Program-made: the position numbers and the translations under genes
Part shown: positions 1 to 64,000 of the stretch, one piece after another
Position numbering within the stretch: position 1 is the stretch's first letter
How the letters are laid out: the number at the start of each line of letters is the position of its first letter
Assembly (NCBI GenBank): GCA_903887325.1
Contig: CAISPG010000132.1
Span: forward strand, 1 to 64,000
Direction: 5' to 3'
Source: an uncultured Burkholderiales bacterium
GTDB lineage: Bacteria > Pseudomonadota > Gammaproteobacteria > Burkholderiales > Burkholderiaceae_C
Length of the DNA: 64,000 bases
Notes under the pieces: generated by a model
Databases searched by the model: none
What the model was told of the DNA's origin: nothing
Seen by the model: only the letters and a program-made list of their open reading frames with translations

Positions 1-326
1 AAACCGTCCTCTTCATCCACAAGCAATACTTCTTCAACGACAGGTTTGGGTGTGCGCTTACCGTGGGTGGTGATGATTTCCACATACACCTGCACGGCCT
101 GTTCTTTGGCGGCGGCGTCAATCGAAGGAATAACAGCTGACAAATGCACTGTCTCAGCAGTTTCAGTACTCAGACCGAATTTGCAGTCAAAGTCCCAGAA
201 ATCCACGCCCTCAGGCAAAGGCCGACGGCGCTCGCGCTTCAAATATTTGCGCACATCGTGTTTCACTGCGTCCAACACCCTGTCCGGGTGACGTCCTTGT
301 GCTTGTAACGGATAAGTTTTTCTCAT
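1..326 (-). CDS. DUF6172-like hypothetical protein (3' end outside window)
   Basis: Reverse-strand ORF from ATG at 326 (MRKTYPLQAQGRHPDRVLDAVKHDVRKYLKRERRRPLPEGVDFWDFDCKFG...), open to the window edge. Confidence 0.6.
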   Translation of the reverse strand, partial: MRKTYPLQAQGRHPDRVLDAVKHDVRKYLKRERRRPLPEGVDFWDFDCKFGLSTETAETVHLSAVIPSIDAAAKEQAVQVYVEIITTHGKRTPKPVVEEVLLVDEEDG

Positions 327-434
327 GCAGTCGATTATGCGGCCTGAATCAAGCGCGTTGCGGCTGCGCCTAGCCGTGAAAGCCGATGCAAAGCAGCGGG
401 ATAATCCAATCATTCATATTTTCAGGCCAAGCCC

Positions 435-812
435 ATGTCTGCTGTCATTGCCATTTGTATAGGAGCCTGTGTCGGTGCGTTGGCGCGCTGGCAACTAGGC
501 GTGCACTTTAACCAGAACGCAACCTTGCCTTGGGGGACTTTGTATGCCAATTTGATAGGCGGTTACCTCATCGGTGTGTGCGTGGCCGTGTTCAACAACC
601 TGCCCGAGCTCGACCCTGTGTGGCGACTGCTGCTGGTCACCGGGTTTCTGGGCGCACTCACTACCTTCTCTTCGTTCAGCAGCGAGGTCGTGCAAATGCT
701 GCTTGGCTCGCGCTTCGGTCTGGCATTGCTGACAGCCGGCTTGCATTTGTTCGGCTCTTTGCTATGCACGTTGGCCGGGATCAAAACCATAGGGTTATTC
801 TGGGCGCGGTAA
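435..812 (+). CDS. crcB: CrcB/Fluc-type fluoride channel
   Basis: 125 aa, GALARWQLG... WGTLYANLIGGYLIG... GFLGALTTFSSFSSE motifs typical of CrcB. Confidence 0.9.
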   Translation: MSAVIAICIGACVGALARWQLGVHFNQNATLPWGTLYANLIGGYLIGVCVAVFNNLPELDPVWRLLLVTGFLGALTTFSSFSSEVVQMLLGSRFGLALLTAGLHLFGSLLCTLAGIKTIGLFWAR

Positions 813-849
813 GCCGGTTGTCAGCGCCATCCGTGACGTTGTGCTTTCA

Positions 850-1938
850 ATGAACAGCCACACCCTCTCCGTCAATCGTTTGAATCAGATCGAGCAAGCC
901 CGCCTTAATGTGATGAACGAAGGCGCTTTTGCTTCGCCATGGCTGTCCGACTGGATCAGCCAAAGCTGGCAACGCTGTCTGCAACTAGGTATGCAACCCC
1001 ATTACGAGGTCGGCTTTGCCCCTTTGTCGCAAGCACAGATCAACCGCACCCTAGACCGGAACCACGACTTTGTGCAAGCTGCCCGGCCTGAACTTGAGCG
1101 GCTTGGACGCGCCATCGCAGGCACTTCTTTTTTTGCACTGATCACCGACGCCCAAGGCGTGGTTGTCGATGTCGGCGGCGGCATTGACAGGCATGACAAA
1201 CGCATAGATGCCATTGCACGCATAGGTATCGATTTGAGCGAGCAAGCTGTAGGCACCACCGCCATCAGCGCGGCTTTGAGTACCCAAAAACCGGTGTGGC
1301 TGCACCGGGGCGAACATTTTTTCAAAGACACTTCTGTTTACAGTTGCGCCGGTGCACCTTTGTGGAATGGTCAGGGAGAATGCATAGGCATGCTCGACCT
1401 GACCGGTGTCATGAGCCAGGAACGACCGGAGTTGATGCATCTGGCCGCCTTATCGGCTTGCAGCATCAGCAATGCCTTGTTGCTGCGCCAAGCTCACCAT
1501 GTATTGTTGCGCCTGAACTGGCCGGGTCGCTTAACGGGTGACGACCATGACGGCTTGCTTTTGCTTGACGAAGAAGGCCGCGTGCTGGGGGCCAATCTGC
1601 CGGCCCGCGAGATGCTAAACCTCGTCAAACACACTCATCCTCACGCCAGCGACTTGTTTGCCATTCCCATGGGCTTGTTGTTTGATGCAGCCACCCACGC
1701 CAACACCATGGAAGTCCCCTTGTGGTCGGGCCTGCATCTTCACATCAAAGCCGGTTTGCAAGATACTTGCCAATATGCGTCACAACCGGCTACTACTGGT
1801 GCGCTGCACCAAATTCAATCGGCCGTGATCAATAAGGCGATAGCCCACTCTAAAGGCAATGTGGCGCAGGCCGCCAAGGCACTGGGCATCAGCCGCGCCA
1901 CCCTGTACCGGAAATTGGCGCGCAAAACCAGTCACTAA
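850..1938 (+). CDS. GAF-domain / Fis-type HTH transcriptional regulator (AcoR-like, no AAA+ domain visible)
   Basis: AcoR-like N-terminus (SWQRCLQLGM...), GAF-like region, C-terminal Fis HTH (GNVAQAAKALGISRATLYRKLAR); no GAFTGA or Walker motifs. Confidence 0.7.
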   Translation: MNSHTLSVNRLNQIEQARLNVMNEGAFASPWLSDWISQSWQRCLQLGMQPHYEVGFAPLSQAQINRTLDRNHDFVQAARPELERLGRAIAGTSFFALITDAQGVVVDVGGGIDRHDKRIDAIARIGIDLSEQAVGTTAISAALSTQKPVWLHRGEHFFKDTSVYSCAGAPLWNGQGECIGMLDLTGVMSQERPELMHLAALSACSISNALLLRQAHHVLLRLNWPGRLTGDDHDGLLLLDEEGRVLGANLPAREMLNLVKHTHPHASDLFAIPMGLLFDAATHANTMEVPLWSGLHLHIKAGLQDTCQYASQPATTGALHQIQSAVINKAIAHSKGNVAQAAKALGISRATLYRKLARKTSH

Positions 1939-2001
1939 GCTTACTCAGAACTGTCTTGCTGGCGCATAGAATGCCCGCTTGCCTATTCTCCGGAGCCTGA
2001 C

Positions 2002-2607
2002 ATGCAGGGATTGCTGAAATTTTCGAACGGTGTTGACCGCTTCAACACCTGGATCAACAAATACGTCATCTGGCTGATTTTGGGCGCTACCCTGATCAGT
2101 GCCATCAACGCCTTGGTGCGCAAAATCTTCAACAACAGCTCGAATGCTTTTCTTGAAGTCCAATGGTATTTGTTTGCGGCGTCTTTTTTGCTGGCATCGT
2201 GTTACACCTTGCTGCAAAACGAACACGTCAAGATCGATGTGATTTATTCACGCTTTGACCGTACCACTCAAACCAAAATAGATATTTTCGGATTTGCGTT
2301 TTTCATGTTACCCATGTGCACGGCGGTGATGTGGTTCGGCGTTCCGTTTTTCTGGAAAGGTTTGATGACCGGCGAAATGTCCTCGAATGCCGGTGGCCTG
2401 ATCCGCTGGCCGGTGTACGCCATGATCCCCTTGGGATTCGGCTTGCTGTGGTTGCAAGGCGCTTCTGAATTGATCAAACGCATCGCATTTTTAAAAGGCC
2501 TGATCGCCGACCCGACCCTCAAGGCCGGTGAAAAATCTGCTGAAGAAGAGCTTGCCGAAGAAATCCGCAAACTCGCCGAAGCTAAAGCCCAACAATCCAA
2601 AGCCTGA
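2002..2607 (+). CDS. TRAP transporter small permease (DctQ family)
   Basis: Four hydrophobic segments, EVQWYLFAASFLLASCYTLLQNEHVKIDVIYSRF motif of DctQ. Confidence 0.9.
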   Translation: MQGLLKFSNGVDRFNTWINKYVIWLILGATLISAINALVRKIFNNSSNAFLEVQWYLFAASFLLASCYTLLQNEHVKIDVIYSRFDRTTQTKIDIFGFAFFMLPMCTAVMWFGVPFFWKGLMTGEMSSNAGGLIRWPVYAMIPLGFGLLWLQGASELIKRIAFLKGLIADPTLKAGEKSAEEELAEEIRKLAEAKAQQSKA

Positions 2608-2623
2608 GCCGGGAACACACATC

Positions 2624-4390
2624 ATGGAATTTTTCATTCACAACCTGGCCCCGATCATGTTTTTGGGGCTGATCGTTTTCCTGTTACTGGGTTTTCCTGT
2701 TGCTTTCAGCCTGGGCGCCTGCGGTTTGTTTTTCGGCTTTGTCGGTATTGAACTCGGCGTGTTGCCCGAGGCGCTCTTGCAAGCTTTGCCACTGCGCATC
2801 TTCGGCATCATGCAAAACGACACGCTGCTGGCGATTCCGTTTTTCACCCTCATGGGTTTGATTCTGGAACGCTCGGGCATGGCAGAAGACCTGCTCGACA
2901 CCATCGGTCAGTTGTTTGGTCCGGTGCGCGGCGGTCTGGCGTTTGCCGTGATTTTTGTTGGCGCATTGCTGGCGGCCACCACCGGCGTGGTGGCGGCTTC
3001 AGTCATCTCCATGGGTTTGATTTCCCTGCCTATCATGCTGCGTTATGGCTATGACCGCCGGATCGCTTCCGGTGTGATCGCGGCATCCGGCACGCTGGCG
3101 CAAATCATCCCGCCTTCGCTGGTGCTGATCATTCTGGCCGACCAACTTGGACGCAGCGTTGGCGAAATGTACAAAGGCGCTTTCATCCCGGGTTTTGCAT
3201 TAACTGGTTTGTATGTGGCCTTCATCATTGGTGTGGCCATCTTCCGTCCGCAATGGGTGCCTGCGCTTCCACTGTCAGCCCGCACCATCCGCGAGGACAA
3301 CGGTAAGAACGGTTTGCTTTCATTGCTGTTTCTCACCATTTTGTGCACCGCATCCGCGTTTTATCTGGCGCACAGTTACCCGCTGATTGTGGATTTCTTC
3401 AAAGGCAGCTCCGGCTCTAACCCGCCAGCAGATGAGACCATTGTGGTGTCCTTGTGTGCCGGTGTGATGTTGGCCTTTGTGTTGGCGGTGCTGAACAAAA
3501 CAGCGCGTCTGGGACTGCTGTCCAACATGGCTGAGCGTGTCACCTTTGTGTTGATCCCGCCCTTGCTGCTGATCTTCCTGGTGCTGGGCACAATTTTTCT
3601 GGGCATTGCCACCCCTACCGAAGGCGGTGCCATGGGTGCACTGGGAGCCATCATCATGGCAACGGTGCGCGGTCGACTCAGCTACTCGCTGCTGCATCAG
3701 GCGCTCACCTCGACCACCAAGCTGGCCAGTTTTGTGGTGTTCATTTTGATTGGCTCCACCTGTTTCAGCCTGGTGTTTCAAGGCGTGGACGGTCCGAAAT
3801 GGGTGGAACACCTGTTGGGTGATTTACCCGGCGGACAACTGGGCTTTTTGATCGTCACCAACCTGTTGATTTTCGTACTGGCCTTCTTTCTGGACTTCTT
3901 TGAACTCGCCTTCATCGTGGTGCCGTTGCTGGGACCGGTGGCTGAAAAACTTGGTATTGACCTGATCTGGTTCGGCGTGCTGCTCGGTGTGAACATGCAA
4001 ACCTCGTTCATGCACCCGCCGTTTGGATTTGCGCTGTTCTATCTGCGCAGTGTGGCTCCCATCAAAGCCTATTTTGACAAGCCCACGCAAAAAGAAATTC
4101 CCCCCGTCACCACCATGCAAATCTACTGGGGCGCAGTGCCTTTTGTGATCATTCAAATCATCATGGTCGGCTTGATCATCGCCTTCCCCGGCATCGTTTC
4201 CAGCGGCCTGGACAAAGAAGAAGGTCTGAATGCGGAGCAGGTGCAACTCGAAATGATGAACGCCACGCACGACGGCGACCCGGTGGCTGACCCTGCGGCG
4301 CAACCCGGCGCTGAGACAGAAGCCAAACCGGAAGACGACCCTATGAAGATGATGCAGGAGTCCATGAATAAGGAAGCCGACAAGAAGTAA
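2624..4390 (+). CDS. TRAP transporter large permease (DctM family)
   Basis: DctM-type protein with RSGMAEDLLDTIGQLFGPVRGGLAFAVIFVGALLAATTGVVAASV and PTEGGAMGALGA; ATG at 2624. Confidence 0.92.
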   Translation: MEFFIHNLAPIMFLGLIVFLLLGFPVAFSLGACGLFFGFVGIELGVLPEALLQALPLRIFGIMQNDTLLAIPFFTLMGLILERSGMAEDLLDTIGQLFGPVRGGLAFAVIFVGALLAATTGVVAASVISMGLISLPIMLRYGYDRRIASGVIAASGTLAQIIPPSLVLIILADQLGRSVGEMYKGAFIPGFALTGLYVAFIIGVAIFRPQWVPALPLSARTIREDNGKNGLLSLLFLTILCTASAFYLAHSYPLIVDFFKGSSGSNPPADETIVVSLCAGVMLAFVLAVLNKTARLGLLSNMAERVTFVLIPPLLLIFLVLGTIFLGIATPTEGGAMGALGAIIMATVRGRLSYSLLHQALTSTTKLASFVVFILIGSTCFSLVFQGVDGPKWVEHLLGDLPGGQLGFLIVTNLLIFVLAFFLDFFELAFIVVPLLGPVAEKLGIDLIWFGVLLGVNMQTSFMHPPFGFALFYLRSVAPIKAYFDKPTQKEIPPVTTMQIYWGAVPFVIIQIIMVGLIIAFPGIVSSGLDKEEGLNAEQVQLEMMNATHDGDPVADPAAQPGAETEAKPEDDPMKMMQESMNKEADKK

Positions 4391-4460
4391 AGTGCCTGAC
4401 AGATCTGCCCGCCGGGTCTGTCAGCGTTGATTAAGTCTTTAAATATTTACTGCCATCAAT

Positions 4461-4497
4461 AAAAAAGCCCCGCAATTTGAGGTTGCGGGGCTTTTTT
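4461..4497 (+). terminator. Rho-independent terminator (probably bidirectional)
   Basis: aaaaaagccccgcaatttgaggttgcggggctttttt: GC-rich stem flanked by A and T tracts between convergent genes. Confidence 0.9.
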
Positions 4498-4512
4498 CAT
4501 GCAAACCTCAAT

Positions 4513-5592
4513 TCAGAGTTTCACGCCTTGCATGTAGCGGTCAAACGTGGCTTCGGAGAAGCGGAACCACAGGTTTTGCTCTTTGCGGAACGCAGAGTAA
4601 TCGGCGTAAACCTTTTTCCAGTTCGGATTCTTGGCGCTAAGTTCGTCGTACAAGGCCATGGCTTCTTTGAAGGCGATGTCCATGACATCCTTGGGGAAGG
4701 GCAGCACTTTGGTTTTGCTGCCCACCAATTGCATCAAAGCACCCGGATTGCGCGCATCGTATTTGGCCTGACAGTCCACGTGGACAAATGCGGAGGCGCA
4801 TTCAATGATGGACTTGTTGACAGCCGACAAACTGTTGTAGGCCTTGTCATTGATGAAGAAGTCCAGCTCGGGACCACCCTCCCACCAGCCAGGGTAGTAG
4901 TAGAACGGCGCGACTTTGTTAAAGCCAAGTTTCTGGTCGTCATACGGGCCTATCCACTCGGCTGCGTCGATGGTGCCTTTTTCCAGCGCCTGGTAAATCT
5001 CGCCGCCGGGAATGTTTTGCGGCACGCCGCCCATGCGCTCAATCACTTTGCCGGCAAAACCGCCAACGCGGAATTTCAAGCCTTTCATGTCGGAAATCGA
5101 TTTGACTTCCTTGCGGAACCAGCCACCCATTTGCGCGCCGGTGTTACCGCCGGGGAAATTGACGATGTTGTACTGCTTGTAAAACTCGCGCATCAGCTTC
5201 ATGCCGTTGCCCTGGAACATCCAGGCCGTCATCTGGCGGCTGTTCAAACCGAAAGGCACGGCGCATCCGAGTGCAAATGTTTCGTCTTTACCGAAAAAGT
5301 AATAGGGCGAGGTGTGCGCCATTTCAACTGTGCCGTTTTGCACGCCGTCAACCACGCCGAAGGGAGGCATGAGTTCACCGGCAGCGTGGGTAGAGATGAC
5401 GAATTTGCCGCCGCTTAATTCGCTGACTTTTTTGGCAAAAGTTTCAGCTGAACCGTAAATGGTGTCCAGTGATTTGGGAAAGCTGGACGCGAGACGCCAG
5501 CGAATGGCTTCCTGAGCGTGTACCGCAGGCGCTATGCCTGTGGCAAGTACGCCGGCAATGCCTGCATTTTTAAGTGCGGAACGACGATCCAT
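4513..5592 (-). CDS. TRAP transporter substrate-binding protein (DctP family)
   Basis: Signal peptide MDRRSALKNAGIAGVLATGIAPAVHAQ; DctP-like body (GGNTGAQMGGWFRKEVKSISDMKGLKFRVGG). Confidence 0.9.
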   Translation of the reverse strand: MDRRSALKNAGIAGVLATGIAPAVHAQEAIRWRLASSFPKSLDTIYGSAETFAKKVSELSGGKFVISTHAAGELMPPFGVVDGVQNGTVEMAHTSPYYFFGKDETFALGCAVPFGLNSRQMTAWMFQGNGMKLMREFYKQYNIVNFPGGNTGAQMGGWFRKEVKSISDMKGLKFRVGGFAGKVIERMGGVPQNIPGGEIYQALEKGTIDAAEWIGPYDDQKLGFNKVAPFYYYPGWWEGGPELDFFINDKAYNSLSAVNKSIIECASAFVHVDCQAKYDARNPGALMQLVGSKTKVLPFPKDVMDIAFKEAMALYDELSAKNPNWKKVYADYSAFRKEQNLWFRFSEATFDRYMQGVKL

Positions 5593-5632
5593 AGGAACTC
5601 CAATCAAACAAGGGATGAATTCAAAAATTCTA

Positions 5633-7531
5633 TCAGCCGACCAGTTTCAAACCTTTGGCGGCAGTGATAACTTCCGCAGTGATGATAGGGGAAAAACGCT
5701 GACTAATTGAATGCTCTATACCGGCGGCATCCAGGCCAAGTTGCGAAAGAATTTTGACAGGGTCGCCGTGCTCAGTGAACACATCGGGTACGCCAAGTCG
5801 CAACACAGGCAGAGTGATACCGGCATCCTGCAAGGCTTCCAGCACAGCAGAACCGGCCCCGCCCATCAAGGCACCCTCTTCCACGGTGACCAGCGCTTTG
5901 TGAGAGGACGCGATTTGCAGCAGCAACTCTGTGTCCAGCGGCTTGGCCCAGCGCATATTGACAACCGTGGCGTTCAGGTTTTGTGCCGCTTGCAAAGCCG
6001 GGTAAAGCATGGTGCCGAAAGCGAGAATGGCTACGCCCTGGCCTTGTTTGCGGATTTCAGCTTTGCCAAAAGGCAGCGTGGGCAAGCCTGCGGACATAAG
6101 TGTACCCGCGCCTGATCCACGCGGATAACGAACCGCGACGGTGTGATCTTGGGCATAGGCCGTGCTGAGCAACATGCGGCATTCGTTTTCGTCGGCCGGA
6201 CAGGCAATGCTGACTTGCGGAATACAGCGCAAAAAGGCAATGTCGTACAAGCCTGCGTGGGTGGGTCCATCGGCGCCGACGATACCGGCGCGGTCCAGCG
6301 CCAGCACCATGGGCAGTTTTTGCAAAGCCACGTCGTGTATTAACTGGTCATAGGCACGCTGCAAAAATGTGGAATAAATGGCAACCACCGGCTTCAAACC
6401 TTCGCAGGCCAGACCGGCGGCAAAGGTCAGAGCGTGCTGTTCCGCGATGCCGACATCATGGTAGCGCTCGGGAAAACGCCGGTGGAATTCAACCATGCCC
6501 GAGCCTTCGCGCATGGCAGGTGTGATGGCCACGAGTTTCGGGTCATGAGCGGCCATGTCGCACAACCAATTGCCAAACACCTGGCTGAACGTTTGTTTGG
6601 GTGTAGTTGTAGGAGGAACCAGCCCGATCTTGGGATCGAATTTTCCCGGGCCATGGTAGGCAATAGGGTCGGCTTCGGCCAGCTTGTAGCCCTGGCCTTT
6701 ACGGGTAACCACGTGCAAGAACTGCGGCCCGTTCAAATTTTTGATGTTCTGCAACGTAGGAATCAGCGCGTCTAAATCATGGCCATCGATAGGCCCAATG
6801 TAGTTGAAACCGAATTTTTCAAACAAAGTGGCAGGCAGAATCAAGCCTTTGGTCTGGTGCTCAAGCCGACGCGCCAACTCAAACAACGGTGGCGCGTTTT
6901 TCAAAACTTGGCGACTCACCTCTTTGGCGGCGGTGTAAAAACGACCGCTCATCAATTGCGCCAGATAGCGGTTCAGCGCACCGACCGGCGGGCTGATGGA
7001 CATGTCGTTGTCGTTCAGTATGACCAGCATGTTGCAATCTGACACACCTGCGTTATTCATGGCTTCAAATGCCATACCGGCGGTCATGGCGCCGTCGCCG
7101 ATGATGGCCACACTGTGTCTTTGCTCACCTTTTTGCTTTGCCGCCATGGCCATGCCCAAGGCGGCGGAAATGCTGGTGGATGAATGCGCGGTACCGAAGT
7201 GGTCGAATTCGCTTTCATCGCGCTTGGGGAAACCGGCGACACCACCTAGTTGACGCAGACTGCCCATGCGATCGCGGCGGCCGGTGAGGATTTTGTGCGG
7301 GTAGGTCTGGTGACCGACGTCCCAAACGAAGCGGTCATGCGGGGTGTTAAACACGTAATGCAGGGCAACCGTCAATTCCACCGTACCCAGGTTGGAGCTG
7401 AAATGCCCGCCGGTCTTGCCCACGCTTTCAATCAGGAAATGGCGCAACTCGTCTGCCAGTACTGGCAATTGTTGCGGGGACAGTCGCCGTACATCCGCCG
7501 GTGATTGGATACTGTCTAACAATGGGGTCAT
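5633..7531 (-). CDS. dxs: 1-deoxy-D-xylulose-5-phosphate synthase
   Basis: 632 aa; DXS hallmarks [62 protein letters not shown]-like. Confidence 0.97.
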
Positions 7532-7593
7532 CTGGCCTTCTCCTGCATTGCATGCCTCAAAGGCAAGGGTCGCTTATTCATTAGCTTAGGTGT

Positions 7594-7611
7594 GTCAACT
7601 GAAGTTGACAA
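7594..7611. promoter_or_regulatory. PpsR/CrtJ-type palindrome upstream of dxs
   Basis: TGTCAACTGAAGTTGACA matches TGT-N12-ACA. Confidence 0.8.
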
Positions 7612-7613
7612 TA

Positions 7614-7628
7614 AGGGGTTTACCCTTA
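7614..7628. promoter_or_regulatory. AGGG-N4-CCCT dyad upstream of dxs
   Basis: AAGGG-GTTA-CCCTT beside the PpsR site; same pattern near the other PpsR sites. Confidence 0.45.
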
Positions 7629-7644
7629 GAAGCATAACAGCAAT

Positions 7645-7674
7645 AAAAAACCCCTGGAGCAAAAGCCACAGGGG
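7645..7674 (-). terminator. Rho-independent terminator downstream of the HiPIP gene
   Basis: Minus strand CCCCTGTGGCTTTTGCTCCAGGGGTTTTTTATTG. Confidence 0.85.
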
Positions 7675-7707
7675 TCGGAACCGGCTGAACGCGGATGAAA
7701 ACGGCGA

Positions 7708-8013
7708 TCAGGCTTTTTTCGCGTAAGCGCTGCACCAACCGGTGGCGGCTACTTGCTTGCCAGCAAACAGAGGGCAGGCACCTGCTTTGTCACCGGCCTT
7801 GCCTTGGAACAAAGCGCAATTGGCGCAGCATTGCTCAGGCTTGTGGGTGGCGTACTTTTTGCCATCAACTTTGGTGGTGTCAGCTTTGTAACCCAGTGCG
7901 GAAGCTTGTGCATCCTTTTCGTCAACCAGGGCCTGGGCAAACACTTGGCCGCCGGCCAACATGGCAGCGCTGCCCAAACTGAGTTGAATTACAAATTCGC
8001 GACGATTGGTCAT
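7708..8013 (-). CDS. High-potential iron-sulfur protein (HiPIP)
   Basis: Signal peptide MTNRREFVIQLSLGSAAMLAGGQVFAQ and Cys pattern CCANCALFQGKAGDKAGACPLFAGKQVAATGWCSAY. Confidence 0.92.
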   Translation of the reverse strand: MTNRREFVIQLSLGSAAMLAGGQVFAQALVDEKDAQASALGYKADTTKVDGKKYATHKPEQCCANCALFQGKAGDKAGACPLFAGKQVAATGWCSAYAKKA

Positions 8014-8139
8014 AAAAATCTCCGATAAAGAATGAAACCCCTGTGGGGGGTGCTTAGCCCTGTATTCTTGCCTATACGGGGACATGGGTATTCAACGCAT
8101 GTCAGATACCCCAGGTTGACGCTCAGGTAAAGAAGCGTT

Positions 8140-8706
8140 TCAAGAGCCAAATGGCCCGTTCAACGCAATGGTGGTGTGGTTCAGCACGCCGGCAATAGTG
8201 ACCCACAGCAAATACGGCGACAGCAGCCAGGCTGACAGGCGGCGGTAGGGATGAATGAATACCATCAGAAACACAATACTTTGCCAAATAAATAAGAGCT
8301 CGATCATGGACCAGTCAGGCCGGTGCGATTTAAAGTAAAGCTGGCTCCAGAAAACATTGAAAAAGGCGTTCAAGGCCAATAGGCAAAGCCACGTGATCCG
8401 CTGTCTGCGGCCCGGGCAAGCGTGCCAGCCCAGCCAGGCGCAAATGGCTACGAGGGTGAATATGACCGACCAGATCAGCCCGAAAGCCGGATCCGGCGGT
8501 TTCCAGGCAGGTTGCTTCAAAGCAAAGTACCAAGCGTCCAGCACGGTCAAGGAACCGCCTATACCGGCAACTGCAAAACTCAGCGCTAAAGACACAAGCA
8601 GACTGCGCCAATTTTGTTTAACCGAGGGCAAGGCTGAAACCCGGGAGTCCAAAAGTTGCTCAGACCCCACTGAGTCTGGCTGAACGGGTTGTTTTTTGGA
8701 AATCAA
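8140..8706 (-). CDS. tspO: TspO/MBR (CrtK) family protein
   Basis: GGSLTVLDAWYFALKQPAWKPPDPAFGLIWSVIF... WSQLYFKSHRPDWSMIELLF; TTG start at 8706 uncertain. Confidence 0.85.
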   Translation of the reverse strand: MISKKQPVQPDSVGSEQLLDSRVSALPSVKQNWRSLLVSLALSFAVAGIGGSLTVLDAWYFALKQPAWKPPDPAFGLIWSVIFTLVAICAWLGWHACPGRRQRITWLCLLALNAFFNVFWSQLYFKSHRPDWSMIELLFIWQSIVFLMVFIHPYRRLSAWLLSPYLLWVTIAGVLNHTTIALNGPFGS

Positions 8707-8719
8707 GGGTTATCCCTAG
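8705..8719. promoter_or_regulatory. AGGG-N4-CCCT dyad upstream of bchH
   Basis: AAGGG-TTAT-CCCTAG, 27 bp upstream of the PpsR palindrome. Confidence 0.45.
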
Positions 8720-8746
8720 TGATAAATTCGTCTAGACACTTTGTAA

Positions 8747-8764
8747 TGTCAACTTGTATTGACA
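8747..8764. promoter_or_regulatory. PpsR/CrtJ-type palindrome upstream of bchH
   Basis: TGTCAACTTGTATTGACA matches TGT-N12-ACA. Confidence 0.85.
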
Positions 8765-8814
8765 CATTCTGTGTTGCGTACATCTCAACCTTCTTTCAGA
8801 AAAAGCCATCGCGC

Positions 8815-11800
8815 ATGACGAACTCTTCGATAGCGAAAAATTCAGTCAAAGTGGTCATCCTGACCATGGACACGCACCTTAACAGCGCGGCTCACAAGGC
8901 ACGTGATGCGTTGATGCGTCAAATACCCGGCCTGAGTTTTTCCATCCATTCCGCATCCGAGTACACCACGGATGCCAACAAGTTGTCGCGCTGCAAAGCT
9001 GATATTGCATCTGCTGACATCCTTATCGTCACCATGCTGTTTCTGGAAGACCACTTTCAGCCGATTTTGCCCGACTTGCAAGCGCGCCGCGATCACTGCA
9101 CCGCCATGGTCTGCATCATGTCCGCCGCCGAGGTGGTCAAGCTGACTCAAATGGGCAAACTTGACATGGGCAAGCCCAGCACCGGCCCCATGGCTTTCCT
9201 GAAAAAACTTCGCGGCAGCAAGCCCCAAGCCGGTCAGAATGCGTCTGCCGGCGCCAAGCAAATGAAGATGCTGCGCCGACTGCCGCAAATCCTGCGATTC
9301 GTGCCGGGTACTGCGCAGGATTTGCGCGCTTACTTTCTGACACTTCAATACTGGCTTGGCGGTTCACAAGAAAACATTCAAAACCTGGTGATGTATCTGG
9401 TTGACCGCTACGCCAAGCATGTGCTGCCTAAAAACGCCGCCGACCTCAAAGTTGCCGCGCCGCTTGAATACCCGGAAGTCGGCGTGTATCACCCGCGCAT
9501 GCAACCGCGCCTGCACGATGACATCAACCACCTGCCGCAGTTGGTCAAACCGCAGGCTGCCAAAGGCCGTGTCGGTATATTGTTGTTGCGCTCTTATTTG
9601 ATTGCCAACAACGCACAGCATTACGACGCAGTGCTTGCGGCGCTGGAAGTGCAAGGTCTGCAAGTGGTGCCTGCCTTCGCCGCAGGCTTGGATTCACGTC
9701 CGGCGATTGAAGCTTTCTTCCTCAAAGACGGTAAATGCACGGTAGACGCCGTCATTTCGCTCACAGGTTTCTCGCTGGTCGGCGGCCCTGCCTACAACGA
9801 CGCACACGCTGCCGAAGAAATTCTGGGCAAGCTCGATGTGCCTTACATCGCCGCCCATCCGGTCGAGTTCCAAACGCTGGACCAATGGGGCGGCTCCAGC
9901 CGCGGCCTGCTACCGGTCGAATCCACCATCATGGTGGCGATTCCTGAACTCGATGGTTCAGTGGTTCCCATGGTCTACGGCGGACGCCCTGGCGCCGACG
10001 GCGTCACCTGCACCGGTTGTGAGCAACGCTGTACCTTCACCAAAGAACACCACCAGGAAGACATGTTCACCTGCACCGAGCGCACCTCCATGCTCGCCAT
10101 GCGGGTGGCGCGATTGGTGGCACTGCGTCGCAGCGAACGCGCCAAGCGCCGCGTGGCCATGGTCATTTTCAATTTCCCGCCTAATGCAGGCAACACCGGC
10201 ACCGCCGCTTATTTGGCTGTGTTCGAGTCGCTCTTCAACACCATGAAGGCCATGAAGGCCCAAGGCTATACCGTCGATTTGCCCGAATCACGCGAAGCGC
10301 TGGAGCACAGCATTCTTGAAGGTAACCGTATGCAATATGGTGCCGACGCGAATGTCCACACGCTGATTTCCGCAGAAGACCATGTGCGGCGCGAACGCTA
10401 TCTGACTGACATCGAAGCGCACTGGGGCCCGGCGCCCGGCAAAGATTTGACCAATGGCGAATCCATCTTTGTGATGGGGCATCAGTTCGGTAATTTGCTG
10501 GTCGCTGTGCAGCCATCTTTTGGTTATGAAGGCGACCCGATGCGTTTGTTGTTCGAAGGTGGCTTTGCCCCGACGCATGCGTTCTCGGCGTTTTACCGCT
10601 ACCTGCGCGAAGACTTTGCAGCCCATGCGGTGATGCATTTCGGCACCCACGGCTCGCTGGAATTCATGCCGGGCAAGCAAACAGGGTTGGCCGGCAACTG
10701 CTGGCCGGATCGTTTGATCCAGGACTTGCCGAATTTTTATTTGTACGCCGCCAACAACCCTTCAGAAGGCGCAATTGCCAAACGCAGAGGCGGCGCGACG
10801 CTCATCAGTTATTTGTCTCCGACTGTGGAAGCAGCCGGTTTGTACAGCGGCTTGGTGGATTTGAAAGCCTCTATCGACCGCTGGCGCAACCTCAGCCCCG
10901 CTGAGGCCACTGACATGGCGAGTCTGGCCGAACTGATTCAAGCCCAAGCTGCAGCCATTGACCTGACGCCCGCCCTTCCCGTGTGGAACATACACGCCAG
11001 CGCAAACAGCATGCAAGAGGTGCAACACACTGTTCAACAGTTGTCGGTGCAAATGCTGGAGCTTGAATACACGCTGATACCGCACGGTCTGCATGTGGTT
11101 GGCAAACCGTACACTGAATCTCAATTCACCGACATGTTGAGCGCCATGGCCGAAAGCCAAAACATAGGCGAAGTCGCACCTGCGGCCATTGAAGCCATCG
11201 TCAAAGGCAGCACTGCCGCCAAAGCCGCAGAGTTGAGCGGTCTGCCAGCCAGCGAAGAGCGCGGCAAACTGTTTGATACGCTTGCCAAGACCTTTATGTT
11301 GATGGGTAAGAACAGCGAAATCGAAGGCCTGCTCGGTGCCCTCGATGGCCGTTACATACACCCCGCCCCCGGCGGCGATTTGCTGCGCACACCGGAGGTG
11401 TTGCCCACCGGCCGCAACCTGCACGGCTTTGACCCGTTCCGCATACCCAGCGCTTTCGCTGTGCAAGACGGCGCCAGACAAGCCGACAAACTCATCGCCC
11501 GCTTCATGGACGACGGCAACCCTTTGCCCGAATCAGTGGCCATTGTTTTATGGGGCAGCGACAACCTGAAGTCTGAAGGCAGTCAAATCGGTCAGGCGCT
11601 GCGCTTATTGGGCGCCAAGCCCAGGTTTGACAGCTATGGCCGCTTGGTCGGTGCGCAGCTGATTCCGCTGGCCGAACTCGGCCGCCCGCGCATAGACGTG
11701 GTGGTCACGCTGTCGGGCATCTTCCGCGACCTGCTGCCGCTGCAAATCAAGATGCTGGCCCAGGCCGCGCTCATGGCTGCCGAGGCGGATGAACCGCCCG

Positions 11801-12609
11801 AGCAAAACTTCATCCGTAAACATGCATTGGCCTACCAGAAGGAACACAACTGCGACATGCCAACCGCGGCCTTGCGTGTGTTCGGCAACTCCGATGGCAG
11901 TTACGGCGCAAATGTGAACCATCTGGTCGACAACGGCTGCTGGGACAACGAAGATGAATTGGCCAACACCTACACCGCGCGCAAAGGTTTTGCCTTCGGT
12001 GTCAGCGGCCAACCGGTGTCAAACCCGGGCTTGCTCAGAAGCGCCCTAGCCGATGTGCAACTGACCTACCAAAACCTGGAGTCTGTCGAACTCGGCGTGA
12101 CCACGGTGGACAATTATTTCGACACACTAGGCGGCATCACCCGCGCTGTGCGCCAGGCCAAGGGGGATGGCACAGACCCTCCCGTTTACATCGGCGACCA
12201 GACCCGTGGCGACGGCACGGTCCGCAGTCTGTCGGAACAAGTAGCGCTCGAAACCCGCACCCGCATGCTCAACCCCAAGTGGTACGAAGGCATGCTGGAA
12301 CACGGTTATGAAGGTGTCAGACAAATTGAGGTTCACATCACCAACACCGTGGGCTGGTCAGCCACCACCGGCCAGGTGCAGCCTTGGGTTTACAAGCAAT
12401 TGACCGAAACCTTTGTGCTCAACCCTGAAATGCGCGACCGCCTCGCTCGGCTCAACCCGACAGCTTCGGCCCGTTTGGCCAACCGTTTGATTGAAGCCTC
12501 GGACCGCGCCTACTGGACGCCGGATGCCGACATGTTGCAACAAATGCAGCAGGCCAGCGACGAACTCGAAGACCGTTTGGAAGGCGTCTACGAAGCCAGC
12601 CAAAGTTAA
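8815..12609 (+). CDS. bchH: Magnesium chelatase subunit H
   Basis: 1264 aa; MHFGTHGSLEFMPGKQTGL, GVTCTGCEQRCTFTKEHHQEDMF, EEWLNTYTARKGFAFG-like motifs of BchH. Confidence 0.97.
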   Translation: MTNSSIAKNSVKVVILTMDTHLNSAAHKARDALMRQIPGLSFSIHSASEYTTDANKLSRCKADIASADILIVTMLFLEDHFQPILPDLQARRDHCTAMVCIMSAAEVVKLTQMGKLDMGKPSTGPMAFLKKLRGSKPQAGQNASAGAKQMKMLRRLPQILRFVPGTAQDLRAYFLTLQYWLGGSQENIQNLVMYLVDRYAKHVLPKNAADLKVAAPLEYPEVGVYHPRMQPRLHDDINHLPQLVKPQAAKGRVGILLLRSYLIANNAQHYDAVLAALEVQGLQVVPAFAAGLDSRPAIEAFFLKDGKCTVDAVISLTGFSLVGGPAYNDAHAAEEILGKLDVPYIAAHPVEFQTLDQWGGSSRGLLPVESTIMVAIPELDGSVVPMVYGGRPGADGVTCTGCEQRCTFTKEHHQEDMFTCTERTSMLAMRVARLVALRRSERAKRRVAMVIFNFPPNAGNTGTAAYLAVFESLFNTMKAMKAQGYTVDLPESREALEHSILEGNRMQYGADANVHTLISAEDHVRRERYLTDIEAHWGPAPGKDLTNGESIFVMGHQFGNLLVAVQPSFGYEGDPMRLLFEGGFAPTHAFSAFYRYLREDFAAHAVMHFGTHGSLEFMPGKQTGLAGNCWPDRLIQDLPNFYLYAANNPSEGAIAKRRGGATLISYLSPTVEAAGLYSGLVDLKASIDRWRNLSPAEATDMASLAELIQAQAAAIDLTPALPVWNIHASANSMQEVQHTVQQLSVQMLELEYTLIPHGLHVVGKPYTESQFTDMLSAMAESQNIGEVAPAAIEAIVKGSTAAKAAELSGLPASEERGKLFDTLAKTFMLMGKNSEIEGLLGALDGRYIHPAPGGDLLRTPEVLPTGRNLHGFDPFRIPSAFAVQDGARQADKLIARFMDDGNPLPESVAIVLWGSDNLKSEGSQIGQALRLLGAKPRFDSYGRLVGAQLIPLAELGRPRIDVVVTLSGIFRDLLPLQIKMLAQAALMAAEADEPPEQNFIRKHALAYQKEHNCDMPTAALRVFGNSDGSYGANVNHLVDNGCWDNEDELANTYTARKGFAFGVSGQPVSNPGLLRSALADVQLTYQNLESVELGVTTVDNYFDTLGGITRAVRQAKGDGTDPPVYIGDQTRGDGTVRSLSEQVALETRTRMLNPKWYEGMLEHGYEGVRQIEVHITNTVGWSATTGQVQPWVYKQLTETFVLNPEMRDRLARLNPTASARLANRLIEASDRAYWTPDADMLQQMQQASDELEDRLEGVYEASQS

Positions 12610-12673
12610 TCCGGCTTTTCCCTTGTTCACGCACGGTGACGCTGTCACCCTGCGCCTTTCGTAAGATTGCCCC

Positions 12674-13699
12674 ATGGCCATTCCCTTTCCTTTCTCCGCC
12701 ATCGTCGGTCAAGACGAGATGAAACTGGCGATTCAAATCGTGGCCGTCGACCCCAAAGTCGGCGGCGTGCTTGCGCTGGGCGACAGAGGCACCGGCAAAT
12801 CCACGGCGGTGCGCGCACTGGCTGATTTGCTGCCACCCATTCAAGTGGTCAAAGGCTGTCGCTACGGTTGCGATCCCAGCTGCAACGCTGGCAGTTGTGC
12901 GGAGTGCGCCAGCCTCAAAACGGGTAAAAAAATCGTTTCTGAAAGTAAACCCGTGCCGGTGATTGACCTGCCGCTGGGCGCCACCGAAGACCGCGTGGTT
13001 GGTGCGTTGGATTTGGAGCAAGCGCTGAGCCAAGGCGTGAAAGCTTTTTCTCCTGGTTTGCTGGCGCAAGCCAACCGTGGTTTTTTGTACATCGATGAAG
13101 TGAATTTGCTGGAAGACCATTTGGTCGATTTGCTGATTGACGTTGCAGCCTCGGGGGAAAACGTGGTCGAGCGCGAAGGCCTGAGCATCCGGCATCCGGC
13201 GCGGTTTGTGCTGGTCGGCAGCGGCAACCCGGAAGAAGGCGAATTGCGTCCGCAGTTACTCGATCGATTTGGTTTGTCAGTGGAAGTCCGCACACCGCAA
13301 GACCTAGACCAACGTGTGCTCGTTATCAAACGCCGCGATGCCTTCGAGCGTGACCCTGAAGCGTTTCGCCAAACCTATGCCGCCGACAACCAAGCACTGC
13401 GTAACCACATATTGAAAGCCCGCAAAACGCTGGAAAAAGTCGAAACCGGTGACGACTTGCTGCGCACTTGCGCGCAACTTTGCCAAAAATTGGGTACCGA
13501 CGGTTTGCGCGCCGAACTCACCTTGATGCGCGCCAGCCGCGCCTATGCTGCGATACAAGGCAAGAAAACAGTCACCACGGCACATTTGCGCGCCATCGCG
13601 CCGTTGGCCTTGCGCCACCGCTTGCGTCGCAATCCGCTGGACGACACCGGCTCGGGCACGCGTCTGCAACGTGCGCTTGCGGAGGTGCTGGGCGCGTGA
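12674..13699 (+). CDS. bchI: Magnesium chelatase subunit I
   Basis: 341 aa AAA+; FPFSAIVGQDEMKLAIQI, LGDRGTGKSTAVRALADLLPPI. Confidence 0.97.
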   Translation: MAIPFPFSAIVGQDEMKLAIQIVAVDPKVGGVLALGDRGTGKSTAVRALADLLPPIQVVKGCRYGCDPSCNAGSCAECASLKTGKKIVSESKPVPVIDLPLGATEDRVVGALDLEQALSQGVKAFSPGLLAQANRGFLYIDEVNLLEDHLVDLLIDVAASGENVVEREGLSIRHPARFVLVGSGNPEEGELRPQLLDRFGLSVEVRTPQDLDQRVLVIKRRDAFERDPEAFRQTYAADNQALRNHILKARKTLEKVETGDDLLRTCAQLCQKLGTDGLRAELTLMRASRAYAAIQGKKTVTTAHLRAIAPLALRHRLRRNPLDDTGSGTRLQRALAEVLGA

Positions 13700-15588
13700 A
13701 CCTGGCCTGGGACGACGCCCTGTGGGCTGCGGCTGCGCTCAGCGTCGACCCGTCAGGTTTGCGTGGCGTTTGGTTGCGTGCGCCGCACGGGCCGGCGCGC
13801 GACAACTGGCTGGCTGAACTCACCCGGCTGCATCCCTCACTCAGACGGCTGCCGGGACACGCCGACAGCGAACGCCTGCTCGGCGGGCTGGACTTGGGTG
13901 CCACTTTGAATGCCGGGCGCGCTATTTACCAGGCCGGTTTGTTGCTGCAAACCACGCCCACGGTTTTACTCTTGCCCATGGCCGAGCGATTGCCCGACGA
14001 CACCGCCGCCATTCTGGGCCAGGTGCTGGACCAAGGCCAGGTGACCTTGGGCAGCAGCGGCATGACGCAAGACACTTTCATTGGCGTGGCCGCTTTGGAC
14101 GAGGCACTGGACGACGAACCGCCACTGGCCGGCGGCTTGCAGGAGCGTTTAGGTATCTGGCTGGATTTGCGTTCTATGGGACGCTCCGGCGGCGAGTCAG
14201 AAGAAACCCGGCTGGTGTTGGACACCTTGCCCGAACTGGATTTGAACGCCTTGCGCGACCATGCCAGGCAGCTGCCGGTCAGCGACGCACACTTACAAGC
14301 CATGTGCCAGACCGCCATGGCCTTGGGCGTGGACAGCTTGCGCGCGCCATTGGCAGCCATCAAGCTGGCCAAAGTGATGGCTGCTTTGCGCGGCAATGAC
14401 GCGGTGGAAGACGAAGATTTGGGCCGTGCAGCCCGATTGGTGATCACACCGCGCGCCACCCGATTGCCGCCGCCACCTGAGCAAGCCCAGCAGGAGCAGC
14501 CTCCCCCCGAGCCCCCGGAGCAAGACAGCCCGCCTGAAGAGCCGCCGCCCGATCAAGCTCCCCAGAATAAAGACGCCGAGACAGATGAACAGCAAGAGCC
14601 CGAATTCGACCTGCAGCAAATGGCCGAGATGATGCTGGAAGCCGCCTTGGCCAGCCTGCCTGCGGACGTGCTGGCGCAACTGGCCGAGGGCAACAAACCA
14701 GCACCAGCCGGTCGCGGCCAAGGGCGCAGCGGCGAACGCAAAATGAGCCTGATGCGCGGCACGCCCATGCCGCCGCGCCCGGGCAACCCGCGCAAGGGCG
14801 CACGCTTGCATGTGCTGGCAACACTCAACGCCGCCGTGCCGCGCCAAAAACTGCGTCGCATACCCGCCAACTCCAAAGCCCGTTTAGCCATTCGCACCGA
14901 AGATTTCCATGTGCACCGGTTTGCCGAAAACAGCCCTACCTGTCTGATATTTGCGATTGATGCATCCGGTTCTGCGGCGCTGCACCGCCTGGCCGAGGCC
15001 AAAGGCGCGGTCGAGTTGCTGCTGGCTCAGTCGTATGCACGGCGCGACCAAGTCTGCGTTATAGGCTTTCGCGGCACCACCGCCGAGGTTTTGTTACCGC
15101 CGACCAAATCGCTGGTGCGCGCCAAGCGCAGCCTCTCCGGCCTGCCCGGCGGCGGCGGCACGCCATTGGCCAAGGCCATCGAACAAAGCCTGCAAGTCGC
15201 GCTGGCGGAAAAGCGGCTCGGGCATTCGCCCAGCCTGGTCATGCTGTCCGATGGGCGTCCAAACGTGACACTGCAAGGTCAAGGCGGACGGGCGCAAGCG
15301 CTGGAGGAGGCGCTCACTTTGGCGCGCCAGTGGCGTGGCCACGGCCTGCCCGCCATCTGGCTGGACACCAGCGCCAGACCGGACCCGCAGGCCCAACAAC
15401 TGGCCAAAGAAATGGGCGCACGTTACGTGCCTTTGCCCTTGGCCAATGGCAATCGCATGGCGCAAGCGGTACAGGCGGTGCAAGCCGGCGGCGTCATGCC
15501 ATCTGCGCCTGCAACGGCTTCACCCGTTTGGCAAAAACAGTCGGCCCCATCGACCACGCCGGTTTGGCGCAACCCGGTGGCTGGTTGA
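13696..15588 (+). CDS. bchD: Magnesium chelatase subunit D
   Basis: GTG start overlapping the bchI stop; Pro/Glu-rich linker and VWA domain (FAIDASGSAALHRLAEAKGAVELLL). Confidence 0.93.
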   Translation: MNLAWDDALWAAAALSVDPSGLRGVWLRAPHGPARDNWLAELTRLHPSLRRLPGHADSERLLGGLDLGATLNAGRAIYQAGLLLQTTPTVLLLPMAERLPDDTAAILGQVLDQGQVTLGSSGMTQDTFIGVAALDEALDDEPPLAGGLQERLGIWLDLRSMGRSGGESEETRLVLDTLPELDLNALRDHARQLPVSDAHLQAMCQTAMALGVDSLRAPLAAIKLAKVMAALRGNDAVEDEDLGRAARLVITPRATRLPPPPEQAQQEQPPPEPPEQDSPPEEPPPDQAPQNKDAETDEQQEPEFDLQQMAEMMLEAALASLPADVLAQLAEGNKPAPAGRGQGRSGERKMSLMRGTPMPPRPGNPRKGARLHVLATLNAAVPRQKLRRIPANSKARLAIRTEDFHVHRFAENSPTCLIFAIDASGSAALHRLAEAKGAVELLLAQSYARRDQVCVIGFRGTTAEVLLPPTKSLVRAKRSLSGLPGGGGTPLAKAIEQSLQVALAEKRLGHSPSLVMLSDGRPNVTLQGQGGRAQALEEALTLARQWRGHGLPAIWLDTSARPDPQAQQLAKEMGARYVPLPLANGNRMAQAVQAVQAGGVMPSAPATASPVWQKQSAPSTTPVWRNPVAG

Positions 15589-15593
15589 GTTTC

Positions 15594-16457
15594 ATGGACT
15601 GGGAAAAACTGCGCCACGACTGGCCTAACGCAGTGCACAGCCGGTTCGTTGAAGCGGCAGGTGTGCGCTGGCATTTGCAACAAGCAGGCACGCAAGGGCC
15701 GCGCATGTTGTTGCTGCACGGCACCGGCGCTTCCTCTCACACTTGGCGAGACATGCTGCTGCCGCTGTCAGAAAAAGCGCAAGTGCTGGCCGTCGATTTG
15801 CCCGGACACGGTTTCTCCAGCCTGGCTGAAGGCGACGGCATGTCGCTGCCGGGCATGGCGAAAAGCTTAGGCATTTTGCTAAAACAACTCAATTGGCCGG
15901 TGGATGCCTTCATAGGCCATTCGGCAGGCGCGGCGATTGCCGCACAAATGGTGTTAGACCAGGGCTTGCAACCGCAGGTGCTGATTGGCATCAACCCGGC
16001 CTGGATGCCGCTGCCGGGATTGGCCGGTTTGTTATTTCCACCTGCTGCCAAATTGCTGGCCCTCACCAGCCTGGTGCCGCAATGGTTTGCGCGCCAGGCC
16101 AGCAGCCCCGGCATGTTGGACAAACTGCTGCAAAGCACCGGCTCGACGCTGGATGAGCGCGGAAAATATTTGTACGCGCAGCTCGTGGCCAGCCCGGCGC
16201 ATGCGCAAGGCGCGTTGAAAATGATGGCAGCCTGGGATTTGTCGCGTGGCGTGCACAAGTTGCAGCAATTGCGCTGCCCGGTTCGCATACTGGTGGGCGA
16301 CAAGGACGGCACGGTGCCACCGCTGCAAGCTCGACAAGCCATGGGCTTGCTGTCAGACGTTCAATTAGACACAAGATCAGGCTATGGTCACCTAGTGCAC
16401 GAAGAAACACCACAACAAACAGTTAAATTCTGTTTGAAAAATCTCCTGAACAATTAG
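15594..16457 (+). CDS. bchO: BchO alpha/beta hydrolase
   Basis: MLLLHGTGASSHTWRDMLLPL... DLPGHGFSS... GHSAGAAIAAQM; immediately after bchD. Confidence 0.9.
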   Translation: MDWEKLRHDWPNAVHSRFVEAAGVRWHLQQAGTQGPRMLLLHGTGASSHTWRDMLLPLSEKAQVLAVDLPGHGFSSLAEGDGMSLPGMAKSLGILLKQLNWPVDAFIGHSAGAAIAAQMVLDQGLQPQVLIGINPAWMPLPGLAGLLFPPAAKLLALTSLVPQWFARQASSPGMLDKLLQSTGSTLDERGKYLYAQLVASPAHAQGALKMMAAWDLSRGVHKLQQLRCPVRILVGDKDGTVPPLQARQAMGLLSDVQLDTRSGYGHLVHEETPQQTVKFCLKNLLNN

Positions 16458-16613
16458 CGCCGGATTTACCCGTCGGCATCTACTGAAACAAATATTTGTT
16501 GCTCGATATGCACTGGAAATTCAAACAATGTCCCTCAGATTTCATTCGCAAAGTTCATCGACTCAAACTAGGCCATGAAAATACTTATAGAATAAACTAA
16601 AAAGCTGAACTAA

Positions 16614-16960
16614 ATGAAAAAAACTACTACATCAATTTTTTAAATCTGCTTAAAGCTTTGGAGCCGTCAACAGATGAAGCTTTGCAGGACTCCACCTGCA
16701 AACAGATTCTGGAGGAAATTGCCATCGGTGTGTCGAATGACAAACTGTTGACGGTGTCTGATGTCATGAGTTTCAAACAACTCGGTTCACCCGCTACCTT
16801 GCATCGCAAGCTTGATGTTCTTTTGAACGCCAAACTGGTTGAGTCCATTTTTCAAGGCAATAACCGGCGCACTAAATACATCAACCTGACCTCCTCCGGT
16901 CAAGCTTATTTCGAACGTTTGTCCAGCGCCATCGAATCGGTACAGTCTATTCATCAATGA
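16614..16960 (+). pseudogene. Winged-helix (MarR-like) regulator; apparent start-proximal frameshift, or initiation at TTG 16658
   Basis: ORF with SPATLHRKLDVLLNAKLVESIFQGNNRRTKYINLTSSGQAYFERL. Coding continues upstream in frame as KNYYINFLNLLKALEPS, but ATG 16614 is one base out of frame across an A7 run. Confidence 0.6.
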
Positions 16961-17017
16961 CCTCCCAATTATTCGGGACAACAAGGCCATTACCTATGTG
17001 GCCTTGTCACACTTTTA

Positions 17018-18220
17018 TCAGGTTTTGGCCATGCCCATCAAGTGCGCCATGTCCTTGAAGAATATTTTCACGTGCGCCATGGGTTTTGTTCGCTCTAGCT
17101 TTTTGTTCATGTATGAATCAAAAGTCAATTTTTGCACGTCCTTGTCTTCGCACATCTTGACGAAGCTTTCGCGGCGTTTGTCAGTGCTGTACCAGAAATA
17201 TTGCATGATGCCCAGCACCATAAACACCGTGCCGTGGTCTTTCATGAAGCGCTTGCGCGCCAGCTTCAAGGCCTTGGTGTTGCCCGTGGTCAGCATGTCA
17301 TGCGCAGCTTCTGCGGCCAGACGCCCGCCCAACATGGCGTAATAAATACCTTCACCGGAAGCAGGTGCGACCACACCGGCTGCGTCTCCGGCCAGCACCA
17401 CGTCGCGTCCGTTGTCCCAGCGAGGCAGCGGTTTCATAGGCAAAGGCGCGCCCTCGCGACGCAACACTGTGGCTTGCTGTAAGCCTGCGGCATCGCGCAA
17501 ACGCCCGACCGCGCCTCGCAATGAAAACCCTTTGTCCGCGCTGCCGGTACCCACACTCATGGTGTCGCCGTGCGGGAACACCCAGCCGTAAAAATCGGGC
17601 GACAAACTGCCACGGTAATACACATCGCAACGCGACGGGTCGGCATCGGTTTGCAACTTGTTTGCCGGGGTTTGCAATATCTCGTGGTAGGCAAACACGT
17701 ATTTGGTTTTTTCCGCGCCTGGGACAGCCTGTTTGGCCACCTCGGACTTGGCACCGTCAGCACCGATGATGCATAAGCCGCGTGTGCTGGCGGCAAATGT
17801 CAAACCGTCATCAGTACGTACCGTGAAATGCACCCGGCTGACGCCGTCATCGTCGCGGGTGAGTTTGTCGAATACACCGCGCTGGCGCACAGCCCCGTGT
17901 GATTCGGCACGCACGCGCAACCATTCGTCAAACTGGTCACGGTTAACCATGCCGACAAAACCGCCTTCGATAGGAATATCGACTTTTTTGTCTTTGGGCG
18001 ACACCATGCGGGCCGCACGCGCCTTGGCCACCAACAGCTCATCCGGGATCTGGAAGTCCTTGATCAAGCGCGGCGGTATGGCACCGCCGCAAGGTTTGAT
18101 GCGTCCCTGGCGGTCCAGCAACAGCACGCGATGCCCTTGTAAAGCCAAATCATCCGCAGCAGTAGCACCTGCCGGGCCACCGCCCACCACCACCACGTCA
18201 TAGGTATCGTTTTTCATCAT
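17018..18220 (-). CDS. bchP: Geranylgeranyl reductase
   Basis: 400 aa; YDVVVVGGGPAGATAADDLA, IKPCGGAIPPRLI, VLAGDAAGVVAPASGEGIYYAM. Confidence 0.95.
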   Translation of the reverse strand: MMKNDTYDVVVVGGGPAGATAADDLALQGHRVLLLDRQGRIKPCGGAIPPRLIKDFQIPDELLVAKARAARMVSPKDKKVDIPIEGGFVGMVNRDQFDEWLRVRAESHGAVRQRGVFDKLTRDDDGVSRVHFTVRTDDGLTFAASTRGLCIIGADGAKSEVAKQAVPGAEKTKYVFAYHEILQTPANKLQTDADPSRCDVYYRGSLSPDFYGWVFPHGDTMSVGTGSADKGFSLRGAVGRLRDAAGLQQATVLRREGAPLPMKPLPRWDNGRDVVLAGDAAGVVAPASGEGIYYAMLGGRLAAEAAHDMLTTGNTKALKLARKRFMKDHGTVFMVLGIMQYFWYSTDKRRESFVKMCEDKDVQKLTFDSYMNKKLERTKPMAHVKIFFKDMAHLMGMAKT

Positions 18221-18257
18221 TTGACTCCAAATAAAAGAACAGCTTCACTCAAATTTG

Positions 18258-19160
18258 TCATGATGTAACTCCGCTTGCATGACGCATCGCAAAAGCGCTG
18301 ACCATCATGCCGGCCACCAGCAAGGGCACACCAAGGGCGCTCAATCCCAAAGCCTGCTTGACCGGGTCTTTCATGAACCGGGTCATCAACGGGACTTGCG
18401 CGTAAATCAACAGCAATACGGCCAGGGCGTAAGACCAATCGCTCCATCGAACCAACAAAGCCACCACGACTAACTGCGGCAACAGCATGACCCAGCACGC
18501 CGTACCGGCAGCGCGTTTGACACCGAGTTGCACCGGCAGCGACCACACGCCCATGAGCCGGTCGCCCTCAATGGCTTTGAAATCGTTCAAGGTCATGATG
18601 CCGTGCGCTGCCAGGCTGTAGAGCAAGGCCAAAGTCAGAATATGTGCGCCCGGCAGTTCGCCGCCAGACATGACAGCCGCTCCTGTGATCCAGGCCAGCC
18701 CCTCATAACTGAGACCGCAAGCGGCGTTGCCCAGCCAGCCGTCTTGTTTGAAGCGAAAAGGCGGTGCGCTATAGCCCCAGGCCAGCAGCAAGGCCAGCAA
18801 AGTAGCTTTGAAGCCCCAGGCACCCAGTTGCCAGGCCCAAAGCAAGGACAACGCGGTCCAGATGATGGCAATGTACAAACCCCATCGACCGGGAATGCGC
18901 CCGGAGGGAATAGGTCTTTGCGGCTCATTGATGGCGTCTACATGACGGTCAAACCAATCGTTCACCGCCTGGCTGGTGGCGCAGACCATGGGGCCGGCCA
19001 ACACAATACCGCTGAAAACCAACCACAAATGCTCTGTCAAAGACTGACCCGAAGACACCGCACCGCAAGCAAAAGCCCACATGGGCGGAAACCATGTGAC
19101 GGGCTTGAGAAGTTGCAAAACTGCGGCGGGTTGGGGGAATTGCATCACCCCATTTTTCAT
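18258..19160 (-). CDS. bchG: Bacteriochlorophyll synthase
   Basis: UbiA family; VNDWFDRHVDAINEPQRPIPSGRIPG and LNDFKAIEGDRLMGVWSLPVQLG. Confidence 0.96.
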   Translation of the reverse strand: MKNGVMQFPQPAAVLQLLKPVTWFPPMWAFACGAVSSGQSLTEHLWLVFSGIVLAGPMVCATSQAVNDWFDRHVDAINEPQRPIPSGRIPGRWGLYIAIIWTALSLLWAWQLGAWGFKATLLALLLAWGYSAPPFRFKQDGWLGNAACGLSYEGLAWITGAAVMSGGELPGAHILTLALLYSLAAHGIMTLNDFKAIEGDRLMGVWSLPVQLGVKRAAGTACWVMLLPQLVVVALLVRWSDWSYALAVLLLIYAQVPLMTRFMKDPVKQALGLSALGVPLLVAGMMVSAFAMRHASGVTS

Positions 19161-19174
19161 CTGACAGTAATAAA

Positions 19175-19192
19175 TGTCAATCTAAGTTGACG
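19175..19192. promoter_or_regulatory. PpsR/CrtJ-type palindrome (one-base variant) upstream of bchG
   Basis: TGTCAATCTAAGTTGACG. Confidence 0.7.
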
Positions 19193-19207
19193 CTTTTTGG
19201 CAGCGAC

Positions 19208-19220
19208 AAGGGTTTACTCT
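19208..19220. promoter_or_regulatory. Imperfect AGGG-N4-CCCT dyad upstream of bchG
   Basis: AAGGG-TTTA-CTCT, overlaps the ppsR 3' end. Confidence 0.3.
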
Positions 19221-20596
19221 GAGTCGGTTTCAGAGACTATGCCATACCTGTGCAATTTGACGTAAAGACTTTGGCGCGACAAACCCAGCATTTCGGCCGC
19301 AGAGGCGCGGTTGTTGTGGGTCAATTCCAGGGCCGCCTGTATACACATGCGCTCAATCATGGTGCTGGTTTCACCGACGATGTCCTTCATAGGCATGCGA
19401 CCGACCAGCTGCGACAACTGCTCGACCGAATCGGCCATGCCCGAGGTGGCGGATTTGTGCACGCTGCGTCCGACCTGAATGTCACGGATGAAAAAACCAT
19501 AAGTCGGCTGATCCCCGGTCAAAGTGACACCAGCCACATCGACCGGCATGAGCACGCCGACCGAGCTGCGTAACTCAGTGGCAAAGCCGCGCAATATGCC
19601 GGATTGACGCAAGTTATTCAGCAGCACGCCCAAATCGACCGAGCCGCGCGCCATGAAATCTTCCAGGTTTTTCTCTATCAATTGACCCGTGGAAGTCAAG
19701 CCGAGCATGTTGCAGATCTCGGCATTGGCCGCCAGCACAGCGCCTGCGCGGTCTGTGACGACAAAGCCTATGGGCGCATTTTCCAGGGCATGCTGGAACC
19801 ACTCGCCATCCGCTTCAGAGACCTGTGCACTCAGAGAGACTGCGGCGGCCTGCATGCGCAACAAAAATTGCGGCCCGCCTTCTTGCATAAACACCGAGGC
19901 ATGCAATTGACAATCCTGATCGGCTTTCAAGCTGCGAACACGTGCGCTTTCCATGCGACCTGAAGCTTGAGCGGTGCGCAGCAAGGATTCAAATGTTTCG
20001 CGGGACGCAGGTTCGAAGCATTGAACAATGTCGGCTCCCGGCAAACGCTTGACGATGTCTTTGAACACCAGTTGCGCTGATTGGTTGGCTTCCATCACCC
20101 GGCGCTGAGCCACATCGACGATCAGCACTGGGTCGGTGACGGTCTCAAACAGCAAACGGTAACGCGCTTCCATGTGACGCAAGCGCAGGTAATCGCGTTC
20201 CATAGACTGGTGCGATTCCACCAATCGCCGTTGCATCTGGGACACACCGCTTAAATCGCGACCGAATACCCAAAACTGGTTCGAGTCGGACTGCGGAACA
20301 GCCAGCAATTGCAAAGGGACATCCACCTCCCCGACTGTAAAGTTGACGTGCCGCCAGACGCTGGCAACATTTTTTTCCGGTTTGACCAGCAAATTCCGCA
20401 ATTTATCCTGGCTGTCAAGCGTAGCCGAAGAAGACAAGGTTTTGCCTTGCCAGTCTTTGAGGTTCAACCTCTGCAATTCTCTGCCTGAAGCCGTGATGTC
20501 CAACACCACGCCCTCGGCACTCAAGACCATGGTGACATCCGACAAGGTCGTCAGCAGACTTTCAATTTGCTCAGCAGGTAATGAAAATATATTCAC
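19214..20596 (-). CDS. ppsR: PpsR/CrtJ-type transcriptional repressor (PAS-PAS-Fis HTH)
   Basis: 460 aa; tandem PAS, C-terminal ALELTHNNRASAAEMLGLSRQSLYVKLHRYGI. Confidence 0.93.
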   Translation of the reverse strand: MNIFSLPAEQIESLLTTLSDVTMVLSAEGVVLDITASGRELQRLNLKDWQGKTLSSSATLDSQDKLRNLLVKPEKNVASVWRHVNFTVGEVDVPLQLLAVPQSDSNQFWVFGRDLSGVSQMQRRLVESHQSMERDYLRLRHMEARYRLLFETVTDPVLIVDVAQRRVMEANQSAQLVFKDIVKRLPGADIVQCFEPASRETFESLLRTAQASGRMESARVRSLKADQDCQLHASVFMQEGGPQFLLRMQAAAVSLSAQVSEADGEWFQHALENAPIGFVVTDRAGAVLAANAEICNMLGLTSTGQLIEKNLEDFMARGSVDLGVLLNNLRQSGILRGFATELRSSVGVLMPVDVAGVTLTGDQPTYGFFIRDIQVGRSVHKSATSGMADSVEQLSQLVGRMPMKDIVGETSTMIERMCIQAALELTHNNRASAAEMLGLSRQSLYVKLHRYGIVSETDSE

Positions 20597-20728
20597 TTTA
20601 AAGGTAATTCATGGGTAATCTGCAAAAGGGGAAAGGTCCCCGTCTAACTTGTAAAAATTCAAATATTTCCCAATTCAACTTCATTCTAACCGCCATTTCA
20701 TGACAAATTGACACTTTTCATTATCGCG

Positions 20729-21520
20729 TCATCCTGACAGCTGAGGCAAATTGATTTTTTGAATATGTCGAATTGCTTGGAATTGCGCCTGATCTGCATG
20801 CAAACAGCCGAAATCTGCGCCCAATATCTCAACCAAATCCTCGCGCGAACGCAGCAAAGGACCGCCGACCATGATTTGCACATGCGGATTGCTGCACCTT
20901 TGTCTCAGCCGGGCAATGAGTTTTTTCATCTCTGGAATCTGCTTGTCTTCAGACAAGGACAGGCCAATCAAATCCACCCATTCTGAGCGCACAGCGACCA
21001 ACATATCGTCGGCAGTGAACTGGTTGGCGCTGAACACCTGCCAGCCATAACGCCTGAAATACTGGGACAAAATCAGCAAGCCGAGCGAATGGTGAGAGCC
21101 CGGGGATTTGACCAGCAAGGCATTGGGTTGGCTGCCCGGGGTTTGCTGACTGCCGCCCATGACGAAGTCTGTACTCAGCCCGTAAATCAATTGCTCCAAC
21201 CGAAAAATGCCTTGGGTGACTTGAATAAAGTCAATGTCATCCGCCGCCCACCAGTCGTGAAAAAGCCGCGCGGCCTGAGGAATGGCGTCCAGGTACAGAC
21301 TTTCAATGTCATGACCCTGCATCAGCATGCTTTTGACATAAACCTCAACTTGAGATCCATCTGCCGCCACGCAGGCTTTACCTAGTTCCTCGCTGTGAAT
21401 GGATGAAAAAGGAATTTTTTCGTACACCCGTGAAGTTGTATCTAACAATTGGGGAATGACATGGGTCACCAAGGCTTGGTGCAAAGGTCGATTGATATCG
21501 GAATTGATAGAGAGTTCCAC
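20729..21520 (-). CDS. ppaA: PpaA/AerR-like cobalamin-binding-domain antirepressor
   Basis: B12-binding-like domain (SPGSHHSLGLLILSQYFRRYGWQVF... VMVGGPLL-like) adjacent to ppsR. Confidence 0.8.
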   Translation of the reverse strand: MELSINSDINRPLHQALVTHVIPQLLDTTSRVYEKIPFSSIHSEELGKACVAADGSQVEVYVKSMLMQGHDIESLYLDAIPQAARLFHDWWAADDIDFIQVTQGIFRLEQLIYGLSTDFVMGGSQQTPGSQPNALLVKSPGSHHSLGLLILSQYFRRYGWQVFSANQFTADDMLVAVRSEWVDLIGLSLSEDKQIPEMKKLIARLRQRCSNPHVQIMVGGPLLRSREDLVEILGADFGCLHADQAQFQAIRHIQKINLPQLSG

Positions 21521-21570
21521 TTGAGCTCTTTTTTCAGGCCTAAGCCGACAGGAATTGATAACTGCTCAAG

Positions 21571-21588
21571 TGTCATAGTTTTTAGACA
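21571..21588. promoter_or_regulatory. PpsR/CrtJ-type palindrome, distal site in the ppaA-bchF intergenic region
   Basis: TGTCATAGTTTTTAGACA matches TGT-N12-ACA. Confidence 0.7.
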
Positions 21589-21596
21589 CTTCAAAC

Positions 21597-21610
21597 CTAG
21601 GGAAAACCCC
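21597..21610. promoter_or_regulatory. AGGG-N4-CCCC dyad upstream of bchF
   Basis: CTAGGG-AAAA-CCCC between two PpsR-type sites. Confidence 0.4.
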
Positions 21611-21631
21611 GTATGTGTCAGCTTTAAATAA

Positions 21632-21649
21632 CGTCAATTTAGGTTGACA
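21632..21649. promoter_or_regulatory. PpsR/CrtJ-type palindrome (one-base variant), proximal site upstream of bchF
   Basis: CGTCAATTTAGGTTGACA; the TTGACA half is followed 17 bp later by TAAAGT. Confidence 0.75.
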
Positions 21650-21701
21650 CATTCTGCTTCTGACCCTAAAGTCAATTCATAGCCATTGTCCTCCAACAAC
21701 C

Positions 21702-23497
<1,796 letters not shown>

Positions 23498-23509
23498 GGA
23501 AGACACCAC

Positions 23510-25123
23510 ATGCAACTCACACTCTGGACATACGAAGGACCGCCGCACGTAGGCGCCATGCGTGTGGCCACAGCCATGAAGGATGTGCATTACGTATTGC
23601 ATGCGCCGCAAGGCGATACGTATGCCGATTTGCTGTTCACCATGATCGAGCGTTTGCCGCGCCGCCCGCCAGTCACTTACACCACCTTCCAGGCACGCGA
23701 CTTGGGTGGCGACACCGCCCAGTTGTTCAAAGACGCGGCCCGCGAAGCACACGCTCGCTTCAAGCCCAATGCCATGCTGGTCGGTGCCTCTTGCACCGCA
23801 GAGTTGATTCAAGACGACCCCGGTGGCTTGGCGCTGGCTTTGAATTTACCCATTCCTGTGGTCGCGCTCGAACTGCCTGCCTACCAGCGCAAAGAAAACT
23901 GGGGCGCGTCTGAAACTTTCTACCACCTGGTGCGTGCCTTGGTGCCTGCCGGCCACAGCCGCACGCCGCTCGAAGGCCGACAAGCGGTCTGCAATATCCT
24001 GGGGCCGACTGCATTGGGCTTCAGACACCGCGACGACATCAAAGAAATCCGTTCTCTGCTGAACGAGCTTGGCATACATGTGAATGTGGTCGCCCCGTTA
24101 GAAGCCTGTGTGGCAGACATACGCCGTTTGCCCGAAGCCGATTTCAACGTGGTGCTTTATCCCGAACTCGCGCGCACCACTGCGCAATGGCTGCAACGCA
24201 GTTGCGGCCAACCGTTCACCCAATGCATTCCTTACGGTGTCAACGGCACGCTGGATTTCATCGCAGAAGTACAACAACTCGCAGGCTTGGCAGACCCGGC
24301 GCAGTCGCGCGAAGAATTCATGCGTACCTCACGCGCACGTTGGTACGCCAAATCGGTGGACTCGACCTACCTGACCGGCAAGCGCGTGTTCGTGTTCGGC
24401 GATGCAACACACGCCATTGCAGCCGCCCGTGTGGCCCATCAAGAGATGGGGTTTGAAGTGGTAGGTCTGGGCACTTACAGCCGCGAATTCGCCCGTGAAG
24501 TGCGCGAAGCCGCCAAGTTGTACGGCGTTGAGGCACTGATCACAGACGACTACCTCGAAGTCGAAGACCAGGTCAAAGCATTGCAACCCGAGTTACTGTT
24601 GGGCACGCAAATGGAACGCCATATCGCCAAGCGCCTGGGCGTTCCTTGCACTGTCATTTCCGCGCCCATGCATGTGCAGGATTTCCCGGCCCGCTATGCG
24701 CCGCAAATGGGTTTTGAAGGCGCGAATGTCTTGTTTGACACCTGGGTGCATCCGCTGATGATGGGCCTGGAAGAACACTTGCTGGGCATGTTCCGCGAAG
24801 ACTTCGAATTCCACGACGGCGCTGCGCCCTCGCACCTGGGTTCGGGCCACGGCGCACCTGCCAAAGCGGCTGCGACTGCGATGGCACCTGCTCAATCGCA
24901 TCAAGCCGAACAAATTCATGTGACTCCAGATGCCGCAACTGCAAACGGTGCCACGGTCGATATCACCGACTGGGCACCGGAAGCCGAAAAAGAATTGAAA
25001 AAAATCCCGTTTTTTGTGCGCGGCAAAGCCCGTCGCAACACCGAGTTATTTGCCCGTGAACGCGGTGTGTCGCACATCACGGTAGAGACCATGTACGAAG
25101 CGAAAGCCCATTTCAGCCGATGA
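23510..25123 (+). CDS. bchB: Light-independent protochlorophyllide reductase subunit B
   Basis: [48 protein letters not shown]. Confidence 0.97.
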
Positions 25124-26056
<933 letters not shown>

Positions 26057-26057
26057 A

Positions 26058-26783
26058 ATGAACCACGCTAGTTATGTCGCGCGTCGCGGCCAGATCGAAA
26101 CCTATTTCGATCGCACAGCCGCCAAGGCCTGGGAGGTGCTCACCTCCAACGCGCCGGTGGGCCGCATACGCGCCACCGTGCGCCGCGGCCGCGATCAGAT
26201 GCGACACACTTTATTGTCTTGGCTGCCCGAAGACATGACCGGCATGCGTTTGCTCGATGCCGGTTGCGGCACGGGCGCTTTGGCGCAAGAAGCCATGAAG
26301 CGCGGTGCCCATGTGGTTGCTATCGATTTGTCGCCTACGCTGGTCAATCTGGCGCGTGAACGTCACGCTCAGGATTTGCTGACCAACGCAGCACTCAGCG
26401 CCAAAGCCGGCAGCATCACGTTTTTGGCGGGCGACATGCTGTCAGCAGAACACGGCGAGTTTGACTACGTGGTTTGCATGGATTCACTGATTCATTACGA
26501 CACGCAAGACATTGCCAACGCGGTTGAAGCATTGAGCAAGCGCACCAAGCGCGCCATTGTGTTCACCTTCGCACCGCATTCACCTTTGCTCGCCACCATG
26601 CACGCCATGGGCCGTTTGTTTCCGCGCACCGACCGCTCGCCGCAGTTGGCCCCGGTACGCAAATCCACCTTGCATGTGTATTTAGAACGCGCGGTGCGAC
26701 AGCACGGCTGGCGGCCCCAACGCATGCAACGCATCTCCAGCGGTTTTTACACATCTCAAGCCTGGGAATGGGTACAAACATGA
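26058..26783 (+). CDS. bchM: Mg-protoporphyrin IX methyltransferase
   Basis: SAM-binding LLDAGCGTGALAQEAMKRGAHVVAIDLSPTLVNLAR; between bchL and lhaA. Confidence 0.94.
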   Translation: MNHASYVARRGQIETYFDRTAAKAWEVLTSNAPVGRIRATVRRGRDQMRHTLLSWLPEDMTGMRLLDAGCGTGALAQEAMKRGAHVVAIDLSPTLVNLARERHAQDLLTNAALSAKAGSITFLAGDMLSAEHGEFDYVVCMDSLIHYDTQDIANAVEALSKRTKRAIVFTFAPHSPLLATMHAMGRLFPRTDRSPQLAPVRKSTLHVYLERAVRQHGWRPQRMQRISSGFYTSQAWEWVQT

Positions 26784-28204
26784 GCTTCAAAATGCGTCCG
26801 CCGGCATGGATGCAATCCATCATGGTGCAGTACGTGCCGTTTGCAGATGCGGCATCGCCGGATCTGCCGCTGGGCCGTTTGTTCCGACTGGCGCTGTTCC
26901 AGTTATCTGTCGGCATGACCATGGCGCTGCTGGTCGGCACGCTCAACCGGGTGATGATCATCGAACTCGAAGTGCCTGCCTGGTGGGTGGCTTTGTCGGT
27001 CGCGCTGCCCTTGGTGTTCGCACCGCTGCGCGCCATGATTGGTTACCGCAGCGACACGCACCCCTCGGCGCTGGGTTTGCGTCGCATCCCGTATATGTGG
27101 ATGGGCACGATTTTGATGTTCGCCGGGCTGGCCATCATGCCGTTTGCCTTGCTGGGTTTGTCCGAGCCGCGCGAAGGTTATTTGTGGGTGATTCGCTTCG
27201 GTGCCGCCATGGCGTTTTTGTTTGTGGGTGCAGGCATGCAAATCACACAAACCGCCGGACTGGCCTTGGCCTCTGATGTTTCACCTGAAGACAAACGCCC
27301 GCGTGTGGTGGCGCTGATGTATGCCATGCAATTGGTGGGTTTGATCGTCGGCAGCGCAGCTCTGAGTTTATTGCTTAGTGATTTTTCTCCGCAAAAATTG
27401 ATTCAAGTGGTGCAGGGCTGTGCCGTGATGGTGGCCGCTCTCAATCTGGTGTCTTTGTGGAAACAGGAAGCACGCAGCACCAAACGCGGCAAACGCGAGC
27501 CTGACGGTTTTTCTCACAACTGGCGTCAACTGATGGCCATGCCCAGAATGAGCCGTTTTTTATGGACTGTGGGTCTGGGCACCGCCGCATTCAGCATGCA
27601 AGACATCGTGCTTGAACCTTACGGCGCACAGGTGCTGGGACTTGATGTCAGCCTCACCAGCGCCTTGACCGCCATGACCTCAGCAGGTGCCTTGCTGGCT
27701 TTTGCATTGTCTGCCCGCTTTTTGTCACGTGGCATGGATGCAGGCCGTCTCGCGGCTATAGGGGCGCTCATTGGTTTGCCGGCTTTCGCCTGTGTGATTT
27801 TTTCCGCCCCTTTGCAATCGGCCGTGCTGTTTCAAGCAGGTGCCACGCTGATCGGTTTCGGCGGCGGCTTATTTTCTGTGGGCATGCTGCTGACTGCCAT
27901 GGCCATGACTGAAAAAGGCCAGGCAGGCATGGTGCTGGGTGCCTGGGGTGCGGTACAGGCCACCGCATCCGGGTTGGCCATGGCTGCGGGTGGTGTCACC
28001 CGCGACCTGGTTGGCAATATGGCCGAACAAGGAATGCTGGGCGAGGCTTTGGTCTCACCGGTCACAGGTTACAGCGTGGTGTTTCACATCGAGATGTACA
28101 TGCTGTTTTGTGTGTTGATTGCCCTGGGCCCGCTGGTGAGTCGCAAACGACGCCAGCAGGTACCGGATGACACCCGATTCGGTCTGGCTGAACTGCCGGG
28201 CTGA
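26780..28204 (+). CDS. lhaA: LhaA/PucC-family MFS protein
   Basis: 12-TM protein; PLRAMIGYRSDTHPSALGLRRIPYMWMGTILMFAGLAIMPFALL, MQDIVLEPYGAQVLGLDV. Confidence 0.92.
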   Translation: MSFKMRPPAWMQSIMVQYVPFADAASPDLPLGRLFRLALFQLSVGMTMALLVGTLNRVMIIELEVPAWWVALSVALPLVFAPLRAMIGYRSDTHPSALGLRRIPYMWMGTILMFAGLAIMPFALLGLSEPREGYLWVIRFGAAMAFLFVGAGMQITQTAGLALASDVSPEDKRPRVVALMYAMQLVGLIVGSAALSLLLSDFSPQKLIQVVQGCAVMVAALNLVSLWKQEARSTKRGKREPDGFSHNWRQLMAMPRMSRFLWTVGLGTAAFSMQDIVLEPYGAQVLGLDVSLTSALTAMTSAGALLAFALSARFLSRGMDAGRLAAIGALIGLPAFACVIFSAPLQSAVLFQAGATLIGFGGGLFSVGMLLTAMAMTEKGQAGMVLGAWGAVQATASGLAMAAGGVTRDLVGNMAEQGMLGEALVSPVTGYSVVFHIEMYMLFCVLIALGPLVSRKRRQQVPDDTRFGLAELPG

Positions 28205-28230
28205 ACTTTTCACGCGCTATTCAAAGGAGA

Positions 28231-28998
28231 ATGACCATGGAAACAGGCGCTATTACGCAGTATGTAGATGTCGCACAAATCGTGCTCTACATGTTCTGGG
28301 GATTTTTTGCCGGTCTGATTTATTACCTTGTCCGCGAAAACCACCGCGAGGGTTATCCGATGGACAACGGCCACTTGCAAGGCGGACCGGTGCAAATCGG
28401 CTGGCCTGTGCCCGAGCCCAAGGTCTTCAAAATGGCTGATGGCCGTGAAATTTTGGCGCCCAATGCCAACCGGGTTGACGGCAGTTACACAGCCCAGCCT
28501 GTGCATGGCTGGCTGGGCGCTCCTCTGGAACCTGTGGGCGACCCGTTGCTGGCAGGTATCGGCCCCGGTGCCTGGGCTGCACGCGCCGATGAACCCGATC
28601 TCTACCACGGCGGTGAAATCAAAATCGTTCCTTTGCGCATTGCTGCCGACCATGACGTGATGTCACCAGATATCGACCCGCGCGGCCTACCGGTGTATGG
28701 CCTGGACCGCTATGAAGCAGGCCATGTCAAAGACCTGTGGGTGGATCGCTGCGAAATGATGTTCCGTTACCTCGAAGTGTCTTTGCATTCAGGCGACACC
28801 GTGTTGCTGCCCATGACTTTCTCGCGCATCAACCGCCGTGGCGTGCATGTGTCTTCCATTCTGTCTTCACAGTTTGCCAATGTGCCTAAAACCAAAAGCG
28901 ACAGCCAGATCACGCTGCTGGAAGAAGAAAAAATCACCGCCTATTACGGTGCAGGCACTTTGTACGCCATGCCTGAACGTCAGGAGCCATTGTTTTGA
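28231..28998 (+). CDS. puhA: Photosynthetic reaction centre H subunit
   Basis: GAITQYVDVAQIVLYMFWGFFAGLIYYLVRENHREGYPM. Confidence 0.97.
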   Translation: MTMETGAITQYVDVAQIVLYMFWGFFAGLIYYLVRENHREGYPMDNGHLQGGPVQIGWPVPEPKVFKMADGREILAPNANRVDGSYTAQPVHGWLGAPLEPVGDPLLAGIGPGAWAARADEPDLYHGGEIKIVPLRIAADHDVMSPDIDPRGLPVYGLDRYEAGHVKDLWVDRCEMMFRYLEVSLHSGDTVLLPMTFSRINRRGVHVSSILSSQFANVPKTKSDSQITLLEEEKITAYYGAGTLYAMPERQEPLF

Positions 28999-29669
28999 AC
29001 GTCAATCCGCACCACGAACACGAGTTCGAGGCAGCGCCCGGACTTCCCGAAGCCTTACCGGCTGGTGAGCGCCTGCTGTGGCAAGGCTCACCCGACTGGA
29101 AACAGATGGCGCTGCATGTTTTTCGTGTACGCACACTGGCTATTTATTTTGCGGTCATGATTATTTTGCAGGCCGCTTATCTCTTAGGCGAGTCTCAGCC
29201 AAAACTGCTGGTGCCCTTGGCTACCAGTGTGGCATTGAGCCTGACTGCTTTAGGGTTGTTGACCTGGCTGGCCTGGCTGACTGCACGCACCGCCTTGTAC
29301 ACACTGACCAACAAACGCGTGGTCATGCGCATCGGCATCGTGCTGACACTCACGTTCAATCTTCCCTTGCGCATGCTGGCCGGCGCCAGCGTCAAACCCA
29401 CGAAAGACGGGTTTGGTGACATCGCGCTCAAATTGGCCGGGGACGACCATATTGCCTGGCTCAATATCTGGCCGCATGCCAAACCCTGGGCTTTGAAAAA
29501 CCCCGAGCCCTGCATGCGCTTCATTCCGGATGCAGTGCGTGTCGGCGAGCGTCTGGTACAGGCATGGCGTGAAGTCAACCCGGCAGTACCGGTCATGTTC
29601 GGCGACATCATCGATGAACAACCGACCATGGGCATGAACAACCGCCACACGGAGGCATTGTCCACATGA
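28995..29669 (+). CDS. puhB: Photosynthetic complex assembly protein PuhB
   Basis: PAGERLLWQGSPDWKQMALHVFRVRTLAIYFAVM; overlaps the puhA stop. Confidence 0.94.
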   Translation: MNVNPHHEHEFEAAPGLPEALPAGERLLWQGSPDWKQMALHVFRVRTLAIYFAVMIILQAAYLLGESQPKLLVPLATSVALSLTALGLLTWLAWLTARTALYTLTNKRVVMRIGIVLTLTFNLPLRMLAGASVKPTKDGFGDIALKLAGDDHIAWLNIWPHAKPWALKNPEPCMRFIPDAVRVGERLVQAWREVNPAVPVMFGDIIDEQPTMGMNNRHTEALST

Positions 29670-30142
29670 ACCAATCTATCTCTAACAACAATCTGCCGGG
29701 CCAGCACGGCCTGACCGGCTGGATATTCGTCGGTTTTTTATGCAGTGTGTTGTTGGTGGTTGGTGTGTTGCGCAACCAAGGAATGATCACACCGCAAGAC
29801 GATGCGCCCGTCAGTTGGAAACGCAGCCTGCGTTTTGAAGATCGGCCTAACGGGGATGTAGCAGTGGTAGACCCCGACAGTCAATTGGAAGTGACGCGTT
29901 TTCAAGGCGAGCAAGGCTTTGTGCGCGGCACATTGCGCACCTTGTCTCGCGAGCGTATGCGTCGTGGTATCGGTGCCGGCCCTGCTTTCGAGCTCATCGG
30001 TCATACCGATGGCCGTTTGACCTTGCTGGATCCGGCCACCGGTGCGCGCATAGACCTGGAGTCTTTCGGCCCGACCAATATGTCTGCGTTTGCACAATTG
30101 CAGACTCTCACCTCTTCCTCTCAGAAAGCTTCCCAGGAGTAA
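29666..30142 (+). CDS. puhC: Photosynthetic complex assembly protein PuhC
   Basis: One TM followed by RSLRFEDRPNGDVAVVDPDSQLEVTRFQGEQGFVRGTLRTLSRERMRR. Confidence 0.93.
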   Translation: MNQSISNNNLPGQHGLTGWIFVGFLCSVLLVVGVLRNQGMITPQDDAPVSWKRSLRFEDRPNGDVAVVDPDSQLEVTRFQGEQGFVRGTLRTLSRERMRRGIGAGPAFELIGHTDGRLTLLDPATGARIDLESFGPTNMSAFAQLQTLTSSSQKASQE

Positions 30143-30145
30143 GCC

Positions 30146-31258
30146 ATGACCAACGCCGCCGCATTAGATTTTGATCACGTGGAGTTATTGATAGGCAAGG
30201 TGGAAAACGCTGCGGATGCCAACGCCAAAGCCGTTCGCAACACCGTGCTCAGCCCGCGCTTTTACACCACCGATTTCGACGCCATGGACAGGTTGAATAT
30301 CGAATCCGTGCGCGCCGACTGGGACACCATGCTGAAGGAGTACGAGGGCGACAACAACCACGATCACTTCCAGCGCGACGAAGCCTTTGCGGAAGAAGTT
30401 CGCGTGCTCATGCCGCAGCTGTCGCCTGAAATGCGCCAGGAGTTTCTGGACTTTTTGATCAGCTCGCTCACCTCTGAATTTTCCGGCTGCATTTTGTACA
30501 ACGAAGTACGCAAGAACGTCAAAAACCCGGACATCAAACAATTGATGACTTACATGGCACGCGACGAATCCCGCCACGCAGGTTTCATCAACCAGTCCTT
30601 GCGCGACTTTGACCTAGGGATTGACCTGGGCCAACTCAAGCGCACCAAGTCCTACACCTTCTTCAAACCCAAATTCATTTTTTACGCGACCTACTTGTCC
30701 GAAAAAATCGGCTACGCGCGCTACATCACCATTTACCGCCAACTTGAAAAAAACCCGGACAAGCGTTTTCACCCCATCTTCCGTTGGTTTGAACGCTGGT
30801 ACAATGACGAGTTCCGCCACGGCGAATCTTTTGCCCTCATCATGCGTTCGCAGCCCGAGTTGCTGCGCGGTGTGAACCTGTGGTGGATACGCTTTTTCAT
30901 TCTGGCGGTCTACGCCACCATGTATGTGCGCGACCATACACGCCCGCTGTTGCACGAAGCCATGGGCTTTGAATCCACCGAGTATGACTACGAAGTGTTT
31001 CGCATCACCTCGGACATTGCGCGTCAGGTCTTCCCAATCGAAGTCGATATCGATCACCCGAGCTTCCGTGCCTGCATGACGCGTCTGGTGGAGTTGTCCA
31101 TTGCCAATGCCAAAGCCAAAGAACGCGGCGGCCTGACCGGCTTGATCGGTCGTGCGATCACTGCCGTTCAAGCGGCATTCACGTTTGGCCGTTTGTACAT
31201 GCTGCCGGTCAAGAAAAATGAATTGCCCGCCAACATCCGTATGCAACCCACTTGGTAG
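30146..31258 (+). CDS. acsF: Aerobic Mg-protoporphyrin IX monomethyl ester cyclase
   Basis: Di-iron family; [42 protein letters not shown] and [17 protein letters not shown]. Confidence 0.96.
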
Positions 31259-31267
31259 GGTGTCTGA

Positions 31268-32119
31268 ATGATTGAATTTTTGTCCACCACGCTTGGTGCC
31301 TGCTTGTTTGCAGTGTTCTGCTGGTGGCTGGGCACGGGCGCCATTTTGTGGTTGGTGCGTTTGCCTACATACACGTTCCGATGGAGCATGTTCTTTCTCA
31401 GCTTTTTGCTGGGCTTGAGCCTGTGGACAGCGTCCATCAGCATGCGTTCGCATTCTATGCTCAATGCCTATATCGGCTTTGTCAGCGTGATCGCCATGTG
31501 GAGCTGGCATGAAATGGCTTTTCTCACCGGTTGGCTGGCGGGGCCCAGGCGCATTGCGCTAGACCCCGGTCTGAGCTTGAACCGGCGCTTCGGACAATCC
31601 GTCATGGCGCTGCTCTACCACGAGGTGGCGCTGCTGTTCAATTTCGGCGTGCTATTGGCTTTGCAACAAGGCCAGCCTAACCATGTGGCGCTGTGCACTT
31701 ACGCCTTGCTGTGGTGCATGCGATTGAGCGCCAAGCTGAATTTGTTTTTCGGTGTTCCTCAAGTCGGCGAACAGTATTTGCCAGCACATCTGCGCTACAT
31801 AGGCAGCTATTTCAAAAGCGGCCGCATCAGCCCGTTTTTCTTTTTCACCATGGCTTTGTCTGCGGTTGTATGGACATGGATGGTGTGGGAACTCAAAACA
31901 GGCGCAGTCACCATCAGCACCGGCTGGGTACTGCTGTCTTCGCTGCTGGGCCTGGCCATCATTGAACATGTATTGATGGTGATTGCCCTGCCTTTGCAAC
32001 GCCTGTGGGGATGGGCCATGAAACGCAGCCCTTACGGCACGCATCGTGCACCGCTGGCCGACACGTCAGTTGGTGTTGGCGTACCCGTGACTGCAACTAA
32101 CCAGGTAGATGCCGCATGA
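31268..32119 (+). CDS. puhE: PuhE / DUF3623 family membrane protein
   Basis: LFAVFCWWLGTGAILWLVRLP; follows acsF; multi-TM. Confidence 0.88.
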   Translation: MIEFLSTTLGACLFAVFCWWLGTGAILWLVRLPTYTFRWSMFFLSFLLGLSLWTASISMRSHSMLNAYIGFVSVIAMWSWHEMAFLTGWLAGPRRIALDPGLSLNRRFGQSVMALLYHEVALLFNFGVLLALQQGQPNHVALCTYALLWCMRLSAKLNLFFGVPQVGEQYLPAHLRYIGSYFKSGRISPFFFFTMALSAVVWTWMVWELKTGAVTISTGWVLLSSLLGLAIIEHVLMVIALPLQRLWGWAMKRSPYGTHRAPLADTSVGVGVPVTATNQVDAA

Positions 32120-33654
32120 ATGCATTCCGAGCACTTGAAGACAGATCCGGCGGAGACATACCTGCCAGACATTCCCCGCGCGCCTTGATCATAGGCAGCG
32201 GCTTTGGCGGTCTGGCCGCAGCCATTCGACTCAGCGTGCAAGGCTATCAAGTGCAAGTGCTGGAAAAATTGGACGCACCCGGCGGTCGCGCTTATGTGCA
32301 CAAGCAAGACGGCTTCACTTTCGACGCCGGTCCTACCATCATCACATTGCCGCATTTGCTCGAAGAGTTGTTCACGCTGTGCGGCGAGCGTATGCAAGAC
32401 CATGTGGATTTGCGAGCCATGGCACCGTTTTATCGCATCCGTTTTGATGACGGCACACACTTTGATTACAGCAATGACGAAGCCTCCATGCTGGCGCAAA
32501 TTGAGGCCATCAGCCCGGTAGATGTGCAAGGCTTCAAAGACCTGATGCAAGCCTCGGCGCAGTGTTACCAACTGGGTTTTGTTGAACTCGGCTCCATTCC
32601 TTTTGAGACCTTGACCGACGTCGCCAAAGCCCTGCCTAACCTTGCACGCATGAAAACCTGGCGCTCTATTTACAGCATGGTGTCTTCGTATCTGAAGCAT
32701 CCCAAGCTGCGCATCGTCATGAGTTTTCACCCGCTGCTGATCGGTGGCAATCCGTTTTCAGTCACTTGCGTGTATTCGCTGATACACATACTGGAACAAC
32801 GCTGGGGCGTGCATTCGGCCATGGGCGGCACCGGAGCCATTGTCAACGCGCTGGTGAAGCTGCTGCAAAACCGCATGGTGCCTATCCATTACAACGCCCC
32901 CGTCACCCGCATACGTGTAGAGCACGGCAAGGCGGTGGGTGTGGAACTGCAAAACGGTGAATTCATAGCCTCAGAAATTGTCGTCAGCAACGCAGATGCG
33001 GCATGGACTTACAAACACCTGATTGAAGAAAAATACCGCCCCAGTTGGAGCAACCGCCGGATTGACAAAGGTAACTATTCATCGGGTCTGTTCGTTTGGT
33101 ATTTCGGCACAGACAAACGGTACGAAGATGTGCCGCACCACATGATGGTGTTAGGCCCGCGCTACAAAGGTTTGTTGCAAGACATTTTCAAAAACCACAA
33201 GCTGTCCAAAGATTTCAGCTTGTACTTGTACCGTCCGACTGCCACCGATCCGTCGCTGGCGCCTGAGGGTTGCGACACGTTTTATGCCTTGTCGGTGGTG
33301 CCAAATTTAAGCAGCGGCACCGACTGGCCAGCCATCACCGAGCAATACCGCGAAGCGATTGCCACGGTGCTGCAAGACAGCGTTTTGCCGGGTTTGAAGC
33401 AACACATCGTCACCTCCAAGGTCACCACACCGCAAGATTTCCAAGACCGCTTGTGGTCATTCAAAGGTGCGGGCTTTGGCCTGGAGCCGGTGCTCACGCA
33501 AAGCGCGTGGTTCCGTCCGCACAACCGCAGCGAAGACATTCAAAATTTATTCTTAGTGGGTGCCGGTACGCAACCGGGTGCAGGCGTGCCCAGTGTGCTG
33601 ATGTCAGCCAAAATGCTCGAACAGGTGGTGACCCATGCCCTTGCCTTTCACTGA
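32116..33654 (+). CDS. crtI: Phytoene desaturase
   Basis: GSGFGGLAAAIRLSVQGYQVQVLEKLDAPGGRAYVHKQDGFTFDAGPTIIT; C-terminal FLVGAGTQPGAGVPSVLMSAKM. Confidence 0.95.
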   Translation: MNAFRALEDRSGGDIPARHSPRALIIGSGFGGLAAAIRLSVQGYQVQVLEKLDAPGGRAYVHKQDGFTFDAGPTIITLPHLLEELFTLCGERMQDHVDLRAMAPFYRIRFDDGTHFDYSNDEASMLAQIEAISPVDVQGFKDLMQASAQCYQLGFVELGSIPFETLTDVAKALPNLARMKTWRSIYSMVSSYLKHPKLRIVMSFHPLLIGGNPFSVTCVYSLIHILEQRWGVHSAMGGTGAIVNALVKLLQNRMVPIHYNAPVTRIRVEHGKAVGVELQNGEFIASEIVVSNADAAWTYKHLIEEKYRPSWSNRRIDKGNYSSGLFVWYFGTDKRYEDVPHHMMVLGPRYKGLLQDIFKNHKLSKDFSLYLYRPTATDPSLAPEGCDTFYALSVVPNLSSGTDWPAITEQYREAIATVLQDSVLPGLKQHIVTSKVTTPQDFQDRLWSFKGAGFGLEPVLTQSAWFRPHNRSEDIQNLFLVGAGTQPGAGVPSVLMSAKMLEQVVTHALAFH

Positions 33655-34696
33655 CCAGGCCGACCGCGACCTGGCCGCTTGCGTCGAAATGATGCGCGGC
33701 GGCTCCAAAACTTTTTTTGCCGCCAGTCGCTTGCTTCCCAAACGCATACGCGATGCAGCGATTGCCTTGTACGCGTTTTGCCGTGTGGCTGATGACATGG
33801 TGGACTTGGGTGATTCGATTGAACGAAGCTTGAAAGTGCTGCACCACAGGTTGGACCGTATTTATGCCGGTCAACCGGAAAACACCGTCGAAGACCGTGC
33901 ACTGGCGGTAGTGGTGCAACGCCACTCACTGCCAAGACATTTACTGGATGCACTGCTCGATGGTTTCGCTTGGGACGGCCACGAGCGACGTTACGAGACC
34001 ATGGAAGATTTGCACGGCTATGCGGCGCGCGTCGCGGGTAGCGTGGGCGCCATGATGTGCTGGATCATGGGTCCGCAACAAGCGGTCACACTGGCACGTG
34101 CATGTGAACTCGGCGTGGCCATGCAACTCACCAACATCGCACGCGATGTCGGAGAAGACGCACGCATTCGCCGCGTGTATTTGCCCTTGCAGTGGATGCG
34201 TGAAGAAGGCATAGACCCGGACGCCTGGCTTCTTTCGCCTGCGTGTACCCCGGCGCTGCAACGCGTGGTCGAGCGCGTACTGCAAGAGGCAGACAGCCTC
34301 TACAAACAATCAGTTGCGGGTATCGCGCATTTGCCGCGTGACTGCCGCTCGGCCATCATGTCGGCGAATTTGATTTATGCAGAGATCGGCCATCAACTGC
34401 GCCGCATAGGCATGGACCCGGTCAACAATCGCAGCGTGGTCAGTGGCAAACGCAAGCTGTGGTTGTTGGCACGCGCCTGGTTGCAGTCACGTTGGGTGAC
34501 AGTGCAGCGTCAGCAACCGCAACCGTTGGCAGGTATTGCGTATCTGGTGGAGCAGTGTCAACTCAGCGCTGAGGCTGCAATGGAAATGACTTTGCCTAAA
34601 CCGCCGCGCATTGAATCTATGTTAAGTATGTTTGAGCGGTTGGAGATGCAAAGAAGACAAAGCTCAGGCATACCGGTGAATAGGTTTCAGCGCTAA
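33635..34696 (+). CDS. crtB: Phytoene synthase
   Basis: GSKTFFAASRLLPKRIRDAAIALYAFCRVADDMVD; LTNIARDVGEDARIRRVYLP. Confidence 0.96.
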   Translation: MPLPFTDQADRDLAACVEMMRGGSKTFFAASRLLPKRIRDAAIALYAFCRVADDMVDLGDSIERSLKVLHHRLDRIYAGQPENTVEDRALAVVVQRHSLPRHLLDALLDGFAWDGHERRYETMEDLHGYAARVAGSVGAMMCWIMGPQQAVTLARACELGVAMQLTNIARDVGEDARIRRVYLPLQWMREEGIDPDAWLLSPACTPALQRVVERVLQEADSLYKQSVAGIAHLPRDCRSAIMSANLIYAEIGHQLRRIGMDPVNNRSVVSGKRKLWLLARAWLQSRWVTVQRQQPQPLAGIAYLVEQCQLSAEAAMEMTLPKPPRIESMLSMFERLEMQRRQSSGIPVNRFQR

Positions 34697-34702
34697 AATT
34701 TT

Positions 34703-34725
34703 TAATTGGAGTCAGGTTCCAATTA
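34703..34725. terminator. Perfect inverted repeat between convergent crtB and def
   Basis: TAATTGGA-gtcaggt-TCCAATTA. Confidence 0.5.
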
Positions 34726-34732
34726 ATCTTCA

Positions 34733-35272
34733 TCAATCATCCTCCGCCTCCCCGATCTCCGGAAACAACACATCTGTATACCCAAACTGCGTGAAGTCTC
34801 GTACACACATCGGGTAGAGCTTGCCTATCAAGTGGTCGCATTCGTGTTGCACCACACGCGCATGAAAACCGCTCACGGTTCTGTCTATCGCTAGTCCTGT
34901 TTCATCAAAACCCGTATAGCGAATCTGCGCCCACCTGGGCACCATGCCGCGCAAGCCGGGCACTGACAAGCAGCCTTCCCAGCCCTGTTCTTCGTCTGCG
35001 CCTAGGGGAGTGATGACGGGATTGATCAACACCGTTTTCGCAACCAGCGGTCTGTCCGGATAACGTGGGTTGACGTGGTCGCTGCCGAAGATGACCAGTT
35101 GCAGGTTCACCCCAATTTGCGGTGCTGCCAGCCCTGCGCCATTCACCGCAGCCATGGTTTCGCGCATGTCATGGATGAGTGCATGCAACTCAGGCGTGTC
35201 AAACGCTGTCACCGGCTCTGCGATTTGCAGCAACCGGGGGTCACCCATTTTCAGAATGTTTCTGACGGTCAT
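34733..35272 (-). CDS. def: Peptide deformylase
   Basis: [27 protein letters not shown] motifs. Confidence 0.95.
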
Positions 35273-35453
35273 ATGCACACCTGAATTTATTTCAGCCCAT
35301 TCTATGTTTATCAATCAGCATTCGCGCTCGTTAGTCATGACTGTCAGATGAGCCCAATTACACGACAAATAATCACAGATAACGTTACTTAAACTTTCAC
35401 ACGTCGCATATTTCGAGCTGAAAAATTCATGGCACATGTTTCTGAAAATCACC

Positions 35454-35738
35454 ATGAGCACTTCGAAGAAAAGCAATTCCGAAAAAGTCATCTCGTATAC
35501 CAAGCACGCTGAAGATCGTATGATTGACCGTGGTATTTCGCAGTAAGAGGTTGAAGCGGCTTTGCTTCATCCGATCAAAGAAAAACCTGCACAAAATGGC
35601 CGTCGTGAAAGTCAAAGCTGGGTTGTTCGTTCAGGTCGAAGGAAATTGTTGCGAGTCGTTTCAGAGGGTGAGCTAAACATATTAGTCATCACTGTCATAG
35701 CCACCAGCAAACTTGAAAAATATGGAGTGTCCGAATGA
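35454..35738 (+). pseudogene. DUF4258-like protein with in-frame premature TAA
   Basis: ATG 35454 ... DRMIDRGISQ-TAA(35544-35546)-EVEAALLHPIKEKPAQNGRRESQSWVVRSGRRKLLRVVSEGELNILVITVIATSKLEKYGVSE-TGA; frame stays open on both sides of the single stop. Confidence 0.75.
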
Positions 35739-35941
35739 AGATTGAATACGATCCCAAAGCAGATGCCATGTACATACGCATGCGAGCCGGGACAGCAAGT
35801 GAAAGCGATGAAATACGTCCGGGACTGGTGATTGATTTTGATGCGGACGGAAAAGTACTGGGCATTGAAATGCTGGATGTCAGTTTGCGAACCGACAACT
35901 CTCGCGAACTGTCTTTGTCTTTGGTTGGTACAGGCGAATAA
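35735..35941 (+). CDS. DUF2283-domain protein
   Basis: MKIEYDPKADAMYIRMRAGTASESDEIRPGLVIDFDADGKVLGIEMLDVS; ATGA overlap with the DUF4258 ORF. Confidence 0.85.
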   Translation: MKIEYDPKADAMYIRMRAGTASESDEIRPGLVIDFDADGKVLGIEMLDVSLRTDNSRELSLSLVGTGE

Positions 35942-35955
35942 TTCGGCTGTGTTTT

Positions 35956-38900
35956 TTAATTCATCACCTTCACAATCTCTTCCTCACTCCACACCGGCTT
36001 ACCCGGCGCATAACGCTGTCGCATCCATTGCACCAAGGCAACGATTTGCGTCTTGCTCAAACTCTGCTCAAACCCCGGCATAAAACCTATGTGGCGTGAC
36101 GCCGGTTGTTGCACGCCGTGCAAAATCACATTCACCACATTCGCCGGGCTGTCGCTGTGCAAATTACCGTTGAGCGCCAGCGGCTGATTCACACCCAACA
36201 GTTGCGGGCCGTCGCCGTCATGGTGGCAGGCGCTACAGCTGCCTGCAAACTGCCTGGCTGCCGCATCCGGCAAGGGCGCATGGTCTGCTGCAAAAGTCAC
36301 CTGCGCCATGGCGCGTGCATTGAAAGCCGCAACATCTAGGAAAGCCGCTGAAGGGTTGAACGAAGCCAAATACACCGCCATTGCTTGTATGTCTTGCTCA
36401 GGCACGGTTTGCAAATTACGCACCACTTGCGCCATCGGCCCGTTGGCTGTGCCGTGAAACCCTGTATGGCCTTTGCTCAGGTAATTGAAAAAATCCTGTT
36501 CGCGCCACGGCATGGGTGAATGGTTGAAACTTGTCAACGCCGGTGCTTGCCAACCATCGACATACGCGCCTTGCATGTACGCCGTTTGTTTTTGTTCGGC
36601 ACCCATCAGGTTGCGCGGTGTGTGGCATGCGCCGCAATGTGCCACACCGGTGACCAAATATTCACCTCTGTTCCATTGCGGTGTTTGCGTGCTGTCATAG
36701 CGGTCTGCTCTGTCTTGATGAAACAACGCATTCCAAACGGACAATAAGGGGCGCATGTTGAAACCCAACACCATGTCTGGCGCAGGTGTGGTTTGCGACA
36801 CCGGTGTTTGCGTCATCAACCAGGCGTAAAGCGCGGTCATGTCCTCATCGCTCATGCGCGCAAACGAGGTGAACGGAAACACGGGATACAAGGCGTGGCC
36901 ATCGCGCGACACGCCTTCGCGCATGGCACGCGCAAACGCCTGGTAAGACCATGCGCCTATGCCAGTATCCGGGTCGGGACTGAGATTGGTGCTGTAAACC
37001 GTGCCGTATGGCGTGACAAAGGCTTGGCCGCCTGCCAGTGGCATGCCCTGCTCTGCGGTGTGGCAACTGACGCAATTACCCATGGCGGCCAATTGCGCAC
37101 CTCGCTCGACTTGCGCTGCTGAAAACGAAGCACTTGCTGTTGTGACGCGCGGCAATACACTGCGCCAACCGACAACTGCCGCACCGACTGACAAAGCAGC
37201 CAACAACACACCACCCCACTGTTGCCATCGCCAAGCACTCAGCAAACCCGGTTGCTTGGAGCGCGGCACATCGGGCCGATGAACTTGCTCGGCTTGCGGT
37301 GTGGGTGTGCCGGGTGCGGCTATTGGATTGATCGCAGCACGCACGACTTCAGGCGTGAATGGCGGGTTGCGAAAGCGCACACCAGTGGCATCAAAAATCG
37401 CATTCGCAATCGCAGCGGTGCCGGGCACTGAAGACGATTCACCGGCACCCAAAGGGTCTTGCAATGGACGCGGCATTTGCACCATTTCAATCACCGGCAC
37501 TTGTCTGAAATTCAATATCGGGTAACTGCCCCACTCTGCACTGGTCACACTGCCATTCACGCTGTCGGTTTGCACTTGCTCCAGCAAGGCACGGCTGGTG
37601 GTTTGCAACACATTGCCATGCACTTGTTGTTCCACGCCTTTGGGGTTGATAACCCGGCCCGCATCATGCCCGACAACCACACGCTTGACCTGCACTTCGC
37701 CCGTGGTTTTGTTCACTTGCACATCGGCCACCCACGCCGCCCAAGCCGCACCAAAGCCCGGCCATTTGCTGTGGGTGTAACGCGCATACGCCACGCCCTG
37801 CCCTTGCAACCAATCGCCTTGCGGTGTTTGCTGTTGCGCTTGCGTGTGCGGCTTCCATCCTGCTTTGTCGGCAGTGGCTTGCAACACATCACGCGCGCGT
37901 TCATCGGGCAAATGCTTTAAACGAAATTGCAATGGGTCCACGCCCGCAGCGGTGGCGAGTTCATCAATGAAACTTTCATGCGCAAACGCATTCGGCAAAG
38001 CAGACACTCCGCGCAACCAAGACGCACGCAATATCGGCGGCATGTCGTTCACAGTAAGCCGCATGTCCGCGTAGTCATACGGCGGACGCGCGGTGCGGTC
38101 GCCCATCTCGAAACTGCGTGCCAAAGGCTCTACCGTGCGAGTCAGCAACAACGCCAGCGTGGTGGCACCGTTAGATGGATACGAAGTTTGAAAGTCATAA
38201 CCGCTGGGTTCACCACTGCCAGACAAACCGCCATGCACTTGCATGAGTTGCGCCGCGCCTTTGGGTTCCCACAGGTGTTCTTGCTCGCGGCTGAGTTGCA
38301 CCCGCACAGGTGCGCCCACGGCCTTGGATAACAGCGCCGCGTCTGCTGCCACGTCATCTGCGCCATTGCGGCCATAACAACCAGCGGCCTCCATGCGCAC
38401 CACATCGACTTGTATGTCACGCAGTCCGCACAGCAGCGCAATATCGGCGCGCAAAGCGTGCGGGTTTTGTGTGCCGGCCCAGATACGAAGTTGATAGGGC
38501 GATTCGTTTTCCTGCACCGGCTGCCAATGCGCCACCGCACACGACGGGCCGATGGACGCGTGCAACTGATAGGGCCACACATAAGTGCGTTGCAACTGTT
38601 GAGCAGCACCGCTTAAAGCTTGATCCACATCGCCTTCGTTGATCAACTGCCGCGCGGTCGACGGGTTGCGGCGGATGGCGTTTTCGGCATTGGACACATC
38701 CGGCATGCCAGGCCACGGTTTCCAAACCACGCTCAGTTCACGCATGGCTTGCTCGGCGTGTTCCTCGCGCTCGGCGACGATGCCGACAAAATCGCCTTGC
38801 ACCACGACAGAACGAATACCGGGTATATGCGCAATCGATTGCGCATCCACGCGTTCCAATGTTTTGCCGATGAAGTCACCGCTGTCAGCACCGGCATAAG

Positions 38901-39588
38901 GCGGTCGCACCACGCGCCCGTGCAACATGCCGGGCAAGCGCATGTCATGCACAAACACCAGCTCACCAAACACCTTGGCGGGTATGTCTATGCGAGGCAG
39001 GCTGTCACCTGACACGCTGTGTTGTTCCAATGGCTTGAGCGGGGTGTTCACGTCCAGCATCAGTTCAATATTCAAGCCCTTGAGCAAATGGCCCCAAGCC
39101 ACGGGTGCGCGGTCTTTGGCTTGAATGCCATCAGTCGTTAAGCGAAGTTCTTCAGCTGGCAACACCCATAAGCGGGCTGCTTGTTGCAACAACCATTGCG
39201 CGGCTTGCGCGGCTGCTGCACGCAAAGGGGCTGCGTGAATTTGTATCGATGCGCTGGCAATCGTCGCGCCCTGATTGGGCGACACACCGGTCATGCCCAT
39301 CACCATATGAACCCGCGATGGCGACGCAGACAATTCTTCAGCAACGATTTGCGTGAGCGCAGTGCGCAATCCCGTGCCTAAATCCACATGGCCGTGTAAG
39401 GCGGTGACGCTGCCGTCGTCCCACACCGCGATGAAACATTCCGCGCCTTCATCCGCTTGGCTGTAGACAAAAGCAGGTTGACCGGGTGCGGGCGGCGCAG
39501 CAGGCAATAGCGGGCGCACCACGCGCAACACACCTTGGGTGTCAAACAGATCAGCTCGGCTATGAACCTGTGCAGCGCGAATGCTCAT
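35956..39588 (-). CDS. Nicotinate-dehydrogenase-type molybdopterin subunit with C-terminal triheme cytochrome c domain
   Basis: Xanthine-dehydrogenase-family Mo domain (GVSPNQGATIAS, DELATAAGVDPLQFRLKHL), one TM (WGGVLLAALSVGAAVVGW) and three CxxCH motifs (CVSCH, CGACH, CSACH). Confidence 0.85.
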   Translation of the reverse strand: MSIRAAQVHSRADLFDTQGVLRVVRPLLPAAPPAPGQPAFVYSQADEGAECFIAVWDDGSVTALHGHVDLGTGLRTALTQIVAEELSASPSRVHMVMGMTGVSPNQGATIASASIQIHAAPLRAAAAQAAQWLLQQAARLWVLPAEELRLTTDGIQAKDRAPVAWGHLLKGLNIELMLDVNTPLKPLEQHSVSGDSLPRIDIPAKVFGELVFVHDMRLPGMLHGRVVRPPYAGADSGDFIGKTLERVDAQSIAHIPGIRSVVVQGDFVGIVAEREEHAEQAMRELSVVWKPWPGMPDVSNAENAIRRNPSTARQLINEGDVDQALSGAAQQLQRTYVWPYQLHASIGPSCAVAHWQPVQENESPYQLRIWAGTQNPHALRADIALLCGLRDIQVDVVRMEAAGCYGRNGADDVAADAALLSKAVGAPVRVQLSREQEHLWEPKGAAQLMQVHGGLSGSGEPSGYDFQTSYPSNGATTLALLLTRTVEPLARSFEMGDRTARPPYDYADMRLTVNDMPPILRASWLRGVSALPNAFAHESFIDELATAAGVDPLQFRLKHLPDERARDVLQATADKAGWKPHTQAQQQTPQGDWLQGQGVAYARYTHSKWPGFGAAWAAWVADVQVNKTTGEVQVKRVVVGHDAGRVINPKGVEQQVHGNVLQTTSRALLEQVQTDSVNGSVTSAEWGSYPILNFRQVPVIEMVQMPRPLQDPLGAGESSSVPGTAAIANAIFDATGVRFRNPPFTPEVVRAAINPIAAPGTPTPQAEQVHRPDVPRSKQPGLLSAWRWQQWGGVLLAALSVGAAVVGWRSVLPRVTTASASFSAAQVERGAQLAAMGNCVSCHTAEQGMPLAGGQAFVTPYGTVYSTNLSPDPDTGIGAWSYQAFARAMREGVSRDGHALYPVFPFTSFARMSDEDMTALYAWLMTQTPVSQTTPAPDMVLGFNMRPLLSVWNALFHQDRADRYDSTQTPQWNRGEYLVTGVAHCGACHTPRNLMGAEQKQTAYMQGAYVDGWQAPALTSFNHSPMPWREQDFFNYLSKGHTGFHGTANGPMAQVVRNLQTVPEQDIQAMAVYLASFNPSAAFLDVAAFNARAMAQVTFAADHAPLPDAAARQFAGSCSACHHDGDGPQLLGVNQPLALNGNLHSDSPANVVNVILHGVQQPASRHIGFMPGFEQSLSKTQIVALVQWMRQRYAPGKPVWSEEEIVKVMN

Positions 39589-40076
39589 GGGTGTTGCACT
39601 TGCATTAACTCGGCAGCGCGATGCACCGCCGCGATGATTTCCACATGTGTGCCGCAACGGCACAAATTGGCCGACAAGGCCTGACGTATTTGTTCGTCGG
39701 TGGGATGCGGATGACAGCGCAACAAAGCCACCGTCATCATCAACATGCCATTCAAACAATAGCCGCATTGCGCGGCCTGTGTGTCTATGAATGCCTGTTG
39801 CACCACATGCGGATGTTTTGCATTGCCCAGGCCTTCTAAAGTAGTGATGTCTCTGTCTTGCATTTCCAATGCAGGAATAACGCAAGCGCGGGCAGGTGTG
39901 CCATCTATCAGCACGGTGCAGGCACCGCATTCACCCAGACCGCAACCGAATTTGGGGGCATTCAACCCGAGGTCATTGCGCAGCACATGCAACAGCGTGG
40001 CGGCACTGCTCAAGGACAAATCAACAGTGCGTTGATTGACCTTGAGGGTGACGTCCACTGAACGCAACGCAGTCAT
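39585..40076 (-). CDS. 2Fe-2S subunit of a molybdenum hydroxylase (nicotinate dehydrogenase small-subunit type)
   Basis: GCGLGECGACTVLIDG and CGYCLNGMLM... LCRCGTHVEI. Confidence 0.9.
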   Translation of the reverse strand: MTALRSVDVTLKVNQRTVDLSLSSAATLLHVLRNDLGLNAPKFGCGLGECGACTVLIDGTPARACVIPALEMQDRDITTLEGLGNAKHPHVVQQAFIDTQAAQCGYCLNGMLMMTVALLRCHPHPTDEQIRQALSANLCRCGTHVEIIAAVHRAAELMQVQHP

Positions 40077-40099
40077 GTACGGCAGTGGTGCAAGTTTGA

Positions 40100-40822
40100 T
40101 CAGCCGATTTGAATATCACCGGACTGAATGCGTTTGACACCTTTTTCCGCCATGCTTTTCCAAGCAGCGGCGAGTGAGCCGTTTAAGTCGATGCCACGGC
40201 AGGCATCTTCCACCACTGACACTTCAAAACCAGCGGCGCGTGCGTCCATCGCCGTCCATGCCACGCAGAAGTCGGTGGCCAGTCCGGTGACAAACACTGT
40301 CTTGATGCCGCGTTGTTTCAAGTAGCCAGACAAACCGGTGGCGGTTTTGCCGTCGGCTTCCATGAAAGCAGAATAGCTGTCGACCTTGGGGTGGTAGCCT
40401 TTGCGAATGATCAACTGTGCAGACGGCAATGCCAGGTCTTTGTGCAACTCGGCGTCTTTGGTGCCTTGCACGCAATGGTCTGGCCACAACACCTGTGTGC
40501 CGTAGCTGAGCTTGGTGGTTTCAAAAGGCTTTTTGCCGCTGTATGCTGATGCGAAAGAAGCGTGACCTTGTGTGTGCCAGTCTTGAGTGACCACGATGTT
40601 GTCAAACGCTTTGGAAATGCGGTTGATCACCGGCACAACTTCCGAACCTTTGGCCACGGGCAAGGTGCCGCCTTCGACAAAACAATTTTGCACGTCAACC
40701 ACGATCAACACCGAGTCTTCACCCGGTTTGATTTTGCTGGCCGACCAAGCCCAAGGTGCCACCGCGCCCAATGCGCCCATGGTGCCCAGTGCTGTCAAAA
40801 GTTTTCTGCGATCTGCTTTCAT
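40100..40822 (-). CDS. Exported isochorismatase/nicotinamidase-family hydrolase
   Basis: N-terminal DRRKLLTALGTMGALGAVAPWAWSA; VLIVVDVQNCFVEGGTLPV, VTGLATDFCVAWTAMDA (nicotinamidase-type Asp, Cys). Confidence 0.8.
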   Translation of the reverse strand: MKADRRKLLTALGTMGALGAVAPWAWSASKIKPGEDSVLIVVDVQNCFVEGGTLPVAKGSEVVPVINRISKAFDNIVVTQDWHTQGHASFASAYSGKKPFETTKLSYGTQVLWPDHCVQGTKDAELHKDLALPSAQLIIRKGYHPKVDSYSAFMEADGKTATGLSGYLKQRGIKTVFVTGLATDFCVAWTAMDARAAGFEVSVVEDACRGIDLNGSLAAAWKSMAEKGVKRIQSGDIQIG

Positions 40823-40882
40823 TTGCTCTCTCCAATCAAGAACCGCACAACCCGTGCGTAGGGAAACTGGCTCAACTCTGAT

Positions 40883-41467
40883 TTACCGCAGGCCGTCTTT
40901 GCCCACGATCTCATGTATTTGTAATCCACCGATGCGCGGATGCGGTCTGCCGCTGTCAGTCACCACCACCGCCACCACGATTTCATTGGCACGCGGTGCA
41001 TCGGACACGCGCGCTTCCATCGCATCGAAATGGCTGCGCACAAAAGCCGCGACTTTGTGGCCCAAGGGCACATCCACTGCGGTACCCAGCGTGCCTTGTT
41101 TTTTCGCTGACGGCACGAGCGCAGCACCCTGGCTGACCGCTTTGCGCAAAGGCGCACCGAGCTTGGGATGCAGTATGGCAGCGGCGTGTTCCAGCTCACC
41201 GCCCTCACCGACGATGGCGGCTTTCCCATAGCTTTGCGCTTGTTCGGGTGCAATGCCCAAGGCCTGCACACAACGCTCGCCCAGCATTCCGCCTAACTCT
41301 TCGCCGATATCAATCAGTTCATCCAACGAATCACTGAAACGTCCGGCATACGGATTCGCAATCACTGCCATGGCCAACGCACGTCGTGTCGGCGGGTTCA
41401 CGGCTTTGCCGCCGTCCTGGTGAATTTCATCCACTTGCACAATGAGTTTTCTGATCTTGGCTTTCAT
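40883..41467 (-). CDS. Amino acid synthesis (AA_synth, PF06684) family protein
   Basis: RRALAMAVIANPYAGRFSDSLDELIDIG... GKAAIVGEGGELEHAAAILHP... RSHFDAMEARVSDAPRANEIVV. Confidence 0.75.
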   Translation of the reverse strand: MKAKIRKLIVQVDEIHQDGGKAVNPPTRRALAMAVIANPYAGRFSDSLDELIDIGEELGGMLGERCVQALGIAPEQAQSYGKAAIVGEGGELEHAAAILHPKLGAPLRKAVSQGAALVPSAKKQGTLGTAVDVPLGHKVAAFVRSHFDAMEARVSDAPRANEIVVAVVVTDSGRPHPRIGGLQIHEIVGKDGLR

Positions 41468-41483
41468 GCTGTCTCCCGCTCGT

Positions 41484-42137
41484 TCAACGCAAACCATTCC
41501 ATTGACTGATGTCGTGTGCTTTCAAACCACCCACGCGAGCATGCACACGCGCACCGGTGCTCATGGCCAATATGACGATGATTTCATCGGCACGCGGCGC
41601 ACCCGGCACACGCACTTCCATCGCATCGAAATGGCTGCGCACATAACTGGCGTTGATGTGGGTCAAGGGCACATCCAAGGTCGCGCCAGGCGGCCCCACT
41701 TTTTTGGTAGATGGCACGATAGACAAGGCATTGCCCGGTTGACCGGTGGGCTTGTCGCCGCCACCGCCTTGAATGTATGAAGCACGGTCGCCCTTCCATC
41801 CCAACAGTTCGCGCATGGCGTAACCGCCGGGCACATGCCACAGTGCACCGTGTTCGAGTTCACCTGCCGCGCCGACGATGGCACCTTTGCCGTAGCCTTG
41901 TATCTGGTCGGGCGTGACACCCATGGCATCGCAGAGTTTTTTGGCCAAGTCCACGCCCAAGGGATTAAGTGCTTCCATCATCGGCAGTATGTCTGCGTGG
42001 TACGCACCCGCATACGGATTGCGCAACACCGCAGCAATGGCACCACGCACCAGCGGTGTGTCTGCGGGCGGGCCAAACTCGTGGTGTATCTGTTCTGTTT
42101 GCGTGAATATGCGCCGCACATCAATCAAGTCACTCAT
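41484..42137 (-). CDS. Amino acid synthesis (AA_synth, PF06684) family protein, adjacent paralog
   Basis: GAIAAVLRNPYAGAYHADILPMMEALNPLG... GKGAIVGAAGELEHGALWHVPGGYAMRELL... RSHFDAMEVRVPGAPRADEIIV. Confidence 0.75.
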   Translation of the reverse strand: MSDLIDVRRIFTQTEQIHHEFGPPADTPLVRGAIAAVLRNPYAGAYHADILPMMEALNPLGVDLAKKLCDAMGVTPDQIQGYGKGAIVGAAGELEHGALWHVPGGYAMRELLGWKGDRASYIQGGGGDKPTGQPGNALSIVPSTKKVGPPGATLDVPLTHINASYVRSHFDAMEVRVPGAPRADEIIVILAMSTGARVHARVGGLKAHDISQWNGLR

Positions 42138-42139
42138 GC

Positions 42140-43021
42140 TTACACCCGACATTCCAAAGGTTCAGCCACGACCGCATGGCCTTGGCAAGATAAAAAGGCC
42201 GCGTGAATCAAACCACGCGACTGCATGTCACGGGCACAGTCTAGCCCGTGTTCCAGCGCCTGCTGCAATTGCTGCGCATGCAAAGGCGGCACGTCCACCG
42301 TCACCAAGCGCGCACCCAAATCGGTGTCGTCACGCAAACTGTCAGCGGGGCGGCGTTGAATGCGCCTTTCGTCAATATTGACTGCATTCGCAATCAGCGT
42401 GGCGGCCACATCGGCCTGCGCTGCTGTTGCCGCCAACACGGTCACGCTGTCTGCAATGCCTAATGAAAAACTGCGCCCTTGCCATCCGCTGGTGGCGATG
42501 CCGCGCACCGGCATGTCCGCCTCAATCACAAACGCGCCGTCAACCGATAACTCATGTGTTTGCCAGTTGCGCAATGCCTGCGCCATATCGCTCACCATGC
42601 CGATGCGCCAGCTTTCACCGGGTTGCATGTGCAAAGCAATATCGCCGCCGTTGTTCACATAGGCTTTGTGAATACCGGCTTGCATGAAACAAGGCAACAA
42701 CTCTTGCGCCACTGAACCCGCCACAGCGGCCATGGGTGTAACAAAACCATCGTGGCTGGCAAAAGCAGCTTGCGCAGTGGCGCGGTGCATGCGTTGCGCG
42801 ACAGGGTGCGTGAACACATGGTCTTCTAAAGCTGAAACGGCTTGTCTTAAATAGAACAACTCGCTCACCAGTTCAGGCAATATGCACTGGAAGCGTTGCC
42901 AAGTTTTTTCAATCGCATCAGCGCAAGCCTGCGGTTCACCCGCTAACTGCAAAACGATATCGATAGGGCCATGCTGAAAATGCCAACGGCCATCGGAGAG
43001 TGAACGGCGTTGTGCATGCAT
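42140..43021 (-). CDS. UPF0280 family (ApbE-like) protein
   Basis: SHDGFVTPMAAVAGSVAQELLP... KAYVNNGGDIALHM. Confidence 0.75.
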   Translation of the reverse strand: MHAQRRSLSDGRWHFQHGPIDIVLQLAGEPQACADAIEKTWQRFQCILPELVSELFYLRQAVSALEDHVFTHPVAQRMHRATAQAAFASHDGFVTPMAAVAGSVAQELLPCFMQAGIHKAYVNNGGDIALHMQPGESWRIGMVSDMAQALRNWQTHELSVDGAFVIEADMPVRGIATSGWQGRSFSLGIADSVTVLAATAAQADVAATLIANAVNIDERRIQRRPADSLRDDTDLGARLVTVDVPPLHAQQLQQALEHGLDCARDMQSRGLIHAAFLSCQGHAVVAEPLECRV

Positions 43022-43026
43022 GTGTG

Positions 43027-44628
43027 TCAGCCCAACATCGGTGGCGCATCCAGCGGCCAGGGCGATACATCAGAGGGCGGGTTCTCCCAGCGCATGTGTG
43101 TGGGTGCGCCGTCGTTATGCCATGCGCCGTTGCGCATGCTGTCGTCCAAAGTGCGCACAAAACCCATGTGCCCGCCCAATGACTGGTAGTCGCTCAAGCG
43201 CAAGGTGAATTCGATGGGCGCAACGATGGCCGGAGTGGGCACAGTGCCAAAACTGTTGGCTGGCATGCGCATCACATCCACCATCAAGGTGATGCCGCCG
43301 CCCGGCCACACATAAGCCGGTGCGCCGCCGCAACTCACATTCACCAAAGCTTGTTTGACTGCACGCGTCAGTTGTATCGGGTTGTCGGTGACACCCGAGC
43401 GCAAACTGCCGCCTGCACCTGCTAAGAACAACACCGATACCAAAGACGGTTCGCAGTTCTCACCTATACGCTCCACCACATGGCGCACTTCGCTGGGCAT
43501 CTCAGCAGGCTGCGGTTTTAAATGCTCGTCCAACACAAACCAAGCCGCGTGTTCGCCAGTGGTAGAAGTCATCAGCAAACGCAAACCCGGCCAGGCTTCT
43601 TCAGGGTTCCACTCGCCCAAGATAGACAAGGGGTCGGTGATGCTGGTGCCGCCCCAGCCCGTGCCAGGTTGCGCCACTTGGAAATAGCGCCCCGGCGTGG
43701 ACTTTCGCCCGTTGATTTTGATACCGCTGGGCTTCATATGTAAACAACGCCCGGCCTGGTGCTCGGTCAACACGCCGGTGATGTGGTCATCCACCACCAC
43801 CACCTCGTCGCACACGCCTAACCACTGACGCGCAAACATACCAATCGCCGCAGAGCCGCAACCCACACGCATGCGTTGCTCGGTGACACCATCGACCACC
43901 GGCGCATGACCGGCTTGCAAACCCAGCTTCGCGCCGTTTTCAATTTGCACTTCCAAAGCCTGCTGGTTGCCCAACTTATGCATCAACTCCAAGGCCATGC
44001 GGCCTTGTTTTTTGCTGCCGCCTGTCAAGTGATGCACGCCGCCCAAGCTGAGCATTTGCGAGCCGTATTCAGCAGTGGTGACGTGGCCAACTTCTTCGCC
44101 TTGGTAAAGCACCGCAGCGCGTTCATCGCCGATGTAACGGTCGGTGTCTATCTTCACCTTGAGGCTGCAATAACTGAAGATGCCTTCGGTGACCACGGTC
44201 ACCATGTCGACACCGCGCGACTTGGACGCGACGATGAAAGGTGCAGGTTTGTAATCCGGGTAGGTGGTGGATGCCCCTATGCCGGTGACGAAAACGCCCT
44301 TTTCTTCATTTTCAAGCGTGGTCAGTGTTTGCGGCAAAGCGTCTGCGTCTGTTCTTGGGTTAAAGCTCAGAGGCTGGTCTTGTGCGCTTGCTTGTCTATT
44401 GAGAAACACCACCGGGTCTAAGCGCACCAGCACACCATCGTGATTGGCATAGCGGTCACACGCGCCCACGCGTCCTTCGGATATCTGGCACAACACCGGA
44501 CAGGCATTGCATTCCACCTTTCCTTCACGCACCGGCCCATGCTTGGGCTCGACCCGCTGCAACCCCAATGGCAGGCCCGAATCTGTCGCGGGCAAGCCAT
44601 CGGTGTGTGTAGTGCTGGGTGTGTTCAT
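43027..44628 (-). CDS. 6-hydroxynicotinate reductase-like iron-sulfur protein
   Basis: VECNACPVLCQISEGRVGACDRYANHDGVLVRLDP cluster motif and overall recall of this family; next to an enamidase-like gene. Confidence 0.65.
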   Translation of the reverse strand: MNTPSTTHTDGLPATDSGLPLGLQRVEPKHGPVREGKVECNACPVLCQISEGRVGACDRYANHDGVLVRLDPVVFLNRQASAQDQPLSFNPRTDADALPQTLTTLENEEKGVFVTGIGASTTYPDYKPAPFIVASKSRGVDMVTVVTEGIFSYCSLKVKIDTDRYIGDERAAVLYQGEEVGHVTTAEYGSQMLSLGGVHHLTGGSKKQGRMALELMHKLGNQQALEVQIENGAKLGLQAGHAPVVDGVTEQRMRVGCGSAAIGMFARQWLGVCDEVVVVDDHITGVLTEHQAGRCLHMKPSGIKINGRKSTPGRYFQVAQPGTGWGGTSITDPLSILGEWNPEEAWPGLRLLMTSTTGEHAAWFVLDEHLKPQPAEMPSEVRHVVERIGENCEPSLVSVLFLAGAGGSLRSGVTDNPIQLTRAVKQALVNVSCGGAPAYVWPGGGITLMVDVMRMPANSFGTVPTPAIVAPIEFTLRLSDYQSLGGHMGFVRTLDDSMRNGAWHNDGAPTHMRWENPPSDVSPWPLDAPPMLG

Positions 44629-44726
44629 GCCATTCGTGGGTTGGAGAATCAAAGCAAAGACCAAGACGCATTATGCTTGTGGCTGCACCTCGCACAGAGT
44701 CAAACATTAGTTCCAAGGAGTTCGTC

Positions 44727-45917
44727 ATGGCCACCGCAGCAACCGAAGAAGCATCCGGCAAAGTCGTCATTAAAAACATAGGACTGCTGCTCTCCGGCGA
44801 TATAGACAAACCCATTTTGGAAGCAGACACCATCGTCGTCATGGACGGCATCATCACCGCAGTGGGCAAATTCAAAGACGTAGACACCGAGGGCGCGAAA
44901 ACCACCATCGATGTGCGCCAAACCTGCGTGGCACCCGGTCTGATAGACAGCCATGTGCACCCGGTGTTCGGCGACTGGACACCGCGACAAAACCAAATCG
45001 GCTGGATCGACTCCACCATGAACGGCGGTGTCACCACCATGGTGTCTGCCGGTGAAGTGCATTTGCCCGGTCGGCCCAAAGACATCGTCGGCTTGAAAGC
45101 CTTGGCCATCACCGCGCAACGCGCGTTCAGCAACTTCCGCCCCGGCGGTGTGAAAGTGATTGCGGGTGCACCCATCATCGAAAAAGGCATGACCGAACAC
45201 GACTTTGCAGAACTCGCCTCGGCGGGCGTGACGCTCTTGGGTGAAGTGGGATTGGGTTCAGTCAAAGCCGGATATGAAGCCAAAGAAATGGTGGCCTGGG
45301 CACGCAAGCACGGCATACAAAGCACCATTCACACTGGCGGGCCGTCTATTCCCGGCTCAGGCTTGATCGACAAAGACGTGGTGCTGGAAGCCGACGCGGA
45401 TGTGATCGGCCATATCAACGGCGGCCATACTTCATTGAGCGAAGCCCATGTGTGCGAGTTGTGCGAGAAGTCCAGCCGCGCGATTGAAATCGTGCACAAC
45501 GGCAACGAGCGCGTGGCGATTGCAGCCGCCAAAGCCGCACTGAAATTGAAATGCCCGCACCGCGTGATCTTGGGCACTGACGGCCCCGCAGGTTCAGGCG
45601 TGCAACCGCTGGGCATGTTGCGCATGGTGGCATTGCTGTCCAGCTTGGCGAACATTCCCGCTGAGTTGGTGTTTTGTTTTGCCACCGGCAACACGGCACG
45701 CATACGCAATTTGAATTGCGGCTTGATAGAAGTAGGACGCGCTGCTGACTTTGTGTTCATGGACCGCGCACAACACACCGCCGGACGCAATTTGCTGGAG
45801 AGCGTGCAACTCGGCGACATACCCGGCGTTGGCATGGTGATGATTGATGGGTTGGTGCGCTGCCAGCGCTCGCGCAATACACCTCCAGCGACAGAGATAC
45901 CGGTAATCGTGCTTTGA
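44727..45917 (+). CDS. Enamidase-like amidohydrolase (6-oxo-1,4,5,6-tetrahydronicotinate ring opening)
   Basis: VVIKNIGLLLSGDIDKPILEADTIVVMDGIITAVG, GGVTTMVSAGEVHLPGRPKDIVGLKALAIT, C-terminal SRNTPPA; resembles Eubacterium barkeri enamidase from memory. Confidence 0.75.
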   Translation: MATAATEEASGKVVIKNIGLLLSGDIDKPILEADTIVVMDGIITAVGKFKDVDTEGAKTTIDVRQTCVAPGLIDSHVHPVFGDWTPRQNQIGWIDSTMNGGVTTMVSAGEVHLPGRPKDIVGLKALAITAQRAFSNFRPGGVKVIAGAPIIEKGMTEHDFAELASAGVTLLGEVGLGSVKAGYEAKEMVAWARKHGIQSTIHTGGPSIPGSGLIDKDVVLEADADVIGHINGGHTSLSEAHVCELCEKSSRAIEIVHNGNERVAIAAAKAALKLKCPHRVILGTDGPAGSGVQPLGMLRMVALLSSLANIPAELVFCFATGNTARIRNLNCGLIEVGRAADFVFMDRAQHTAGRNLLESVQLGDIPGVGMVMIDGLVRCQRSRNTPPATEIPVIVL

Positions 45918-47488
45918 GTTTTCCCACCTTGTTGTTCCATTCACCCATTTATCTCATCCCGACGCCTGCCAAGCGCTGGCTGGGCTTGGCCAGTTGGAGC
46001 TTCGCTTGGTTGCTGCTGTGGTTTTGTGACGGTGTGCTGAATTTAGGCAATTTGGCCTTGCTGCTGGTATTGGGTAGCGCCATGGCCGGTATATGGTTAT
46101 CACCCATTGCTTCCTTGCTGGCATGCGTGTGTTCGGTGATGATGTTCAACTGGTTGTTTGTACCGCCGCGCTTCACTTTTAACGTTGACCTCAACCAAGA
46201 CTTGTTGCTGCTGGTCACCATGCTGGGTGTGAGCGCCATGGTCAGTTATTCCATGTCAAGACTGCGTTCCGCGGCTCAGCTGGAAAACGAACACGCCGCC
46301 GACTCTGAAAAAATGCGAATACTGGGCGAACAGTTTCGAGATGTCACACAAGCGGGATTGCGCGGCGAGTTATTGCGAACCGCTTTGCAACAACACATGC
46401 AATCCAATGTCATGCTGTTGCTGGCAAATGAATTTGCTGCACCTGATATGCATGGTGAAGCCATTTACTTAGGACAACCGGACAAGCAAATCAAAGAGGG
46501 CCTGCACAGTTGCATGAATACGCTTGCAGCTTTAGGACCGGGAACCGGTCGGTTTGAAAACCAAAGCACTTTATTCTTACCCATCAGGGGCAGAACCAAA
46601 GCCTTCGGTGCAGTGGCTATTCAAGAGCGGAAATTGGCGGACATATCGCAGGCCAAACGCGCCTACCTGCAACAAATGTGTGATTTGCTTGGCCTGGAAA
46701 TTGAGCGCGACCACACCTTGAAACAAGCGCAACTCTCTAACGAAGAAGCACACAACCAACGCATACGCAACACCTTGTTGACTTCTATCTCGCATGACTA
46801 CCGCACCCCCTTGGCTAACTTGATTGGCGCAGCCTCGGTCATCCATTCGCAACACCCCAAACTGAGCACCGGGCAAGTGACACAGCTGGCCAACACCGTG
46901 CTGGTAGAGGCGCAACACCTGAACCGCATGACCAGCAACACCTTGCAACTGGCACGCTTGGATGCAGCGCCTTGGCGGGTGCACAAAGACTGGGAGTCGT
47001 TGCAAGAAGTGGTGGGCTCGGTGCTGGCCACGACCCGGCGGCGTTACCCGCACAGACAGATAGAAGTACACGTGCCTGATGGTCTTCCATTGGTGTTTTG
47101 CGATGCCATGCTGCTGGTGCAGTTGCTGGACAACCTGATAGAAAACGCCATCAAGTACAGCGGTGACGATGAGCACATACAAATAAAAGCCGCACAAGAC
47201 ACACAAGAAATACAACTGCGTGTGATAGACCACGGGCGCGGCATTCCCGACCCGTGGAAAGACAAAGTGTTTCAAGCGTTTGAGCGCATGCACGAAGACG
47301 ACGCGCAAGCCGATGCAAGTGACAACAGCCAACTCAGACGCGGCGTAGGCGTAGGACTGGCCGTGTGCAAAGCGATTGCCAATGTGCACCATGCCCGCAT
47401 CTGGATTGAAGACACCCAACCCACTGGTGCCACGCTGTGCGTGGCGTTTCCTCTTGAAGCACAGCCCATGCTGCACACAGAGGATTGA
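45914..47488 (+). CDS. KdpD-like sensor histidine kinase (DUF4118 membrane domain, GAF-like, HisKA/HATPase), no N-terminal KdpD/USP domain
   Basis: Four TMs, MMFNWLFVPPRFTFNVDLNQDLLLL; SISHDYRTPLANLIGAA H-box; N/G boxes. TTG start overlaps the upstream stop. Confidence 0.85.
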   Translation: MSFPTLLFHSPIYLIPTPAKRWLGLASWSFAWLLLWFCDGVLNLGNLALLLVLGSAMAGIWLSPIASLLACVCSVMMFNWLFVPPRFTFNVDLNQDLLLLVTMLGVSAMVSYSMSRLRSAAQLENEHAADSEKMRILGEQFRDVTQAGLRGELLRTALQQHMQSNVMLLLANEFAAPDMHGEAIYLGQPDKQIKEGLHSCMNTLAALGPGTGRFENQSTLFLPIRGRTKAFGAVAIQERKLADISQAKRAYLQQMCDLLGLEIERDHTLKQAQLSNEEAHNQRIRNTLLTSISHDYRTPLANLIGAASVIHSQHPKLSTGQVTQLANTVLVEAQHLNRMTSNTLQLARLDAAPWRVHKDWESLQEVVGSVLATTRRRYPHRQIEVHVPDGLPLVFCDAMLLVQLLDNLIENAIKYSGDDEHIQIKAAQDTQEIQLRVIDHGRGIPDPWKDKVFQAFERMHEDDAQADASDNSQLRRGVGVGLAVCKAIANVHHARIWIEDTQPTGATLCVAFPLEAQPMLHTED

Positions 47489-47493
47489 CCCGC

Positions 47494-48198
47494 ATGGCAT
47501 TGCACGTGTTGTTGGTGGAAGATGACCGCGAACTGCGCCGCACACTGCGCGATGCATTGACCGTGGAAGGCTATGAAGTGCAAGTCAGCGGCAGTGCAGC
47601 AGATGCAAACGCGGTGTTGAAACACGCGATGCCTTCCCTCACACCGCTGGACTTGTTGATCTTGGACTTAGGGCTGCCCGACGGCGACGGCGCAGACTTG
47701 CTGCACAGCGTGCGGAGCAAATACAAACTGCCTGTGCTGATCATCTCGGCGCGGCATGACGAAGACAACAAAGTGCATTTGCTGGATGCCGGTGCGGACG
47801 ATTACCTGGTGAAGCCCTTCAGCATCAACGAATTGTTAGCCCGCATGCGCGTGAGCTTACGCCACAGAGGCACCACTGTGCAAGCCGCGCAAACTGTTTA
47901 CCAATGCCACAGCCTGCATATTGACTTGGCCAAACACGAGGTGAGTAAAGCAGGTGAAGCCGTGCACCTGACACCGACAGAATTCAAACTGCTGGCCCGG
48001 CTGGTGCGCCAAGCCGGGCAAGTGGTGACGCACCGGCAATTGCTGGTTGATGTGTGGGGCGCAGAGTTTGTGCAGCACACCCATTACCTGCGTTTGTACA
48101 TGGCGCAATTGCGCGCCAAGCTGGAAGACAACCCGACCGAACCGCAATTGCTGCTGACCGAACCGGGGGTGGGGTATAGGTTGTTTGAGGGGGTGTAA
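47494..48198 (+). CDS. OmpR/KdpE-family response regulator
   Basis: VLLVEDDRELRRTLRDAL... LLILDLGLPDGDGADLL... KPFSINELLARMR; winged-helix C-terminus. Confidence 0.9.
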   Translation: MALHVLLVEDDRELRRTLRDALTVEGYEVQVSGSAADANAVLKHAMPSLTPLDLLILDLGLPDGDGADLLHSVRSKYKLPVLIISARHDEDNKVHLLDAGADDYLVKPFSINELLARMRVSLRHRGTTVQAAQTVYQCHSLHIDLAKHEVSKAGEAVHLTPTEFKLLARLVRQAGQVVTHRQLLVDVWGAEFVQHTHYLRLYMAQLRAKLEDNPTEPQLLLTEPGVGYRLFEGV

Positions 48199-48261
48199 TT
48201 CGTGGCGCTTGTCAATACGCTAGGGATGAGAAAAAAATGCCGTCATTATTCAAACCATTGT

Positions 48262-48290
48262 GTATGACAAATAATAATTTTATGTCATAC
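48262..48290. promoter_or_regulatory. Inverted repeat, probable antitoxin operator
   Basis: GTATGACA-aataataatttta-TGTCATAC, perfect 8-bp arms with an AT-rich spacer, 33 bp before the antitoxin ATG. Confidence 0.6.
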
Positions 48291-48322
48291 TAAAACCCAC
48301 TTTTGTAAGAAAAGGGTTTCCC

Positions 48323-48598
48323 ATGATATCTGTTCGCTTACCTGATGCCGTAGAGCTCGAGTTAAATCAGTATTGCGCGTCTCGCAATCTGACCAAATCG
48401 CATGTGGTGCAAGAAGCGCTAGCTGAATACATGGTCGCAGTTAAAGCTGCTGCTCCAACCAAACCGTTGCCCGAACCTGACCTTTCGTTTCTACCTGAGA
48501 ACGATCCAATCCGTCAATTTATCGGTATTGCCAAACAAGGGCCAAGCACCCACGAATGGATGGCCATCACCCGAGGCGACGATTGGAACAAGCCATGA
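48323..48598 (+). CDS. CopG/ribbon-helix-helix antitoxin (VapB-like)
   Basis: MISVRLPDAVELELNQYCASRNLTKSHVVQEALAEYM; ATGA overlap with the PIN-domain gene. Confidence 0.85.
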   Translation: MISVRLPDAVELELNQYCASRNLTKSHVVQEALAEYMVAVKAAAPTKPLPEPDLSFLPENDPIRQFIGIAKQGPSTHEWMAITRGDDWNKP

Positions 48599-48990
48599 TT
48601 TTGGTGGATACGAATGTACTGCTGGATGTAGTCAAGGCCGACCCTATTTGGATGCCTTGGTCCTTGCTTCAATTACGTAGCGCGAAGACGGGGCAACTGG
48701 CTACCAATATGGTGGTTTATGCCGAGTTAGCCGCATACCCCACCACGTCTGATCAACTTAATCCATTTTTAGACACACTGAATATTCAAGTGCTCGATTT
48801 AACACGCCCTGCTGCGCGATTGGCAGGACAGGCATTCCGCGAATACCGTCAGCGCGGTGGTATCAAGACTGGCGTATTGCCTGATTTTTTCATCGGCGCA
48901 CATGCTCAAGCAGAAAAATACAAATTACTGACTCGTGATGCGGGACGCTACAAAACCTATTTCCCCAAAATCAAATTGATTTGCCCTTGA
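48595..48990 (+). CDS. vapC: PIN-domain toxin (VapC-like)
   Basis: MILVDTNVLLDVVKADP... VVYAELAAYP... LPDFFIGAHAQAEKYKLLTRDAGRYKTYFP. Confidence 0.92.
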   Translation: MILVDTNVLLDVVKADPIWMPWSLLQLRSAKTGQLATNMVVYAELAAYPTTSDQLNPFLDTLNIQVLDLTRPAARLAGQAFREYRQRGGIKTGVLPDFFIGAHAQAEKYKLLTRDAGRYKTYFPKIKLICP

Positions 48991-49087
48991 TACTTTCATT
49001 AACAGTTCGTCCAACGAACTCCACTCACTTATGAGTTCCTAACACCACCCATGGCACTCTGACACCCATCAATCCATTGGAGTTCGC

Positions 49088-50995
49088 ATGTCAGAGGTTT
49101 CCACAGACGCAGACAACCCGTCCGCGCATATTAAACGCCAATCCACCGCAGCGCTGACGCTGGCCGCTATTGGGGTGGTGTACGGCGACATAGGCACCAG
49201 CCCGTTGTACACAGTGAAGGAAGTGTTTTTACCGGCCACCGGTGTGGCCCTGACACCCGAGAACCTAATCGGTGCGGTGTCCACCATTTTTTGGGCGTTG
49301 ATGTTGATCGTCACCTTGAAATATGTGATTTTGATTTTGCGCGCGGACAACCGTGGCGAAGGCGGTGCCTTGGCGCTGACCGCACTGGCGGCGAACGCGG
49401 TCAAGGACAAACCTTTCTTGCGTCAGTCCTTGATGATGATGGGTTTGTTCGGCGCGACCTTATTTTACGGCGACAGCGTGATCACACCTGCGATTTCTGT
49501 GATTGGTGCGGTCGAAGGTTTGGAGATGGTCACGCCTGTGCTGACCCCATTTGTGGTGCCTATTTCAGTGGCGGTGTTGTTGTTGCTGTTTTTGATGCAA
49601 CGCTTTGGCACGCAGTTGGTGGGCAAATTTTTCGGGCCCATCATTGTTGTCTGGTTCTCTGTGTTAGGGCTCACCGGTATTTTAGAAATTATTCAGCAAC
49701 CCACTATCTTGCAAGCCTTGAATCCTTTGAATGCCGCTGTGTTTTTATGGAACAGAGGCCCGTTCATTTTGGCGGCAGTGGGCGCAGTCGTGTTGGCACT
49801 GACCGGTGCAGAAGCTTTGTACGCGGACATGGGGCATTTTGGTCGCAAGCCTATTCAAATGGCGTGGATGACTTTGGTGTTGCCGGGTTTGGCACTGCAT
49901 TACATGGGCCAAGGCGCATTGTTGATGCGTGACCCCAGCGCCATTGAAAACCCGTTCTTTCGCATGTTTCCGCCATCGTGGTTGATACCTGCAGTGGTGC
50001 TGGCCACAGTGGCTGCTGTGATTGCGTCTCAAGCAGTAATCTCTGGCGCTTACTCGATGACTAAGCAAGCCATATTGCTGGGCTTTTTACCGCGCATGGA
50101 CATCAAATACACCTCGGAAAATGAGGTCGGTCAAATTTACATGCCCGCCGTCAACTGGATATTGCTGGTCGGCGTGGTGGCTGCGGTGCTGGCTTTCAAG
50201 AGCTCTTCTGCATTGGCTGGTGCTTACGGTATTGCGGTGACACTGACCATGGTGATCACCACCACGCTGACCTTTTTTGTGGTGCGTGACGCATGGAAAC
50301 TGCCCTTGGTGCTGGCCATTGCTGCCACCGTGTTTTTCTTAAGCATAGATGTGTTTTTGTTTGCCGGTTGCATCATCAAATTCTTTGACGGCGGTTGGTT
50401 TCCGCTGGTGATGGGACTGAGTTTGTTTGCCGTGATGACCACCTGGTCCAAAGGCCGAAGCCTGGTGGTGGAAACCATCAGACGTGACGGACTGGACTTG
50501 CAGTCCTTCATTCAATCCATTGAAGCAGGTCACAACCACTTGATTCAACGCACAGCTGTTTACGCCGTGGCCAACCCTGAGACCGTGCCGCAAGCCTTAC
50601 TGCACAACATGAAGCACAACCAGGTGCTGCATGAGAAAAACATCATCATGACGGTGAAGTTTGATGAAGTGCCGTGGGTGTCTGACAAGCAGCGCGTGAA
50701 AGTAGAAAAAATCAGCGAGCACTTTTGGCAAGTGGTGCTGACTTACGGTTTCATGAACACGCCGGATGTGCCCAAAGCTTTGATGTTGTGCCAGCAGTTC
50801 GGGCTGGACATACCAGCCTTTGAAACCACGTATTTTCTGAGCCGCGAAACCGTGGTGCCTACACCGGGCGGCGGCATGGCGCAGTGGCGGGAAAAAATGT
50901 TTGCCGCCATGACACGCAATTCGGGCGGCATTGTGGAGTTTTTCCATTTGCCTGATAACTCGGTGGTGGAGCTTGGTACGAGGGTACAAATATGA
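49088..50995 (+). CDS. kup: Kup-family potassium transporter
   Basis: [36 protein letters not shown]; 635 aa. Confidence 0.96.
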
Positions 50996-51261
50996 ACACG
51001 CAAGCTTCTGCATCCATCACCGTCACATCCAAAGACGGACTCGACCCCGAGTTGTCTGCGTTGTTGACCATGAAAGCAACCCAATTCACCTCAGCGATCA
51101 AGTTGTCGCATGACAACCGAACGGCGAATGCCAAAGCGGTCATTGAGGTTATGTCGCTAGGTGTGCATTCGGGTGGCATTGTGCAAATACGCACCAGCGG
51201 CGAAGATGCACAAACTGCCTTGGATACCTTGATTGCCGTGATTCAGCATTACCGAGTTTGA
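50992..51261 (+). CDS. HPr-fold protein lacking the catalytic His
   Basis: Ungapped match to the HPr layout: [70 protein letters not shown]. Confidence 0.75.
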
Positions 51262-51271
51262 AAAAAGGTCG

Positions 51272-51377
51272 TTTTTTCATTGGCGCTCATGCCGAAACCG
51301 AAAAATACAAGTTACTCACCCGTGATGCGGGGCGGTACAAAACCTATTTCCCCAAGATCAAATTGATGTGTCCTTAA
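51272..51377 (+). pseudogene. vapC 3'-end relic
   Basis: Translates FFIGAHAETEKYKLLTRDAGRYKTYFPKIKLMCP*, near-identical to the vapC C-terminus ending at 48990. Confidence 0.9.
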
Positions 51378-51419
51378 AAGCCCTACTGAATGATGAGTTC
51401 AAACGACAGCAGCCGTCCT

Positions 51420-51467
51420 CTGCCGGACAACTCTGTGGTTGAGCTTGGCACAAGGGTAAAGATATGA
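51420..51467 (+). pseudogene. kup 3'-end relic
   Basis: Translates [15 protein letters not shown], versus the kup terminus [15 protein letters not shown]. Confidence 0.85.
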
Positions 51468-51470
51468 AAT

Positions 51471-52535
51471 TCAGCTGCGCCTAGGCATGCGCCACGGCAA
51501 CATGGCTTGCACCATGGGCGACACCAAACGCGGCACATACAAAGTCTCATGAAAGCTTTGCACCTCTTCACCCAGCAAGCTGCTTTTAAGCAATGCTCGC
51601 TGGTAAAAAGGCGTGTCTTCCAATTGCTCTTTCACTTCGACAGCGCTATCGCTGCGCATGCGTCTTTGAATACGCCATAAAGTTTGCGGCAATGCCTGTC
51701 TTGGCGGCGCTGAAAAATCCTCGATACTGCCGTCAGGTTTGAAACGCAAAGCAAGCAGTTTGTCTTGCTCTGTTTTTTTACCTCGAACGTCGTAGATGAC
51801 AGCAGTGCTGCCGTCCTTCATGGGACTGCGCGACCAATCCCATTCATGGCACGAGCGATCAATCGGCTCGTCGCCTTCGTTGGAGTCCAGGTAAGCATTA
51901 CCTTGCCAATGTTGCGAGGGGTGTTGCAAATTCACTTCCGCACGTGCCGACGGCGCCAGCGGTCCCCAGCGGTGCTTACCGAGTGCATCAATGGGTGTGC
52001 TGAAGTTGAACCAGGTGTCTGCATGCACACGCACCTGTCCGCGCACCCGGTGCGGTATAGGCACACCGATTTCATCGATATCAATCACCAGCGCATTGCC
52101 GTCCCAGCGCAATTGACTCGGGCCGATGGTGAACTGTTTGTCATCCCGGTGGCAGAGCCGCGCGCCGCGCTCGGTCATGGTCCATCGCTTGGCGTGGCGA
52201 CTGTACAGCGCCACATTCAATGCGCAGTAATTGTCTGGATGCGTGTCTTTGCGTGATCTGTCCCAGGCGTAATAAGGCGAAAACACACTGCCTACAAAAG
52301 CAATGATGCTCAAGCCCCATTGGCCGTCGTCGCTTAATGCGTCAAGGTACCACCAGAGGTAACCGTCTTGCGGGACAAACTGGTCAAACCGAGGTCTGCC
52401 ATCAGGGCCGCGGCCGCTAATTGGCCCGACATGGCTGCCATCGGCACGCCCGGCCCCGGGTGCACGCTGCCCCCCGCCAGATACAAACCCGGTACTTGCG
52501 AGCGGGCGTTGGACCGGGCGAAGGCCGCCATCCAT
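51471..52535 (-). CDS. crtC: Carotenoid 1,2-hydratase (hydroxyneurosporene synthase); 5' end uncertain
   Basis: RPRFDQFVPQDGYLWWYLDALSDDGQWGLSIIAFVGSVFSPYYAW... NYCALNVALY; nearest in-frame ATG is 52535, inside crtD. Confidence 0.88.
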   Translation of the reverse strand: MDGGLRPVQRPLASTGFVSGGGQRAPGAGRADGSHVGPISGRGPDGRPRFDQFVPQDGYLWWYLDALSDDGQWGLSIIAFVGSVFSPYYAWDRSRKDTHPDNYCALNVALYSRHAKRWTMTERGARLCHRDDKQFTIGPSQLRWDGNALVIDIDEIGVPIPHRVRGQVRVHADTWFNFSTPIDALGKHRWGPLAPSARAEVNLQHPSQHWQGNAYLDSNEGDEPIDRSCHEWDWSRSPMKDGSTAVIYDVRGKKTEQDKLLALRFKPDGSIEDFSAPPRQALPQTLWRIQRRMRSDSAVEVKEQLEDTPFYQRALLKSSLLGEEVQSFHETLYVPRLVSPMVQAMLPWRMPRRS

Positions 52536-53866
52536 CCACGCGTTGCCTGGCCGTACAAGGCCCCGCCCGTCGCTGGAAATAACTGATGAAAGTCCTGGGG
52601 TGTGGTGCGTATACATGAGGGTGAGGATTCCAACTTTAAATGCAAACCGGATGCGGCCATCAAAGCCTGGCTGCTGTGTGCGCAATCCAGCAATTCATCT
52701 TCAGACAATCGCTTGTCGCCCCTGGCCGGTGCATTCACCAGACACAGCAATCGCTCTGCGCCCTCTTGCGTTGTGCCGGTTCCCCGATCCTGGGCGCATA
52801 CATACACTGTCGGCTGTTGCGGTAATCTGCGTTGCGTGAATATGTCTTCAAACTCACTGGCGTAATGGTTTGCGAAAAACACGTTGTGCCTGTCAAGCGG
52901 CATGCCTGCTGTGTGAGCGTGCATGGACCATGTCACAGCAGATAAGGATCGGGGTTGCACCTTACCCGCCACTGATTGATTCAACGCCGGCCCCAGCAAG
53001 CCCTTGCGCAATGCAGCAATGTCGCCGTTGAACACCACGCTGTCTGCATGCAAGCTGTCGCCCGTGCTCAAACGCACGCCCGACACCTTACCCCGGGTGA
53101 GCTCTATGCGTTCGCATTCGTTATTAAACACATAGGTGACGCCGTGTTTTTTTCCGAGGCGCATCAAGCAATCAGCCAATGCATGCATGCCGCCTTCGAC
53201 GGCCCACACACCGTCCATTTCAACTTGGGCGATCAACATCAGCGTGGCAGGTGCTTCCCACGGCGACGAGCCGCAGTAAGTGGCGTAACGTGCAAACAAC
53301 TGGCGCAAGCGTTGATCGCTGAAATGTTTACCTAGGCTGGACCACAAACTGCGCATGGGTCCGACCGACGCCAATGTGGCGAGTCCGCGCGGGCCAAGAG
53401 CGCCTATCATCTGTCCCATGGTCGGCGATGGTGATTTGATAAACGGGCCTTCCAGTGCGTCGTACACCTGGCGCGCTGTCTGACAAAAATGCGCGAACCG
53501 TTTGGCTTCATCCGCTCCGGCAAATAGGGCCACTGCATCCAGCGATTGCTGGTGATCTGCGTATAAATCAAGTTGCGAACCGTCTTCCCAGAAATGTTTT
53601 GCCAACACCTTAAGCGGATGGATTTTCAATTCGGATTCAAGCTGCGTGCCGACAGATGCCATGATTTGATCAAACACCCAGCGCATGGTGAAAACGGTAG
53701 GGCCGCTGTCGACCGGTTTGCCGTCGGGGAACAATTGCCTGATCTTGCCGCCAGGGCCGACAGCTTTTTCAACCACCGTCACCCGCAAACCCTTGCTCGC
53801 AAGTTGCAAAGCGCTGACCAATCCCGCCATGCCTGCACCTGCAACAACCACTTTATGTTCAGCCAA
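52334..53866 (-). CDS. crtD: Methoxyneurosporene/hydroxyneurosporene desaturase
   Basis: VVVAGAGMAGLVSALQLASKGLRVTVVEKAVGPGGKIRQL... DSGPTVFTMRWVFDQI. Confidence 0.93.
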   Translation of the reverse strand: MAEHKVVVAGAGMAGLVSALQLASKGLRVTVVEKAVGPGGKIRQLFPDGKPVDSGPTVFTMRWVFDQIMASVGTQLESELKIHPLKVLAKHFWEDGSQLDLYADHQQSLDAVALFAGADEAKRFAHFCQTARQVYDALEGPFIKSPSPTMGQMIGALGPRGLATLASVGPMRSLWSSLGKHFSDQRLRQLFARYATYCGSSPWEAPATLMLIAQVEMDGVWAVEGGMHALADCLMRLGKKHGVTYVFNNECERIELTRGKVSGVRLSTGDSLHADSVVFNGDIAALRKGLLGPALNQSVAGKVQPRSLSAVTWSMHAHTAGMPLDRHNVFFANHYASEFEDIFTQRRLPQQPTVYVCAQDRGTGTTQEGAERLLCLVNAPARGDKRLSEDELLDCAHSSQALMAASGLHLKLESSPSCIRTTPQDFHQLFPATGGALYGQATRGWMAAFARSNARSQVPGLYLAGGSVHPGPGVPMAAMSGQLAAAALMADLGLTSLSRKTVTSGGTLTH

Positions 53867-53876
53867 GTGAGCTACC

Positions 53877-54623
53877 TTAAATTTCAGCAGATGACATCAC
53901 GCCGGCCCAACGGCCAAGCCGACGCAATACACGCATGCGAACAAACATGGATTCAGAAAAAAAATCGCTTTTATAAGCAGCTTGTATGGCCTGCTGATGC
54001 GCCCCTGTATGCGCATAGTCCATCATGGACGGCGCGTCTTTCCACAGACTGAAGGTGCACTGCCGCACCAACGGTGCTTCTCCCAATCCCATGGCCATGT
54101 AACAACCCGGGGCTTTTTTCAAATCATCCTGCGCTGCGGGCGCATAGCGCCAGAAGGCCACCGCCTTGGCCGGACGGATGCTGGCCCGGGTCAAAGCCAC
54201 CATACCGGCAGAGCTGGTGTCCATGTCACTGTATTTGCCGAGACTGTCTTCTGACGTAACACCCCATGTACGGCCGTCCCAGGATCCGCGGGCTGAAGTG
54301 ACAGCCAGCGTTGAAATAAACAATGAGTTGGCGCGATCCGAATAAGCTTTGACCGCAGGGCCATCGACAAAGTGATCTGCCTGCTCTGCATTTTCAAAAA
54401 CACAGATCAGACCTTGATGCGTGGCGCTGGGGCGAAGAACAAAGCCACCTTCATGACCACTGCCCATGACTTTAGTGAAGAGCAGTCCCGGAGTGTCTTT
54501 GAAAGCGGCGGCACCTTGAACCAGACGCATCCAGCCCCAAGCCTGTTGCGCCCTCAGGTAGTCAACCAGCACCACCACCACCACTCCTGAAACTGCCACT
54601 GAGACGGGATCTTGGTTGGCCAT
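53877..54623 (-). CDS. crtA: Spheroidene monooxygenase
   Basis: LRAQQAWGWMRLVQGAAAFKDTPGLLFTKVMGSGHEGGF; next to crtD and pufC. Confidence 0.92.
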   Translation of the reverse strand: MANQDPVSVAVSGVVVVVLVDYLRAQQAWGWMRLVQGAAAFKDTPGLLFTKVMGSGHEGGFVLRPSATHQGLICVFENAEQADHFVDGPAVKAYSDRANSLFISTLAVTSARGSWDGRTWGVTSEDSLGKYSDMDTSSAGMVALTRASIRPAKAVAFWRYAPAAQDDLKKAPGCYMAMGLGEAPLVRQCTFSLWKDAPSMMDYAHTGAHQQAIQAAYKSDFFSESMFVRMRVLRRLGRWAGVMSSAEI

Positions 54624-54657
54624 TTCATGTGTGACGTCTGGTACTGCTTAAACCGGA

Positions 54658-55710
54658 CTACTTGGCAGCCACTTGGGCAGGCTTGCCCGAAGCTGGCGCA
54701 GACAACTCGGGGAAGTCTTTGGCCATAGGTGCGCCAAACAATGGTTTGTAAGCACCTTGGTGGCAAGTGTTGCAATTGAGCTTGGGCGCATCGCCTAACT
54801 CGCCTTTGCGATGATCAGGGAATACCGGAGTCAAGGGTTCCAGGTAATTCACATTCAGGTCACGCGCCATGCGTATGCCATGCCAGGCAGTGACACGCTG
54901 AGGCGGGCTGTTCTCCCAGCTCTGGAAGGAGCGGCTGTTATGGCAATAGGTGCAATTGACGCCCAAAGAAGTAGACATGTGTGTCATCAAACCGTAAGTC
55001 CACTCGGTTTGTTTGGTGGAGTGCCTGTTACCTGATTGCAATGGTGTCGGCCCATTCATGCGTATGTCTTTGGCTTGCAGCAAAAACGGTGTGAAAGGGT
55101 CGTTGGGCAAGGAAGCCAAATTGACCGCCGCAGACGGTTCATTCTGTCCTGCTTTGTCGCCCAGAAAGTTAGAGCCATTAGGTTGGTGGTTTTTGGTAAA
55201 CCAGACCGTAGATGGCACGGGTTGTCCCCGGTGACATGTATAGCAAGTCACGCCGGTTTCTGCCACGTGAGGCTTCCACTCGGTGTTGATGTACTGTGTC
55301 ATTTGCAGCATGCGCCGGGCCACGACCTTAGTGTATTTTTCGTCATCCGCGAAATTGGCAGGGTTGTGGCAGTAAAGACACCCCCCATCGTTAGGCGACA
55401 CCCATGCAGTCATAGATACCATCAAACGGTTGAACTGTGCTGTGCTGAGATTACCCAACACTTTCACATTTTTATAGGTCTGCCCGGCTTTGGGGCCTTC
55501 ACCGGGTGCTTGCGGAAGCGCAACTGGTGCCATATTTGCATCCACTTTGTTTGCAAGCAAACGTGTGTTGTAAACCTGCACCATACCGGTACCCCGGTAG
55601 CCGTGTTGCACGCTGTTAGGGACAGGTAATTCACAACCTGACAACACCAGAAGTGCTGTCAGTCCGGCAGCGCATTGCCACACTTTTTTAGTCCAATTCA
55701 ATGCATTCAT
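54658..55710 (-). CDS. pufC: Reaction-centre tetraheme cytochrome c subunit
   Basis: Lipobox LSGC; four CxxCH (CLYCH, CYTCH, CTYCH, CNTCH). Confidence 0.97.
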
Positions 55711-56684
55711 GGCTTGGCTCCCAGGGTCAGCGCAGGGTCAATCACGGCAGGGAATACATTTGGATAAGGTGGTGCTAGGCCGTGCTTGATCGCCCACAAA
55801 TACCAGTTATCAACCACAGTGCCGGTCAACAAAATACCAATACCGCCTGTCAATGGACACAGCACAGCAAACCACCAGGCCCAACGGTGTATAGATTCCA
55901 TGGTTGCGTTAAAACCCATTGTCCAACGCCAGAAAAGTGCGGCCCGCTCTGAAGCTGTTCCGCGGTCGACGATTTGCTCGATTTCACGCTCGCCGCCAAA
56001 GCGAGTGACCGCCAGAATGGTGGCACCGTGCATGGCGAACAGCAGCACTGATCCGTACAAAAACACGATCGACAAAGCATGGAACGGGTTGTAGAACAAG
56101 TTGCCATAACGGATGGATAAGGCGGCTGTCCAATCCAGGTGCGGGAAGATGCCGTAAGGCACTGCCTCACCCCATGAACCCATCAGAATGGGACGAAACA
56201 AACCCAATACAAACATCAACCACAAGGCAGCGGCAAAAGCCCAGGCCACGTGTGTTCCCATGCCCAATGCAATGGCGCGTCGGTACATACGCACCCACCA
56301 AGCCAATACCGAGATGGACAACAATAAACCCACGATTAAGAACCAGCCGCCTTGGTTAAGCGGCGGCAGTGACAAGCCGTACTCAGGCGGAGGCGGCTCA
56401 AGCGCCAGCCAAAATAATTGACGCACCAGTTGCACTGGATCCCAGTTGACAGATGCCAGCATGTTCAATCCGATGATATTGAACGCCAGCATGCCGCACA
56501 CCAGCGACAGAACACCAAAGCCACCGAGGTAAATGGGACCGAGTTGGGCATTACCGATTTTGCCCAGCAGCCAGAAAATAGCCGGATGTCCGAAGCGGGT
56601 GTCATTACCCGGGCCTAAATCGACACCGTGGTGTACCGGCCCTTTGGCCTGCACAGTCGTGAAGAGGTTGTAGTAGTCAGCCAT
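55707..56684 (-). CDS. pufM: Photosynthetic reaction centre M subunit
   Basis: [26 protein letters not shown]... [50 protein letters not shown]. Confidence 0.98.
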
Positions 56685-56705
56685 GAGATTTGCTCCTGTC
56701 AAGCA

Positions 56706-57539
56706 TTAAGGCCACTGTGACCAAATGGGCAGATTGAGCCACCAGCCCCACCATTCAGGCCAACCTCGGCTCCAGAACGGTCCACTGATAACTATGCACA
56801 AGGCACTGAATGCCACGGCAGCCATCGCCAGAAAAACGCCCAGCCGGTGAATACCCAGAGTACCAATGGAGTAGCCGATGGTGTCGCGGAAAAATGTATC
56901 TTCGTGCTCCGGCGTCTTGACGACTTGTCCCATACCGGGGTTGGTGGCTGACAAAATCAAAGCACCGTGCAAAGAAAGTGCAAATACGGTGGCGAAGAAG
57001 AAACTGACTGCCAGCATGTGTGCTGGGTTGTAATGAAAGTGCAAGTACTGGTAGCCGACGTTGGACACCCAGTCCAGGTGACTGTAAATGCCGTAAGGGA
57101 AACCATGTCCCCAGGCACCCATCAACACCGGGCGAATCACTTCAAGCGTGAAGTACGCGAATATCGCCATGCTGAATGCCGCCGGCACGTGATAGCCCAT
57201 GCCCAACTTGCGACAAATTTCAACTTCACGCAGCATCCAAGACACGAACGCACCCAACGCGCAAATGGTAATGAGTTGCCACAAGCCGCCTTCCATCAGC
57301 GGCGCAAAGCGCAGACCGTAGGAAAGATTGGGCGGCGCAATATTGATTTGCCACAGATTCCAAGTCGGCCCCTGAGAGGCTCCCCACAAAATCATGGCTG
57401 TGCCTAAAAAGGCAAAAAAGATGGTCGTGATGCCGAAAAATCCGACATAGAACGGGCCTAACCAAAAGTCAAACAAATCACCAGCGACCAGGGTCCCGCC
57501 CCGCACTCGGTATTTTTTTTCAAAACTGAGCATGGCCAT
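56706..57539 (-). CDS. pufL: Photosynthetic reaction centre L subunit
   Basis: [37 protein letters not shown]... [29 protein letters not shown]. Confidence 0.98.
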
Positions 57540-57584
57540 GTGTTAGCCCTCCTGCCGCAAGTGATAAAAGAAATTTAAAGAATT

Positions 57585-57613
57585 GCAGGTGCTGTCTTTC
57601 GAACAGCACCTGC
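57585..57613 (-). promoter_or_regulatory. pufA-pufL intercistronic hairpin
   Basis: GCAGGTGCTGT-7 nt-ACAGCACCTGC, perfect 11-bp stem right after pufA. Confidence 0.8.
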
Positions 57614-57627
57614 GGTGCTGACAAAGT

Positions 57628-57828
57628 TCAGGACTTTTCGGCAGGAACAGCCGCAGGCATAGGCGAGTTTTGCGCCGATGCTGCTGCAGGCTTTTTCGCG
57701 CCATCCAGCCAATTGAATTTGTTCGTGCTGAGCAAAATGAGATGGATCATTGCTGCCAATCCGAACAAAAAAATACCCTGAACCACCATGGCCCTGAGGG
57801 GGTCGTACAAACGCCAAATTCTCCACAT
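57628..57828 (-). CDS. pufA: LH1 alpha subunit
   Basis: MWRIWRLYDPLRAMVVQGIFLFGLAAMIHLILLSTNKFNWLDGAKK. Confidence 0.96.
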   Translation of the reverse strand: MWRIWRLYDPLRAMVVQGIFLFGLAAMIHLILLSTNKFNWLDGAKKPAAASAQNSPMPAAVPAEKS

Positions 57829-57839
57829 GATGCTTTCTC

Positions 57840-58067
57840 CTAAATGATGTGAGACATGAACGTATAAACCGAGGCTTTGACACCTGAAATGATGCTTGGC
57901 ATGTTCTCCGCACCAGGCAGCCAGGATTTCCAGCGCACGCCGATCAATTGACCGATAAACGCAAACGAAAACAGGACGACGAAACAGGGAACAAAAATCA
58001 AAACAAACGCAATGTGTTCATCCCAAGCGGATGATTTTTGCGATTCAAAAGAGGTGGTGTTAGCCAT
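57840..58067 (-). CDS. 75-aa single-TM protein of unassigned family between pufB and pufA
   Basis: MANTTSFESQKSSAWDEHIAFVLIFVPCFVVLFSFAFIGQLIGVRWKSWLPGAENMPSIISGVKASVYTFMSHII; SD-like GGAG before the ATG. Confidence 0.8.
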   Translation of the reverse strand: MANTTSFESQKSSAWDEHIAFVLIFVPCFVVLFSFAFIGQLIGVRWKSWLPGAENMPSIISGVKASVYTFMSHII

Positions 58068-58098
58068 TGGTTTTCTCCGTTCGGTTATAGAACTTGAC

Positions 58099-58245
58099 TC
58101 AGAACCAGGGCCGCCATGCCCAGACCAGGATGTGGGCCAACACAGCGACAGCTGTGAAACCTACGGTTCCTTGGATCCAGAACTGGTGGAACTCCTGAGC
58201 CTCTTCGTCAGTCAGGCCGGAAATGGAAGTCCGATGATTTGACAT
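58099..58245 (-). CDS. pufB: LH1 beta subunit
   Basis: [55 protein letters not shown]. Not in the supplied ORF track. Confidence 0.97.
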
Positions 58246-58259
58246 GCGATGCTCCTTCT

Positions 58260-58385
58260 TCAAAATGGCCGCAAGGCCAACGCTGCGCCCAACCCGCGCA
58301 ACTTGGGCAGCCGCAGCAACTGCCGCGACATCGGGGTCGATTCACATGCCAAAGCACGCGAAAGAAATGAATTCAACTGCTTCAT
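58260..58385 (-). CDS. Putative 41-aa small ORF between bchZ and pufB
   Basis: ATG overlaps the bchZ stop (ATGA): [41 protein letters not shown]. Confidence 0.35.
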
Positions 58386-59854
58386 GCCATTTCTCCCAGA
58401 CCGAGTTCGGCGCCGGCTTTTTTGACATGGTCTTCAGACACACTCTCAACACCTGCTGAACGCGCCTTGCCTTCTGCCAAGTCGCGCAAGCGCTTAGCAG
58501 CTGAGATTTGCACCAACACCGGCTGACCGGAGACCAAGGCGTGCAAACGGGTTTGTGCTGCATCGTCCCAAGGCGTGTTTTCCTGTGCGCCGCTGATGCC
58601 ACGCGCCAGGGTTGCGTCCACTTTGTCCATGTCTGTGCCCAGCGGCAAGATGTGAAACAAAGCGTCAAACAAGGAATTGCACACCTCTTGAATCAAGTAG
58701 GTGGCACCGCTGTAGCCCATGAACGGCGTGCCGGTGTGGCGGCGGATGATGGCCCCGGGGAATGAAGCTGGAATAAAGGTCGCTTTCATCGGACCGGTGC
58801 TGCCGGCTTCGGCCAGGTACATGCGTTCGTTGTAGCTGCCGAACAAGATCAGCGGCATTTGTTTGTGTACCAACTCGCGCACAGCGGCGTTGTCGGTTTT
58901 TTGCCCCGGTATGCGCGACACCGCAAACTTGCACGGCATGCCCATTTCGGTTTCCAGAAATTTGCGTATGCCACGTGCGTAAGTGTCGGTGGCCACCACC
59001 GCAAAACTGGCGGTTGCAAAAAAATCTTGGGTGACAGAGCGCCACAAGTCCCACACGGGCTTGATGGTGGTGTGACGCTCACGTTGGATGAAAGGCTCTG
59101 GATCAAGGTCCAGCAATTCGCCCAGCTTGCGCAAAAATTTGGTGGTGCTGTGCAAACCTATGGGGGCTTGCAAATAAGGCCGGTCAAGTGCTTCACACAA
59201 CATGCGGCCGAATTCACGGTACATGCAAATGTTGACATCGGCTTCCACCAGTTGCGACACTTCAGCCAGATGGCTGCCCAGCGGAAACACCATGTTGATG
59301 TCTGCGCCTATGCCTTGCACCAAACGGCGTATCTCTGCCAAATCGCTGGGGCTGTTGAATGTGCCGTAGCAAGGGCCGATGATGTTGACACGTGGCTTCT
59401 CGCCTTCTTTGCGTACACGCTTGGGCACTTTTTTCATGCCGTACTCGGTCCACAACCAGAACATCGCGCGGTTAGCACATTGCCATTGGTCTTCATCGAT
59501 GGTGCGCGGTAAAAAACGCATCAGGTTGGTGCCCTCGGGTGTGACACCGCCGCCGATCATTTCGGCAATCGAACCAGTGACCACCACCGCTGGCAAATCA
59601 GGATCGAGCACTTGATGGGCACGCTTCATCGCGCCTTCGGTGCCTTCGCGGCCGAGTTGTTCTTCCGCCAGACCGGTGACCACGATAGGCAATTCATGCG
59701 GCGGCAAGGCATCGGTGTAATGCAAGACAGACGTGACCGGCAGGTTTTCACAACCGACCGGGCCGTCAATGACAACTTGCAAACCTTTGATGGCGGTGAA
59801 CACATACACCGCTCCCCAATAGCCGCCTGCTCTGTCGTGGTCTAGAACAAACAT
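58382..59854 (-). CDS. bchZ: Chlorophyllide a reductase subunit Z
   Basis: [56 protein letters not shown]. Confidence 0.97.
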
Positions 59855-61383
59855 CAGCCCATCTCCTCGGCTTTGCGTTTTTTCTGCTTCTTCTCGAACT
59901 GGCGACGCACTTCTTTTTTGAAGTCCGGGTGCATGACGGGAACGTTCTCCCACACACCTGCTTCGTCGCCCTGCCCGACCGAGCCGAAAAATGCTTTCAT
60001 CTCATCGAAGCGGGCCTGGTTGCCTATGGCCGCGTTGACCACTTGTATCAGCGAACCGGCACCGGCCACGCCCATCAAAGGACGCGCAGAGATGAGGTTA
60101 GTGAAATACAAAGATGGGATGCAAAGTTCTTTAGCGGCTTGCACCACTGGTGTGGTACCGATGGCAAGTTGCGGTTTGAATTCGTGCATGGCAGCCAAGT
60201 CTTGCTCGAGGGACGCGCGGAACTGAACATGCACGCCTTTGGCTTGCAGCCATTCGGCATCATGCGCATTCCATGGTGTGGCAGGACAAGCACTGCCGAC
60301 ATAACGCAAATCTGCGCCGCACTCGATCAACAAACGCGCCACCAGCAACTCAGAACCCTCGTAGCCGCTCAAGGTGATGCGGCCATTGATTTTTTGCGCA
60401 GCCAAGACGCCGCGCATGGCACCCAGTGTTTGGTTGCGTGCGGCATCTATCTTGCCTTGCGACACATCACAGGCTTTGCCAATCGCACCCAGCCAATCGT
60501 GTGTGCCTTCAATACCCACCGGTGCTGAGCCGACGATGGGACGACCCGCTGCTTGGAACTCGCGCACGCTGGCGGTGTAGAAAGGATGGATGGCAGCGAC
60601 TGCTTTGCAATCGAGTGCGGCATACAGTTCGCGCCATTCGCGCGTCGGTGCCACGGTGCCAACAGCCAAGTCCATGGGCGCGAGCATTTGCGCAATGATC
60701 ATCGGGTCGGCGGGGAACATTTCGCCCAGCAAGGTGATGGTGGGTTTGCTGCTGCGACCTTGACGCGGCGCGGCCACGGGACCGGCCATGGCTTCTTGCC
60801 TGGCGTAATGCAACATGGCGCCAGCCAATACATCCTTGGCTTCTGCGTGCGTGGGCACACCAAAGCCAGGCACATCGATACCGATGATGCGCACGCCATT
60901 GATTTCTTTGGGCAACAACTGCAAGGGCACGCCACTGGCAGTGGGCACGCACAAATTTATGATGACGATGCAGTCGAGTTTGTCCGGGTCGGCTTGCTCG
61001 TACACCGCTTCGCGAATGTCTTCAAACAGCTTGCCGGTGACCAGCGTTTCTGAATTGAAAGGCACATAGCCCACGGTGCGACGCGCACCATAAAAATGGG
61101 AAGTGAACGTCAAACCGTAAACACAACAGGCCGAGCCACTCAAAATGGTGGCGGTGCGACGCATGCGCAAACCCACACGCAGTGAACCGAAAGCCGGGCA
61201 CATGGACTGCGGTTGGTCATGCGGACCCTTGGGGTAATCGGCGGCGTACTGCGCCAAGACCTCGCTTTTGCCAGCCTTGGATGCCGCATCCAACATTTGG
61301 TCTTTGCCTGCATGGCAACCCAAGCCGTCTGCATTCGTCGCAGACGGGTTTGGCAATGGCGTGATGGGAATGATGTCGCTCAT
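59854..61383 (-). CDS. bchY: Chlorophyllide a reductase subunit Y
   Basis: [54 protein letters not shown]. Confidence 0.97.
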
Positions 61384-61391
61384 GGCTGGCT

Positions 61392-62399
61392 TCAGACTTC
61401 GTCGTAAACCACTTCGAGGGTAGGTCTGTCGATAACAGTTTTGCCGGTCATATCGACTTCTGTGGCCGGTGTCATGACAAAGTCGCGACCGGTGACATCC
61501 GCGCTGAACAGGCCGAGTAACTGATCCTGTGTTTGGGGCTTGGGACGCTGCGGCGGTGCTTCTGCCACGTTTTTGGCGAGTTCGGCAAACAGTGAGCCCC
61601 ACTCACCATCGGGCTTGCCAATGATTTCGTAACTGGCGCTTTTGCGACGTATGTCTTCGTTGGCAGGAATGGCTGCCAGCACAGGAATACCTGCGTTGGC
61701 GGCAAAAGCCTGGGCCTCACCGGTGCCGTCGTCTTTGTTGATGACCATGCCGGCCACTCCCACATTGCCGCCGAGCTTGCGGAAGTATTCGACCGCGCTA
61801 CACACGTTGTTTGCAACATAAAGAGACTGCAAATCGTTGGAGCCGACGACAATGACTTTTTGGCACATGTCGCGGGCGATGGGCAGACCGAAGCCGCCGC
61901 AGACCACGTCGCCCAAAAAGTCGAGCAACACGTAGTCGAAACCCCATTCGTGGAAACCGAGTTTTTCCAGGGTTTCAAAACCGTGGATGATGCCGCGCCC
62001 GCCGCAACCGCGACCCACCTCAGGGCCACCGAGTTCCATGGCGAACACGCCGTCACGGATGAAGCACACATCACCGATCTTGACTTCTTCACCGGCGAGT
62101 TTTTTCTTGGACGAGGTTTCAATGATAGTCGGGCAGGCCTTGCCGCCGAACAGCAAGCTGGTGGTGTCGCTCTTGGGGTCGCAACCGATCAGCAGCACTT
62201 TTTTGCCCTGCTGGGCCATCATGTAACTGAGGTTGGCCAGCGTAAAACTTTTGCCTATGCCGCCTTTGCCGTAAATGGCAATGACCTGGGTTTCTTTGGT
62301 CACTTCGCCGGTATGCACGGCATCCGGCTCCTGGAAAGCCTCCTCGCGCAGGCGATCGACAAATTGGATGGGCTTTTCATTGCTTTTAGGGTCACTCAT
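61392..62399 (-). CDS. bchX: Chlorophyllide a reductase iron protein subunit X
   Basis: [53 protein letters not shown]. Confidence 0.97.
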   Translation of the reverse strand: MSDPKSNEKPIQFVDRLREEAFQEPDAVHTGEVTKETQVIAIYGKGGIGKSFTLANLSYMMAQQGKKVLLIGCDPKSDTTSLLFGGKACPTIIETSSKKKLAGEEVKIGDVCFIRDGVFAMELGGPEVGRGCGGRGIIHGFETLEKLGFHEWGFDYVLLDFLGDVVCGGFGLPIARDMCQKVIVVGSNDLQSLYVANNVCSAVEYFRKLGGNVGVAGMVINKDDGTGEAQAFAANAGIPVLAAIPANEDIRRKSASYEIIGKPDGEWGSLFAELAKNVAEAPPQRPKPQTQDQLLGLFSADVTGRDFVMTPATEVDMTGKTVIDRPTLEVVYDEV

Positions 62400-62472
62400 C
62401 AGTCTCTCCATTTACCAACCATCGATGAAAATGCATCTGCCTTGTTTGTATTTTTAGGTTTACATTGACTTG

Positions 62473-62490
62473 TGTCAACTCAAATTGACG
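62473..62490. promoter_or_regulatory. PpsR/CrtJ-type palindrome (one-base variant) upstream of bchX
   Basis: TGTCAACTCAAATTGACG. Confidence 0.75.
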
Positions 62491-62503
62491 TTTTGTCTGC
62501 CAT

Positions 62504-62519
62504 CCTAGGGTATTCACTT
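62504..62519. promoter_or_regulatory. Imperfect AGGG-N4-CCCT dyad upstream of bchX
   Basis: CCTAGGG-TATT-CACTT. Confidence 0.3.
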
Positions 62520-63681
62520 ATCTTTTCTGTCCAAGCAGCATGCGGGTATGCAAGGGCATGGGATTGGCAACCGGCTCCACCGACTCAAATCCGGCTTCCA
62601 GCATCAAGCTGCGTAACTCATCCGGGGAGCGCAAACGGCCGCTGCCCATGGCCAGCAGGTAAAAATGAAAGTAAGCGTCGCCTACAGGCTTTTCGCCGGG
62701 CGGCTGGGCCATGGGTTCGGCCAGCAAAAGCCGGCCGCCGCTTGGCAGCATCTGGTAAATCTTGGTCAGCAGCGCCTTGACCACCGCATCCGGATGGTCG
62801 TGCGCCACGCGCACCAAGGTGACCAGATCGACACCGCCGGGCAAGGCATGGCTGATGAAGCTGCCGCCGTGCACCGTGACACGGTCCGACACGCCTGCTT
62901 TTTCCATGCGTTCAGCCGCCAGGGCGGCCACCTGTGGCAAGTCCATCAAATGCAATTTCAATCCGGGAACTTTTTGTGCCAGCGCCAGCACCCAGCCGCC
63001 TTTGCCCCCGCCTATGTCCAGCACCTGGCGGTGCGCCGAGAAGTCGTAGGAGGCCAGCAATTCTTCAATTACAAAGCGCTGCGATGCCGACATCAATTCC
63101 GAATAGCGCGCAACTTTTTCAGCTTCCCAGCCCTGCGGGTTGTCGCCGTTCATATACGGCCAATAAGCCTGCATATGCGGTTGCATTTCATCGCGTAGCA
63201 ATGCCAGCGGATCTCGCATATCGTCAAACAAAACCGCGTTGTGCTCGATCATCAAACGCAGGCCGGGATCGGCTGCCACAGGCGCGCCCAGCGCACCCAA
63301 GCCATAGCAGTTGTCGCCGCGCATCTCTATCAAACGTATGGCAACAGCCGACTGCAACAGGCGTTGCATGGCAGCGGCAGGCATACGACATTGATGAGCG
63401 AGTTGTTCGAGTGAAAGCGGCTGCTCGCGCAATATTTCCAACAGATGCAAACGCACACACGCCAGTAGCACCTGGCTGTGCACAAAACCTGCCATCACAT
63501 CGAACAACTGAGCGGCTCGTCTGCGTGTGACCCAGCGTGTCAAAGGATTGGAAATAGCCCAGCGGTAAAAACCCGGCGAGGTCATCCAACGGTCTAAGCG
63601 TTGATCAATTTGCTGCCGCCAACCGGGGCGGTTGTTGCGGCGTTGTTCGGCCAGCGGTTTGGCCAGATCCAGGCTTTTCAT
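62518..63681 (-). CDS. crtF: Demethylspheroidene O-methyltransferase
   Basis: Methyltransferase with VLDIGGGKGGWVLALAQKVPGLKLHLMDLPQVAALA; between crtE and bchX. Confidence 0.93.
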   Translation of the reverse strand: MKSLDLAKPLAEQRRNNRPGWRQQIDQRLDRWMTSPGFYRWAISNPLTRWVTRRRAAQLFDVMAGFVHSQVLLACVRLHLLEILREQPLSLEQLAHQCRMPAAAMQRLLQSAVAIRLIEMRGDNCYGLGALGAPVAADPGLRLMIEHNAVLFDDMRDPLALLRDEMQPHMQAYWPYMNGDNPQGWEAEKVARYSELMSASQRFVIEELLASYDFSAHRQVLDIGGGKGGWVLALAQKVPGLKLHLMDLPQVAALAAERMEKAGVSDRVTVHGGSFISHALPGGVDLVTLVRVAHDHPDAVVKALLTKIYQMLPSGGRLLLAEPMAQPPGEKPVGDAYFHFYLLAMGSGRLRSPDELRSLMLEAGFESVEPVANPMPLHTRMLLGQKR

Positions 63682-63693
63682 AGGTCAGCCAAA

Positions 63694-64000
63694 TCAGGCG
63701 CTGACGCGCGAGGAACTCGCTTGGGACTGGCGCGAAATTTGTTCGCAAGCAGACGGCGGCACCAGTCGCTCGGACTCCATCAACACCAGTTTGCGCATGG
63801 CTTCGCGGCTTTCGCACATAGGCACCGAGTCTGCGGCGGTTTGCATCAAACCGTTGAAATACTGCAATGCGCCGACCAGACCGAGATCAGCGGCCGCACT
63901 TGGACGGCCATGGTGTGCGTCCTGCCCTGCGGGTTTGCCCAGTTGATCAGCCTGCATCATCACATCGCGTATGTCGTCGGCCACTTGGTAGGCTTCGCCC
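63694..64000 (-). CDS. crtE: Geranylgeranyl diphosphate synthase, C-terminal part (5' end outside window)
   Basis: GEAYQVADDIRDVMMQADQLGKPAGQDAHHGRPSAAADLG, second Asp-rich motif region. Confidence 0.88.
   Translation of the reverse strand, partial: GEAYQVADDIRDVMMQADQLGKPAGQDAHHGRPSAAADLGLVGALQYFNGLMQTAADSVPMCESREAMRKLVLMESERLVPPSACEQISRQSQASSSRVSA

Follow-up and report, generated by a model that had tools for sequence, protein, structure and literature searches.

A probable Azorhizobium-type cluster for the reductive degradation of nicotinamide and nicotinate, in trimmed form, among the photosynthesis genes of an uncultured Burkholderiales bacterium

Our results support with high confidence the reading of the locus described here as a trimmed Azorhizobium-type cluster for the reductive breakdown of nicotinamide and nicotinate, together with the working and the clade-level rearrangement proposed for it below. 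The locus very probably lets a photosynthetic bacterium with a small genome degrade nicotinamide and nicotinate by hydroxylation, reduction and opening of the ring. It lies in a stretch of 64,000 nucleotides (the window) from a genome of 2.47 Mb that is 99.96% complete, and all of its named genes are open and intact reading frames at the following coordinates:

35956-39588, minus strand: nicB-like large subunit of nicotinate dehydrogenase, with molybdopterin domains, a hydrophobic stretch and three c-type hemes
39585-40076, minus strand: nicA-like 2Fe-2S subunit
40100-40822, minus strand: nicotinamidase of the isochorismatase fold (nam), above the NF008623 cut-off, with active-site stretches and a leader
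40883-41497, minus strand: PF06684 (AA_synth/DUF1185) protein 2 (aas2), of a family with a chorismate-mutase-like fold, linked to the enamidase
41484-42152, minus strand: PF06684 (AA_synth/DUF1185) protein 1 (aas1), a paralogue of protein 2
42140-43021, minus strand: UPF0280 protein with the fold of ApbE (FAD:protein FMN transferase), matching NF003322 and adjoining hnr
43027-44628, minus strand: 6-hydroxynicotinate reductase (Hnr), with a CxxCPxxCx9C iron-sulfur motif and annotated homologues
44629-44726: divergent hnr/ena intergenic region of 98 bp, where relatives carry fpr and tetR and some also fdxA
44727-45917, plus strand: enamidase (Ena), a bimetal amidohydrolase opening 6-oxo-tetrahydronicotinate, by its match to 2VUN and its metal ligands

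Read along the plus strand, the minus-strand genes form a tight block in the order nicB-nicA-nam-aas2-aas1-UPF0280-hnr, and ena diverges from it on the plus strand. The block is flanked by crtB and crtI on the left and by crtC, crtD and reaction-centre genes on the right, where a Photo_RC match was found at 55776-57452, which bears out its placement inside a photosynthesis gene cluster by the initial annotation. The gene list of that annotation did not include UPF0280 and the two PF06684 genes, all of which are regular members of the cluster. The identical gene set and order recur across the family and in distant phyla, which excludes a chance assembly.

The enamidase-like amidohydrolase of the initial annotation aligns from end to end with the solved enamidase of Eubacterium barkeri, 2VUN (365.9 bits, E 2.9e-108, residues 11-390 to residues 2-381), and the bimetal ligands that are invariant in the enamidase alignment, HVH (HxH), Glu, His, His and Asp, are all kept in the window protein. 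Sequence searches of Pfam, NCBIfam and the PDB returned no match for Hnr, and support for its assignment comes from homologues with 59-70% identity to which public records give the name '6-hydroxynicotinate reductase'; E. barkeri-like Bacillota also have members of the family, at about 41% identity. The name is used in records where the order hnr-UPF0280-AA_synth-AA_synth-ABC-2Fe-2S-Mo is identical and where fpr and tetR separate hnr from the amidohydrolase gene, and one record, of a marine plasmid, has nicA, nicB, hnr and nicR named together, the NicR-type regulator being beside hnr. The cysteines of Hnr comprise an N-terminal four-Cys iron-sulfur motif, CxxCPxxCx9C, and the invariant Cys257 and Cys392, and for the window protein we predict iron-sulfur and covalent flavin cofactors and reduction of 6-hydroxynicotinate. 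An AlphaFold model of Hnr built from 33 sequences (pLDDT 82.6, most core blocks >90) had zero PDB matches at E <= 0.001. The search for a PDB relative by sequence or fold gave nothing beyond a local and weak likeness to the C-terminal barrel of GCV_T, and the modelled fold is predicted to lack a PDB counterpart.

The two-subunit Mo/2Fe-2S/triheme-cytochrome-c dehydrogenase was also described correctly at the outset. The large subunit, with 1210 amino acids and a true start at about 39588 set by the overlap with nicA, contains MoCoBD_1/2 and cytochrome c domains (Pfam), a single hydrophobic stretch at about residue 793 and exactly three CxxCH motifs, at residues 839, 985 and 1118, so that a 2Fe-2S subunit and a molybdenum subunit with three c hemes stand together as in NicAB. 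This architecture serves other substrates too, and it is the gene context that suggests nicotinate as the substrate here. The isochorismatase-fold hydrolase scored 189 bits against the nicotinamidase profile NF008623 (NCBIfam; cut-off 174) and has the active-site stretches DVQNCF, WHTQGHASF, RKGYHP and TDFCV. Its N-terminus reads as a twin-arginine-like leader (MKADRRKLLTALG...), and the enzyme is therefore probably exported.

With these assignments, the chemistry first proposed, from nicotinate through 6-hydroxynicotinate and 6-oxo-tetrahydronicotinate to 2-formylglutarate, is supported: the Hnr and enamidase identifications stand, and the nicotinamidase would feed the route. The two-subunit Mo/2Fe-2S/triheme dehydrogenase and the first hydroxylation are common to Pseudomonas putida NicAB, but in P. 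putida the ring is then oxidised, whereas here it would be reduced and hydrolysed. A genome-wide search for PF02073 (M29 peptidases), which we take to be the family of NicX, gave zero matches, with control genomes positive, in agreement with the early remark that NicX is absent; the oxidative NicX route is thus unsupported. Among enzymes for the fate of 2-formylglutarate, none was found within the window, and none of the acyl-CoA dehydrogenases tested from the genome passed the cut-off for glutaryl-CoA dehydrogenase (GcdH), for which the model is Desulfo-type.

The route that had been called a hybrid, in which the first step is respiratory and the ring is opened reductively, is already established and not new. 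It was demonstrated biochemically in Azorhizobium caulinodans (Kitts 1989, 1992, cited in PMC3511419) and is treated as of the E. barkeri type (PMC9304392). The same cluster, encoding the first three steps, an ABC transporter and two conserved proteins of unknown function, was reported in 2012 from A. caulinodans, Bradyrhizobium japonicum, Rhodopseudomonas palustris HaA2 and Bradyrhizobiaceae SG-6C, the Hnr of the last being 42% identical to that of E. barkeri (PMC3511419). These are aerobes on the reductive THON route, at least one of them a phototrophic species (PMC3511419), and the window likewise brings nicAB, hnr, ena and two conserved unknown proteins together. Unlike theirs, its cluster has no ABC transporter, Fpr or TetR, has a nicotinamidase and lies inside photosynthesis genes. 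The Hnr and enamidase steps are also common to the E. barkeri fermentation (ndh, hnr, ena and others), and in Bacillota relatives of E. barkeri UPF0280 is found beside hnr and PF06684 beside ena. However, the E. barkeri dehydrogenase is a four-subunit FAD/Se enzyme and not a NicAB-type cytochrome enzyme, and the genes of the methyleneglutarate branch are absent from the window.

UPF0280 is closely tied to Hnr. The window protein matches NF003322 with 368 bits (cut-off 290). Over loci that range from Bacillota to Proteobacteria, 47 of 51 have UPF0280 no more than 600 bp from hnr, and in three of the remaining four a contig end interrupts the locus. A profile search returned one unnamed structure first and then mainly ApbE-type FMN transferases, the ApbE matches being weak (E about 0.005) and the next six all ApbE. 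When the AlphaFold model of UPF0280 (pLDDT 94.4) was searched with Foldseek, the top 41 matches were DVU1097 or ApbE/FmnB/Ftp structures, with prob 1.00. The likeness to these FAD:protein FMN transferases extends to the active site, since Asp and Ser of the ApbE triad are invariant in the UPF0280 alignment and an ADxxAT stretch is conserved, but the alignment has no counterpart of the general-base histidine (His257 in V. cholerae; PMC12052999) and no invariant histidine at all. UPF0280 further differs from ApbE/FmnB/Ftp in lacking a leader, and the canonical ApbE target motif (D..[ST]GA[TS]-type) is absent from 33 Hnr sequences. Because of the missing general base and the missing motif, we do not file UPF0280 as an ApbE.

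The same two absences speak for UPF0280 not being a flavin transferase but a relative that binds or hydrolyses FAD, or a protein that assists Hnr in electron transfer or structurally, and ApbE relatives with FAD-hydrolase activity do exist (PMC12052999); we regard this as a serious possibility, slightly short of an even prospect. Against it, two of the three triad positions and the ADxxAT stretch are kept. The inference we prefer, at about even confidence, is that UPF0280 is a flavin-maturation factor for Hnr, and it rests partly on the covalently bound flavin that E. barkeri Hnr reportedly holds, which likewise counts against a role other than transferase.

The two PF06684 proteins are tied in a similar way to the enamidase. 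Scanning with an alignment of enamidases in which 2VUN came first gave 80 loci, in Bacillota, Desulfobacterota, Chloroflexi, Alpha- and Betaproteobacteria, among others, and PF06684 genes were present in the ena flanks of 75 of them, including 22 of the 25 loci in which a search for hnr found none. Members of the family, which include BB2672, SPO0826, HcdD and TgnF, have a chorismate-mutase-like fold (PMC2954203), and TgnF is reported to stimulate one step of trigonelline degradation, a pathway described as cleaving another pyridine derivative (PMC7913881). In contrast to these four, the window genes are in tandem and tied to an enamidase, and their function is a prediction: from this linkage, the pair may act at or just after ring opening. 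The presence of PF06684 also in fermenting-type Bacillota argues against a pure decarboxylase role. A more ambitious joint reading, offered tentatively and with less than even confidence, is that UPF0280 represents another class of flavin transferase, the second and a cytoplasmic one, in which the active site of ApbE has been reworked and which equips Hnr, a pyridine-ring reductase whose fold is absent so far from the PDB, and that the enamidase has the PF06684 pair as its obligate partner for handling the ring-opening product.

The relatives also suggest how Hnr receives its electrons. In the gap between hnr and ena, fpr, coding for a ferredoxin-NADP reductase, was found in 13 of 15 relatives and a tetR gene in 13 of 15, and fpr is beside ena in Azorhizobium doebereinerae, Afipia and Aquabacter as well. 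Six genomes, A. doebereinerae among them, carry a ferredoxin gene, fdxA, inside the cluster, with a product above the NF045490 cut-off. This position of fpr and fdxA within the clusters of relatives points to transfer from NADPH through Fpr and ferredoxin to Hnr, and a chain from NADPH to Fpr to FdxA to Hnr would be the simplest. A ferredoxin as donor also fits the N-terminal ferredoxin domain that three Hnr proteins of anaerobe-type loci bear themselves. In the window's clade, fpr and fdxA are outside the cluster, and Fpr (86% identity) and FdxA (60%) are encoded elsewhere in the genome. Fpr is often the single copy of a genome, with a housekeeping function, and is present in genomes without hnr too, so that chance may in part account for its location inside the cluster.

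Taken together, an exported nicotinamidase, as its family and leader suggest, would release nicotinate, and NicAB would hydroxylate it at C6 and, judging by the domain layout, deliver the electrons to the respiratory chain by way of its three c hemes. Hnr would then carry out a four-electron reduction of 6-hydroxynicotinate to 6-oxo-tetrahydronicotinate with NADPH as the source, via Fpr and FdxA as in the gene context of relatives, and the ApbE-fold UPF0280 protein may supply Hnr with flavin. Finally, Ena would open the ring to 2-formylglutarate and ammonia, with the help of the two PF06684 proteins then or just after.

In the window's clade the cluster lacks the ABC transporter for uptake, and likewise the TetR regulator, that relatives have. 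A nicotinate ABC transporter is typical of the Azorhizobium-type cluster and does not define it. Hnr was found in about one in six genomes of the family (33 of 201), in 30 of 84 genomes of the genus and in 34 of 399 genomes of a phylum sample, one of these by a marginal match only, and the cluster extends as far as Bacillota and Desulfobacterota. Within the genus, the Hnr genes fall into a single group (99% SH-aLRT), inside which the genomes lacking the ABC transporter are a derived group (99%), and this position makes the trimmed form most simply a loss state.

The location among photosynthesis genes had led to the suggestion that phototrophic metabolism supplies low-potential electrons, and it could be explained if light-driven metabolism fed Hnr or if the NicB cytochromes fed the reaction centre. 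In seven genomes of the window's clade, hnr and pufLM share a contig and are separated by about 6-11 kb, and within the genus reaction-centre genes occur in 27 of 30 genomes with hnr and in 29 of 54 without it (Fisher p = 0.0007, ignoring kinship); among genomes at least 90% complete the counts are 12 of 13 and 14 of 31 (p = 0.006, again ignoring kinship). However, the Hnr genes of the genus are a single clade, and an association that ignores kinship has to be read accordingly. Outside the genus most hnr-bearing genomes are not phototrophic, with reaction-centre genes in 6 of 32 that belong to the family and in 2 of 11 more distant ones. One sister genome (G205) has the same nic-kdpDE-kup block with puf on a different contig, and another genome that is 99% complete (G228) has hnr and no puf. 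The fpr and fdxA genes in the clusters of relatives also stand against such coupling, which we consider quite unlikely. Phototrophic electrons would not be required by the route, and photosynthesis is not favoured as their source by the hnr distribution and the neighbour genes of relatives. The nicotinate cluster inside photosynthesis genes is best read as a derived state, produced by rearrangement and trimming of the block in one clade, and not as a functional requirement.

That the cluster serves a different N-heterocycle such as a substituted pyridine, with nicotinate as a side substrate, is highly improbable: Hnr and Ena homologues do occur across many phyla and in varied gene neighbourhoods, hnr is missing from the flanks of some ena-PF06684 loci, so that related enzymes may use other enamides, and strain SG-6C feeds 6-chloronicotinate into the same reductive pathway (PMC3511419), but the cluster encodes a nicotinamidase above its family cut-off, a NicR-type regulator is annotated beside hnr on the marine plasmid, and the Azorhizobium route is described as established for nicotinate (PMC3511419).

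Aerobic reductive opening of the nicotinate ring is thus known, if little studied. New here are the ApbE fold of UPF0280 and its adjacency to hnr, the linkage of PF06684 to ena even where no hnr was found, and an Hnr model without a PDB match. The comparison yields testable roles for UPF0280 beside hnr and for PF06684 with the enamidase, and it offers a testable route, through Fpr and FdxA, by which an aerobe may feed low-potential electrons to Hnr. If true, the joint reading of UPF0280 and PF06684 would assign functions to two widespread orphan families. As for the link to photosynthesis that was drawn from location, the best explanation is that the genes were rearranged in a single clade of phototrophs with small genomes.

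The nicotinamidase of the cluster (40100-40822) carries a twin-arginine-like leader at its N-terminus, which suggests hydrolysis of nicotinamide outside the cytoplasm. The 6-hydroxynicotinate reductase (Hnr) of some anaerobe-type loci (L104, L111 and L125) has an N-terminal two-cluster ferredoxin domain, and this domain is the predicted built-in electron donor of these proteins.

Beyond the enamidase gene, ena, the window continues as follows:

45914-48198 and 49088-50995, immediately behind ena: genes of a two-component system resembling KdpD/KdpE, together with a potassium transporter of the Kup type
48323-48990, a small ribbon-helix-helix-like gene, then a PIN-domain gene, forming a VapBC-like toxin-antitoxin pair

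The kdpDE-kup block also lies behind ena in the sister genome (L055), where puf is on a separate contig, and the VapBC-like pair sits within the photosynthesis cluster region.

In nine Bacillota, Chloroflexi and actinobacterial loci (L112, L113, L115, L130, L132, L133, L136, L137 and L140), ena immediately adjoins PF06684 genes and no hnr was found in the flanks; these possibly represent a related pathway acting on a different enamide.

A 102-kb plasmid of a marine Paracoccaceae (L191, CP031593) carries a nicAB-hnr-UPF0280-like-AA_synth-like-nicR cluster. Plasmid records containing hnr number 26, and 12 of them come from Sulfitobacter. Therefore, the nic/hnr module probably moves with plasmids in marine bacteria.
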